A stretch of DNA of 64,000 nucleotides, from contig CM034547.1 of NCBI GenBank assembly GCA_020055645.1, positions 43,974,409 through 44,038,408 of the forward strand. The letters are read 5' to 3'. Of this stretch, positions 1 through 64,000 are shown one piece after another (position 1 is the stretch's first letter; each line of letters opens with the position of its first letter). This DNA comes from Tomocerus qinae (taxonomy: Eukaryota > Arthropoda > Collembola > Entomobryomorpha > Tomoceridae). The notes under the pieces were generated by a model. The model had not been told where the DNA came from and searched no databases. It saw only the letters and a list, made by a program, of their open reading frames with translations. A program made the translations under genes and the position numbers.

Positions 1-980
1 AGAATAGTCAGCTGTATTTCGGCATCTTGAAACTTTGAATGCACTACAGTTACTCCCCTGCCAATTTTTATTTGGTTAATTATATTTTGATGGAAATTAG
101 TTAAGTCAGTAGATCTGCTCGCACTCGAGATGTAATTAGCATAATTTTTGTAGGAACCAGTAAGAACCAGGAGTGTTTGTAAGAACCATTATTTTATAGT
201 TGAGGGAGTAATTTAACAGTAACCATAATATTTACCCGCCACAGAATGACCACGTAAGTAAATCTTTCAATAAGTCCGATTTATACTTTTACAGATACAA
301 TGTGCACTTTAAAGCTATGATTTCCCAACAGTAATTACATAATCCCTTTTGTCATTATTTACCTGTTCAGGTTAAACCGCCAAGTTTGTATAGTCTCATA
401 TGTAATACCTTTTAATAACGTAAAAGCAATTTAAGCCTACATTTTCCAACAGATTCTAAATTACATATATTCAGACATCTTTTAAGATGGTATAAGTTTC
501 CATTTAAGTTTAATTGATGGTTGAAATTGTACACATGTACCACAGATTATTATTTATTATTATTATTTGTAATACATAGTACAGTTATGAGGTACATAAT
601 AGCAACCGAAGCTCCACTTGCACTTGCTTATCATATCATTATATACTTGGCACGATTCGGTATTTATTTATAAGCTGCCAGTTACGACGAGTGATACACT
701 TTGAATACTGCTGACGTTGGTTGACATCATTTCAACCATTTAATGTGATTTGGATTGGCTGTTAAACACATGATATGATATTTGATCTACTAAAGACAGT
801 AAACAGCGACATACTCTCTCCACAGTTTTTGTCAGCAAGGCTAACCAGACGAACTGGCGACGAAAATTTACATGTAGTACATCTTCCTGGTTTATATTTA
901 CTGTCCTGTATGACATAATAAAGATAGACGAGTAATAAAACTAAATAGGCCGATGGATACAAATGTACACTTACGTATGT
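1..980. other. Non-coding stretch, nothing identified
   Basis: No open frame here resembles a known protein. The sequence is AT-rich with short AT runs (for example an ATT-rich tract near 545-570). It ends at the TA dinucleotide that flanks the transposon starting at 982. Confidence 0.5.
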
Positions 981-1008
981 ACCGTAATAATCGATATAAT
1001 TCCCCGTA

Positions 1009-1042
1009 TCGAAATAGTTCCCCTGTAGGGGAACTATATCGA
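1009..1042. repeat. Subterminal hairpin, left end of pogo-like element
   Basis: TCGAAATAGTTCCCC, a three-base loop and a near-perfect inverse complement (one mismatch) form a 15-base stem. It matches in kind the right-end hairpin at 1769-1802. Confidence 0.8.
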
Positions 1043-1063
1043 TTTTCCCCCGTAAATGTCAGC

Positions 1064-1101
1064 CTTTGAAACTATAATTCCCCGTTTCGAAATAATTCCC
1101 C
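1064..1101. repeat. 38-base direct repeat, copy 1 of 2
   Basis: Identical over 38 bases to 1746-1783. Both copies lie just inside the ends of the pogo-like element and contain AATTCCCC blocks. They may be subterminal transposase-binding repeats; that role is inference. Confidence 0.8.
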
Positions 1102-1221
1102 GGTCAAAATTTAGAGCATTTGGTACGTGTGTACTAAAACACATGTATATTTACAGTTTAAGTACAGGTGTACTTACAGTAAGTACATGTGTACTAAAAG
1201 AGAAAGGAAGCAATATAAATA

Positions 1222-1677
1222 TATTCAGAAAAAAATTGCTGGTGTGGGACAGTTTCAAATGTCACTTGAGTGAGTCCACTAAAAAAGAATTACATCCACT
1301 AGTATATTACTATATTACATGTCGATACTGCTGTCATTCCTGGAGGTTGCACTAAATATGTACAAGCGGCTGATGTGTGTTGGAACAAACCTTTCAAGGA
1401 CTCCATCCTGGCACAATACAATGAATGGGTGACAACACCTGGAAGCATTGAATTAACCAAAGGAGGAAACCCAAAGGATCATTTGATTACCGCCTTTAAA
1501 CCAGGCAAAGATTGCAGTGAAGGACTAGAAAGGTTAAAGCAGTGCAATCAATTTTCACAAATGGAACAGCCATTGATTAACGAGGATGACATTTTGTTGC
1601 CCTCGGACGATGATGATATGGATGTACCTATCACGGAACCTATGGAAGCATTACTGTCCTCTGACGAAGAAAATTAA
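1222..1677 (+). pseudogene. Pogo/Tigger-like DDE transposase C-terminal fragment, frameshifted
   Basis: Two frames together give the end of a pogo/Tigger-type transposase. The first (about 1222-1290) contains LLVWDSFKCHLSES, matching the family's strand around the second catalytic aspartate. The second (about 1303-1677) contains AVIPGGCTKYVQAADVCWNK and then PFKD, matching the segment that carries the third catalytic acid. The tail is acidic and ends in SDEEN before a TAA stop at 1675-1677. The two pieces are in different frames, with the shift between about 1290 and 1320, and the DNA-binding N-terminal half is absent. It is therefore a dead remnant. Confidence 0.75.
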
Positions 1678-1745
1678 TAACATTTTAATAAAACTAAATT
1701 TTTTTAAAATAATGCATTGATAATCTAAAATCTAATAAATCTTGA

Positions 1746-1803
1746 CTTTGAAACTATAATTCCCCGTTTCGAAATAATTCCCCATCCGGGGAATTATTTC
1801 GAT
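1746..1803. repeat. Direct repeat copy 2 and right subterminal hairpin
   Basis: 1746-1783 repeats 1064-1101 exactly. It overlaps a perfect 15-base stem (1769-1783 with 1788-1802, four-base loop) built from TCGAAATAATTCCCC and its inverse complement. Confidence 0.8.
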
Positions 1804-1870
1804 TTTTCTTGCACAAAAGATGGCCATGAAACTATAATTCCCCCGAGGTATTAATTCGATTATTACGGTA

Positions 1871-4800
1871 ACCTGATATTGTCATTTCAGCTCGAATGTT
1901 TTGGCTTAGAGTGGCTACACATGAGTATTTCAAAACAACCAACATTATAATTACAGTGCTAAATATAGAGCGATTCTATTGTGCAAAAAGTGTCCGAATA
2001 ATATTACCTCCTGATTTCTCTAGTCATATTGCAATATGTAACGTATCTAGTCCTAGACATCGATATGCCAAAAAGTCTACAGCTAAACAGTAATGTAAAC
2101 ATTGAATGTAAATTTTGTATCATATTATAGCTCTAAATTGGAAAACAATAAAAATGTACACAAGGTGATGAAAAATACGAGTTTCTTGGTTTTTAAGCCT
2201 ACGTTTAGTATTCTTAAATTGATAACTACTATCTGTAACTACGTTTTATGTAATCGAATATATTAATAGCATTGAAAATGATAATGTTGTCAATCGTAAT
2301 CGTAATAGGGTAATTATTTCCTATATTTTCCCTTCCTGTACCAGTTAAGTTTACGCTTACATTCCTATTTGCATCACTGCTCTAAAAGCATGATGAAGAA
2401 ATGTTTACTACAGGATGCTACTATGCTACACTTATTAATAAGTAGGTATCATGTTAAGTAAAAGCCATTTTATAGTAAGGACGAATGGAAAAATGCAGTA
2501 TAGTGCAACGTTCGCTCTTGATTAGTATGTGCATAGTAAAAACAACATAATGGTATGCATCTGCGTCCTGCGTGTGTATAGTGACAGACTGATAGACATT
2601 CTACTACACTTCTAGGAGTCTGTAGCTGTTTGTATATTACAATAGAAGGTTCTTATCATTATTTTGTGGTTTATAGCATTTCTAATCTCCCTATGTATAA
2701 AAATGCTTACAGACGTGAATAAACTGGACTGGAATTTTCTTTGTTTACCGAGATTTCCTGTGCTGAGCCCGTGCGTTCGTGTGCTCTCGTTGTCGTCTTA
2801 ACTGAATGCAAAATGAGTGCAAAGAAACACGCGATAGTCGACTCCCTCAAAACCGCACACCTGCCTGCTTTCAATTTAACGTTATACTTCCGCTTCATTC
2901 ACTACCAGGCATGTTTTATTAAAACCTACGAATGCTGTCTTCCCAATTATTCACTACGAAATTGTAAGTGTCTGGAGACTCAATTATCTACGATCATTGA
3001 GAAAAAATAAAAATTCAAAACACCTTGCAATTTAAAACCTTCTAACTCCCCATAACAAGTAACATACATTTTTCCTCTCTTATCCAAACTAAAATCCTGC
3101 AGTTACATTTCATGACCTTTTATTCAGTTGATGTAATGGATAACTTTGCCACAAGCAAGACTGGTTTAAAAAAAGAAAAAACATGAAATAAATACAAAGC
3201 TACGTACTTACGGAACACTCCTGCTTCCGGTCGCTAATTATTTGCTTATAAAGTGCAGTTTTTCTACACAGAACCCCAGTAGCTCTCATTCAAGCCGATA
3301 GACATCGACACAAGACATACAAATGCAGATACTGGTTGTTATTCAGTATAATATTCTGTGTAAAACCCGTTTCTTATTCTTGCAATGAACATCTGTCATC
3401 TGTTCATCCACTTTCAGTTTGCAACCAATGCAGGTCTATGCTATACTTAAATATATTATGCTACTTATACTCCCTTCCATTAGCAGTCTTGATTTCTTGA
3501 CATGATATGCATACTCTAACATTTAACAAAGAGTGACATCATCTCACTAAACCCTTTTAAATTCAACTGCATTATTCTATGACTCTATGACCCCTCTCTC
3601 ATACTATTATCTCTGCAAAACATTTCAGCATACCTGAGAATTAATGCACCCTAAAGAAAACAATTCTTCGTATGGTATAAAAAATACAGTGATAATTCTA
3701 ATAATTAACAAAAGAAGCCGATACAATGTAACTGGAGTTGGGGAGTAGTTGTAAAAGACTGAAAATTATGTACAAGATACTATAAATGTACTCCGTACGA
3801 ACCTAGTGTATACTTTAAACACACATTAAGTATTAAATACAACATATTATTGTCAATGTGCTTTATTAGTAAGCAGAGTGTAGTTTTACATTCTACATTT
3901 GTGCCAACCTTTAACGTATACACAATAACGCCCTACTTATAAGACATCTCATACACGTCAAAAATAAGTTTTATTCTCTGTGTGGTCTAGATCATAGTAT
4001 ATATTTTTAGTGTAGGTTAGGTAAAATAGCATCGAACCACCAAAATGACGCAATCTCTCATATGACCAGGCAAGTTACATTCGAGGTAAAAAGGCGGAGC
4101 ATGATGCGAATTTACACTAAGTAAGTCTTCCTATGTCATACAGATTGACAAATACACCTCAATGAGCAGTAAGCTACGTTAAATATCTAATTGCAACTTC
4201 TGAGACGTCATTCAAACAGACTCCAAAGTTCAATAATAGCATAGTTGACCACGGTAATACTAGAAATTATGAACTTTGTGTTTAAATTAGACCATCTAAT
4301 ATCTGCTACTAAATATGTGCGTTTGTGCTTGGGTAGAATATTAATGGGAAACCGCTGTTCATAAGCACAATAATATTGTGTTGTGTCACACATTTCCCTG
4401 CTCATCTTATCACTAATAAATTGAAGACCAAAATGATATATCAAATAAGGTCGCATACAAATAGTTATACATAGATAAGAAGAGAAGCGTTGCATTGAAA
4501 TGGCCAAGATAAAGCAATGAGACACAAACGTTTGCCAACTATTTAATTATACGCAGTTTCATATATTAACCACATGTCTTTTCATAATCCATGCTTGTGG
4601 GTTACAATTTTATTGACAACGAAATACAAGTCGATACTTGTCCATTTGGTCATAACTATAAGTTTTATTAATAAGAGATATTTCAACTGATTTTCTAACA
4701 TTTTAGTTAACTTATTGACTCGATTTTATCCTTATACTGCGTAAGTACTAAGTACCTAATGCATATAATAATTGGTATTATTTGTAACCTCATCCTTCAT

Positions 4801-7650
4801 CAACATATATAGACTTCTAACTACTACCATAAAGATAAATTACAAACACTAATAGTTTACTAGCATCAATCGTAAGCCTTCCTCCGCACAATTGTTTTGC
4901 TTACTACTGTTTTGCAACTAAAAACCATATAGCAAAACAAGTCCACATATATAAATGTTTATACACATATGCCTTACACAGCAGTAACTACCTCAATAAA
5001 CTGAGAGAGTGGTATTATTCAAAGTACTGCCTACTTATAAGTACCTAATACAATTCAATCCACCTTCCCCTCGATAACCCATCAATCAAACCCGATCCGT
5101 ATATAATCAACACTTGACTGTATGGATAGATTGCCCTGTTCAAACAGAACTTTAACTGGTACTAAGTATAAGGTATACTTAATGGTAAGTTAGGATATTG
5201 TACTTTAGTAGATATTGAATTCATTTCCTACAGAGTTTGGAAGCAGACACATAACCACACAGTGAGTGAATACATTTCAGAACCCGATCTTTAAAGTCCA
5301 ATGCATAATGCTCTCTGTAATAATAATGAGAGCTATACTTTATCTGTGTACATCAGTGATATGATTTTTTACCTTTAACTCGCATCACTTTATCGAAGAA
5401 TCAACATCGATTCGCTTAATCCGCTCAATCTAATGCATTACACTAACTCACAGATGTTAAGATAGCAGTATGTAGTGGCCTTACTCATCCATATAATAGA
5501 TTCCATTGCACTTCGTTCTATTGTTAACTCCGGGTGTTTGGGAATACGTTTAAATGGCTATGGGTATCTTTGTGTAAACTCATACGTAGTATATAAACAA
5601 CAGAAAACGTAGAGGCTGGAATTAGGTTAAGTCTAACATATCAGGTACTTTTAAACTCAAATGGTATATAATGCTTACCTTTGCACACGCACTACATACG
5701 ATTTTCTTAGGTTATTATGTTACAGGGATACCTTTATCCTAACATCATTTTAAACCATGCCCTATTATATGTAGCAAAATATAGGAAATATATTCACCTA
5801 GCTCATCATCCAGTGGTTTTGGTAACTTAAAGGTTACTACCATAACATAATACGAAAACATTTATACCTGGTTTTAGATAACAACTATAATTTACTATAC
5901 ATATGGGTATGGGTTGTATATCTATATGAATATGTGTGCTGGTCAATTCGACAATGCCTTAATATCCTATGAGATATAAATACACAAAAAATAAAGTATA
6001 AGCAAAGGTATATTCAGTAGTGTCGCTAATGCTTTTATGGTTACTATTACACTTGTCCTTTGCTTTTCTGTTTACAACTGCTCCTGTCATCCACTTCTGT
6101 AACGCCAAGTGCATGAAGATGTGCATGTGTGCAAGTGTACTCCATATCGTCTGGAAAACAATAGAAAAAAGGGAGCCCCTAAGATTTACAGCAATAAGGA
6201 AGATCATGCCCAAATATATACCCAATAATAGAGCAATAGAGGTTAGGGAGAAATAAGGCTATATGCACAGATCTTGTTGTATCCTTATCTTAAATTGTTA
6301 AGTATAAGGGTAAGGAAGTCAAGCCGTCGTCTTTTTGTAAATCTGTTCCTAGTTTTCAACTTGTTTCATCAGGATTAGCCTTACTCCCCTACTTTTCATC
6401 TCTATCTATTCTCTGCTCTATGCCATTGTTACTGTATCTATTGTGACACAAATATAAGCCTGAGAAACATAACATCTTAACTAATGTGCGCTAATGTGTG
6501 TTTACAATAGTGATCTTCATTTACATTGAGTCACACTAACTTTCACAGCTGTTGCGTATTCACCAAATGAATATTTTTGGCTAATGGCAGGAGAAGTAGG
6601 TATGTTTGTCAGGATAGATATTCGCCATGATAAAGAGTGAATCACGAAACTGAAATGGAATATTTGCTTAAGGAAGCGCAGGGACTGATTGTGATTGTGT
6701 GTAGGATTATATGACGAGTGCATATCTCAATTAATTCATTAGTCATTCATAATCGTTCACGTAGACATACATAATAAACGGCTAGGCTAGGTGAGACTAG
6801 GTATCATACTGCATCCAAATCCACACCAACTCTCTATTGTGTACATTCCATGAATACTGGCGGCACAACTGCATACAACGTTTGGCATGCTCATATACTG
6901 TGACGGACGGATACTGATTCCTTATAATAACGGAATCCATGGAGTTGGCAACAAGTTTCTATCATAATTACTCCCAAATTATTTTGGCACTAAACAGAAC
7001 AACACGACATGTGTTACACCCGTTCTTAGAAAAATAAAAAATATTAACTAGAACACTCGCAAACTCTTAACTAGAATTTTTATGATTAAAGTAAGTATAT
7101 TACCATAAATTCCGAAATACATATCAAATTGTTCCATAACTAGCATTAGCATATTCTATTGTCTATAAATGCCAATAATTCTGTCTCCAGTCGGGAGTCG
7201 GGAGTCTAGACTGAGTACTTGTAATTTTCCTGCGATTCATTTCCATGTGCCATATGAATATTTTTGCTGTCATTATTAGCACATATCTACTTGTGAGTCA
7301 AAAAGACGAGTTGGATTGACTAGAGACTAGAGCCTCACAGGAATATTCATTTGCGACAAAATGTTTATGGCTCAAAGCCTCCATCTCCCGGATTCGGTTT
7401 CCCTTGCCTTGATTTGTACTACTTAACATCCCTTTTGTATGTGAACGTAGTAGTGTTGAATCTTCTCTGTATGTACTAGTTATGCTGTATGCATTGTAGG
7501 TATTAAAGGTTATTGTTACGAAATCATCGACAATGTAGGGTAGCCTTAGCCTTCTCATCATGATCACTCGAAACGAAACGCTTTGGCTTCCCCCAAGTGC
7601 ATTCTATATGGTGCATATAAAGAAGGGAAGAGTATATAGAGAGGTTCTGC
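1871..7650. other. Long AT-rich non-coding stretch
   Basis: Short open frames occur on both strands, but none shows a recognisable domain, plausible splice-linked neighbours or a sustained coding pattern. I see no RNA gene and no clear transposon ends. Exons of large genes could be missed here by eye. Confidence 0.4.
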
Positions 7651-7663
7651 TTGGTTTGGTCTC

Positions 7664-7900
7664 GTCGGTGGAGTTGTCCACCGACTTGGTTTGGTTTTGT
7701 ATTCCTTCCTAGTTGGTATAATAGTGTGAGTATCTGTAGTTGTGTGTCGGGAGCGAGAGAGAGGTATATGGAAAACAATAGTGCACAGGAAGGTATAGCA
7801 ATTGGATTTGTGGAATCAAAATCAGCCCCCTAAGGGAGATTTGAACCAGAGTGTCCAAGTCCATAACGTTAGAACGAGTAAATAAGAAGAGCAAAGTGTC
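7664..7900 (-). repeat. Possible tRNA-derived SINE-like patch
   Basis: Read on the minus strand, 7835-7900 contains GGTTCAAATCTC, close to the polymerase III B-box consensus. It is preceded by a stretch resembling the D-arm to anticodon part of a Leu/Ser tRNA (TCTAACGTTATGGACTTGG). The T-stem does not pair well, so it is not a functional tRNA. A perfect 9-base hairpin at 7664-7685 lies nearby. No tail or target duplication was found, so this is weak. Confidence 0.2.
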
Positions 7901-8626
7901 CTATCTGTGTAAACGGGCTACTATTAGTAAGTACTTACTTAAGGATGATCAGCTATGATATAATGTACGAATGCAAACTGGGCATCTAGCCTTTTCCTCA
8001 CCAAATAAGCGCCGCACATGCATAAGTATGATATGACTAAGGCTTAGTGGATGACAATATTATTCGTACTGTGAATTATGCTAGGTACTAGGAGAGACGG
8101 GTATCCTCTCTCGATAAAACTACCTGCAACTACAATACAGATACGTACTAACTAATATTAGTAATACTCTATATATGTAAAAAAGACGAGGCTTCGTCAT
8201 CGTAGAAAAGGGAGAGAGGATTCGGTTTGACTGGAAAATAGGAGAAAAGGCATCGTATAAGTCTGGAAGTCCATGCATAATATTAGGTATAGTATCTGTG
8301 TATCTTTACACGATAACTACCATATCTTACGTGTGTATCGCTCAAAGTGTAAACGTAAAGCAACAGCGAGAGAAATATCAGACTACATTAGGGTCGGGCT
8401 AGGGCATGGAGAAAAGGCAATACGAGTCTGTCCTACCTCAGCAGCTTACTATTCCGGTGCGTGTGTATGCAGCCACTACTGCAATGCATGGAAAAGATAC
8501 AAGAGTCTGGAGCTGGAGTTTGTTGTGTATACTAGTGGCTGGGTGAGTGAGTAGTAGTGGCGAAGTAAAGTAGCGTAAACTCAAGTCCTGAAGTTCAGTC
8601 TAGCTCTGACCGTCAAACTGAAAGAA

Positions 8627-8657
8627 TATAAAAGCGAACTGCTGCTGCTCAGTCTTG
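8627..8657 (+). promoter_or_regulatory. Candidate TATA box and initiator upstream of the BH3 gene
   Basis: TATAAAAG at 8627-8634 is followed by TCAGTCT at 8649-8655, which matches the arthropod initiator consensus TCAGTY. The spacing of about 24 bases is a little shorter than the usual 30. Use of this site would give a 5' leader of roughly 420 bases before the ATG at 9076. Confidence 0.35.
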
Positions 8658-9075
8658 CATTGCCCTCCCGAGGAGACTAAACACGATACACTTGCTATTG
8701 CTACTTATTAAAACGGAACCAAAGAGCGGGCCTATCTCTCCGGCACTCAAGTGCATTACTCAACTCTCCAGACTGATCCTTACTTAGGCAACCCTCTCAA
8801 CCATTTCCACTACTGATCTAGCGCTCAAAGAGAAAACACCTTCCAACCTGCTCCGTCTTAGAACTCAGGTAGCCTGATTGATTGTTCAACCAAAGTGAGA
8901 CAAAATCTCAAAGTGAACTTTATAAACTCTAATGAATTTTGAGAAAAGAGTTTATTGGGGAAAAGTGATTAACCCGAACTGAAACTCACTTCTTAAGTGA
9001 ATTATATTTATGGAGATTAACTTAAAAGTTGAATTTAAATTAAGTTTTTCAACAAAGTTGAGTTTCATTCAGACA

Positions 9076-12000
9076 ATGGCGATCCCTTTCCACACTCCGA
9101 GTGAATACGGACCAGTGCCAGTGCGTAATAACACACAGGACACTAATAATAACAATAATCATTATGTTGATTTGAGAAATCAACGAAATAGTGCTCAAGT
9201 GAGACTTCACAATGTTCCTCTCAATCCCCAGGTAAATGCTCAAGAACATCTTCAGATAGGATTTGTTCGACAATTATTTACCGAGTTGTTCCACTTGTAC
9301 GAGCAATACTCAACCATGGGTACTTTACACAGACAACAAGTTCATCCTGAGAGAGATCCGCTTGCGGCTCCTCCAGCTAACAGACCATTTCAACTTCAAC
9401 AAGGTCAGTTCATTTTTATCATTTTTTATACTCATTTTTGCAACTGATTTCTCGAGGTACATGCTATTTAGTTGAACTTACACTTATCTACACTGGTTAC
9501 ATAAGCATAAGTCAAAATGATAAGAACATTATAATTCCAGAACATAAACATAAACGCAAGGTACACACTACACACACTTAGACTCTTAAATATTGGGTTA
9601 GACTCCGGAGATAGCTCTGTTTGCGTTAAATTGTCCATAATTTTTATTTTCCTAGGAAAAAGAAAAAGTGTTTACTTGTAATTTAATTTTCCATGGTAGA
9701 GTAAGTACCTAAGCTAAGTTTAGTCCACAAAAGTCGACACAGACTACTAGTACAAATGTGTTTAAGACTCTTTGATTACAAGTTGGACTAGGTTATTATA
9801 ATATATTATCTGAAAAGCAAGCAAGCAGCCAGCCAGACTTGGCTGGAGTCTGTAAATGATATCATCCGAGTTATCTTCTGTGTGAACCCTATGATTACAC
9901 ACCCACTCAGAAAATACAAACAAGAACTTGTAACAAGTGAGACTCACTACAACGACTACTTATACACACTTACATCCATACAGACATGGATTGTTAGTAG
10001 TAACATCACATAACCATACCAATCAGCCCAACCAGACAAGAAAACACAACATAACATACTGATTAGTGATTGTACTTACATACTAGTACTAGACATAGTA
10101 AATAGCAGATACCCTCAATTCACATGAATTCTGTTGTGGTAGTTCAATAACTCAAGTTCAATGTTTCGTTTCTGCAGCACTTTTTATTCAGAAATTATCA
10201 GTGCTCAGAATTTTAATCTGCTCTTGTCATGTGCGTTATTGTTAGACGAAGGATCTCTTCCTAAATTCACAAAAGGGTAAATCACAATTCTAGATAATCT
10301 ATTTGTGAGTCATTTTTTGTTTGCTAATTTCTAAGATGAGCAGATAACGTTATTTACTTGGGCACATCTATTACATATAATTACAATTTAGGATAGTCTT
10401 TAGTATATTAAATGTTGTGTAACGAATATTGTGTTAATATCGGGTAGTTGGCCTTTCAAAGTAAACTCACCAAATTCACTATCGGTGTGTCAGTATAAAT
10501 TAACTTAATTGCCTACCGAAACGTTATGTAGACTATGAGTGTGCTCGACTTAAGGAAATGGAAAGGAAATACATGGCGCTGATACAATCTAAGTTCGATA
10601 CATTGTGTGTGGCTATTTTTCTGTACAGGTGTGTAATTTTCTGTTGATGTAGTAATATCATATCAATGATAAAACTAGAACAGGTAACATTATCATTGCA
10701 TGCAGGAGCAGCTATAGTACAATTCAGGAGTCAGGTGTTTATGGATAATGCGCAGAGTTAGAATTTCATACCTAGAGTCAGTCTAGGCTTAGAGTCAGCA
10801 CTTCCAAGAAATCACGTCGTCACTTTTATTTACCAAGCGGATTTTGGTTTCGAGAGCTTCACCAAAGGAAAATCTTCGTTTCCTAACGTTGTAAGCACTT
10901 CGTGACTTAGGAAAGGAAATGCAAATAGGCGTGTGCTAGGTGTATGGGGTGACGTGATACATTGTCACTTGAAGTTTCACGAATGTGATGCCAATTCAAT
11001 TCTACTACTACTAGTCTTGTAAAGTTAGGATATATTTCCTTGTATTTCTCATTCTAATGTAACCTTCACCTTAATTTTCATCAAAAATATTAGTTTGTTA
11101 GTTTTGCATGTTTTGGCTACTTAGCGGCTAATCCTGGTGCATATCCTGTTTGGTGAGATTAGTTAAATTGGATTTCCCTATGGACTAACCAACAGCCAAT
11201 TGCAACGTAACTGGATTTCCTCTAATTTTGCTAGATAAGTTGGAAATAATCTCCTCATTTGATTACCGCATTGCATTACAGTGTTTACAAAGTAATGAAA
11301 AGGAACACACAGGCTAATAACAACAAAAAGTAATAGCACACTTTCTCCTTTGGTAATTCTAAGAAGTTCAAGTACACAATACACAATAGCAAAAAGTATC
11401 TATGTAGGTTTTCTGTAGGGAATGATGACGTATTTCTCATGCATATTCCTTATACTCTCATACACAGCGTAATAATAACATTAGAATAGCATAATAATGG
11501 CTTGCAGCTATTTTTCAACAGAACTAAATCAACTGACAATGGAGATAGGTAGCAATGCTTAACTCTAACCTACTATTGGCATTAGTATAAATTACTTCAT
11601 AGTAAATAAACGGACGCATCAAATCAACAAAGCGAAGCAACGCGCGCTGTGGCTCTGATCTCATGTCCATTTATTCATGTTGAAACTGTTATGGCATTAC
11701 TCATCATAATAAATATCTAAATACCTTCATGCACTGCTACTGTGTGATAAGTCATCAATTTTGTTTACATATTTTATGATGATGGGTCTTAACACAGGTA
11801 TTTCTATGTTAACATCCTAGCTTTAGGCTTTTTATGCACTTAATATCCACAAACACTTTTCTAGTTAACTATACCTACTTAATAATAATGCTAGTGGACT
11901 GAATGGTATTGTACCTGAACTAATTCAGTTAAATAGGCATTTACACAAATACCTTGTCAATTGTACATTTACGTCAAACTCGACCTACTTAAAAATTTTG

Positions 12001-15000
12001 GATTATCCATATTTTCATTTGTTTACCCACCCTAAGGCTACTACATGAACATGTTCATAGGTAATGAGGTAATTATGATTATAGTTCAACTAGTTACAGT
12101 TTTTGGCTTTCGTACGTCATCAATTCTTAAAAATAACGTTAACACGCAGGAATTCGATAGGAATCTATTAATTTGTTTGTTTCTTTCCAAAATTCGTTGT
12201 ATTTTACCTGCGCAGTTAGAAATGAAGGTACAATTTGCTAAAATTTTTCTTTGCTGAGTGAGACTTGTTTTGTTTAATCAATTAAATGTATCATGCATAC
12301 GTAGGCATTGTTCCTGTTTTGCTCATTTGTTTTTTTTCATTTTAAAGACATTTTCAAAGTAGTAGTCATCACATAAAAGTTAGGTAGGGAAAGGGTGTAT
12401 TTGCCTCCTACTATTCTATTCTTGGGTAAGGTAGCTATTTAGTTTGACTTTTGTTCATGTAGACGCAGTAGACATGCAAAGTAGGTAGAAAACACAAATA
12501 GATACGTAACAGTTGGTAGCAAGAACGTATAAGGAAGATATCTCCACTTGTGAAATTAATAGACTCTTCTTTAGTAGTTCTGTTCGAAGGCTATTTACGT
12601 GGTGTTAAGAAAAGAATGATCGTTGGGCTAGGGCAGTGTTTAAGTGGTAGGTAAGGGGTAGGTAAGGTAAGTAGTAGTCTTTTCTTTTAGCTAAATAAAG
12701 CCAAGAGAGGAAGATGATGTAAGCCACGTAGCTTAGAGATACTCTTCAGCAAAGGTTGAAAAGATGCTGCGTACATGCACCATAGCCATACATTTGTTTG
12801 AATACTGGTTCTGGTTTGGTTTACTTTTTGATATGATGTGATAATTGCAAAGTAAAGGCTGTTGACCACAGCACAAGGAAATTAAAACTGCCATACACAA
12901 GTCAAGGCTACAGTGTTATTAACCCATTGGCATAGAGTCAGAGCCATTACATGCAAATACCTAGGATAAATACAACACTATATAATATCACTATTTTTAA
13001 AATCATAATAATACACAGTAGATAATTATCTTTATCGTTTCACTCTTCCCATAGGTAAAAAATTCTGTGGGGCATAGTATTTATCTGTAGTAGGAAACAT
13101 CGCAAGTAATTTAATTACCTAAATAGGGTCAAGGAGAACTTTGAGTCGAATGGCAAAAGGTTGTTGACTCACTCATGTATAACCAACGACTACCTTTCCT
13201 TACCTTAAGGTACTTTTCATTTGCATCAGTCGATCATTGCATCAAGGAAATAATATTATTCATGTTAAGTGAAGAACGATGATCTACGCAGTTTAAAAGT
13301 TTAATCTACGTATCACACGCTTTACGCTTGCATCGCAAACATACTTCTTACCTACATAAGAATAAATCATTTTCTGATAACAACAAAGTACAAGCTTGAA
13401 TTTGCATATCCTCAAAACGAAAGATGCATCCCTCCTTACATAAAAATACAAGGGAATGCATTATAGCTGTGTAACGTGTGTAGTATGCGTAGAGTCGTAG
13501 TACTACATGCCGATAGTAGATAAATATAGGTAATTAATAAACTGGAATAGAGTATCTTCCGTTGCATGCTTGTTTGTATCTTTACATGTACTTTCACCGG
13601 CCTAGAAAACCCCTATACTTATTACTACTTAATATGGCAAAGCAAAACAAGTCAGTTGAACAGAAACTAGAAACCAGGAAGATGTTTTATTAAGTTATAA
13701 AATACGATGCATCGAAAGCAAAGCAAACCTCACCACACTATTCAGGCTGTTGACTTTTCAAGGTGAACAGAACTCACCATTTATTTATTCAAGTTGGGTA
13801 GGTAAGGTTAGGAAGGCACAATATACGATATCTTATTGAATACAAATAGTACTCTAATAATAAGGATAGTATTGCACACTACTTTGTAGTGGTTTGTTTG
13901 TACCATATAATATGCTAACAATAAATTAAAAAGAAGTGGTAATACTAGATACACTCCTGACTGATACGTTCAGTGCATAGTCAAATAATGAAGAGCTTTC
14001 TAAGGAAGAATAAAGACGTCCACTCCAGGATTTTTTTTCTGACCTGGCGTTACCTTTCCTTACCTACTCCACTGTAACTGTAGGCAGAGTATTGTAACAC
14101 TAACAAATACATAACAGGAAAGGGACATACACACTGAGATGTTCAACTTATAAGCTCCACTGCGTGACCAACAAAGCATAAAATGATGTTACACATATTT
14201 TCTCTTATCACTCACACTTCACACACAGCGACGAAAACTCATTCTCTCTCTTGTAGCTAGTTTCCCTCAGTGGTTAGTCAGTGCTTTGCTAAACAATAAA
14301 TAAATGATAACTGATTACCTTTACCCACCCCGATCTGGAGGTTGCTCTACTAAATGCATACTTTGTTTTTGGCTGCAGATCAAATCAATCAAACGAGTGC
14401 TGGTGCTGGACCATCAACTCCTCCGAGGTCCCCGAGACTTCCACTCCCCGACATCATTCAGTGCCATGCTCAATTGGCTTTCAATTTCTGTGCCACTACC
14501 ACCAACGCCAACACCAACAATGAGTTACCTCCTCGTGTTCCTCATCCCCAGCCCCTGGAAGATTCGGATGAAGAATCACTCGACGTTTCCCTTAAAATAG
14601 GTTTTGAAATTTACCGCAAAACCGGGAGAGACCTCAGAGACATTGCTGATGACCTGGAACGGAATTACAATGTAAGTTTACAATTTTTTGAATTTTATTT
14701 TCAAAATGGGTCCCAAAAATGGTCCTCATTATAATTACATAGACAATAGCTAAGTTTTTTGCTCTGGTAAAGCGCTGTAAATCGTTAGGAAATGTAGTCG
14801 ATTCTTTGACAGCTTTAATTACACGCCTCATTGATACCCTATAGTATAACAAGTAGTCTAGAAAATGGGAACTTTGAGTCTAGTAAAAGATGCGGGAGGA
14901 TTTTCTAAAAGTTTTGCCGCAGTATATACTTACTGAAGTCTCTTTGTTTTTTTCACCGCTCGTCCGAGATCATGATTTCTTATTTACGTTAGCTTAGAAT

Positions 15001-16035
15001 TTAGGATGCTCTTTTACAAATAAGGATTTGCTGAGAAAAGCGCTCTTGAGCATGTTCTCTTTATGTTACTCCGTTTGTGTATGATATTTCCTATTGTTTT
15101 CAATGCTCATTGAGTTTTATTTTATTATTCGAAGGGATCTAATAAAGGATACGAGGTGATAGGAAGAGATTGGATTTCTTAATTAAACTTTTCCCCCTTC
15201 ATACTATGACTATAGTCACACGTAAAAGCGAAATACAATTTTACTAGTCACACTTGTTTCTCTTTCCGCTATCTCTGAGTCTTCCTCTCTTCACTCATAT
15301 CCTATCATAAGTTACTTAAGCTCATCACGAAAAAATTATGGTCAAAGTAAATCAGAAAAGAGACAAAACGCTATCAGATTTTTTCATCAAGACATTATTC
15401 GAGGAAATTAGGGCAGTTTACGACGTTGGCTCTATAGGAAAAAATGATGAAATTTTTAACAACCCTAAGTCGTCACATAAAAATGAACGTAGCAGGCAGA
15501 CGAAGCTATTTATGGTAGTTATCTTGTCCATTTCTCCAACCCCTTTAGTATACTTTATGCCTCCACTGTGAAATATTTTATTTGCAGTGTAATGCGATAT
15601 GAAATGATAAGAGAGGTTTACTCTATCATACCAAATCTTGCCATTTCGTATTTACACCAGTCCATTCCAGTTTTCCTAATGTCGAAGTTTATACTACACT
15701 GTAAATATTGTATTAGATGTTGGCATTTTGGGTTTTGACTCAACGCACCCGAACTAATCTCAGAGTTGATGCAAAAACTGTTTATCTGGTGCACAATCTA
15801 CATTTCGCATGTACCCTTGCGAAATAAACTGTTATCTGTTAGGAGGTTCCATTTTTATTGGTAAATTTTGCACAAGCTAACGTAAATTTATTTTTGTTTG
15901 CAGACGAATGGCCGAAGACGAAATTGTCGACGCAGTAGACTCCGACTATCACTGGATATGGATCTAATGCTCACAGTAGCATTCCCTGCACTTGCCATTT
16001 TGGGTGGATTTGGTTATTACATCTACCGCCGATGA
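9076..16035 (+). CDS. BH3-motif, tail-anchored protein (candidate BH3-only apoptosis protein)
   Basis: Three exons: 9076-9403, 14379-14671 and 15904-16035, encoding 250 residues. The introns are GT-AG (4975 and 1232 bases) and phases match: the first junction splits an Asp codon, the second falls between codons. Residues 192-207 (GRDLRDIADDLERNYN) fit the BH3 pattern L-x3-(G/A)-D-(D/E). Next come an Arg-rich linker (TNGRRRRNCRRSR begins as TNGRRRNCRRSR) and a moderately hydrophobic helix (about 228-246) ending YYIYRR, typical of a mitochondrial or ER tail anchor. The N-terminal two thirds is Asn/Pro-rich and looks disordered. I see no BH1 (NWGR) or BH2, so it resembles BH3-only sensitiser/activator proteins rather than Bax/Bak, although the motif itself is Bak-like. 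ATG 9076 has A at -3 and G at +4; the in-frame ATG at 9010 has a poor context. Function is inferred from motif and layout only. Confidence 0.62.
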
Positions 16036-16102
16036 TCCTAAGTCTAATGTAATCCCAAGAGAGATCAGGCGTCGCTCATCGGTAGCGTAACCAACTGCAA
16101 AC

Positions 16103-16108
16103 AATAAA
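16103..16108 (+). terminator. Polyadenylation signal AATAAA for the BH3 gene
   Basis: AATAAA lies 68 bases after the stop codon of the BH3-motif gene. Confidence 0.5.
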
Positions 16109-18876
16109 TCCAGCCGGGCCGGGTCCAATTCTACAAAAGTTGCCTCAGAGTCTTCATTCATCAATGATCCTATCTACACCTTCGAAAATCATCGGAGAAG
16201 TTCATTTGGTATGATATCCAAATTAAGCCAAGCCAGTCGTCATTTCCAGTCATCAATGTAATTTATAGGGATGCATATTATTTATGTATTCAAACTCATC
16301 GCTAGTTGCACTTGTAACTTGAACTCACATCACCCCATTTCCTAAGTTGGGTCTGTACTTAAGTACCATATGCAGTTAGAGAGAATATTATGTACATAGG
16401 TAGAAGCTTATTGTTTCTCATTATTAGCTTGTCTTGTAGTATAGTTATATTTAGTAGACTGGTCTATTTTGTAGACATATTTAATTAGCCGTTTTCTTAG
16501 TTATAAGTTCGTTGATTACGTAATCGTTAAATTATATCATTCAAGTCCACTCGAGTCCGTTTCAAGTGATCTCCAATTATCCTGACGAACTTAAATTGTG
16601 TTTCACTATATTCCTACGTACCTAGTAGATATAACAGTACTTATACTTTTGGTTAAAAATGTTAGTTGTAGTATTAGACTGGTGTATTACTTATGATTGT
16701 AGTCTAATAGGCATTTGTAAGCATGTATTCGCATTTTACGTACTTACTTTACTTACCATTAAGTTAAATATAGTTTTAAACTTATGATGTTGATTTTGTT
16801 TTGTTTTGTGATGTATACTTAAATACACTATAGTTCGCTATCTACAGATAAATACTGATTGGGTTCACTACAGATTCATTTGGTAGTATGTAGTCTTTTA
16901 CTTTACAGTATGACTCTACTGCTGGGTAAATAGAGTAGTTTGTAAGTTGACTAGATAGGGACACAGAAATGACATTACTACATAAAACCCAAACAAAACA
17001 AACACTTTACGGAACAACAAACTAATTTTATGAGCTAAATTGTAAATTCTGCCGATAATATTTCCCAAATTTGATTATTTGATAACATGCATGCCGAGTG
17101 CCAAACTCTCTAAATTACAAATCATATTTACTTCGAAAAATTCAGGTCGTTTTGCTGGATTAGGATTGGTCCATTTTCCGAAAGTAAATAACTAACATCA
17201 CAGTCTGTTCATATTATTGTACATAATAGTAGTTAGGCAAAAGCATCTGTGTTTACTTATTATTATTCTAAAATATATTAGACATTAGACACTATACTAT
17301 AAGCGTTAATTATGTATTAATTAGTTAATTCACATATTAATTAATCGAAAGTAGCAATGCCATCCTTCCCCTTGATTAGCTGATGAAATGAAAAGGTAGA
17401 AGAAGACGGCGCTCGCTCATCAAAGCAAATTAGTGATTTTGCCAACAATGATCTCAGAATTAAAATTAGTATCTGCGCTGTAGACAAATACAGGATCAAT
17501 AGCCAGAATCTTGATATCATTTGGGTGCAGCATTAAGTGACATGTAAGGGAAATCTAAAGGTCAGGTCAGGTCAATGTTCCTAGTCATTTGTCCTTTGTT
17601 GTTGCCTATTACATTAATCTTACTGATTGAGCCACTTGAGCGGTTTCTGACTTCTGTGCGAGTCTACTGTACTGTACTAAATAGTTATATACTAACGTAT
17701 TACTTAATAATATGTAGTTGTCTAAAGCGTTGTTCCTTTACCGAATGTAAGTCCAGTTTAAGTACTATAAGTAATTTGGGTACTTAATTGTAAACAGCCT
17801 TAATAGTCTTTCTCAAGAAAATTCCTTCCAAAATTACTACAACGAAAATTACCGAATTACTGAAAGACTAGTGCCTTTTCCTTTTAGGGGTGAAGTGCTT
17901 TTCAATTGGAAAGATTTATTCTTAATACGGTCTCAATTAGCAATAAAAATTATGCAATACCAATACTAATACCGGTCCCGGACTTCTGTGTGTTTAATTT
18001 CTACTATGTATTGCGTCTTATAGTACTTATACATAAATCTACCAAGGTCTTTCACGGTGTTGGCAAACTATCCGTTTACATGACAGATACACTGATAATG
18101 TTACAACGACAAGCTCAATCCGAATCAATAGTGTAGAGATACAGAAATTCAGAAAATGCACATAAAAATCGAATTAACGGTAAAAATTACATAAAAATAT
18201 TCAGTTGTCATATGCAATCAATCTGTCATGTCTTCGTGATATGAAGCCACAGCCACACCGACCAAACCAACTCCTCACATTCGTGGGATAAGATAAACGT
18301 AATGTGAGTAGTAAAGTAGCTTAATGGGTAGTATAAATTAGCTAGTATCAATATTGTAATATATACATAGTTTATAAGATAATAGCATGTAATATTTTGT
18401 ATATAGCTACTATTTTGTACTTAATTATAGCATAAATATAATTATATTAAGATTGTATATGGTTTATTAATATAGTATTTTAAATACTAAATGATAAATG
18501 CATATTATATCCCAGCCCGATAGTCTTTCACAATTGTAAATAGCAAATGAATATACTATTATTAGTATTTAATCATCAAAACATGTACTATACTTTATGT
18601 TGTATGTACTATACTTGAGTTAAATGCATCTAATGATTGTCAAACAGATAGCAAGCTTAATTAGTCGTATGTGACAAACGTTGAATAAGGAACCAATGTT
18701 ATTTACGACGAAATAAATGAAAATAAAGCAAAAAAACATGAAATAATAATACTTCCATGTCAAGTCTCATTCTTTATCATCAAAATTCTTTCGAGATAAT
18801 TCATTCATACCAAAACATAATTTCTTGTACTAAATGCAACGCAAAATAAGTCGATAACCTACATATAAATAAGTTA
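16109..18876. other. Non-coding stretch, nothing identified
   Basis: AT-rich sequence between the BH3 gene and the LINE insertion. No open frame has a recognisable product and I see no repeat structure. Confidence 0.4.
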
Positions 18877-18890
18877 AAAATAAAATACTA

Positions 18891-18914
18891 GTAGTAGTAG
18901 TAGTAGTAGTAGTA
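18891..18914 (-). repeat. (TAC)8 tail of the LINE
   Basis: Eight perfect GTA units on the plus strand sit between the left target duplication and the LINE 3' region. This is the simple-repeat tail of the insertion, not an independent microsatellite. Confidence 0.8.
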
Positions 18915-18998
18915 TGTGTTTATTGATTGTTTGGCAAGCAGTCACAATCATATCAAATTACAAGGCATTTCATTGACAGAATTGAATTTAAGTGTTTA

Positions 18999-20613
18999 CT
19001 AAATAATATTAATATTTCTAATCTTAATTAATAGGTAGATATAAAGTTTCGTGTTCTTATAGCTAGTTTCCAAAACATATAAAAATTTAGTTGCAATTAT
19101 AGGCGTTATATTATTAAGTACAGTAAGATGGTTATCTCTATTTAAGGTATCTGTAATGTGCGGAAGTATGTATTTATTTCTAAAACATTTATAGTGTGGG
19201 CATACATGCATAATGTGGAATGTATCTTCTATGTCGTTTAAGTTACATATATCGCAATTTTCGTAGTTGCCGATTCTAGAACCTCTTAACCAGTATGACT
19301 TTTTGTCTACCGTCACGTACCCTAGATTTAGTCTTAACTGGGTTATCACACGCGTAGCTGACCATTCTATGTCAAAATTTAAGTGTTTCTCCGTACCTAT
19401 TCGTAGTTTTATTAGATTATACAGCCCTTGTCTATGTGACCTCATAATTGCAATATTTTTGATATTCCAATTTAACAGACAATTTCTTATTACTGCATTA
19501 ACCTTTTTTCTGTCTAAGTATTTGTCGTTAATAACAAAGTCTATGTTCCACTCTTTTAACAATTTAACGACGTAACATAGCCAACACCTGTTTTTACATT
19601 GTCCAGCACACAGTTTAAACCATTCCTTATAACTGTCATTGGCAAGTGAACCTGGAGGTTTCGACTTTAGTTTGACTATAAAATTCAGGGTCAGTTTAAT
19701 GAAAATAGCTCAATTGGGAAAGTTCCTGTCTCCAAGTAAATCTTCCATCTCGGAGTTTCCTTAGGTAGATAAAGGAGTTTCCTCAAGAATCTCATTTGAA
19801 AATCGGTGAATTCGTTTGTGTGATTGACCCCCCACGTAGGAGAAGCGTATAGAAGTACCGAATTTACCAGTGAATTAAACAGCTCCTCTTGTCGGTTGAA
19901 TGTGTTTGTTTTACTTCGTATTAGGAGCGATAGGTGAGCATTTAATGCTGCATTAGCTTTTTCTAGAAAGAACGTCTTCGCCGAGTTGGAAAGGCCACTG
20001 TAATGGAACGGCACTCCAAGATAAATGTAGCTGTCCACAATTCCGATTGGTTTGCCTTTCCATTTGAACTGGTACTCTTTAATTTTATGCCCCTTTCTGA
20101 AAATGACGATTTTGGTTTTTTCGATGTTAACTTCCAGTCTATTTTTGTCGAAATAGGCAGATAGTCTTCTCATTTTCATTTTCAGCCCTCCCTCAGTCTC
20201 TCCGATCATAATAATATCGTCAGCAAAGAGCAGCATATGAACTTCGTGATTGCCGATTGTCACTCCTGGGACTTGGGTGTTGCTAATTGCTTCTATGACG
20301 TCATTAATGAAAAGGGTAAATAATTTTGGCGAGAGGCTGTCTCCCTGCATCACTGAGTTAGTAATTTTAAAAGAGTTGCTAGTGCCTTCGTCCGTCTTAA
20401 CGTTTGCCGAAGCTTTGAAATAAAATGTTTGGATCACTTGTAGGAATTTCGAGCTCATCCCTACGTCATATAACTTGTTCCATAAAAGGGATTGATCCAC
20501 GGAGGAAAAAGCCTGTTTTAAGTCCACAAAAATAGCAAACAGCTTTCCTTTTTTCTTTTTAAGGGATTTCTGAATTATTGTGTTGAGTATGAATATCTGT
20601 TCCGCGCAGCCAG
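18999..20613 (-). pseudogene. LINE reverse transcriptase ORF, 5'-truncated and frameshifted
   Basis: The reading starts mid-domain at about 20613 and runs through FAIFVDLKQAFSSVDQ (RT motif A region with Asp), QGDSLSPKLFTLFIND, and LLFADDI at about 20210-20230, which holds the paired catalytic aspartates. The first frame meets TGA at 19691-19693. The same protein resumes in another frame from about 19690 down to the stop at 18999 (segments such as NDSYKEWFKLCAGQCKNRCW). The C-terminal part has a Cys/His cluster, CDICNLNDIEDTFHIMHVC, of the kind found at the end of many LINE proteins. The endonuclease and ORF1 are absent. Truncation and frameshift make it inactive. Confidence 0.88.
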
Positions 20614-20628
20614 TAAAATAAAATACTA

Positions 20629-23600
20629 TATAGGAGTATAAAAATCAAACCAGGATGCATATATAGCTAATGAAACCACAGCCCAGAACTAAATGGTTAG
20701 CAGCATACACGCTTTCGCAGTAGTGACATAATGGAAATGCTTGGAAAATACCATACACAAAGTCATCGTCATCGTTTAGCTGGCGAATCGGTTTATTTAG
20801 GTCTGATATGTTTGTCTTACTAACTGTCGTACTCGTACCTACACTTATTATACTGTTAGTCATACTAAATGAGTTCAATCCCTGTTTTCGACTGGGAACA
20901 ACAGTAAATATATGCATCCAAAAGATGTACTGCACGAAAGTGTATCAAAATAATTGTAGTACATGATGTCACTTACCTACAATTTGCATTGTGCATGCTG
21001 TAGGTTATCTACTACAGTGGACCTTTTGTTTTGCTTTGGTTCTGATTCTGATTAAATCACGTAAACAGCCAACATCATTTCCCTTTCTTGTGAAAAAATT
21101 AGGTGCTTGTTCATCAACACATCATGGGTATGGATTCACAGTAAATAATGACATGTATAAGCTCTTCTTAATGTAGTGCATTAGTTATTGTACTAATCAA
21201 AGCCTAAAGAGAACCATTTTGGTTTTTGTTAGGTACTCGCAAAATGCAAATTGCACGACCATGTCGAGGAAGGCATGATGCTACACCGCCAAGCTAGTGC
21301 CATGATCATGACCCGTCATACAACAGCTACCTAAATAAAACGTTCATTTCCCCCACTGATTCCCTTTTAATACGCTTTTTAGCATATTAAAGTGCTTATT
21401 ACAGGCACTGTCTAATAAATTTTATAATTTTAGTAGTTACAGGTACTGAGACATGGTGCCTGTAAATTACATTTCGATATTCGTCTTACCTTAAACACTG
21501 CGATATATAGTGGTGCAATGTAAACTAGAGATGAGTCATTTATTTTTACCTGTTTCGTGCAATGCTAATAGCAATCACAGTATTTTAAACAACGTATGCA
21601 CAGGTAATTGATTCTAGTTATAGTATTTAGTGCAAAAGAACATCATTTACTAGATGCTTAGCATGACTTATGGATATATATTGTGAGTATACATTAAATG
21701 CACAATATTACTCAGTTTATGATAATGCTACAAGTAATGCGTTGAAAAAGTATCGGTCGAGTTGCTAACTAGGGTAGGTGTAGATTAAAATAGAGTTTTA
21801 TACCAATCAATCCGATACTGACTAATTAAATCAACAACAGTGACAAATCTTCATTATCAAAATCCTTGTGCGGGTAACAATATTCTTGTTTACCACTTCC
21901 ACTTTCTACCTTGTAAATATAATAGTTGGAAGGACAGTTTAATATTTTATGCGCAATAATATTTACTTAATGTGAATCATTATACTATATAACAAACATA
22001 TTTTTTGATGAATGCCAATGTTCAGAAGCCACGTATAGAATACATGTGAGAATATAAGACTGCACGATTGCGATTGGTGAGAATCGACATTTATTTATAC
22101 ATTCTAATCTAAAAATTGATGTCATAATTTGTCTGCCTCATCAGCGAGTTTAACGTATATATCAAATGCTTGTTTCATGACATACCATTCAATAGGAATG
22201 CGTAGCTTATACAAGATATACATATATCTGTTGAAAATGTTTCGTCAGACAGCCTGTCGCCTGCTCAAATCATATTTACTGTACTAAAGGTTACATTATT
22301 GTTTTATGTCTTAAACTAAAGCAATTAACTGAAATGTGGGACTGACGTAGGGGATATTTCTTCCGACAACTGTTTGGAACAAGATTCGTTTAAGATAATA
22401 AGAAGTATTAGCATGGATTTAGATATGTTCTTCTCCATCCTCTATATAGAAAAATTAACAAAAAGTAGGTACTTTAAATATTGGACCAGTTGGCAAGTCA
22501 TATATATTATTACTTACTTGCAGAGTAAGCGATCAAGGGAAGTTTTATAGGGTGTGTAATTCTGCCTACAAATCACATACGACATTCGATTTGCTTATTC
22601 ATACTCTATTATAGCCTGTTATATACTTTATGCTGAATTATCTGCATTGTGCAGCCTTACAAGCATGGAATTTTCACTGATAAAGAATACCTAATAATAA
22701 TCTTCATAACATTTATATTGCCCAGGCTGTTAATAATAATATTTATACTTAAGTTATACAAGAATTTATGTACGTGTGTACAGGTACAATATACTTCGCT
22801 CTTAATTACAAATTTATGACAATACTGTATGATGGTAAAGGCATTATACAACTGCGTATTTATTGACGGACAACTAATCACAGTATGCAAATACTAAAAT
22901 ACAGCCAAATCCTTTGCTCATGTTTCTTATCTACACAACATTCTCAAACTCTAAGTCATCATATAGTTATACGCCATAGGTCATCCATAGCAATCACAAC
23001 TTAACGGACGTTTTGTTCGACGTAATTCGGTACACTTAGAATTACGATTCACTCAGCAAATAGATCATCAAGTGTATATAAAATGAAACGTATTACAGAT
23101 AATTAGCTGTATTGTAGAAGGTGGCATGATCTGAATAATTGTCATTTAACTAGATGAAAATGGCAGGCTTTTAATTGAATTTATGGATTGTATCAAGTTT
23201 CTTAACGATCATAATAAATTCTACGGCTGGAATTTCTGTTACTTACTACTAGTATAATGATTACATCTCGGCTTACAGTAGTTGAAAGAAGGAATTGGAG
23301 CAGTTTGTTTTTCTGACGATATTTTTTAAACAAATGTAAATTGACGACCAGCAGTCTGCTTGAACGATTTTGTTTACATTAATGAAGTCATTTACATTGC
23401 ATTAACTTTGCTATGCCTGTACTAAATACTACAGAGCTATTATTATGCATGTATGCGCATCAACGATAACTTGAGACTCCCATAACAAAAATGTTAATAA
23501 GTGATAACTAGCTAAGAAACTAGGTACCTAAACCCAAGTTTAAGCAGCAATTGTCGTATGTAGTATTGTTAGTGTGCTAGTATCTTGTATTTAACTTCCC

Positions 23601-26600
23601 TGCTGTACATACTGAGGATGTCTTACTTACTCCAAAATACTACTCTAAGATTTAGCAGGCATGTACAGGAGGCGAACAGCAGGCAGAGTTGTAGAAAATG
23701 TAATTAAAATTAATGGCTTACATAAGATGGGCATTGACCACAAGTAATTTGATCTGTGCGTACAGCAATGCAATGCTACTACATGCAGTACGATGTTTAC
23801 TACACTCATTAATGCAAATATTAGTACATATATAACATGCATACAGTACATAAAACAATTCTAAGAATAAGCTCAACGTGGTATTGATGACTCTATTATG
23901 TTTATTTTCTTTCAATTGTGACTGATAAAAAATCGTTGTGTACGTGTGGTGTGATCTTCCTTAATGGCGGAGCTCTTGTTTTTATGTTATTGTTAAAATC
24001 TGACCTATAACAAGTGGTAGGTTGTGTTTTAAGTTACAGAGTCCAAGGATAGTATTTTGTGGCACAAGCTGAAATCAATAATGTATTTACTATCAATACC
24101 TAACATAAACATGTAAGTAATACAGTTAGAGAAAATACTGTCATCAGCTTTGTGCAGATATGGCTAGATGTATAAAATGTTTATATGCCAAAAGTATAAA
24201 TAACAATGTGGTTTGCGAAGACTACTATTTATATCCAACTATCTATCTAGTACTTCTATTTGTATTTATTTTTTCCTGTAGGTAGAATGAAAAGGGATGC
24301 TTTATGTATCGCTTGTCAAATGCGCATCAATATCAGTATCTTCGTAACAAATAATCTGACTTGCAATTTACAAGTCTTGCCACACATATAGCAAGTAAAC
24401 ATTCTGTCTATTAATAGGATATCAAAGCGTCGCAATAAAAGGGACACAATAAAACTTAGGGCTATTGATCGTTTAATTTGACTTTCCTTAACCACAAAAA
24501 ACAACATGATGCTCTGTGCTGATAATAACCTAAGTGGTAACTCCGTGTGTGATTATATTCCTCAAGGCTTATAGTATACGTTCTAAAATTAATATTGAAT
24601 ATGACAAATACATGTGATTTGGCATTTGCCATGTGTTTAGTGATGGATATAGATGGGCTATTTATGTATGTACATGAGCCTAGCACATGGTAATTAAGGA
24701 AGCTTTAAAATACTTCAGTTATTAATTATTATCCTTGTTAGATTTAGCACTCTCGTATAAGATCAAAGGTTGAAAAGCAAAGAGACCACAGGACTTGTGA
24801 AGAAAAAGTTTTACAGGGTTCATTTCCCTAACCATGTAACCATCTTCATATCAGAACAGATTGTCTTAAATACGTTGTAATAGATTCACAAAACGTTTTA
24901 GTAGGATGGGCATTCACGGCTTTTGCCATTCCTACTATAAAATAAACGCCAGAAGTTACTTGGACTTATTCATGTCACAAAGGCGCAGGTTTGCTGTAAT
25001 GTTTCTGCTCGGTCTCAATTCTTTGTGTGCGTATTATTAGCACACATAGAATGCTAATACATTAGCGCTACCACGCACTTGTATAATATTTGTTCATTTC
25101 ATTCAAAAAAAGCACACCATCATACGACTGAAGGTCTTGTGTACAGATAAAACGAAGGAGGAGCTACAAAACAAGTAGGGAGCAATTTTCTCGCTAAATA
25201 CTTCGCAATGATACAAAGCAATTGTTTCTAGCTATTGTCCCAAACCTTACGATTGGGGAAAAATGGTCAGCTTATCATGATTGTAGTTTCAGAAATTACG
25301 TAATTTTCACATTTTTTGCTGTAGTATGTAGGTTATAATGTGCATATCGTAGTTCTTATTGTTAACTGAACCTGCATCCATGCATTAGATTAATAATATG
25401 TAAATTGAGAATTAATTTATGCGATAGGCGGTAAGTAGTACTTGTTATTTTTGACAAGTTTCTTCCAAGTTAGCTTACCATAGATAGATAATAGCATCAC
25501 AAGAATTATTTTTATCGATATACAAGTAGCTGGGAAAGGGGGTGATTTCACTTCCAACTGCCGCCAATACCGTGAGAAAATCGGAAGCAACACTTATCTG
25601 TACAATTGCTAAAAATAGCTTGATTTCAAGGCGTCTGTATTCTACCTCATGAAAACTTTACTCCAAGTAAGGAAAGAGTAATTATGAGTAGCCGTTTTGT
25701 TTCATCTCGTTTTTCCAGTTGCATATATTCATATGCTTGTAAAATGTAAATACTGCACTGCATACTGACACAGAGACTTGTCTGATAATGATTTGAGCTT
25801 TAAAGTGTTATTAGACCATTTAGCCAGATGCTTAGGGAACAATTGGGTAAATAAACGAAGAGGATGTAAAGAAGATTCACTTCAGTGGCCCAATATGCAA
25901 TCTATCCGCGATTAGCTATCGCATAAACTCACTCAACTGCATTTAGTAACATCGCCACAACTTACTAGTATCAGTAGTTATTGCTTTATGCTTTCATGTT
26001 ATAATTTTGTTTGAATTTGTAGTGAGTACAGATAATTTTAGAGATGAACTGTGTGGGAACCTTGAGATGATCCAGAAGTTGTAAATATTCAAGACAAGAC
26101 GGTAAGTTGTAAATGTAACTTACAATATTTACATAGTGAATGTACAAGTTCAGATAGTTAGCACAAAATAGAAAAATCATATATTTTATGATGAATTAAA
26201 GCCACAACTTAGATCGACATTTCAAACTGTCTAATGCCATGCACAAGTTTACTACAAAACGAAACTTAGAAGCAAGTCCATAAAGAAAAAAATATTTTAT
26301 GGGCATGTCTAATTGTGAGTTCATTTTATATCGCATTCAGCTGATCATAGTGCTCTAACGTATACACTGTTCCTAGAATGTATCACTTTTGTGTTACTAT
26401 TACGAGGAGATAGTAGTTTGGGAAATAAGTCTCAAGAAAAGGGGTTGACTGAATGACTGAGAATATGATGAAAGTAAGTGTATAGCTTTTAAAGGCAAGT
26501 CAAGAAGTCATAAAACACACGTGAAAGAGTCTGATAAAGAGGAAAGCTCATTAGGGAAATATACACTTTCTGCAACGATAAGATGAACGAGTGACTCGTA

Positions 26601-28824
26601 AACTTGTAAATTCACCCTTCAACTTATGACTCCTACCTTGTACATTTTTCTGATCAAAACTTAAACTTTGTGTCTTGTCATAAAACGCCCTTTCTTCATC
26701 CCTCTTCTCTTGCTTCGTCTGCATGCAGGGGCATTTCAACCAACGAAGACTCTTATGCAATAAAGGAAGGGAAAGAACCTTCTACATTGTAAGATGCGGA
26801 ATACAAGATCACCTTTTTACTAAAGACAGCAAGATGAAACTGTGGAAATTACTCTACTGGTTTTCAAAGTCAGAAGCTTTAAATAGATTGAAAAGTATCA
26901 GGCAGTCAGTAAGGACCCACTTACTATCTTTTACAAGTTTACTTGCTTGACATGACATATCAACGCTTCCAATGACCATAAGCTGATATGAAAATGAAAT
27001 ATATTTAGGTACACATCTTTTATAGAGTTTTACAACTACTATACTTCATGGAAATCTCAAGAAGATAGCTCACGTTCGATTGAAACAGCTACCTATCTAT
27101 AACTTACATGCATTGCACTCTTATTACGTGATACTGAAAGGTAAGTTCTAGCACGGCTACCTACTCTAACTAATAAACTGAAGTTCATGCCAAGTTAGTA
27201 CATCCATGTGTTCTCATGTACTTCCAATATCAAACGTAGTAATACATAATATTATTATGGTGAGTGAGTGTACTATTATATACAACGTACATTGTTGCAC
27301 TAAAAAGTTGGAATCTTCTTCTACCAGAGATACAACAACTATATGAACTATGAGCATTCTGTTGCATGTTGCATAATAATAAATACAAAGTAAGGATCAA
27401 GGCTAGAGGCTGCTTCGCTTCTGTAGACTTTGTTCCTGCTGTAAAATGCATACCTAATGCAAAATGAAATAGGGAAAATAGACCATTTCCATTTTATTCA
27501 ACGTTTTCCTACTTGCGGTTATTACATTTGGGTTATAAACTATAAAAAGAAGCTTCTTTTCATAATCATAAGATTGGCTTCACTCTCAAAAAAGCTTTTA
27601 CTGCCCTTTTTATGTTCAACTTGTAAAAATGTTGCTTGGGCAAGCGGACTATTTCAGGTACTCTTCCGACTATCTCACTAGCCTATACAAAATAGATACA
27701 CTTTGCTTTTTAGCATGAACTTATTTACAAGGTTATACTATAATAGATGCAGTATTACAATACTAGTCCATCTCAACCAGGCTCAAGCTCAATATTAACA
27801 TAGAGTCTGGGCATGCATTGCATTAAAGATATAAAAATCTACATAATAAATATAATGCCAACCACACATGTATATTCACTTTTTATAGGATACAAGAACA
27901 CTATGTGATTTATTATAAGAGAGAGTGGCCTTTCATCAGACAATGTTTATTACCTAGCTATTTAATGTATTTTTTATGACGAACTGAAAATTTGCGGAAA
28001 GAGATTCAATGCATTGTAATGGAGATAGATCATATCGTGAATATGTGAAGAAACTAATCCAAAGGGGCCACACTGCCATACTAGTATAACCAAGCCATTA
28101 TAAATTGTCATATTTATGAACTGGCGATAGCAATTACTAAACCCAGAAGCAGCACAGCTGCCGCATTCTATCTACTGTTATTAAATATTTCCATGTTTGT
28201 GTGACATACCTAATAAGGAAGACTCTTGAATGAGGTAAAAATTATAGGACGGTACAGATTTGAAGATTATTCGAATTAACTACTACTGTTAAATATGCTA
28301 AACGTTAACACTTACAGAATTAATCTAAACTCTCGTTATAAAGTTTAGTAAATGTGGCAATAGAATCGATTTAATTGATAAGATTGTATTCAATACAAAA
28401 CTACATACTACAGATAATAAATACATTTCTTTGCTGGCCCTTGAAGCATTGATCTAATCATATATTACCATTTAAGTTTTTCTACGGACTACGGTAGTGA
28501 GAAACTCTCTGTACTCTTAGTGTGAATACCAATACTGGTGTACAGCTGTTGGTTACAAGTTATAAACAAAGTAGACTGACATTTAGCAAACATACAATTG
28601 TAGTTTAAGAATGATAACATAAATTCAGGATCTAGGAAAGGAGTCGAAGTCAAACTTAGTGAGAATGACAAAATTAACTTTATCACTTTACAAATATACA
28701 CTATACGTGTTTTATATGGAAATCGGAAACACCAAATTCAAATATTATTTTTATAAAGAATGCCATTGTAGATTGTAGATATTACTGAACGAATCCTAAC
28801 CTTTGATGCCAGTAGGCTTAAAGA
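20629..28824. other. Long non-coding stretch, nothing supported
   Basis: Eight kilobases of AT-rich DNA. Short open frames (for example minus strand 20645-20935 and a two-piece reading near 26.5-26.7 kb) have no recognisable domain. No transposon ends or RNA genes were seen. Confidence 0.4.
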
Positions 28825-28840
28825 TTTAATGAAAATTTTC

Positions 28841-30441
28841 TTAAAGATCTATTGCTTGTTGTACAACTTGTTGACTCAACGCTTGGCTTTCCTTTGCTAT
28901 CTTGTTGCGTATTTTTGCAGCGAGTACGGTGTCTTCAATCAAATGCTTTTTCTGAATATAGTTTCTATTATCACAACCAATTTCAGGACACCTACAACAA
29001 GTACATATAAAATTAAACTACATCCTTTAGTGGCATATGTTGGTAAGTCATCTTTTAAAAAGTTTAATTTGGTTAAATTATTTGACAAATATTTATTAAT
29101 ATTGTTACAAAATGACCTCACCTTATTTTCTTAGAAGTTGATGATTTCATCAATTGTTCTATTGAAGATTGCCCATAAACGTGACCACAGATTGAATTTT
29201 TAATAGGATCAATCAATGGATTTTTAGTAATAGGATCGATGGTCGGAATGTGGTCTTCGCCAATAAGTGACGCATTTAGATCTTCTCCGTGGTGTTCAGG
29301 AGATAATTCTAGTGAAATAGAAAATAAAAATGTCAACTATAATGACCTGTAAAATATAATTTCGAAAGTATTATTTTGACATAATCTCATACGTGATGAC
29401 ACGAGAATTGCGCTGATTTTTTCTGTCAGCTTTTTAAACATTTCGTGCGTTTGAATATCCTTTTCTTTTATTTGTGCTCTGTATTCGGTCACTCTTTTTG
29501 CAGTTTGCTATAATGAATGAATGAATGAAAGTAAATTAAATAAAAGCAACCACGCAAATTACATTATAAGCATTACATGCGACTGCGACATATTGTATTT
29601 GAATAGTAAATGATCATGTATGTGAAGAATATTTTAGATGTTTAAAGTTTAAACTAACCGTTCTAAAAATTGCTCTTACAAACAAATCTGCCACTAATAT
29701 TAACATCAATAGGGAATATAAACTTTATAATTTACAAAAGTCTAAATTACGTTTAAAACTTTGAACTAATTATAATACACAATCAACAATTCATTAAAGC
29801 TGGTATTCAGTTAATTGGAAATTGCATTGAACATTATTTAAGATACTTACACTTATACTTATACTCATTCGAACTTGAGAGTCATACACTGCAACACTGA
29901 ACACGGCAACGCCGAAATACACTTACACTTACTAATAATATTATTACCTTATCAATGTTGTCAATTTCAGACCAACTTGAAGTTGCATCTGTTATGGTAT
30001 TTTTCGCACCCTTTGCAATGATTTTTTGAGCCATCTTTTCTGAAAGTTTGTCAGCCTCAATGAACACCAATTCATCGATAATCAGGGACTTAAGATTAAT
30101 TTCACACGAACTGATTAATTGGTTTCGTTCTTCTTCTGCAATTTACAAATTACAAAAATTATTACAAAAAATGTAAATTAAAATCCAAAATATGAAATAG
30201 GTTTTCAAAAGCCAAAAACATGGATAATATTTATAAAAAAAGAATATTTAATAATACCACTAGGCGCTGCGGGGATTAATGTAGTTGACAGTATGACGAT
30301 ATCTTCCATACGCTTACGTAGAAATTCGATCATATTGGACGTCATTTCAGATTCGTCCGTTGTGTCCATCAACTCTTCTGTCGTAATTTCAGGAACCTTC
30401 CGACGCATCGGCTTTCCTCTTCGACTGGAACTGGCCATCAT
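28841..30441 (-). CDS. NSE2: SMC5/6 complex SP-RING E3 SUMO ligase NSE2 (MMS21)
   Basis: Five minus-strand exons: 30441-30258, 30135-29948, 29507-29393, 29308-29122 and 28991-28841, encoding 274 residues. All introns are GT-AG and every junction keeps phase. The N-terminal about 160 residues are helical and charged, as in the part of NSE2 that packs on the SMC5 arm. The SP-RING follows: PITKNPLIDPIKNSICGHVY gives zinc ligands Cys203 and His205, and CPEIGC gives Cys226 and Cys231. The latter pair lies beyond the last intron, in an exon of 50 codons including stop. In the known family this protein is a SUMO E3 ligase of the SMC5/6 complex, acting in DNA repair. Length is close to the usual 230-270. 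ATG ATG at 30441 and 30438; the second has the better context. ATTAAA follows the stop within 20 bases. It lies about 480 bases downstream of the Homer-like gene, same strand. Confidence 0.92.
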
Positions 30442-30727
30442 TATTGCTGCAACTTTCGTTTAATAAATACAATCCACTACAGTGTTAAAAACTAAGTTCT
30501 ATTTTAAATACTCTCTTTTTGTCAACCTTTTCTTAATTTATCGTCAAAATCTGAAAATAAATGCAATTGTCCCACACTCACAATAACAATCTCGGAACAA
30601 CAACTAAACTTTCTAGTTTGTACTTTAGCAGAATTCTGGCCCGCGGATTTAGTTCCACACAGTTTCAACTTCAACTTTCTCAACTAAGCTAAGCCACGAC
30701 CACAACAGAAAGAACCTCACAGTGCCC

Positions 30728-30768
30728 CACTACTCATTACTACTCACTACTCATCACTACTCATTTTG
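30728..30768. repeat. Short tandem repeat of ACTACTCAT-like units
   Basis: About four imperfect copies of a 9-11 base unit (ACTACTCAT and variants) lie between the Homer-like stop and the NSE2 start. This is a small minisatellite in the short intergenic gap. Confidence 0.6.
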
Positions 30769-30917
30769 TGTAATCCGAATTCCAAATATGCCATTTGTTT
30801 TGTCAGTACTCTCGGTTTTATTTTAGTAAAAATTTTGATAGTTGAATGCTAAAATGTACATACAATAATTGCATAACCAGTTAATGAAGTGAAAAATAAT
30901 GACTTTCAATTTGATAA

Positions 30918-32345
30918 TCACTGAGGCTGTTCTCTCCAGTTAGCTACCATTTTTACAGATCGTTTGAGATCCGTGTGGATGTCAATAATCTTTTTAATCC
31001 CTTCTGCCAATTTGCTTTCGGTATCTCGCATTGTAGTCCACTGCTCATTTGCTAAATGTGTAGAAATATTTTCTTGTTGCTTGGCCCTGGCTGCAGCAGC
31101 TTTTAGGGATTCGTTTTCTTTTTTATAGGCAAGAAGAGTGTGGCTGTGACTATTACTGACTCCATTTTCTAATTGTTCTTTCAAACTTCTCAGTTCCATT
31201 TCCTTTTCATGTACCAAAGATTTGTAATAATCTTTTCCATTTATAGCATCTTTGAGCTGTTGTTTGTATTTAGCAATTGTTTCTTCTGCGAGATTTTGTG
31301 CCATATTTTCAGCCTTTTCACAACGTTCTTTCCACATGTTAGCCTCCAATTGATTCTCGAAAGATTTACTTTTCCACTCTTCCATTAATCTCAGAGCATC
31401 CTCTTTGGCTTTGATTAAAGCCTCATTTAGTTTCCTATGAGAATCCAGCTCCAAATGAAAGTCGGTGGTGTTTTTGGAAGCGTCTGTCAGTGCCTTTCGA
31501 AGATAAGCGTTTTCTTGAGCCAATGTACTCATTTCATGATTATGATTATTTGGAGGACTAATATTCATCACGACATATTCATCTGCATTTCCATTTTTGA
31601 TAGTAAAATTAGGATTTGGAAGATCGGGTAATAATGAAAATTGTTCACAGCAACTGGTGCACTTTTTACTGCAAACCACGTCCACATTATTATTGCAACT
31701 GCTGCATTTTTTACTGCAAATCACCTCCACATTATTATTTAACAGTCCATCCTCCTTTTCACCAACCAGACTTACATTGGGATTGGGACTCGTCCCTGTA
31801 ATTGCATTATGCCAATCCAAAGTCAGGAAAGAATGAACATTTGAATCAATTTTACTGGTGATATTGGACATTGAAGCAGACTGATGATTGTTATTATCTA
31901 GGCCTATTGATAGTACAGAAGGTTCAACTGTAGATGAATTGATCTCTGTACAGCTTTCTGAATTCGAAGTTGCACTTGCCGATGCCAATTCTTCCATTTT
32001 CTTTTTTGCTTGTACAAAAGCATTAGCAAATGCCTTCAAGTCAGATCCATTAGAGAATCCTACTCCGAATGTTGTGTCATTTCGCTCGTCGTACCATGTA
32101 CCAAAAAGCGCCGAACTCTCAATGAACTGACTTGTGGATGTTATGCAACTGTTGATAATTGGTGTTTGGCCAACTATACTGACTATTCTGCAGATATTTC
32201 TGGTCACGTCGAAACAAATGGAGACAAGAACAGATGATGCTTTCGGAAACCATGTCGTCTGACTTCCTGGTGGACTAGTCTCATAGACATCCGCTTTAAT
32301 AGATAGGATTGTATCGGTACTGGTTGCCATTTGTATGGAAGACAT
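30918..32345 (-). CDS. Homer: Homer-like scaffold protein (EVH1 domain plus coiled coil), single exon
   Basis: One uninterrupted frame of 475 residues. Residues about 13-115 are an EVH1/WH1 domain of Homer type: the strand around Trp32, then FDVTRNICRIVSI, IINSCITSTSQF, FGTWYDERNDTTFGVGF. Trp32 and the GVGF segment match the Homer residues that form the PPxxF ligand groove, with Tyr21 where Homer usually has Phe. A low-complexity linker (120-270) holds two 15-residue Cys repeats. Residues about 273-470 are a long coiled coil, as in Homer, where the C-terminus tetramerises. Homer links group I glutamate receptors, IP3 and ryanodine receptors and Shank. The frame is open upstream, but the next in-frame start-like codon (32411) is GTG, so the start is ATG 32345 (A at -3) or ATG 32330. 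Having no intron is unusual for Homer; an old retrocopy is possible. The gene is intact. Confidence 0.85.
   Translation of the reverse strand: MSSIQMATSTDTILSIKADVYETSPPGSQTTWFPKASSVLVSICFDVTRNICRIVSIVGQTPIINSCITSTSQFIESSALFGTWYDERNDTTFGVGFSNGSDLKAFANAFVQAKKKMEELASASATSNSESCTEINSSTVEPSVLSIGLDNNNHQSASMSNITSKIDSNVHSFLTLDWHNAITGTSPNPNVSLVGEKEDGLLNNNVEVICSKKCSSCNNNVDVVCSKKCTSCCEQFSLLPDLPNPNFTIKNGNADEYVVMNISPPNNHNHEMSTLAQENAYLRKALTDASKNTTDFHLELDSHRKLNEALIKAKEDALRLMEEWKSKSFENQLEANMWKERCEKAENMAQNLAEETIAKYKQQLKDAINGKDYYKSLVHEKEMELRSLKEQLENGVSNSHSHTLLAYKKENESLKAAAARAKQQENISTHLANEQWTTMRDTESKLAEGIKKIIDIHTDLKRSVKMVANWREQPQ
31650..31739 (-). repeat. 45-base tandem duplication coding a CX3CX2C repeat in the Homer-like protein
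   Basis: Residues 203-217 (NNNVEVICSKKCSSC) and 218-232 (NNNVDVVCSKKCTSC) are tandem 15-residue units, differing at three positions. Cysteines fall at 210, 214, 217, 225, 229, 232 and 233. The unit lies in the linker between the EVH1 domain and the coiled coil, a position where I know of no cysteine cluster in Homer. Metal binding or disulfide bonding is possible but unproven. Confidence 0.8.
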
Positions 32346-33301
32346 TTTATAATCAGTTGTAAATTGGTTATTTAATGTATTTATATATTTCAGGCTGTAG
32401 TTGAGTTGCACTTTTTTGATTACAGAAATGTCAACGTGAGTTGATACTTATAATTTCTTGAATTTCAAAGCGTTACCAAGATCAACAATGAAAACACATA
32501 TCAGCTACTTGAATACTACTTGGGATTTACATGTGGAATGCTTTATCATAAGGAGGTATTATGTACCTATATCAATGCCTTATATTATAGCCAAAGAAAA
32601 TGAAGGAATATAGCCACTTTTATTATCCTTGTTGTGTAGTATAAAAATGCTTTTTATAACAGACACAACTACTATTCCAGAATCTAGCTCATTAAGTCAA
32701 ATGTAATGCACATTTCTAGGATTAAATATTTTATGTTTACATTTTGTGTATGTAGATATCACTGGTGAGTAAATAAATTACGATATCTATCTACATAATA
32801 TATCTAGTCGTTCATTTAGAAGCAAATGATACATAAATGAAAGTGTGATAGACATACAATAGTACAGTAGATATTTGGCTAAAAAAAGTTCCACGTAAGT
32901 ATAAAGAAGAGTTGTGATATCATTTAAGCGAAAAGATAGAACGTCGGAAGAGCAGGTGTTTCTGCAAGTTGCTTGCTAATTGAGTTTTCTCCCTTTTTCA
33001 TGACATTTCGGCTTTCTGTTTTTGATAAATGAGATTTTAATAGCCGAAGCTAATCAAAAATTCCCAAGTATTCTAATTTAAATAATCCTCCCCCTTCCTT
33101 TGCAATTCAAATTTTATAATGATCATTGCTGCTAATTACTTTCCTTTTTTCCTTATTTTGTCTATTTAAGATTTGCGACTGAAGTTGACATGAACAAACT
33201 GCGAGGAAAACTTCTCGAACTTTATATATATATAGTTTTGTTACTTTACAATACCGAAGTATGCTGTAGAAATACTCGTAGATGAATGTGTATAGTATAT
33301 A
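32346..33301. other. Region upstream of the Homer-like gene
   Basis: No open frame is supported here. On the minus strand, ATATATAA near 32389-32381 could be a TATA box for the Homer-like gene, but it would leave a leader of only about a dozen bases. Confidence 0.25.
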
Positions 33302-34153
33302 CTGATCCTGTCACTCCATGGGGACTATTTTCAAATCGAGGGGGACATGAAAATCGCTTCTCATTGGTGGATCAAATTTTTTATTGACCAATCAGAACGC
33401 AGCATTTCATTTCAAAATTTTATATGATTTTCAAAAACCATTACCAAGGGAATTATTTATTGCAACATTTGACTTCTGAGACATTATAAACTTTAGCATG
33501 TAATTTTATTATCACCATTTTAAGCTATATACTTACCACATTGCGTACTTAACTCTACGGATGTAACAATACATAATTGTAAGATAATCCACTGGAAATT
33601 TTGGAAAACGTCCCCTACCCCTGTCTTTATCAAGCTGCTATAAACATTGATGTCTCACTTGCTATCCTCTAATAATTTAATACGTTTCCAACAGTATAGC
33701 AACCAGATATTCACACAAAATTAGGAACAAAATGTCCCTTATAGATCTTCAAAATCCCTTACGGGCAATTCTCTACTTGGCTCTCCTTATTAACTCCTTG
33801 GGGAGACTAATCATTATGCAGTATGCAGTGACTTGCAGTATTGATGATTTATAGTAACAAAATCTACCCTAAACCCTATGTAGTGTGTCTACTGTCTATT
33901 TTGCGTGTCAACACTCAACATAATAATAGTTGAGTCAACAGTTACTCCTTACATAGCAAGTAATTAAGATAAATCTCAGAAGTCAAATGTTGCAATAAAT
34001 ATTTCCCTTGGTAATGCTTTTTGAAAATCATATAAAATTTTGAAATGAAATGCTGCGTTCTGATTGGTCAATAAAAAATTTCATCCACCAATGAGAAGCG
34101 ATTTTCATGTCCCCCTCGATTTGAAAATAGTCCCCATGGAGTGACAGGATCAG
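33302..34153. mobile_element. DNA element with 180-base inverted terminal arms (large MITE or foldback-like)
   Basis: The left arm 33302-33481 and right arm 33974-34153 are inverse complements of equal length with about three mismatches. Ends begin CTGATCCTGTCACTCCATGG and are flanked by TA on both sides (33300-33301 and 34154-34155), suggesting TA target choice. The central 490 bases contain no coding frame. The long, nearly identical arms show a recent or conserved insertion mobilised in trans. The superfamily cannot be told from the ends alone; Tc1/mariner-related is one option because of the TA. Confidence 0.85.
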
Positions 34154-37100
34154 TATGTATTGAGCGAATCTTACTTTGGAATATTACAGGTAAAAACCTA
34201 GAAAAGGTCATAGGGAGACGCGAGAAAAACTAAAAAAACAAGCACCCCTCCCCTCCCCATTAAATAATTTTTTAATTTTGTCTCCCGTTTGAAACAAACT
34301 TTTAGAAAAGACGTGACTTTGTTTTGCTACTAAAGAATGTAATATTGGAGTAGTTTGGGTATGGGTGCTACTTATGTATGTACTTTCGTGCTCTGTACAT
34401 AAACAAATGTATTTGTGCTGGTATTCTTTTACATAATTACATATGTATTAATGGGTATGATAGGTACCTTCACACAAGTACTAAAATGTTTTTATTGGTA
34501 TCTTAAAACGGTCGGCTATTTAGCATTCCTGCGAATGTGGGTAAATTGGTTAATGAAAAGAGATGTAGATGTGGAATTGTCATGCACATTTTAACTCTTT
34601 ATTTTTCGTTTAATCAGAATCAAACACAAAAATCATAATACAGCCACCCTTTTGTAACTGGAGTAGCTTAACATTGTATTTGTACCTATATTCTATATTC
34701 TAAGTAGTTTATTATTATTATTTTTGGATTTTTTATTCTTGGCATACTAATTTTTACTTTCAATTTTCTGGTTGTATCTATCATTGGAAATGTCTATATA
34801 CTTCATGTATGATTTCTCTGCAAAACCAAAAATACAAGACTACTAATGGGTGCTGACTACAATAGTGATTCATTGGTCCATCCCAATTTCCAAAATAAAT
34901 GCAAACCTCTGTCGTATTTTATGAAATTGTATGCTAGCTCCGGAAGGAAATAAATTTCACCATCTATGTTGACTGTAGTTTGTAGAATCTGCTTTTAAGT
35001 TGTAGCAAAGTCAATGTAGTGGAATGAAATTTTAAAGTTAACACCACAAAACCCTTTGAGTCCTCTTCCTTAGATAAGGTTAAAACTAAAACCATTGTAT
35101 TCTATCTCAATTCCCCGACTGAAAAATACTAAATCATGGGAAATGTCAATAAGGGAAAGAAGATAGCCAAACGTGTATCACTGTACTCCTATTACTCTCT
35201 GATGGGTGAGATTTTCTGCTCCGTTGTTCTATAGGTAGCAGTATCTCTGGGTCTACCATTATTCACTGATGTATGGTCTATATATAATACTGTATGAGAT
35301 ATTATAGACTATCTGTCTATTCTATAAGTATTGTACTATATGGTTTGTAATTAAAAGATGTGTAATTGCGAGGCTAGCGTATTGATACATAGTAGTCCAG
35401 TAAAAAGCTACTAAAGGAAAACAGTGCATTTTAGCTGTAATGCATTTTATTTAAAAAAGATTTTCACCCTCTTGTCTTTATTTTCACTGACATTTTTCTA
35501 CGACTGTAATGAATAGCCAATTACTTAAAAATCGATCTTTCAGTATGTGCGTGGCTTGAATTTCGATTAGGACATCAGATTACAGAAGGAGAGTAAACGG
35601 ATTGATTGCCATTCTGTCAATTGCATGAAAAATCACAGATTAATTTCATGAGACATGTAGCTTATGTGTGTGTTTATTTACGACACACGCCTAGTTGTGT
35701 TCTATCTGGCTGTAGATGTGTGTGGTGCATAGAAAGCCTTACAATGAGATGCATATCGTTTAACTCTGGGTGTTAAATAGATTGTGGGGATTGTTTCGTT
35801 CACAGAAGAGGAAATGGGGTTTGCATAATAACGGCACAAGTGCGGCAATGTGGGTATGTAATTCAGTAGTGTAAGTAATAAGTAAATATATAGAAGTGTG
35901 TTAAGTGCTGAGGATGAGAATGAAGCTAATGTTCCCTAAGGGTTCCTTTTCCTCATTTAAAATTATTCAATTCTCACACTCTATCAATGATTATGTTCTT
36001 TTCTGGTGTGTGCTCTATTGTGATTTCTGTGTGATGTGGTGTGAAGTGAAAGAACCAAACTAAACAAACCCGAAGAGACAATTATTATGCCATTTGTTTT
36101 GTTTGGCTTCTGTTTACTTTGAATTACATGCATACCCACTCCTTCGACATTCAACTCCCTACTCATTGATTTCAGATCTACTTCGTAAAGTACGTTTATC
36201 TACATAAAGTATAGCTTACTTACTAGTACATTGTCATTTATACGTAGTCCATACCAAATTACGAATGCACAACACAAACCACTAGGCAACTTTTTTACAA
36301 TTAGCTTAGTGCTCTATTATAATTTAGTTTTGTTGATGAAACAAAATGATGTAGAAATCAGGTCAGTTTCATTTGATCAGGTTAATTTCAAAACCGAACG
36401 AATAAGAAAGCTGAATACTTGCCAACAACATTACCTGTGTTAATTCATAATTAATTAGTTCACACATTATAACAAAAATCAAAACGGAATTTGTATTGAT
36501 TATTGGCACGCGTATTTCATTTTAAAGATCTCGGACCGACGGAGTTCGGAAGTAAAACCATAAAGCGCAAAAAACGTGCTAAGCGGAACTGAATGGAAAA
36601 AAGCTGGGATAGCAAGGCATGGCAATAACATTTTCGAATTAAACCGAGTGTGAACTTTAATGCTATGCATTATGTGATACTTCCTTTTAAAGTAAAGGGT
36701 TATTGTTGAGTTTAAAATGAAACCAATAAAATCACGCTGCTATGTTGTACAATGAAATGCAGAGTGCAAGTAGTACAATAGTAAAGTACCTTCAAAGAAT
36801 AGAGAACACCCATAACGATAACATGCACTTATAAATAAACTGTGGGTTCCTACTTTACTTCATTTGTGTAAGCAGTAGCCAAAATAGTATGTATGGGTGG
36901 TAGGTATGTACATAGAGTAGTTACACTTACACGCGGTAGATCGGATTAAGAGTCAGACCCACGTTTTATTTTGTATACAGTATAAATAGTAGTGCGTACC
37001 TATATTTATTTAATAATTCGATTTCATTTCATCTCGAGATGAGTGGAGTGTAAAAATTGTCAAAAGCCGTTTAATGTGAAATAGATGGTAATGGATTCTT

Positions 37101-37440
37101 GACTTCCCCCACAATTTATGAGCCATTTTATATACAGCATTCAATAATATTCCACTTTTTCACTCAGGCTAAAAACTTTTAAAAGCTTTGATACATTTTA
37201 TTCGCATAAAATAATTTTAAGACGAATTACTGTTAATGTTTTTTAAACTTGGAACTTTCTATTAGTTGTATCTTGATATCTTGCTGCATTTCAAGTGAGA
37301 GAGAACTTCCGAAACTTCGCCAGGAGGAAGAAATGACATAATTCTAACAACCCTAATTTTTATTAGCAGGGAGCAAGTCATGACGTGATGTAAATGTGCT
37401 AGTCAAGTCAACCCGCTAGTTTAGGATTTCCCAGTTGGCA
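34154..37440. other. Non-coding stretch, nothing identified
   Basis: AT-rich DNA with only short, unrecognised open frames on both strands. No repeats or RNA genes seen. Confidence 0.4.
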
Positions 37441-37449
37441 TAAATTTTG

Positions 37450-37707
37450 TTTGGTGAAGGCTATTATCTGTCCCTCACACGTGAGGAACTTGAGTCGGGT
37501 AATATTTTGTCACTTTACGAGCCCATTGGCTTTTCTGACTCCCAAGACAAAGATTCAGCTTCGGAAAACAAATGTGAGTTGTCCAGAGACAATTGTAAAC
37601 TGCCAGTATGCAAAGTTTTAGTAGTCGTGCACCAAGGAACCATTTCCTGTGAATTATGTGAAGGTACGAGGGAACATCATTATGCAACAGTTAAAGTGTT
37701 GACTTGA
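37450..37707 (+). pseudogene. Possible PARP16-like catalytic fragment
   Basis: A frame opening FGEGYYLSLTREELESG and later reading KLPVCKVLVVVHQGTISCEL resembles the middle of the PARP16/PARP6/PARP8-type mono-ADP-ribosyltransferase fold: the (F/Y)GxGxYL turn and the following strand ending in xCxV. A GT donor-like site (GAAG/GTACGA, exon end about 37663) would fit an internal exon. There is no in-frame ATG, a stop lies just upstream, and no upstream exon with the HG signature was found. The upstream piece may continue in another frame. It is either an exon of a gene I could not assemble or a relic. Weak match made by eye. Confidence 0.25.
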
Positions 37708-39140
37708 GCTATTGAGCTATTCTCGGAGTGCACAAGTGATACATTGATGTAGACACACTCCTGTCAACTTAAGCCAAAGCTATGTCCTACGTAAACCATT
37801 CCGGAAGGCATGCAGTCTTTTAAGGAAAATGAATCTTGCTTTTTTGTTTTACTTATTGTTTTCTTTCTTTCTGAAGATGCAAATATTTTCTGTTTATTTC
37901 CAGATTCCCACATCTTTATGTTCTCCCGAGTCTAAATCTGTTTCTGTAACTGAGCAGAAAAAGGAAACACATTTTTAATGTTGAAGATAAAACTGTTTTG
38001 TTTGGTTCATGAGGGTCAAGTTCAAATCAACCTGCCTTAACGAATAAATTCTGCCTGTTCTGCTATTGCTTCACCAAGTGGACATAAATATCTTTCGGGA
38101 AACAAAAAACTTTGCTTTTATTTCGGAATTTTCTTTCGAAACTTTGTAAGTAGGAATGTAATGAGTAGCTAAACTTCACTAGTTAAGTAGTCCATGTCAA
38201 AACAAGTGTAAGAGGATATTCTTTTACATCTTTCTTGCTTTGTTTAATTATACTGTTTGTGAATGTCTTGTCTACCAGTTATATATTAGTGCGCGTTAGA
38301 ATAGCAAATCAATGCTCGTGACAGTGACAAAAGGTAATAAATATTCCCACATTTCCTTTTTCTACAGATACATACATAAATTAATGCTACATTGGCTTCA
38401 GTTTAACTTACTTTCGTTAGCATTCCGTCATTTTGCTATATCGTAAGGGTATATGAGACATACCTAAACTAAGTGGACGGCCTGTTATTTGGAATAATGG
38501 ATGCGCTCGTGCTAACTCTATCTTTCACAGTTACGCACTGTTGACATTGCAAATTGAAGCTCTGTCTTTCACTCACCGTCCCATACCTTACTGTCACCAT
38601 TACATATGTTCTCTTTGGTTTAAACATAACACACCGCCAGAAAAACACTTTGGTACATTCTATTATTGTCGTACAGACATTGTATAGTCGTATTGTCTAA
38701 TTGCATCTACAGATATCAAACTTTATTCATTTTCACTAAATGATAACAACAGGATATTTACATTGGTATTTATAGGGCTTAAATAAAATAGTAAGAAAGT
38801 ATTCTGTCCATTCTGGTCTGTTACGGTATTTATCTGAATAAATGCCATAGAATAAGAATGATGTACATACAATTTTCATTGTTAGCGCACACGAGCCTTG
38901 TAATATAATAAACATCGAAAAGGATATTCAATCTCCTTATTCAGAAAAATCGACTTTCGACTGGGTTACAAAAGAAGTAGAAGACTCTAAGAGTAAAAGA
39001 CTGTCGGAAATTCGAAATTCTTCAGAAGAAATGAAATCATAGGTATTACATTATGTGCCGGCATTGGAGGCACATGCCTCCAATTCATATTTAACATGGC
39101 CTGAATCTAGACTTAGGAAAGGGTGGAGTCTAGCCGACTC
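37708..39140. other. Mostly non-coding; one short unassigned frame
   Basis: A plus-strand frame ending at about 39042 (segments STFDWVTKEVEDSKSKR and LSEIRNSSEEMKS) has a coding look but no ATG and no recognised family. It lies about 100 bases before a polypurine tract, so it could be the end of a decayed retroelement. Nothing else was seen. Confidence 0.2.
39063..39084. repeat. Perfect 10-base inverted repeat
   Basis: ATTGGAGGCA, a two-base spacer and TGCCTCCAAT form a perfect stem. No function can be assigned. Confidence 0.6.
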
Positions 39141-39156
39141 GAAAAGGGGTGTGACA
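39141..39156 (+). other. Possible polypurine tract and LTR start
   Basis: GAAAAGGGG followed directly by TGTGACA looks like the junction between a polypurine tract and the 3' LTR of an LTR retrotransposon. An AATAAA-containing segment lies about 120 bases downstream (near 39271). I could not find the matching LTR end or a second copy, so this is tentative. Confidence 0.2.
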
Positions 39157-41040
39157 ATAAAGACTGGCCATAGGTTTAATTTTATGTTGATTTATATTAG
39201 GTTAGATTCGTTAATCTGGTTGGTATATGGTTAGATTATTTTTAGTTAATATTCCAAATATTTGTATGTAAATAAACATTCTCGGTTTACCGTACGGTAT
39301 CATAAGAGTGGCATCATATTAGTAGATGTATACGTGTCGTTACCTATGAGGTACCTAATGGTCGCGGTTTGGAATTGGACCCTCCCATGCTATAACTAAC
39401 GTGTTGGGCGCATACTTAACAACTTAGGTAGTAAATCTACATGGATTACCAACTATATGTATTTACTGCTCGGAAATTGGAATTAAACAAATCAAAATCG
39501 CCGGCTGTGAGTTATCAAAGGGAAATATTTATTTGGAGTTTTAATATTACGTGTTAATGCCTATTTCTACAATAAACATGACTTTTGACAAGTACCGTTT
39601 TTCATAAATTGGAATGCAAAAATTAGTAGGCAGGTGCATAACAAGGAATAATAATTAGACAGGCGTTTATAGCGTAGCTAATTTTTGACTTCATTTAATA
39701 AACGTTAGAACTGTTTAGGGTGTGGGATTAAGAAATTCTGAAGCTGATGAGACTGAGACCAGTTAAATTCATTGTTGTGCCAGAGAGTCGAGTAGAATAG
39801 AAAGAGAGGAGAGTCGGGAACTTATCTATTTATCTGTACACGTAGGAGGACTTGTCAATAATGGTATTAAGTAGTTAGAGACATAGTAGATGTAGTACAA
39901 ATGATGATACAAATATGTCTTTAGTTAGTTTATGAATTAATACAGAAACTGCAGACAACACATTTTCTTGTACTACTAGAACCCTTTAGCATTCTGTTAG
40001 CTACAAAAGAAATGAACAAGCTATTCAATTTGGATTAGAAACGTCAATCACTACTATAAACTCTGCCTCATAATTTATAGTAAGTGTTAAATATTTGGAT
40101 TTACATAGGACACATGGAAATAGTGTCTGTGAGACAACTGTAAGTAAGGAGATGCTTTTGGTAGTAACAAAAGCCTGCTGTTGGCGACATCTTCAAATCT
40201 GAATCTTTTTGTGTTAGACTGAATAATTTTCCTGTAAACCTCTTCTCAAGTCTTCCTTCTTGATAATGATCTTCCAATTGGAGGTGGAGTATAAAAATGG
40301 GTAGATCTGTAGAAATAAAAGGATTATGTACACCTTTCACACCATGAGTCATGAGTACTGGAGAGATAATACCTGCTTATTTAGTAGCAAATGTACTGAA
40401 CACTATTGTCTCAGATATGGTATAGCATTGTTGCTCGCTGTGTATATTACAGTTTTACTTATTGTAACAATGAGATGATGTGTATTGAATTTGAAGAATC
40501 GAAATCTTGTAGGAAACGGAATTTTGAACAAAAGCAAGAGTACAGAGGAGGAAATTCCATGCTCCATTAATTCATAAAAGTGAACAAGAAACCAATTGTG
40601 CTGAAGAACAGCTTCGTTTGTACAAAACAAGATGGCAAATATACGCCAATAGCCAAAGAAACCTACACTACACACATAATGATCAGAATGTATGCAATGG
40701 AATGACATGAAAAGTAAACCAAGAGTTCGTTAACAAAAGAATTTCAATTGCCGTAATATATGTACACGTACACTTTTACACCTATTTAATTTGATTTACA
40801 CTGGTAATATGGGGATTAACTTTTATCTTGCAGGAACTGCATTTGACACAGAATAGCCTATATACATTGGAGGTGAAGTGAATAGGGTCATTTTGTCATA
40901 AACTTCAGTGTTTGCTTTCTCTTGATGTTCCCTTTCATTTTTGGAACGGGTAACTAAAAATTAAATAAATAGACGTGACCAACCAAATTATTCTCATTCT
41001 TCGCCAAGACCATTTCGTGGAGTGTTTCTGCCCTTTTAAC
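39157..41040. other. Non-coding stretch, nothing identified
   Basis: Only short unrecognised frames. It contains the region upstream of the chitin-binding protein gene. Confidence 0.4.
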
Positions 41041-41113
41041 TCACAATTTCTGTTTGTTTGTAGGTGGTTACTTCTTAACCTTTCGATTCATTTATCATCT
41101 ATCCAGAGCACAA

Positions 41114-41297
41114 GTAAGTTTTCCCATTTTTGATCCGAAATACTAGTATTATGAAAACGCTACTTGCTACAAAATTACATTATCACAATTTATTATTTCT
41201 ATTACAGTAGATTTATTTTTCCTTTTGCACCAAGTTGTAGCATATTTGATAACTTAACCTTAGCTTGCTCAAATACAAATTAATTTTCGTTTTCCAG
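41114..41297 (+). other. Intron in the 5' leader of the chitin-binding protein gene
   Basis: Donor CACAA/GTAAGT at 41114 and acceptor TTTTCCAG at 41290-41297 lie immediately before the ATG at 41299. This suggests a non-coding first exon ending at about 41113. Inferred from splice consensus only. Confidence 0.5.
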
Positions 41298-41298
41298 A

Positions 41299-42258
41299 AT
41301 GAAACTGTTCGTCATAGTTGCATTAATAGTTGCCGTCGTCGCTGGCGCAGCGGTGAAAAAAGAGGATGTGAAACAATCTAAAAGGACTGGACGACAATTT
41401 GGATGGCAAACTCCTTATTATACTCAGCCTTATGATGAAGCAAAAGTTTATGGTCAGAAATATTATGAAGACTTGAGGCAGCCTGCAAATGCCGTACATA
41501 CATCTTTAGCAAAAGAAAATATCAAAATGGAAAAACATCTGGGAACTATTTTGGAAATGTCAGCAACTAAAAATAAATTGCCTTCTATTGAGTTAAAACT
41601 AAAGCCTACTAAAGTGAACACTTCTTTAATTGTGACTCGGAGTAAACCCCAGCCTTCTGTAGGATTACCCGCATACTCCGCACCTCAATATCACCCACAG
41701 AACTTTTACGGATTATCAAATTACTATCAACAACAGCCGATTCAAAACTTCTACGGAAATAAAGAATACCTTCCTATCCCTATCTCAAGTCCGATGATTC
41801 CACTAAATCCAAGCAGTGAATCCCTCTACGATTCTTACAATCCTGACTACATTGGCATGAACTACAACACTGGCTATGGCCAATACGCCACTGCAATGGG
41901 ACACCCGAGTTTCGGAGTTCAGGGACATTACACACCTTCGGGAGGTCTACCAGGCAATTATAATTATCTTAACCCTATGATGGGCATGGCCAACAATCCA
42001 GTTAATGAATTTGAGAACAATATTGAAAATATCATTGCTGATGGTTTCCAATTTGAATGCCCAATGGACTTCTCTGGAAAAGGTCATATTGTGGGTCAGG
42101 CTACAATTTTTCCCGATCCTTCTAAATGTAATCGTTTCTATTATTGTCAAATGGGTCATGCTTACGTATTCCAGTGCTCTGAGAATTTATATTACAATCC
42201 TGATATCAAGGCATGTGATGAAAAGCAATATTTTTCTTGTGGAAATCGGGCTATTTAG
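41299..42258 (+). CDS. Secreted protein with one peritrophin-type chitin-binding domain (CBM14)
   Basis: A single coding exon, 319 residues. Residues 1-17 (MKLFVIVALIVAVVAGA) are a clear signal peptide. A Tyr/Gln/Pro/Asn-rich middle (about 30-245) with many Tyr-Gly and Gln-Pro pairs looks structural and disordered, like cuticle or matrix proteins. The C-terminal type-2 chitin-binding domain has six cysteines at 254, 277, 283, 293, 306 and 314, with spacings 22-5-9-12-7 that match the family's three-disulfide knot; aromatic residues of the binding face are present (FPDPSKCNRFYYC). Such proteins bind chitin in cuticle, peritrophic matrix or egg coats. The ATG follows a splice acceptor, so the coding exon is probably the second. 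An ATTAAA polyadenylation signal variant lies at 42391-42396. The exact tissue role cannot be read from sequence. Confidence 0.88.
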   Translation: MKLFVIVALIVAVVAGAAVKKEDVKQSKRTGRQFGWQTPYYTQPYDEAKVYGQKYYEDLRQPANAVHTSLAKENIKMEKHLGTILEMSATKNKLPSIELKLKPTKVNTSLIVTRSKPQPSVGLPAYSAPQYHPQNFYGLSNYYQQQPIQNFYGNKEYLPIPISSPMIPLNPSSESLYDSYNPDYIGMNYNTGYGQYATAMGHPSFGVQGHYTPSGGLPGNYNYLNPMMGMANNPVNEFENNIENIIADGFQFECPMDFSGKGHIVGQATIFPDPSKCNRFYYCQMGHAYVFQCSENLYYNPDIKACDEKQYFSCGNRAI

Positions 42259-42562
42259 ATGCATGTAGTTTTGTGTAAAGATTCATTAATAATTAACTTG
42301 TTATATCATATTTATAATTTTATTAATGCTACTTTGTATAGAAATGTGATACACTCTATATTATATGTCCTGTTACGGGAATGAAAATGTATTAAATTCG
42401 TAAACTTATAAATCAATAACATCTTTCGAAAGCATTTTTCATTGATTCATGCATATTCTTTGACATAATAGAGATAGGAGTCACATAATTTATTTTGGTA
42501 GCATTCCTCTGTCTCATTTTATATTGTTGCTTGCATTGTATGAGGCATGGGGCATGGTACTA

Positions 42563-42829
42563 CCACAGTAGTTTGATCCCCATGGCTACTCCCCCACATA
42601 CAGTAATGTAATACCCAAAATAACAAAAATTTTGCACCCAAGTTGGAGAAGCTCATGGCATTGGCAATTTGGGTGTAGATTCTGCAAATTGCTGTTGCTA
42701 TTGACCCCATGTGTTGGGCAGCCACCCAAGATCCCATTCAAAAATCGAAACTTGGGTGCAAAATTTTTGTTATTTTGGGTATTGCATTACTGTATGTGGG
42801 GAGTAGCCATGGGGATCAGGCTACTGTGG
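42563..42829. mobile_element. Short MITE with 80-base inverted repeats
   Basis: The left arm 42563-42644 and right arm 42749-42829 are inverse complements with few differences. The ends read CCACAGTAG and CTACTGTGG. The flanks repeat GTACTA (42557-42562 and 42830-42835), a likely 6-base target duplication. The 267-base element has no coding capacity. It lies about 300 bases after the chitin-binding gene and 230 before the UBE2O-like start. Confidence 0.85.
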
Positions 42830-43062
42830 GTACTACAATACTACTAACAGATTGGCTGATTTGATGGATATTTTGTTTTGCTTCGTTATACTGAAAAATA
42901 ATTTAACTTAGCAACTAAACATTATTTATTAGAGTAGTTTACTTGGTAGTTTATGAACAAAGAAGTAGAAAAGTTTTGTTCGTGTAAAGGACAGAAGGAA
43001 ATGAAGTAAGGTTAGTTAGAAGTTTTTGCTTGAGAAAATTCAGACTAGGTTAGATCCAAAAT

Positions 43063-46000
43063 ATGGACAAAAAAGTACCGTCCAATAAAAATACAGGAAA
43101 TAAACCTCTTCACAATCCATTTTACGATCTTATTCGTGATAACGAAAATAACAATAATGAGGATAATCCAGCACAGGAATTATTTCACTACGGGAAGAGT
43201 AATGTCCACCCAGATATGGACTCTCGAGATGAATATTATGCGAACGTTGTAACAGACGATTCTGAGGATAGTTTTCAATCATGTGACACAGACGAACTTG
43301 AGAAAACTGGCAGAACTAAAATTCAACCTAATCCTGTCTACTACATCGACGATGAAATCTGTAGAATAGTTGATGATGGAGCAATTGAATTTGGAGTTGT
43401 AACTAATTCGGGTCTAGCAGGTCTCAATACACTCCAGGTCATATGGACTGCTCATAACAGAGTGGAATGCCAAAATTTATCAGAGTTAGATTTTCTGCAA
43501 GGATCAGAAGAACAAAGAAAAGTAAGTTTAGTAATTTAGTTTACAACTGCATTAATTTTATCAAAACTCACAAGTCACATTATACGGTAAAAATCCTACT
43601 AAAAGAAAACTTTTGTGCAAAATTTCTGGATTTCAGATTGCACTTGTAGACAGAAAATTACAACGCGGAGATTTAGCACGCATTGAACCAGGAGGAGAAT
43701 TCGGAGAAGTAGTGAACCTGGAATGGATGGCATACTTAAAAGTAGTCGAGACAAATGAAGCAATTGTCGATGTTCGTTGTCATCATTTGGAACCACTACT
43801 GGTATGCCTTTAGGTTTTTCGTAGTAATCTTTGTAATGTCTTCAAGTTCAATTTACAAAGATGTTATCAAATTTGCAGCCGTACCAAATTGGAAACAGAA
43901 TTGAATTAGATGGTTGGATAGGCGTTGTTGAAACTGTTGAGTCCAAAGCCACTATAATGTTCTCTGATGGTCAATCCTGCATTATTTACTACACGCACTA
44001 CTTGCCTGAGAAGACGCCCTACCCAGGGAGAAAAGTTTCATTTACTACAGATGAGTTAGAAGAGTTAGGTACGGAATATTTGGAAAATGGAAGAAGTATT
44101 AGATCGAAATATGGTAGAAATCCTCCGGATGGTTTTGTAGTTTTCCTAAAGGTTACATCTCAAGTAAATAGTAGTCCTTAGAAATAGATTATGGAATGGT
44201 TTACTGTAATAATATGCCATGAAATAGGTCAACTCCATTGAAGTGGAATGGAAAATGCCGATTTCTCTGCCAGATGGGGAAATATGGGATTCTAAACCAG
44301 ATTGTACGACAATAAAACGCTCGAAATTAAAGAATCATGTGCGAAACTGTGATGGCCCTCACCCACACCATTATCAATTGGATTCTGATCAGACTGATTT
44401 GTTGGATAATTTCCATTACTACACTGCGAAACAAGGGGACATTTCCTTGTCTATCAAGAATAAAGAACTGAATATGCATATAATTTCAGAATTCTTCTTA
44501 GGTGTAAACGAAGACAGCGAAAGTTCCGACAATGAAAACGATAATGTAAATTAAACTGAATTAAATTGTATTAATATTATGTAATACGCTATGTATTCTT
44601 AGTATTATGTAATGCTTACATAGATTCCTGTTAGCGCCCCTACAGTTGTCTCAGTCTTGAGAACTTGTCGTGTGATTGATGTGCAGTGGGAAGTAAGATG
44701 ATTTTCTCGTGTGATATGATTTGTGAAAATGAGTCTAAATTTTTAACAATCATTTAATTAAACTACAGTCGGGGAAAATCGATAGCTACAGAAGTTGTGA
44801 TGTTATCGAGAAGGTATCTTTTCCTGACCAATTTCGGCAAATCGTTCAGAAGAAGGGTTCCTTAACTTCTTCGTCAACGTATGACTACGGCATAACTTTA
44901 AGACGGTCACCAGGTATATCCAACGTTAATGGATTAATGTCTATTAATCTTGCCTAATTGAAAACTTCTATTTACAGATGATACTGTTTGGGTAAAGTGG
45001 TTTGCGAAAATTGACATAAATGACGTGTTTGAAGAGACGATCACTTCGGAATCAAAGTATGATATTGATTGCCATTTTAAATATGGAAGAATAAGCACTG
45101 GAGAAATTGTTTGCCGATCAAAGGACTGCAGGGTCTCAGAAGAAATATTTCAATTTGGGGTTGTTGACCGTGTCACAGAAGATGGAAAAGTAAATGACTG
45201 TAAATAATTAATAAGCTTGTAAATAATAGAAATTGCGATTATATTCACACTGAATGGCTACCATTTGTACGTGTAGGTAATTGTCATCGATCGCACAACA
45301 AACACTAAAGAGACGTTGCGTCCATTTGATCTGGAAGTCGTATTGGAAGATGAAAGGAAACCGTTTATCCCTAGAACCAACTCTGAAAAATCGTTCTATA
45401 AGAAATTATTCATTGAAACGGCTACCGAAGAAGGGGATCCCATTACAATTCAAGAAAGTTATTTTAGCCCTCGACTTCTCAGGAATTACAATCTGGCTAC
45501 AATCCCTCCAGAAGAAAAGTTCAAGATACTTCCACGTGCCCCAGTTTCTCATTATTTCTATGATGATCCTGTTGTGTACAATGACGATTATTTATTGAAA
45601 GTCTCTTTTGATCGCAAAATGATGAAGCAGTTTTTTGCAGAAGGAATTTGGATTATTGGCTACGAGGATCGTTTGGTAATTAAATTATTTTTAATTTTTA
45701 TTGCTTCCAAATACTATCTTGGGATTTACTGTGCTGGTTTTAGGAGCTTTACTCAGTTATGATGGTTGGGCAGAAGGGAACTCCTTATGAAGATGGACTC
45801 TTCAACTTTGACGTTCAATTACCAGTAGATTATCCACAAATTCCTCCTAATTTTTACCTGGCTACACAGCTCTGTGAACCAAATTCAATCCCATTTGGAC
45901 TCACACCTGGATTTCACCATTTTTCTAAACTTTACACTCTGAAAACACTTTCCATGCTAGAAGCTATTCTAGCTGTGCAGAGTAATACATAATACATGTG

Positions 46001-46649
46001 ATATAATACATATAAAAAATCCACAAGTATCACTTCTTTTTGTCCTAAATCCAATCAATGTAGTAAATCTATTTTGGTCTCTAGAATTCATATTTGTGGT
46101 GAATCAGCAACAGGAAAAGATATCGGATGAATTGCCCACTGAAGAAATGAGAAACTTCTATTGTCAAGTTACTATTAATGTTCTGGATTCGTTATTCAGA
46201 ATTTTGGCAAAACCTTCCACAAATTGGCGTTACGATATCATTCGTTATGTTCATGCTATAGCTCCAAGGTAGTAGTATCTACGCATATTACATATTTGAG
46301 ACAAATAATACAAACTTATGCTTCAAAAATATTTTTTTAATTTAAGAGTCATTTCTCGCCTATCAAATATCGTGCTAAAGTCCGCCAAATCTGGGAGTGA
46401 GATTAAAAATATATACCTAACCTAAATATTATTTTGTTTTTTGTGGTAAACAATCTCTTTTTATTTCTCTCTTGAAAATTAATTCATATTATTTTATCCA
46501 AAGTAGCATTGAATGCAAATAATGACAAAGTAGCCAAGTCTTTTGTTCCTTTTCCTGTACCTGTCACAAAAGGATTCCTCACAGCGATTGAAAACAGGAT
46601 TCGTCGCTTTCAAGAACTTAATCTCACAACGGCTGGACCAAAATTATAG
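43063..46649 (+). CDS. UBE2O-like protein with an E2 (UBC) domain lacking the catalytic cysteine
   Basis: Twelve exons: 43063-43521, 43637-43801, 43879-44163, 44228-44545, 44624-44692, 44769-44913, 44978-45189, 45277-45675, 45744-45981, 46085-46268, 46347-46396, 46504-46649. They encode 889 residues, with every GT-AG junction in phase and introns of 63-115 bases. The N-terminal half has SH3-like beta segments (FGVVTN, GEVVNLEW, DGWIGVVETVE, VISVLRTCRV-type strands), as in the UBE2O substrate-binding CR regions, with an acidic linker near 395-409. A UBC domain begins near residue 640 with GTPYEDGLFNFDVQLP and YPQIPP, as in UBE2O. The next segment (about 722-750), where the family has an NPN motif and the active-site Cys, reads YLATQLCEPNSIPFGLTPG: there is no downstream Cys and about eight residues are lost. 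The C-terminal helices and a final PFPVPVTKGFLTAIENRI match UBE2O. UBE2O is a joint E2/E3 ubiquitin enzyme; this version should be unable to carry ubiquitin. It is shorter than vertebrate UBE2O (about 1290). Confidence 0.88.
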
Positions 46650-46737
46650 ATTGTAATTGTGAATGTAAGAATTTTTACATGTATACCTATAACCTTAGCA
46701 GCCAACATTTATCTAGAGTACTACTTGACAAAGATAC

Positions 46738-46743
46738 AATAAA
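46738..46743 (+). terminator. Polyadenylation signal AATAAA of the UBE2O-like gene
   Basis: AATAAA lies 89 bases after the TAG stop. Confidence 0.5.
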
Positions 46744-49700
46744 CGATATACGTAATCGCCCTGATTTTATGTCAGTGTACACTTAAACCAGATTATGCAT
46801 GCTATTGTTATCTGTCTGTCCACCTGCACCACAAGCAAACAAGTGCCAACCACAACTGACACCGAATTTCGGGAGTACAATAGTATAAATGGGAATATTA
46901 CAATTGCAATCATAACTAATAACCGACTATAACTTCTTTCTGTGCACATGTTAATTACTTGCTTCTTGTAATGTAGATGTGACATGTGGTACCCAAAATT
47001 CTTTTGACATGTATCAGTAAGCACTGGAGTGAATAAACATCTAATGCGTCAATTTTGTCCTAAACAGGATTGCATTACGTTTTCGGTTTAGTACAGCTAT
47101 ACATATCAGAAGTACATCAATAACAATTAAAATAACTGGCGAAACTAGGATATATTAATTGTACATGATGTAACAATAGTCCTAAAACATTAAAGGTACA
47201 CCTTAATATTATAGTTCAGATTGTTTTGTTTGTGTGCTCGAAATATGTTCCGTATACACTTATATCAAGTACAATAATAAGTTACATGAATGCTTACATA
47301 AGTCACACCCAACTTGTCCCTTGATTGACACTCAGTCCCCTATAAGTTGGAAGGGAAGTCTCTGGAATTTGTTGAACATCACTCAGAAGAGATGAGGGCA
47401 TCATTTTATTGTAGCACTGTAAAAGGATTGGCTTTCGCATTTGCATGAATCACACATGTTCAGTTTCGGTCAGTTAGCTGCATTGTATTTCTCACTTGGT
47501 AGCTTCATGAAGAATTCTTATGAAGTTGTATAAAGATTGTGAGTTGGAATATACATACATCGTTCGAAAATATAATACTAAAGCTTGCACTAATTGTATC
47601 CATTACAACTTTATTAGATACGTGGCTGATATTAAATCTTAATTTACTAAATATACTTAGAATAATTTATTTTACATAGAGACAGATGGATGCACAATTT
47701 TAAAACCTCAAGGTTCTGCCCGAATAAAATTACTTTGGCTAAAAGCTTTCTAGTGAAAAATGTAAATCAGGTTGGTGAAAGGGTAAATTTTTGGCCTTTG
47801 GTCATTCTTTATATTTTTATTTTCCACAGATTTGTAATTCGAAGTCTCATCTCTCTGTACGTATAGGACTCTATCATGGCAGGTTGTGCATTATTTTCCT
47901 GCGTATTAACTTGGTATTATGTGAAAGAATTCAGTAGAGCAGAGAGAATTGGAAATGTGAGACGGTCATTGTCAAAAGCTTTTGATGGAATTACAATTTC
48001 TAATAGAATCCTTTAGGCAATTTTGTATCGGAAAGACAAATCTGCAGATACAGGAAAGCAAAGAGGCAAATTGGGTTTATTTTGTCTATGACTCTACATA
48101 ATTTACCTCAACGACTCTTTTCTTTGCAGACTTTTCATCTTTCCACCCACTCAATGACTCAATGGCTTTAGGGTTGAATTCAATCTCATCCTATTCACAT
48201 CCAGAAAAGAAAAGTGAAATTCATCTGTTTTGGTCAGTTTAGTTCATTTTAGTTCACTAAGCGGAAGGGTTACTCACGGTTGCTACAAAAAAGAATGGAG
48301 CACAAAGGAGAAAAGACAAACATATGAAATCGGATCCTAATAGAAATCCTAATCCAAAAAAGCCAACAGTGAGCCAGCAAAGTTCTGTCAACCAAACACA
48401 CAAGCATCAACCTTCATCATCGGATTTCTGCATTGTGCACGTAACACCGTGAGTACGTAGTGACTAGCGACGTCCATTCTTCTGACTGGATCAAGTCACA
48501 CTGTCGCAGATATAAGCACAGATTTCTACTTCCAAAGGGATCTTCGACCCACACTAAATACAATCATGTCTGTGGGCTTAAGTACATTTATGCACAGTAT
48601 CCACTAAAGGGAGCTTCAACCCTTTTATACTTTCTTTTCGAACACAGGCCATAATCTCAGAAGTACCTAATATATTTTGTTGAAAAAATTGTGATATTCA
48701 TCACCGAGTATATTTGGAAAATGACAATGCTCAAAACATTCCAAATATTGTAGTGTTTTAAGATATAAAATAAATGGAAGCATAGAATTTTCAGGTTAAA
48801 TTAAAGTCAATGCTCAACTACTTCATTGCTGGACTATCCATTTTATGTTACTATTTAACTAAATGTTATCACATATCATGCATCAGTCGAGGGATAAACG
48901 TGTTTACGTTGCTACTTACTTAAGTAGTGTTACTACAAGTGTATGCCAGATTACCCAAACATGGTTCTTAACATTTTATGGCTTGAGTTGCTTGATGAAA
49001 CATACACGAGGAATCTGTCAAACCAAACAAACGAGTCAATTGGAACAGTATATCCCATATAAATAGTAATACTTGCAAACAAAAATATTTTGTAGGCACT
49101 GTAGTAGTCGGGTGACGGGTATGTCTATGTTTTCTTATAATACATGATGGTTTGGTTGGTTAAAATTTCTTCCTAAAGCTTCCCTCTTTAGTTACTTGTT
49201 TTTCTTCCGGATCTAAATCCTTGATCTTGCCTACCGCCGCCGTCATTGATGTGATAATAGAAATAAGATAAATCCCTTGCATGCAAGATGAGAAAATGTA
49301 CGTTTACACTTTTGTATTTTCATACATAGGTACCGTACATAGACATAGTATGTTTAATAATAATTACATGTTATGATAAGAGAAAAGATTTAAAAAGACC
49401 GGCCTAAAAGCTTTAATAAATAGATACGTGAAGAATACTTTTAAAGTTGAAAAGTTTATTTTGTTAAGTGGATAGCAATGGCAAATGACTCGTTCTTCAA
49501 ATGGCAATAATTTCTCACGTTACAGTAAGCAATAAAAAAGGATTGTGTTGTAGAGCGACCTATGCTAGCTGGACTGTGGGCATTTGTGACAAAGCCTGAA
49601 CGAAGCAGGAAGTAAAATGATAAAATACTGCTTTTCCAAATGAGTTCACTAAAATGGGATGAAAGAGTTTAGTTTTTGAAAGGAAAACTCCATAAATTTT

Positions 49701-50231
49701 AAGAAGCCAAATCCAGTCCAATAGTGGTAATGTGTATTGGTTTATTGACGAGAACATTGATCCGCCCATTCCATGTGGAAACGAACTAAAACTGAATGGC
49801 TGTTTACAATACTTGTACTGTCATTACTATAACTGCCTTAGTGCGATGGCAAAGGATCTAACTTTCCTCACCTTATATGTCCATAGTATAAATATAACTC
49901 TGAAATGTGAATTGTTTTTCTCGTGATATAATTTTGACTACTTACTACACTACACACAGTGTAATAGTGTAATACACATCCATGGTGTGTCTGTGTATGC
50001 CTCTCTTGAGACAAGACAGGAGATATTTTTCAACATCGGTGTATCATTTTTGGTAAGTCATAACGTATAACAACAAATCTGTAGTTAACAATTAATAAGG
50101 TACATAATATAAAATGTTACAATCAAAAGTGCTGCAGTGTCGAGAACTGACTTAAATATTGAAGAAAAATATTATTATCAAGATAATTAAATTGTTGTAT
50201 CAATGAATGTAAGTAATTTGTTTTTACTGTT
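46744..50231. other. Non-coding stretch, nothing firmly supported
   Basis: Two small readings were noted. One is an ATG-initiated 46-codon frame at 47876-48016 with good start context. The other is an ATG to GT-donor frame at 48324-48448, rich in Asn, Pro, Lys and Ser. Neither has a recognisable family or linked exons. The region beyond the truncated gag (to about 49.9 kb) shows no pol or second LTR. Confidence 0.3.
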
Positions 50232-51749
50232 TTAATTGCAATCAGTACCTTGTTGAAATTGATTATTATTATTTTCATGTTGGTATTCATCTGGAGGTGA
50301 ATCCTGATCATAAGACGACCGAATGTTTGAGTCATCTTCTCTGATCAGTGGCATCACTCTAGATTTATTTCCATGGTGTGGATCTGTTTGAGGATAGTTA
50401 TACTGAAAGTTTCTGTAATTTTGAGGCGGCCCCGACTCTTGATGAGAATGGTAAGAGGGATGAGCACCGCAACTAGAATTCTGCATACGAGAAAAGTTAT
50501 GATTAGATTTGCCATTGTAATTATCAGTTTCCCTGTAATCATCATTAGAATTATTTTCAGATTTGTAATTGTTATTATCATATTGGTAATTATTATCAAA
50601 ATGTTGGTAGGAGTCATATTCATAGCTATCATAATAGGATTGGCGGTCCTTAGATCTGTTTTCAAAGGATTCCCTTTAAATTGTTTCTTCCATTTCTTGT
50701 CCGTTAGTAGTTTGTTCTCTGATTCTTTGGTCAGCTTCATGCTTTGTCAGTGGTGGTAGTGGAGATGGATATCTCTCATCATCACGTAAATTCTTCAAAG
50801 ACGTTTTAGCCGCTTGGATTAGGTCATCAGCCGTATGGAAGACAGCACTGCATAAGGTAAGTCGAAGTTTAGGAATAAGACCATCTCTGGCTCTGGAAAC
50901 TGAGACATCCATTGCTTCATTACGGTTTACTTGCTGTGCCAAGGTGACCATGTCATACACATATGTCTCCACTGATTCGTTTGATTGCTGGCGTCTGGTA
51001 TGTAAAATACGCTGTCTCTCATTCTGGACTGCTGGAGAATCATATTTGGCGTTGAATAGTAGACGGAATTCTTCCCAAGTGACGATAGTATGTTTCACGA
51101 GGTCATACCACTGTTTGTTCTCTTTATCTAAAATACTTGGAATTAAATTAAACCATCGTTCTTCGTCGTAATGCTGTGCACGAAGGTACGTTTCAACATC
51201 ATCAAGATAATGATTTGCTGTAGAAGATTTTGCATTATATTGAGGAATTTTTAGATTAGGATTAGGTGCATTGACTACAATTGGTTGATTAGGATAATTA
51301 AGGAGGGGTTGCTGTACTAGCTGCAGAGCTGCATTAGCATTTGCTGGAGGGTTACCGGCAATCGGGTTTCCCTGTCGAGCATTTGCCTGGATTACATCCA
51401 TAATGTAGCGTTGCAAAAGGTTACGACTTTCCTCAGGGATAAGGTCAATAAGTTCATTAGGAAGATCAGGTAAGGCTATGTTATCCATAATTTTTAAACT
51501 ATTTATCGTATCAGTGCTAGGATAATTTGAATGGTTAGGAGTAAAAAAGTTTTGAATTACTGAACTAACTTCGCTACTGGTTGTAGTCTGACTGCCGACT
51601 TCTGCCTCGAAATCTACATCTGGATTGCTAGGTACTACTTCAGGAGTAGGAATATTTAATGCCTGTGCTTGCCTATTTAGAATTTCATCTAACTCTTGTT
51701 TCTGCCTGACTATGCTTCTATTAACAGCTCTATTCTTTTTATCTGCCAT
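50232..51749 (-). pseudogene. Retrotransposon gag, interrupted by an in-frame stop
   Basis: ATG at 51749. The first 357 codons hold a retrotransposon-gag capsid region (about residues 200-320, with WFNLIPSILDKENKQWYDLV and WEEFRLLFNAKY segments). An in-frame TAA at 50676-50678 ends that part. The same frame then continues without a shift for another 147 codons to a second stop at 50232-50234. This distal part is Asn/Tyr/Asp-rich (YDNNNYKSENNSNDD) and ends with a Gln/Asn-rich tail. No CCHC zinc knuckle is visible. The single nonsense codon and the missing pol indicate a decayed copy. Confidence 0.82.
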
Positions 51750-52537
51750 ACACGAGACAACTAAATTAAGTAATTAAAATGTTCGTGTAATGGTAAGATA
51801 AGACAAAATTGATTTAAATGAGAAATAAAGTCTGGCGACACGATGTCGCGACAAAAATAGAAATGTTCGGTAAGTAATAGGTTTTAAGATTTTGAAATGT
51901 AATGAAAATATTTAAATTAGGAGATTGTAGGTAATTAGTAGGTAGGAGAATTCATAATATAATCACTCGAATATACATGTATGGGTATATAGTTATTATG
52001 TTGATTAACATACCACGAAGATATAGTGTAGATTGAATAGCTATGTAGATAAGATTTCTCTGAAGAAAATTCTGGAAGGAAAGAGTCCACAGCATGGAAG
52101 GAAAAAGATGGCCACCGAGAGAAGAAACAGCCGAATGACTGGGCTGTAATTTAATGATGATCGGGGCAATGTGGACAGAATAGCTTTCCTTCTGAAACTT
52201 GAAAAAATTGATGTTAGAAAATATTTATTTTAATTTTCTGTTATTCGTTTCTGTAGGTATTTTTCAATGGTAAGTGTAAAAAATTTTAATCCGTTTGATA
52301 TTAATGAGCAATATGTGGTGGTAGTAAAAAATTGTAATTTTTTTGAGATTGCAATATATTATAAAATTGTGAACGATACATGTTACCATACAGTGAAGAA
52401 TTTTAGAACAGGTAGGCAGGTAAGTAGAACTTCCTCAGATCCCTCAACTTTGGAATTTTCACTTGTAGAGAGTTTGACGATACTGAAGTCACGGTGGGGG
52501 CCAGTGTCACTTGTGTTGCAGAAATTGGCAATACTGA

Positions 52538-52555
52538 TAATCGCGTTGGGGGCCA
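52538..52555 (-). other. Primer-binding site of the LTR element
   Basis: Immediately inside the LTR, the minus strand reads TGGCCCCCAACGCGATTA, close to the TGG-initiated primer sites of many invertebrate LTR elements. A second, diverged copy lies 48 bases further in (plus-strand GGTGGGGGCCAGTGTCA at 52496-52512), so this part of the leader is tandemly duplicated. Confidence 0.55.
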
Positions 52556-52556
52556 A

Positions 52557-53056
52557 TGTTAGTGAAACTATCCACTATTGTCTCTACTCAACTAACGTGT
52601 ACTGTATAATATGCACGATTAATAGGCTAGCTCAAATATGAAATTAAATAATATATAAAATGACCGACACGTCCAAGATTGAATTGGTGTACTCGGGGAT
52701 GAATTACTATTGCCACAGATCAGTATGCCAAGTCCAATTACACAGTATAATTGTCACAACAGTTTATTTCCGATTGATAGTAACCTCATTCCAATAGAGT
52801 CAACTAAAAGAGAATATAGAAAATAATAATTTCAGTTTCAAAGATTAAGACGAAGCAACAGACAATTAGTTTGACCATCGCGGTCGGGTAGCTCGAGCAG
52901 AAGTAAAACTTAGTTCAATTCGTCTTTCTGGTCTTGGCTTGTTCTGGCTTCGTTGGCTGTGAGTCTCCTCTGCATAGTTCATATTTGAATATCTGGCTTT
53001 GCCTCCGACAACTCGATGACTAATACGATGCGCAGGCCGTATAACAGAGCCTAACA
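52557..53056 (-). repeat. 5' long terminal repeat, 500 bases
   Basis: On the minus strand the LTR begins TGTTAG (53056-53051) and ends CTAACA (52562-52557), the canonical TG...CA ends with a 6-base inverted repeat. It is followed at once by the primer-binding site. An AATAAA lies inside (minus strand, about 52766-52761), a suitable place for the R region end. Confidence 0.78.
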
Positions 53057-53642
53057 TTTCTACCAACGTACCAACTATTATATTCTATGCTAAATGCTTA
53101 AAAAATGCTGGTTTGATTTCCTTTCATTGTTTCCTTTATGCCACTGTTTCATATTCATTATGTAGAGCAACATTAGTCATGTAATTTATGTCAGCCAAAA
53201 AGCCATAGCTTAACCACGAATAAGGCATGTACTGACACTAAACTCCCAAAACACAAAGTAGGAAGAAACGAGGACTATTGTTTCTTGAGTGGACATTTAT
53301 TACATATGGTACACACAAAATAACTTTTTTTAAAAATAATGTATGCTATTTACATACTTAGATCATCCATTCATGTCATATTATTTAACCATGCGAGTCT
53401 TACAAAATCATTTATTTGACAACAATGACCATCAAAAGCCAAATCAAAAGCCAAGTTTTAACATGAGAGTTATATTTAATTCGGTACTTCAACCTGCAGA
53501 CACACGCAGTCATTGCCGATAAAGTAAGAAAATCAATTACAATACTTTTTAATGCAATCTTACTGTAATATTACCTTCTTATTGCGTAGCTTTAATGAAT
53601 TAGTAATAGGTTACAGTTTAGTTAGTAATAAAATAGTTTACA

Positions 53643-53912
53643 TCAAAAATTCACAATGCCTGCATCGTAATTTTGTTCTATTTTAATGGCAGGCACTAAT
53701 ACTAGAATTATTGGGATTTTGAGATACGGATCATTCCAAATGACAATATTGTACAGTACACTATAGATAGCTAATTTCAACTTATACGTGTCATCAACAC
53801 GCAGTATCAGCAACATCTCCATAATGGTTGAAAAAATATTTTTTTCAATCTTTTGGTTTACCTCAATGATAATAAAACTATCATATTCCAGTAAGGCTCT
53901 ACTTGGTAAGTA
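53643..53912 (-). other. Unrecognised open frame, possibly a 3' coding exon
   Basis: A minus-strand frame of about 89 codons ends with TGA at 53643. It has no ATG at its start (its first possible start is GTG) and reads like an alpha-helical protein (SRALLEYDSFIIIEVNQKIE, MEMLLILRVDDTYKLKLAIY). An AG followed by TAGAGCC at the start could be an acceptor. I do not recognise the family and found no partner exons. Confidence 0.2.
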
Positions 53913-54506
53913 CACATTTAATATTTCTTATAATCTTATGTAAGATTTCTTATTACTTGTGTATCCTTTAATTACAAATTACAATTAATTATAAATCACT
54001 GAATTATAGTAATTTGAAAGCTATTTACATATATACAATTTTCGATGAATGCGGTTTCTACTTCTATAGATATAAAAATTGACACGGGAAAAGATATTCC
54101 AACTTTTCCACTAGGAAGTACATCTTACGTAATTTACCGTAAAAGTGTAGGTAATACCATTTAAAACAAAATTCTAAATTAGAGAATTCAATAATTGTGG
54201 ATGAAATGGAAGCTAGTGAGTTATGTGAAGTACACTGTTTACTGTTGTCAATAACCGTTAGTTGGGTAATGAATGTCTAAGTGATTTCCTCAAAATAGAA
54301 GAATGCGTGCGTACTGAAAGTTGGGCATATTATACTAATGGATTGATTGATTTAGCGTTTTCCAGGGCTTCAGAAAATGACTTAGTCAACAGAAATGGTT
54401 ATTGATTACAGTTCAGTGCAAGATAAAACTCCGAAGAGTTTCCATTTCAAATACCATGACACAACCCTTTTTTGAGATTAACAGGACTGTCTTAACAAAT
54501 TACTAG

Positions 54507-55160
54507 TTACCTTGGATTGAAGCCCGACGAATTTGCGAGACAACTATCGGACGTTTAGCAATTTTTATAGAGGAAAAAGATGGACAAAGTGTTATAGACG
54601 AGATTCGAAAGATAAGTATTCCTTATTCGGAAACCTATGATAGAGCAGAAAACGAGCATGAATTCGGCATGGACAGAAGATATTGGTTTGGACTTTCGGA
54701 TATCGGTTGGGAAGGCGATTGGACGTGGATGGATGATGGTAGTAAACTTAAATACTCATCGTTGTGGTATCCGAATCAGCCTGACCATGTTCGCCTACAC
54801 AAGTTAGAACATTGCGCTGCATTATGGAATCCAATTTACTATCTTAGAGAAAGCCATTCTTGGAATGACGAGCCATGTGAAAATAAACTGTATTTCATTT
54901 GTGAGAAAGTTAAGGACAAAACTATGCGAGCTGGAAGATTCATTAAAGAAAGAAGGATCAAGAGAATCACTTCCACAGAACCAACGTCAACACAAAAAAC
55001 AACAAAGACCACTTCAACAGAGATTTTGGCAATAACAGCAACTCCTACAACAATGCCCACCACAGCTCTGACAACAACTCCGTCAACAACTCCGTTAACA
55101 ACTCCGTCTACAACTCTGAAAACAACTCCCATCACAACGCCAACAACTCCCACCCTTTAA
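54507..55160 (+). CDS. C-type lectin with Thr/Pro-rich mucin-like tail (3' exon, partial)
   Basis: The exon opens after an acceptor (ATTACTAG at 54499-54506) and codes 217 residues. It contains nearly all of a C-type lectin domain: WIEARRIC (Cys10), GRLAIF, the YWFGLSDIGWEGDWTW core, QPD at 91-93, Cys103, WND at 119-121, Cys124 and FICEK with Cys132. The four cysteines give the two conserved disulfides (10-132, 103-124). QPD in the Ca2+ site is the galactose-type motif, and WND supplies the other Ca2+ ligands, so sugar binding is likely. From about 155 to the end the protein is a Thr/Pro/Ser tandem array (TTTPSTTPLTTPSTT type), a probable O-glycosylated tail. The first domain strands and the signal peptide must lie in upstream exons that I could not place. 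Likely secreted or surface recognition; immune role is inference. Confidence 0.82.
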   Translation, partial: LPWIEARRICETTIGRLAIFIEEKDGQSVIDEIRKISIPYSETYDRAENEHEFGMDRRYWFGLSDIGWEGDWTWMDDGSKLKYSSLWYPNQPDHVRLHKLEHCAALWNPIYYLRESHSWNDEPCENKLYFICEKVKDKTMRAGRFIKERRIKRITSTEPTSTQKTTKTTSTEILAITATPTTMPTTALTTTPSTTPLTTPSTTLKTTPITTPTTPTL

Positions 55161-57614
55161 TTTACAACTGCGTGCACTGCATAGACTAAAACAGTCTTAT
55201 TGTACAGTCTTATTTAGTGGTCGGTGCGTGCACTGTATACCAACAAAAATGATATAATAAGTAAACAAAATTTTTATTGCTGTTCTGAACCAAGAGGCAC
55301 AGTAAATATAGAGTTAGTATACAGACGTTTTAGACTCGTCTCCATTTACTTTATAATAATTTATCTCGATATTTTACAAAGTTGCAATGCATAGAAGTTC
55401 TCTCTTATAATTATATCGCACCTTAACTAAAGCACATTGTTGAAAAATTCGGATGGTAACAAAAAGAACTTCACCAATCATTCAATTTGTAAATTTAATG
55501 TCATTAGTAAATACGTTCTGCTCTGATATCACATTTGTGTAGTTGACATTTGACAGTGTGAAAATGCAACAGAAAGTGTTAAATTGTCATGTTAATTACT
55601 TCGCATAGTGTACAATTAGTCAAAATTAATCCCAAGCAGGAAAAGTCTTCATTAAAGAATGTATTATGCTGATTACATTAAAGCAACACATAGCGTAGGC
55701 TGTTCTTGTTTAGAAGAGTATGCAGCTTTTATGTTCTATTTCTATTGCGGAGTAATTAAGTCTAATTGAGACAATCGCTCATTTCTGCTCACTTAGCGTT
55801 TCTCTAGCCGTCAAACCCTTTCGGAGAACATTCCTCTTTCTTTCACAGCACATTCTCTGGAATAAGCAATTTAGTTGAGTAATACACAAGTGCCCTTTTT
55901 GTGCTGTTTTTGACTCTTTTTTAAGTTTAATTGAACTGATGAACACTCGTGTGCGACTTGAAAGATGTGGAATGGAAGATTGAGAGAGATGGGCAATATT
56001 ATGTCCCACTAAATAAATACGACCTAATATTAATACAAATAAGTATAGCTCAAGTTAAAGTTTTTATAAAATCCGTAAAAATTCTTTTGTATAAGTACAG
56101 TACTCGCATTAATTTCCACGGGCTTAGCCTTAATGTGTACATATTGTTAATATATAGGTGCAAACAAGTCCAATATTGTAAAAAGAGCTGAGTGCTATGC
56201 TTTGTTAAGAAAACTAAACTGACCAGAGAACACGTGGCCAAGGTGCCAAAACGAAAACTGTGTCTCGAGAGCTATGAACACTTATTCCTACCATTCGCGT
56301 ATTAGCGAAAGGTTCCTAATATTCTTTGCAAATGATTTAACTTTTTATTTGCCCGTAGACATAATGCTTACTGTAGAACAGAATTAAAGAGATCAACATA
56401 GAAGAAAAGGTAACCAATGAAATACGAAATGCGTACATCCGATTACACAGTAACCCTATGAATCTTCTAATCCTTTTAATAACCGAGAAAGATGACTAGT
56501 ATAGTGCTACTAATATGTAGAGCTGCCAATAATCGTAAACTTTTACGATTATTAGTAGCCGAATCCGGGTGTGCAAAGAATAGTTTGCTAAGCTATTACA
56601 TTAGCAGTTTGAAGGATTAGAGGATGAAACCAAGTGGAAATCGGGTCCTCGTTTAATTTAAAACTTTTAACTCATAAAGAATATACCATCATAATTTTTG
56701 CAACGTAATGACAAGTAACGGGGTAGGGAACAGAAATAGCGGATTAAATTCACTGAACTTATTCCTTATAAAGCAGAAGAATAGACAAGCCGAGCCTACT
56801 GAAATTATTCTACAAATTAACTGAATCTCCGAAAGCTCCATACACTACATCCTTATGGACAGTAACGGGTTGAACTATGTGTTAGGGTTGCGTAATAGTA
56901 ATAACAAAAGGTCACGCTGGTGGAAGAAACCAATATAAATGTACATGTAGGCAACTTGTATGTATAAGCGTTTGCTGGGTTTGAATATGAATGTCATATA
57001 GATATTTGGAGTCTGACTATGGTTATGTCGCGTATTAATTTGCTGCCTTTATTATTGAGGGCTGCAGTGCAGATAGTTTTTGACAGTAACAGTTTGACTG
57101 GTGCCATTTTATTCCTGCAATACTTACATTATTATCCTTTTGTCATTATTGCATTTGCTAATATTTATTATTGCTCTTTTCCGTGCCCCATATAGTTTAA
57201 TGTCTCAAGCCATATTCATAACTTGCAGAGTGGGCTTATGTATTTTTAGCCGCGTGATGTGTATTATTATGCATTGATGCCATCAGTTGCACTGCACAAT
57301 GAATTGTGCTCTATTAATGACAGAATATAATCTATACCATTTCTGTCATTTCTAATTGCACTTTATGTTAAAGCTGAATGTGTGTATGACTCACGTCTCA
57401 TCTTGGAGTATGTACAAGCTTAATATCTACACGTAGGTACAATCAATTTTAGTATTCCCTCACAAAGTTCCCAAAATACAAATAGTGAAAAATATGACAG
57501 AGAAAAATAAAACAGGTTGGGTTACACTTCTACAGGCGTGGTACCGATACCACATTGAGGTAGTAATACTACTATAAAGGTTTTATAATAGGGGGTTATA
57601 ATTCAGGCTGTCAG
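55161..57614. other. Non-coding stretch, one strong hairpin
   Basis: Apart from the hairpin at 56528-56553, nothing was identified. Open frames are short and unrecognised. Confidence 0.4.
56528..56553. repeat. Perfect 12-base hairpin
   Basis: AATAATCGTAAA, a two-base loop and TTTACGATTATT. It could be a relic of transposon ends or a cruciform; no flanking duplication seen. Confidence 0.6.
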
Positions 57615-57935
57615 GGACCGATTCCTACGAGGGAATCACTCCTAAAAGACTTTACTCCTAAAGGATTCCTAAAAAGTACTTCTTCCTCCAATGCAATATA
57701 TTAACTGATTGTTTTTAATTATTTTAGAGGTACCCTTTATACCACATTTAATCGTGACTGTTCGATGGGTTTAGAAATCAGTTTAATTTTCAGTATCTTT
57801 AATGTTAGTTAACTGTTAAGACAATCTTAAGCTGTTATTATATGATTAAGTTGGACTGGACATAGTATTAGCTGGCCGTAGGAGTCCTTTAGGAGTAAAG
57901 TCTTTTAGGAGTGATTCCCTCGTAGGAGTCGTTCC
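57615..57935. mobile_element. MITE with 57-base inverted repeats
   Basis: The left arm 57615-57671 and right arm 57879-57935 are inverse complements with about three differences, sharing TCCTACGAGGGAATCACTCC at the ends. The interior of about 207 bases is non-coding. No clear target duplication could be read, so the exact boundary may be off by a few bases. Confidence 0.78.
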
Positions 57936-60900
57936 ATGTAATCATAATTCAGGTGGTATTATTGTCCCAGATGTGATATTATGTTATCAATCTATGTGAA
58001 ACTGATATGCTTCTAGTATACTGCAATGTGAGTTGTATTTTACTTCATTACTGATGAGATGAGAGAGTGATTCTAAAGAAGCTGTACTACTACAAATGCA
58101 AACTGTTCTGGTTGTCTCGATGAATGTAATGGAAAGCGACGGTCGGCAATTCTTTCTAAAGTTCCCATTGAATCACACCCTTTCAATCCATATTAAAATA
58201 TGAATTGAAAAGGAAGGGACACGAAGAAAGTTATATTCACACTCCATTGAGTCGCCAAGTGGCCTGGCCAACCCCACTGACAATGACTCTGGCTACAGAG
58301 CCTTTTCTTTGGTTTGACTTGCTTTATCCTACCAAAAATTGGACTTGACCGACCGCACAATACTTTACTGTTGACAGTAAATGCCCCACAATAAGTAGGC
58401 AAGGGATACCAAAGTAAGTACTACAATGCTATCCATTCCAGATATGCTTAGTACATTCATCTTTCACAGATATTACTTACAAAGCAGTCATGTCCTGTTG
58501 CCGATCTGTGGAGATATGTGCAATAGGGAGAATGAAAAATATTAGAAATCATACGTGGAAAAGGGCTGAGTCAGAATTGAAGTGTCGTAGTTGGGGTGAC
58601 GTGAGAATTTCTGTAAGAATGCAGCAATTCTAAGTGCAGAAATATGTGTAATTAGTGATTAAGTATTTTGTTAAAATATAGAGCCGTATGCAGACCCTAT
58701 GTCGATTGGTGCTGTGTGCGTAGGAAATAGAGTTAAGTAAAATGACTGTATAAAATAAAGAAAGTCAAAAACAAAAATTGCTCTAAGTTTCGTTTACTCT
58801 AAGTACAGTTGAGCAGAGTAACGTTCAGTTGAAAGGTTGCACAAGCACACTGGAAAAATTACATGTCACATATATTTATAAGTTTTACAAAAGCATGAAA
58901 AAGTGTATTGAAGGTGACATTAAACATTCTAGAACAAATCTTATCTCTAGAGCAATGACCAACACATAAAAGATGATGAAATCCATTTAACATATACACG
59001 AATATTACTTAGCATAAATTTGTCTAATTGGTAAAGGTAGAGACTAAGTTAGTAGAATCATGATTTACAGCCCAAAAAAGATCCTGAAATTGTACACTAT
59101 CACATAAATGCATACATTAAGTCATATTATCATTAATACTTAAGTCGCCAGTCAAATTCAAGTAGACAGAAAACTACAACGCAAAGATAAGGTTCTTTCC
59201 AATACGATAAGAAAAGCATAAGCAAATTGCCTATTTTACTTATATTGTTGGGGAAAAGGCAAGAATGATCCAGTCAGACAAATAAATGTACTCCTTTGTC
59301 AACCTCTCCATTCTTTAGAAATATTCGTAAAGAGACTTTTTATGGAAAACGAGAACAGAGTAGCTTTAACATATATTCGACAAGTATTCAAGTGCGTAAA
59401 GACATAGGTAGGGAAAACATAAAAGTTGAAATAGAAATATGGAAATCTCTTTGTGGAAGACCAATGGACAAGATTATGTGCGTGATGACCACATAAAAAC
59501 ATTTATGCGAATACCCGGGTATCCAAACACGTCTCACCCACTGAAGTACAATAGTTTCTCCGAAATCTCCTCTCTTTCCCACTTCTGTGATACCGAACTG
59601 AATGAAAAGCCGAAATAAACTTCTTGCATGAACATTAAATTTACTCCCTGGATTTATTACGTATAAATTCACATATTTCTTAGAAAAACTAGAGAAAGAA
59701 CCGTATTTTCGTTTCGGTTTTACTACTTTATTTGAAATCACAGATAGAGTACTATTTTCCCCTCTTTATGTTAATATATGATGTTTGTTTGATAATAAAT
59801 CTTGAATGAATACTTTAGATCTATAGTAATCCCTGTAATATCCTAATATGGTACTGCTATAAAGAAGAAACCGAAGGATTCCGTTTTTAAAATTATCAAA
59901 CATCATGAGTAATGTCCACAAGAATATTGGTCATTCAAAAATAGTTACCACATATTACATAGTTGAAGTGGAGAAGATAGTTTGTTTTGTAATGATTCAT
60001 ACGTAAGTCACAATGTGAGGAAAAGATGACATTTCGATTATGAGTTGCATATTTCCGTTCTTTGTGTTATAAACCATGCATACACCCTTTAGTTGTTATC
60101 TTATCTACTTTTTCCTTCCTTATGCTGATTTTATATGCAAAAAAAGAAATAAAATTTGGCATTTGGGAGTTTAGAACTTTCACTGGACAGGGCAGGATGG
60201 AAATAAATATCTGTCCAATCTGCCCGTAACTCAGAAAGACGAAATAAACCAATGCATAACTTTTTATTGACAATAGAAAACAGAATATCTATACTTTTTG
60301 AGTCTTTATGATGTGCCCGATCGATCGAGATTCAAATCTAAATATCATGAGATGAAAGCCAATATATTATTAGTACTTTGTACCTTGGTGGAAGTGAAGC
60401 GTAAACTCGAATTCAAAACGTAAATATGACAGAGTTTTATGTGTGGAAGTCGATGCATGGGAAAGTGTCTTTTGGTTTCAGCGATGGACCTCCCTGGTTT
60501 TGAATAGATGCTTTCTATTTCACTCGTTATTGTATTTCCACTGTAAAAGGATGTTGTAAATTCGATTTACAAACTCTAAAAGATGTAGTGATAGAAAAGC
60601 TTGATGGAATTTTCATATCCATTCAGTTATCTTATTTTGCTATTGTATGTTTGTATCTCAGAGAATTGAGTTGACTTCCCAACGTCACCTCGCTTCGTGG
60701 TGAAAGAAGGATAAGAAATTCGATTCCAGATCAAATCAGTTCAACGAGTTGAAAATTCTAGTTGGTTATACTTAGATAACTCAATCGACACTTCGACATT
60801 TGGCTTGTCATCATCCCTGCGTGATAAAACTCTCACATGTGTTTATGTCTGAGTTCTTCTAAAACTTGATTTGACTGATCTTGTATTTATTTTCAGAACA

Positions 60901-62756
60901 TTTTTTTGATGCAAAATTGGAAAATATGATTCGATTTACATAATATGTAACAAGTTTCTGTATATTTTTCTAATACCTATCTAACTTTACTTGTATATTC
61001 CTGCTTAGGTTAGTATTAGGATGGATGTTTTAGTTGATGATTATCATAATAATTAGTTATATACATACAAATGACTTCTTTGAATCATTCATACCTTGCT
61101 TAAATATTAAGTTTAGGCAGAGTATTTTCTCTTCTTCTGGAGGAAGTTGTAGGTATTGTATTCTACCATCTTTCTCAGTGAGTAATCTTTCTAAATCAAC
61201 GTGATACCTCCGCTTTCTTGAGAGTAAACTCCATTACAACAAGAATCCCAAAAATGTTCGGTATTAGAAGACCATAAATCTTTCGTTCTCTTATTGTTAT
61301 ATACACTATACAATGAGAATATACATCTAAATAAAAAGAATGTAGGATATAGTTTCCTGTTACGGAGGAATAAAAAACTGTCGCTATCCATCTTAGCTAG
61401 TGCTATACAACACCTTCTCTTATAAGACTTATTTTGTACAGTCACATAACCTGCAGCCTACGATTATGTAATTGCTTTCCACTTTTATTTGCGGAAATAG
61501 AGAATTTAGGGGAAAATATCTCAAAAGTAACCACCGTTCTGTATCTATCAGTGTATCTGATCTTAGCTTACGTCTGCCCCTATTCCATTAATTCTTCGCT
61601 TCTTTGTGATATCTGTATTTCGATGTGCAGTATCACATCGTATTTTATTGTCTAGTTCGAGTGACTTATTGCTCAGAGAAATACAGACTCAACTACAGGC
61701 ACAATTTCTTCCGATTGAATTAGACCCAGGAGGAAGATTGAGAAAACTGCAGAAGGATCTTTCACTTCTTTAGCCACATATTCCTGACAAAAGGTACTGG
61801 CTCTTAAATGATAATGTGATGTCCGCAATACATAATGTGTACTAATGCTGCTCCACTTCCCCCCGGACATGTACGAGAATACTATACTAACTGTAGATTC
61901 ATGAAACAATCGTTTACCGATTGCGTTACATATAGTATTCACATACTTTTTTATAACTTTTTATAGAAAATCCTAGTCATATGTCATTAGCGGTTATTCC
62001 TATTACAAAAGTTTGAGAATTGATAAACAGCATGGTATTAAATACATCAGTAGTTCTACTACATGCATAATCCAATGGGTAGAATGAGTATGGAAATGAA
62101 CCAAATGAAATAATGAGAATGAGACTGAGACTAGTGCAGTGCAGTGTGCCATTGTACGTGGTTTGAGCTTAAGAAGTAGGTGGCCGCAGAGCAGACTTTG
62201 TATTATTATTTCCATCTGTCGCATACTGCAGGGGACTGTTGGAACATGCGAAAGGGTTTTATACTTGTTTTACATACCTGTCTCGAGAGTTCGTCCTCAG
62301 TTCCGATTTTTGTTACGCACTTTTCTATTTTTGCTAAAAAGTTTCCATCCACATTTTTGTCCAAATAGTACATTCTATTCCTGTCATACTAATAAAATAG
62401 TTATGCACACTTTGATAATAGTAATTAGGATCATAATAATTTCCAATTTAAATTTCGCTTTATTTGGTCAATGTAATAGACATGAACAAAATAAATGTTT
62501 AAATTTTGGTCCAATTATCTTGAGTTTTGGAATAACAAAATTGTTTCGGTGCATTGAGTTTTGTTGTGCACCCTTAATGTAAGTACTAAAGTAATGCAAC
62601 ATCTAATAAAATCGTAATGCATCAATTAATTAGAGGCATAGCATTTGAAACACTCTCTACAAAGTGGACACTATGCAATTGAAATAAAAACATCGACAGA
62701 TAATACTTCAATTCCAGAGAAATTGCATCGTTTCATTTCATTAAATATAGTCATAC
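57936..62756. other. Non-coding stretch, nothing identified
   Basis: AT-rich DNA with short unrecognised frames on both strands; no repeats or RNA genes seen. Confidence 0.4.
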
Positions 62757-63300
62757 ATTCACACACATTTTAAAGCAAAGTACATTCACCACATGCATAC
62801 ATAACAGAACAACGGTTACAAGCACACATACGAAATTCATATTCATTCAAACAATCAAACACAGTCAGTCATACTACATCCATACAAATATTTTTAAAGT
62901 TTCATTCATGAAAAGCATCCATTATAAAATCAACATTCATTTTTAATCCATTTATTCTCACACTTTCAAAAGCTGGATTAAGTGTTTATTACCGAATACA
63001 TTAATGATTTAACGGCTTTTACATTCACTCTTTCAATCATACTGCACAATCAATCAACTTGTTCATACAATGCATACAACTAGACTAAGACAATAATTTT
63101 TCAGCTTATTTTACTACATACTTCACACATTCATCACACAAATATATTTGTCCATTCACACTATCACATTCATACCAATGGCACATTCATACAACACTTG
63201 CAACCATTCGATCAGACACACTCAAAATTTCTCGCACACTATTTCATACAGTAGAACCAATTATGCGACACAATCAAAGACATTCATTCATATTTATATC
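62757..63300. repeat. Low-complexity CATTCA/CACATAC-rich tract
   Basis: The plus strand is strongly depleted of G and rich in repeated CATTCA, CATAC and CACA words over about 540 bases. It looks like a degenerate minisatellite. A similar composition returns near 63880-63960. Confidence 0.5.
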
Positions 63301-64000
63301 TATGACTTTGTTAGGGAAAGACACAGCGTAAATTGATTGCACACAAAGCGAAATCGAACAAATACTGCATGATTCAATAATACTGAAAATACTTATAGCG
63401 GTATTTCATGACTAGATTTCTGACTTGAATACTGTACATTATATGAAAATGTCAAAAGTATAATGAAAATTTGATTAGAGTTAAGATAAAAGTACGTTTG
63501 TCTTAGTGGCGAAAAAAATGTCAATACGAGACATATTGAATACAAAAAGACCAAAGTTGTCATTGTGTCAAGATTTTACCCTGTAAATAGATTTCTGGAA
63601 TGTCAATTATCAAAGGAAAAAGAATTTTGTCGTTCATTTTGTCACGACTAAATGTTATATAATACTGAAAGGTTATTACTTCTATTGATTCATATCCACA
63701 TTTGTAACTCATTAATATCCTGTCATAGTCTCTTCCTTTCACTCATTGTCACAGTCACGTCCTAAGAAAACTAATAAACTAAAAATGTACGTACGTTCTA
63801 CATACATTACACATCTTTTTTCTCCCCCGACAAATCATTCCTTGGAATAAATTTTTGAAGCTGTACAGTACAATACTTCTATATACATTTACTCCAAACA
63901 ATCAATACAGTCAATGCAATCCAACTAACATCGCATGCATGCCACACAGCACTCACCAAGCATACTAATTGCTTCTGTAAGTAATAGTAGTACTATGTAA
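63301..64000. other. Non-coding end of window
   Basis: No gene or clear element. The last 120 bases resemble the CATTCA-type low-complexity tract upstream. Confidence 0.35.

Follow-up and report, generated by a model that had tools for sequence, protein, structure and literature searches.

The window, by which we mean the whole 64,000-nt stretch of Tomocerus qinae DNA analyzed here, contains a gene that resembles UBE2O and yet lacks the catalytic cysteine of the E2 domain. Few pseudo-E2s are known, and most of them are small proteins of the UEV type. Judged from its sequence, the gene described below is likely to be a retained pseudo-E2.

The window harbors an open, intron-bearing homolog of UBE2O

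Re-reading and splicing of the exons yielded an open 866-aa UBE2O homolog at positions 43063–46649 of the + strand, with 11 coding exons (2601 nt), GT-AG borders at 10 of 10 introns and no internal stop; this model is predicted from DNA, and its start codon, like part of its splice sites, was chosen by the analyst. Exon 1 (43063–43521) contains the YYIDDEICRIVDDGAIEFGVV stretch, which matches the UBE2O N-terminus, and is followed by an SH3-like part in exon 2 (43637–43801). Exon 3 (43879–44163), whose 3′ splice site is the analyst's choice, carries a match to tSH3-B_UBE2O at protein residues 213–245. Exons 4 (44228–44545) and 5 (44769–44913) precede a CR2-like part (SKYDIDCHFKY) in exon 6 (44978–45189), and exon 7 (45277–45675) encodes the end of CR2 and the first helix of the E2 domain, with the UBE2O coiled coil missing. 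The E2 core lies in exon 8 (45744–45981) and the C-terminal helices of the E2 domain in exon 9 (46085–46268), while exon 10 (46347–46396) leads to exon 11 (46504–46649), which holds the C-terminal region, with FPVPVTKGFLTAIENRIRRFQEL aligned to FPLIPASKGFCLTLRKTL, and the stop codon. The original prediction had placed these exons correctly and had rightly described the remaining frame as intact, since no stop occurs in 866 codons; its count of 12 in-phase exons has to be lowered to 11.

The relationship to UBE2O is evident on several levels. UBE2O chains in the PDB match the window protein at E 2.5e-18, and Pfam recognizes both UQ_con (38.3 bits, cut-off 27; profile positions 25–74 of 140 only) and tSH3-B_UBE2O (PF23046; 24.2 bits, cut-off 22.4; profile positions 2–34 of 139 only); in a genome-wide search with the PF23046 profile, the window gene was not among the three matches. 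In a global alignment the protein is collinear with UBE2O along its length, starting at the N-terminus and reaching the FPxxPxxKGF stretch near the C-terminus, and no counterpart of the UBE2O coiled coil was found in the alignments. Since the final four introns have the phases 0, 1, 2, 1 alike in the window gene, the canonical UBE2O gene of the same genome and a further paralog (L036), the window gene represents an intron-bearing UBE2O duplicate rather than a retrocopy. The window protein hence resembles UBE2O in its domain order, tSH3-B match, CR2-like part, N-terminal E2 half, C-terminal region and splice phases around the E2 exon, but differs from it by the absence of the NPN motif, the catalytic cysteine and the coiled coil, by eight codons fewer and by an identity of only about 25%. 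The proposal that the gene is built on a UBE2O scaffold is therefore borne out by PDB, Pfam, alignments and intron phases alike.

Among public proteins, 73 matched the window protein with 25–30% identity over 23–33% of the query. These are UBE2O-type proteins; the organisms named are insects, and the entries that carry a name are labeled either UBE2O or unnamed or hypothetical proteins with UBE2O domains, many others having no name. A second search of public proteins gave three matches, and all 76 proteins from both searches carry NPN...C, so that no relative without the cysteine was found among them outside the T. qinae genome. Of the public proteins among the matches listed, 164 of 164 likewise have the NPN...Cys segment (163 by pattern, P0074 by eye), a set that includes 120 of the 736 matches obtained with the genome's own canonical UBE2O.

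The E2 exon has lost the NPN motif and the catalytic cysteine

Exon 8 translates as ELYSVMMVGQKGTPYEDGLFNFDVQLPVDYPQIPPNFYLATQLCEPNSIPFGLTPGFHHFSKLYTLKTLSMLEAILAVQ, is open throughout and is bordered by TTTTAG upstream and GTAATA downstream. It measures 238 nt vs 262 nt for the E2 exon of canonical UBE2O in the same genome, i.e. it is 24 nt or eight codons shorter, and the phases into and out of the exon (0 and 1) are equal in both genes. Its E2 core is well preserved over the first half (TPYEDGLFNFDVQLPVDYPQIPP), the NPNLYEDGKVCVSLLGTW stretch of UBE2O is missing, and the cysteine and NPN are absent from the window gene in every alignment made. The sole cysteine of exon 8 is residue 705, which lies upstream of a residual EPN, and the next one is residue 767. 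We considered the cysteine of LCEPN as a relocated catalytic residue and rejected it because it precedes the residual motif, whereas the catalytic cysteine follows NPN.

An alternative exon carrying the motif was rejected as well. The pattern [HNTSE]P[NVKSD]-x5-9-C[VILS][SGC] does not occur in any of the six frames of 43000–47500, and a search for short words nearby retrieved a single ICLS near 46810, past the stop codon and outside any NPN...Cys pattern. Moreover, the introns flanking exon 8 span 68 and 103 nt and are thus too short to hide an exon of this size. These results agree with the original prediction, which had described the segment of the NPN motif and the catalytic cysteine as replaced, with about eight residues gone, inside one continuous exon and without a missed intron, and had listed the E2 entry, the C-terminal helices and the UBE2O tail as retained; the latter parts are recognizable in the alignments.

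The genome encodes a canonical UBE2O and further paralogs without the cysteine

A search of the genome for a UBE2O with the cysteine had been proposed together with the original prediction. In the 334-Mb assembly (115 contigs), a search with damselfly UBE2O followed by splicing located a canonical copy at C2:61.77 Mb, with NPNLYEEGKVCVSLLG intact and 13 exons aligned, the ends of the gene not being fixed. This protein is 92% identical to a JGI protein, and its best-scoring named match among those listed comes from Allacma fusca, with 58% identity across 65% of the query.

Altogether, at least eight UBE2O-type loci have a readable E2 exon, a lower bound since a minority of the 70 UQ_con matches in the genome was read singly. 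The cysteine is kept in five of them, namely the canonical gene (L029), L030/31 (C1:54.65 Mb), L032 (C1:88.05 Mb), L034 (C1:105.04 Mb) and L035 (C1:104.94 Mb), and is missing in three, the window gene, L036 (C1:99.24 Mb) and L057 (C5:21.72 Mb). L033, which we take to be BIRC6 by its sequence, and L061 were left out of this count. L034 and L035 are near-identical (92–95%) paralogs about 95 kb apart that keep the cysteine, have NPV in place of NPN and are interrupted by an additional intron within the E2 domain.

L036 encodes an open protein of 717 aa from start to stop without cysteine and without NPN, and a genome search with this protein returned no further close copy. L057 has NPK in place of NPN, and the ten exons of it that were read are open, its start and stop not having been found. 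In the alignments the place of the catalytic cysteine is occupied by valine in L036 and by isoleucine in L057. Both loci are thus like the window gene in being UBE2O-derived and fast evolving, with open exons, no NPN and no cysteine at the catalytic place. Unlike the window gene, L036 retains the length of the E2 exon (265 nt vs 262 nt in the canonical gene), and the E2 exon of L057 was read as 205 nt, 57 nt shorter than the canonical one, with an uncertain 3′ end beyond which the frame remains open. Five more weak E2 matches were read, four of which are other kinds of E2 by the analyst's reading; the fifth, L061 at C2:26.59 Mb (26.5886), is a decayed copy in which a UBE2O-type E2 exon runs into a stop, followed by an inverted repeat identified by eye.

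Phylogenetic placement of the diverged copies

In a tree built from 13 rows and 679 columns, L036 is the partner of the window gene (support 99/98), and the pair persists with the same support when the tree is confined to 424 non-E2 columns, whose content does not depend on the trait. Upon addition of L057, support for the pair was 84/89 on non-E2 columns, 86/86 on columns of the E2 and C-terminal parts and 98/96 on the complete alignment. With L057 included, the four diverged copies separate from all canonical rows (99/98 non-E2, 98/97 all columns). Their grouping with the canonical genes of springtails received mixed support, with 96/92 on 679 and 80/78 on 424 non-E2 columns, and, once L057 was included, 51/62 without the E2 columns and 91/91 with all of them; the diverged copies may have arisen within the springtail lineage. 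The trees neither establish nor rule out a single clade for the three copies without cysteine (p-AU 0.453). A tree of the E2 domain alone was set aside as too weak, as 2 of its 15 inner branches were well supported. All diverged copies have very long branches, and since long-branch attraction is thus possible, each grouping of them is unsure.

Retention of the reading frame argues against a pseudogene

The loss of the active site could mean that the window gene is a young pseudogene or a decaying duplicate. Fast divergence of the window copy, the presence of the broken relic L061 in the same genome and the lack of a relative without the cysteine among the public matches fit this explanation. 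However, the gene comprises 11 open exons, GT-AG at all introns and no stop in 866 codons, and the same trait recurs in L036, which is open from start to stop, and in L057, which is open as far as it was read. After 0.019 neutral substitutions per site, the probability of finding no stop in 866 codons is down to 0.05, whereas about three quarters of the aligned residues differ between the window copy and its kin. The GC content at the three codon positions is 48/34/34 in the window gene vs 27% in its introns. The absence of stops together with an active-site segment that is no longer recognizable implies that, very recent relaxation aside, the frame has been under selection for most of its history. 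A long-dead pseudogene is, on these sequence grounds, unlikely, with neutral drift beyond about 2% divergence excluded at 95%, and we consider a young or decaying copy unlikely as well. For the cousin pair L034/L035, which keeps the cysteine, dN/dS was 0.31 over 734 codons (Fisher p 4e-5), a value obtained with the last 100-codon piece in a wrong frame, though this piece holds no difference, with 53 of the 65 codons of one exon aligned and with several exons left out, among them L034 5443–5554, 6078–6149, 6219–6393 and 8195–8244.

The predicted structure of exon 8 retains the first half of the E2 fold

AlphaFold2 modeling of exon 8 alone (33 homologs) predicted three strands with a pLDDT of about 70–79 up to residue 41, followed by values below 50 for residues 42–79 (mean 56.2). 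A structure search with this model gave no PDB match reaching E 0.001 (best 8.7e-3); among the matches listed, 50 PDB structures are E2s or E2 complexes by title. The UBE2O domain 8gxr superimposes on the model with 1.8 Å over 41 columns. The model hence supports retention of the first half of the E2 only, and the E2 fold of the window protein may be incomplete.

The match of the first E2-core strands to E2 structures would also suit a protein that acts like a UEV, one whose inactive E2 domain binds a different, active E2 and keeps the acceptor ubiquitin in place while the chain grows. This follows the logic of Mms2/UBE2V, an E2 fold without the cysteine, and like UBE2V/Mms2 and the UEV domain of TSG101 the window protein has an E2-derived domain devoid of the catalytic residue. 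Unlike these proteins, the window gene originated from a large UBE2O-type protein and lost the cysteine separately. Homology and splice phases point to UBE2O and not to descent from UBE2V/Mms2. The genome moreover has a gene (L062) that looks to be its own UBE2V-type gene. A UEV-like mode of action, as suggested in the original prediction, is one of several conceivable ones and appears distinctly improbable.

Alternatively, the domain may no longer adopt an E2 fold, in which case the protein would serve only as a binding scaffold through its SH3/CR parts, in an unrelated role. The low pLDDT of exon residues 42–79 and the still shorter matching exon of L057 (205 nt, 3′ end uncertain) are in line with this, but the N-terminal E2 half is retained (38.3 bits in Pfam, cut-off 27), the C-terminal helices and tail are recognizable, and the low pLDDT is weak evidence as the model covered a single exon. 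We regard this explanation as quite improbable. That an error of gene model or assembly hides an intact active site is scarcely credible, given a continuous and open exon, no NPN...Cys pattern nearby in six frames, conserved intron phases and further paralogs without the cysteine at separate loci.

A probable catalytically dead UBE2O paralog acting by binding

We rather favor the view, as the moderately probable one, that the window gene encodes a functional, catalytically dead UBE2O paralog acting by binding. The sequences show that a UBE2O gene was duplicated together with its introns and that this copy diverged to about 25% identity, losing its coiled coil as well as the active site of the E2 while keeping an open frame with the SH3-like, CR2-like, N-terminal E2 and C-terminal parts. 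The resulting protein would be unable to carry ubiquitin, and E3-independent ubiquitin transfer is not expected of a sequence without the cysteine. As it combines SH3-like, CR2-like and C-terminal parts with the lack of the cysteine, it is best read as a binder, i.e. a client decoy or a heterodimer partner: it might take up clients via its SH3/CR parts and shield them from active UBE2O, or it might pair with active UBE2O and alter its activity or client choice. The missing coiled coil, the pLDDT below 50 for exon residues 42–79 and the long tree branches speak against a dead paralog of this kind. Of the original proposal of a conserved pseudo-E2 on a UBE2O scaffold, the pseudo-E2 gains support from the paralogs in the genome that lack the cysteine and from the pairing of one of them with the window gene in the trees, while all 76 relatives retrieved from public proteins keep it.

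According to PMC12835413, the only catalytic cysteine of human UBE2O is C1040, and the enzyme binds clients and adaptors via CR1/CR2, dimerizes via several domains, requires its C-terminal region for thioester formation and is aided in substrate ubiquitination by its coiled coil. A review (PMC12109548) describes a second, E3 cysteine, C617, in CR2, whereas none was found to be needed in PMC12835413.

The presence of at least three copies without the cysteine beside a normal UBE2O suggests a new family of non-catalytic regulators. Among the best matches in the open-licence literature, considered at the level of titles and opening lines of abstracts and with most subscription papers outside it, there was no report of a UBE2O without the cysteine. 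A full-length UBE2O scaffold that lacks this residue, and of which the genome has at least three copies next to an active UBE2O, is a natural experiment on the roles of the SH3/CR parts without catalysis and on whether UBE2O is controlled by its own relatives. Paternal genome elimination is thought to be ancestral to globular springtails, as stated in PMC10427803. It is conceivable, although we deem it very improbable, that a springtail family of dead UBE2Os, arisen by one ancestral loss or several, holds back or diverts the removal of orphan proteins of basic character, namely histones and ribosomal proteins, and perhaps does so in a germ line from which the paternal chromosomes are eliminated.

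Surroundings of the gene

Just upstream of the gene, a secreted-looking single-exon frame lies at 41284–42255 (+), with a Cys-rich C-terminus that was named chitin-binding-like by eye. A MITE-like inverted repeat at 42563–42829, about 230 bp upstream of the gene, has arm pairs of 53 and 32 nt that are 98% and 94% complementary, and related pieces are present in L032 and, less alike, in L034. Elsewhere in the window, open frames at 50679–51773 (−) and 19002–20644 (−) are retrotransposon-like, being gag-like and reverse-transcriptase-like, respectively, by the look of their translations.
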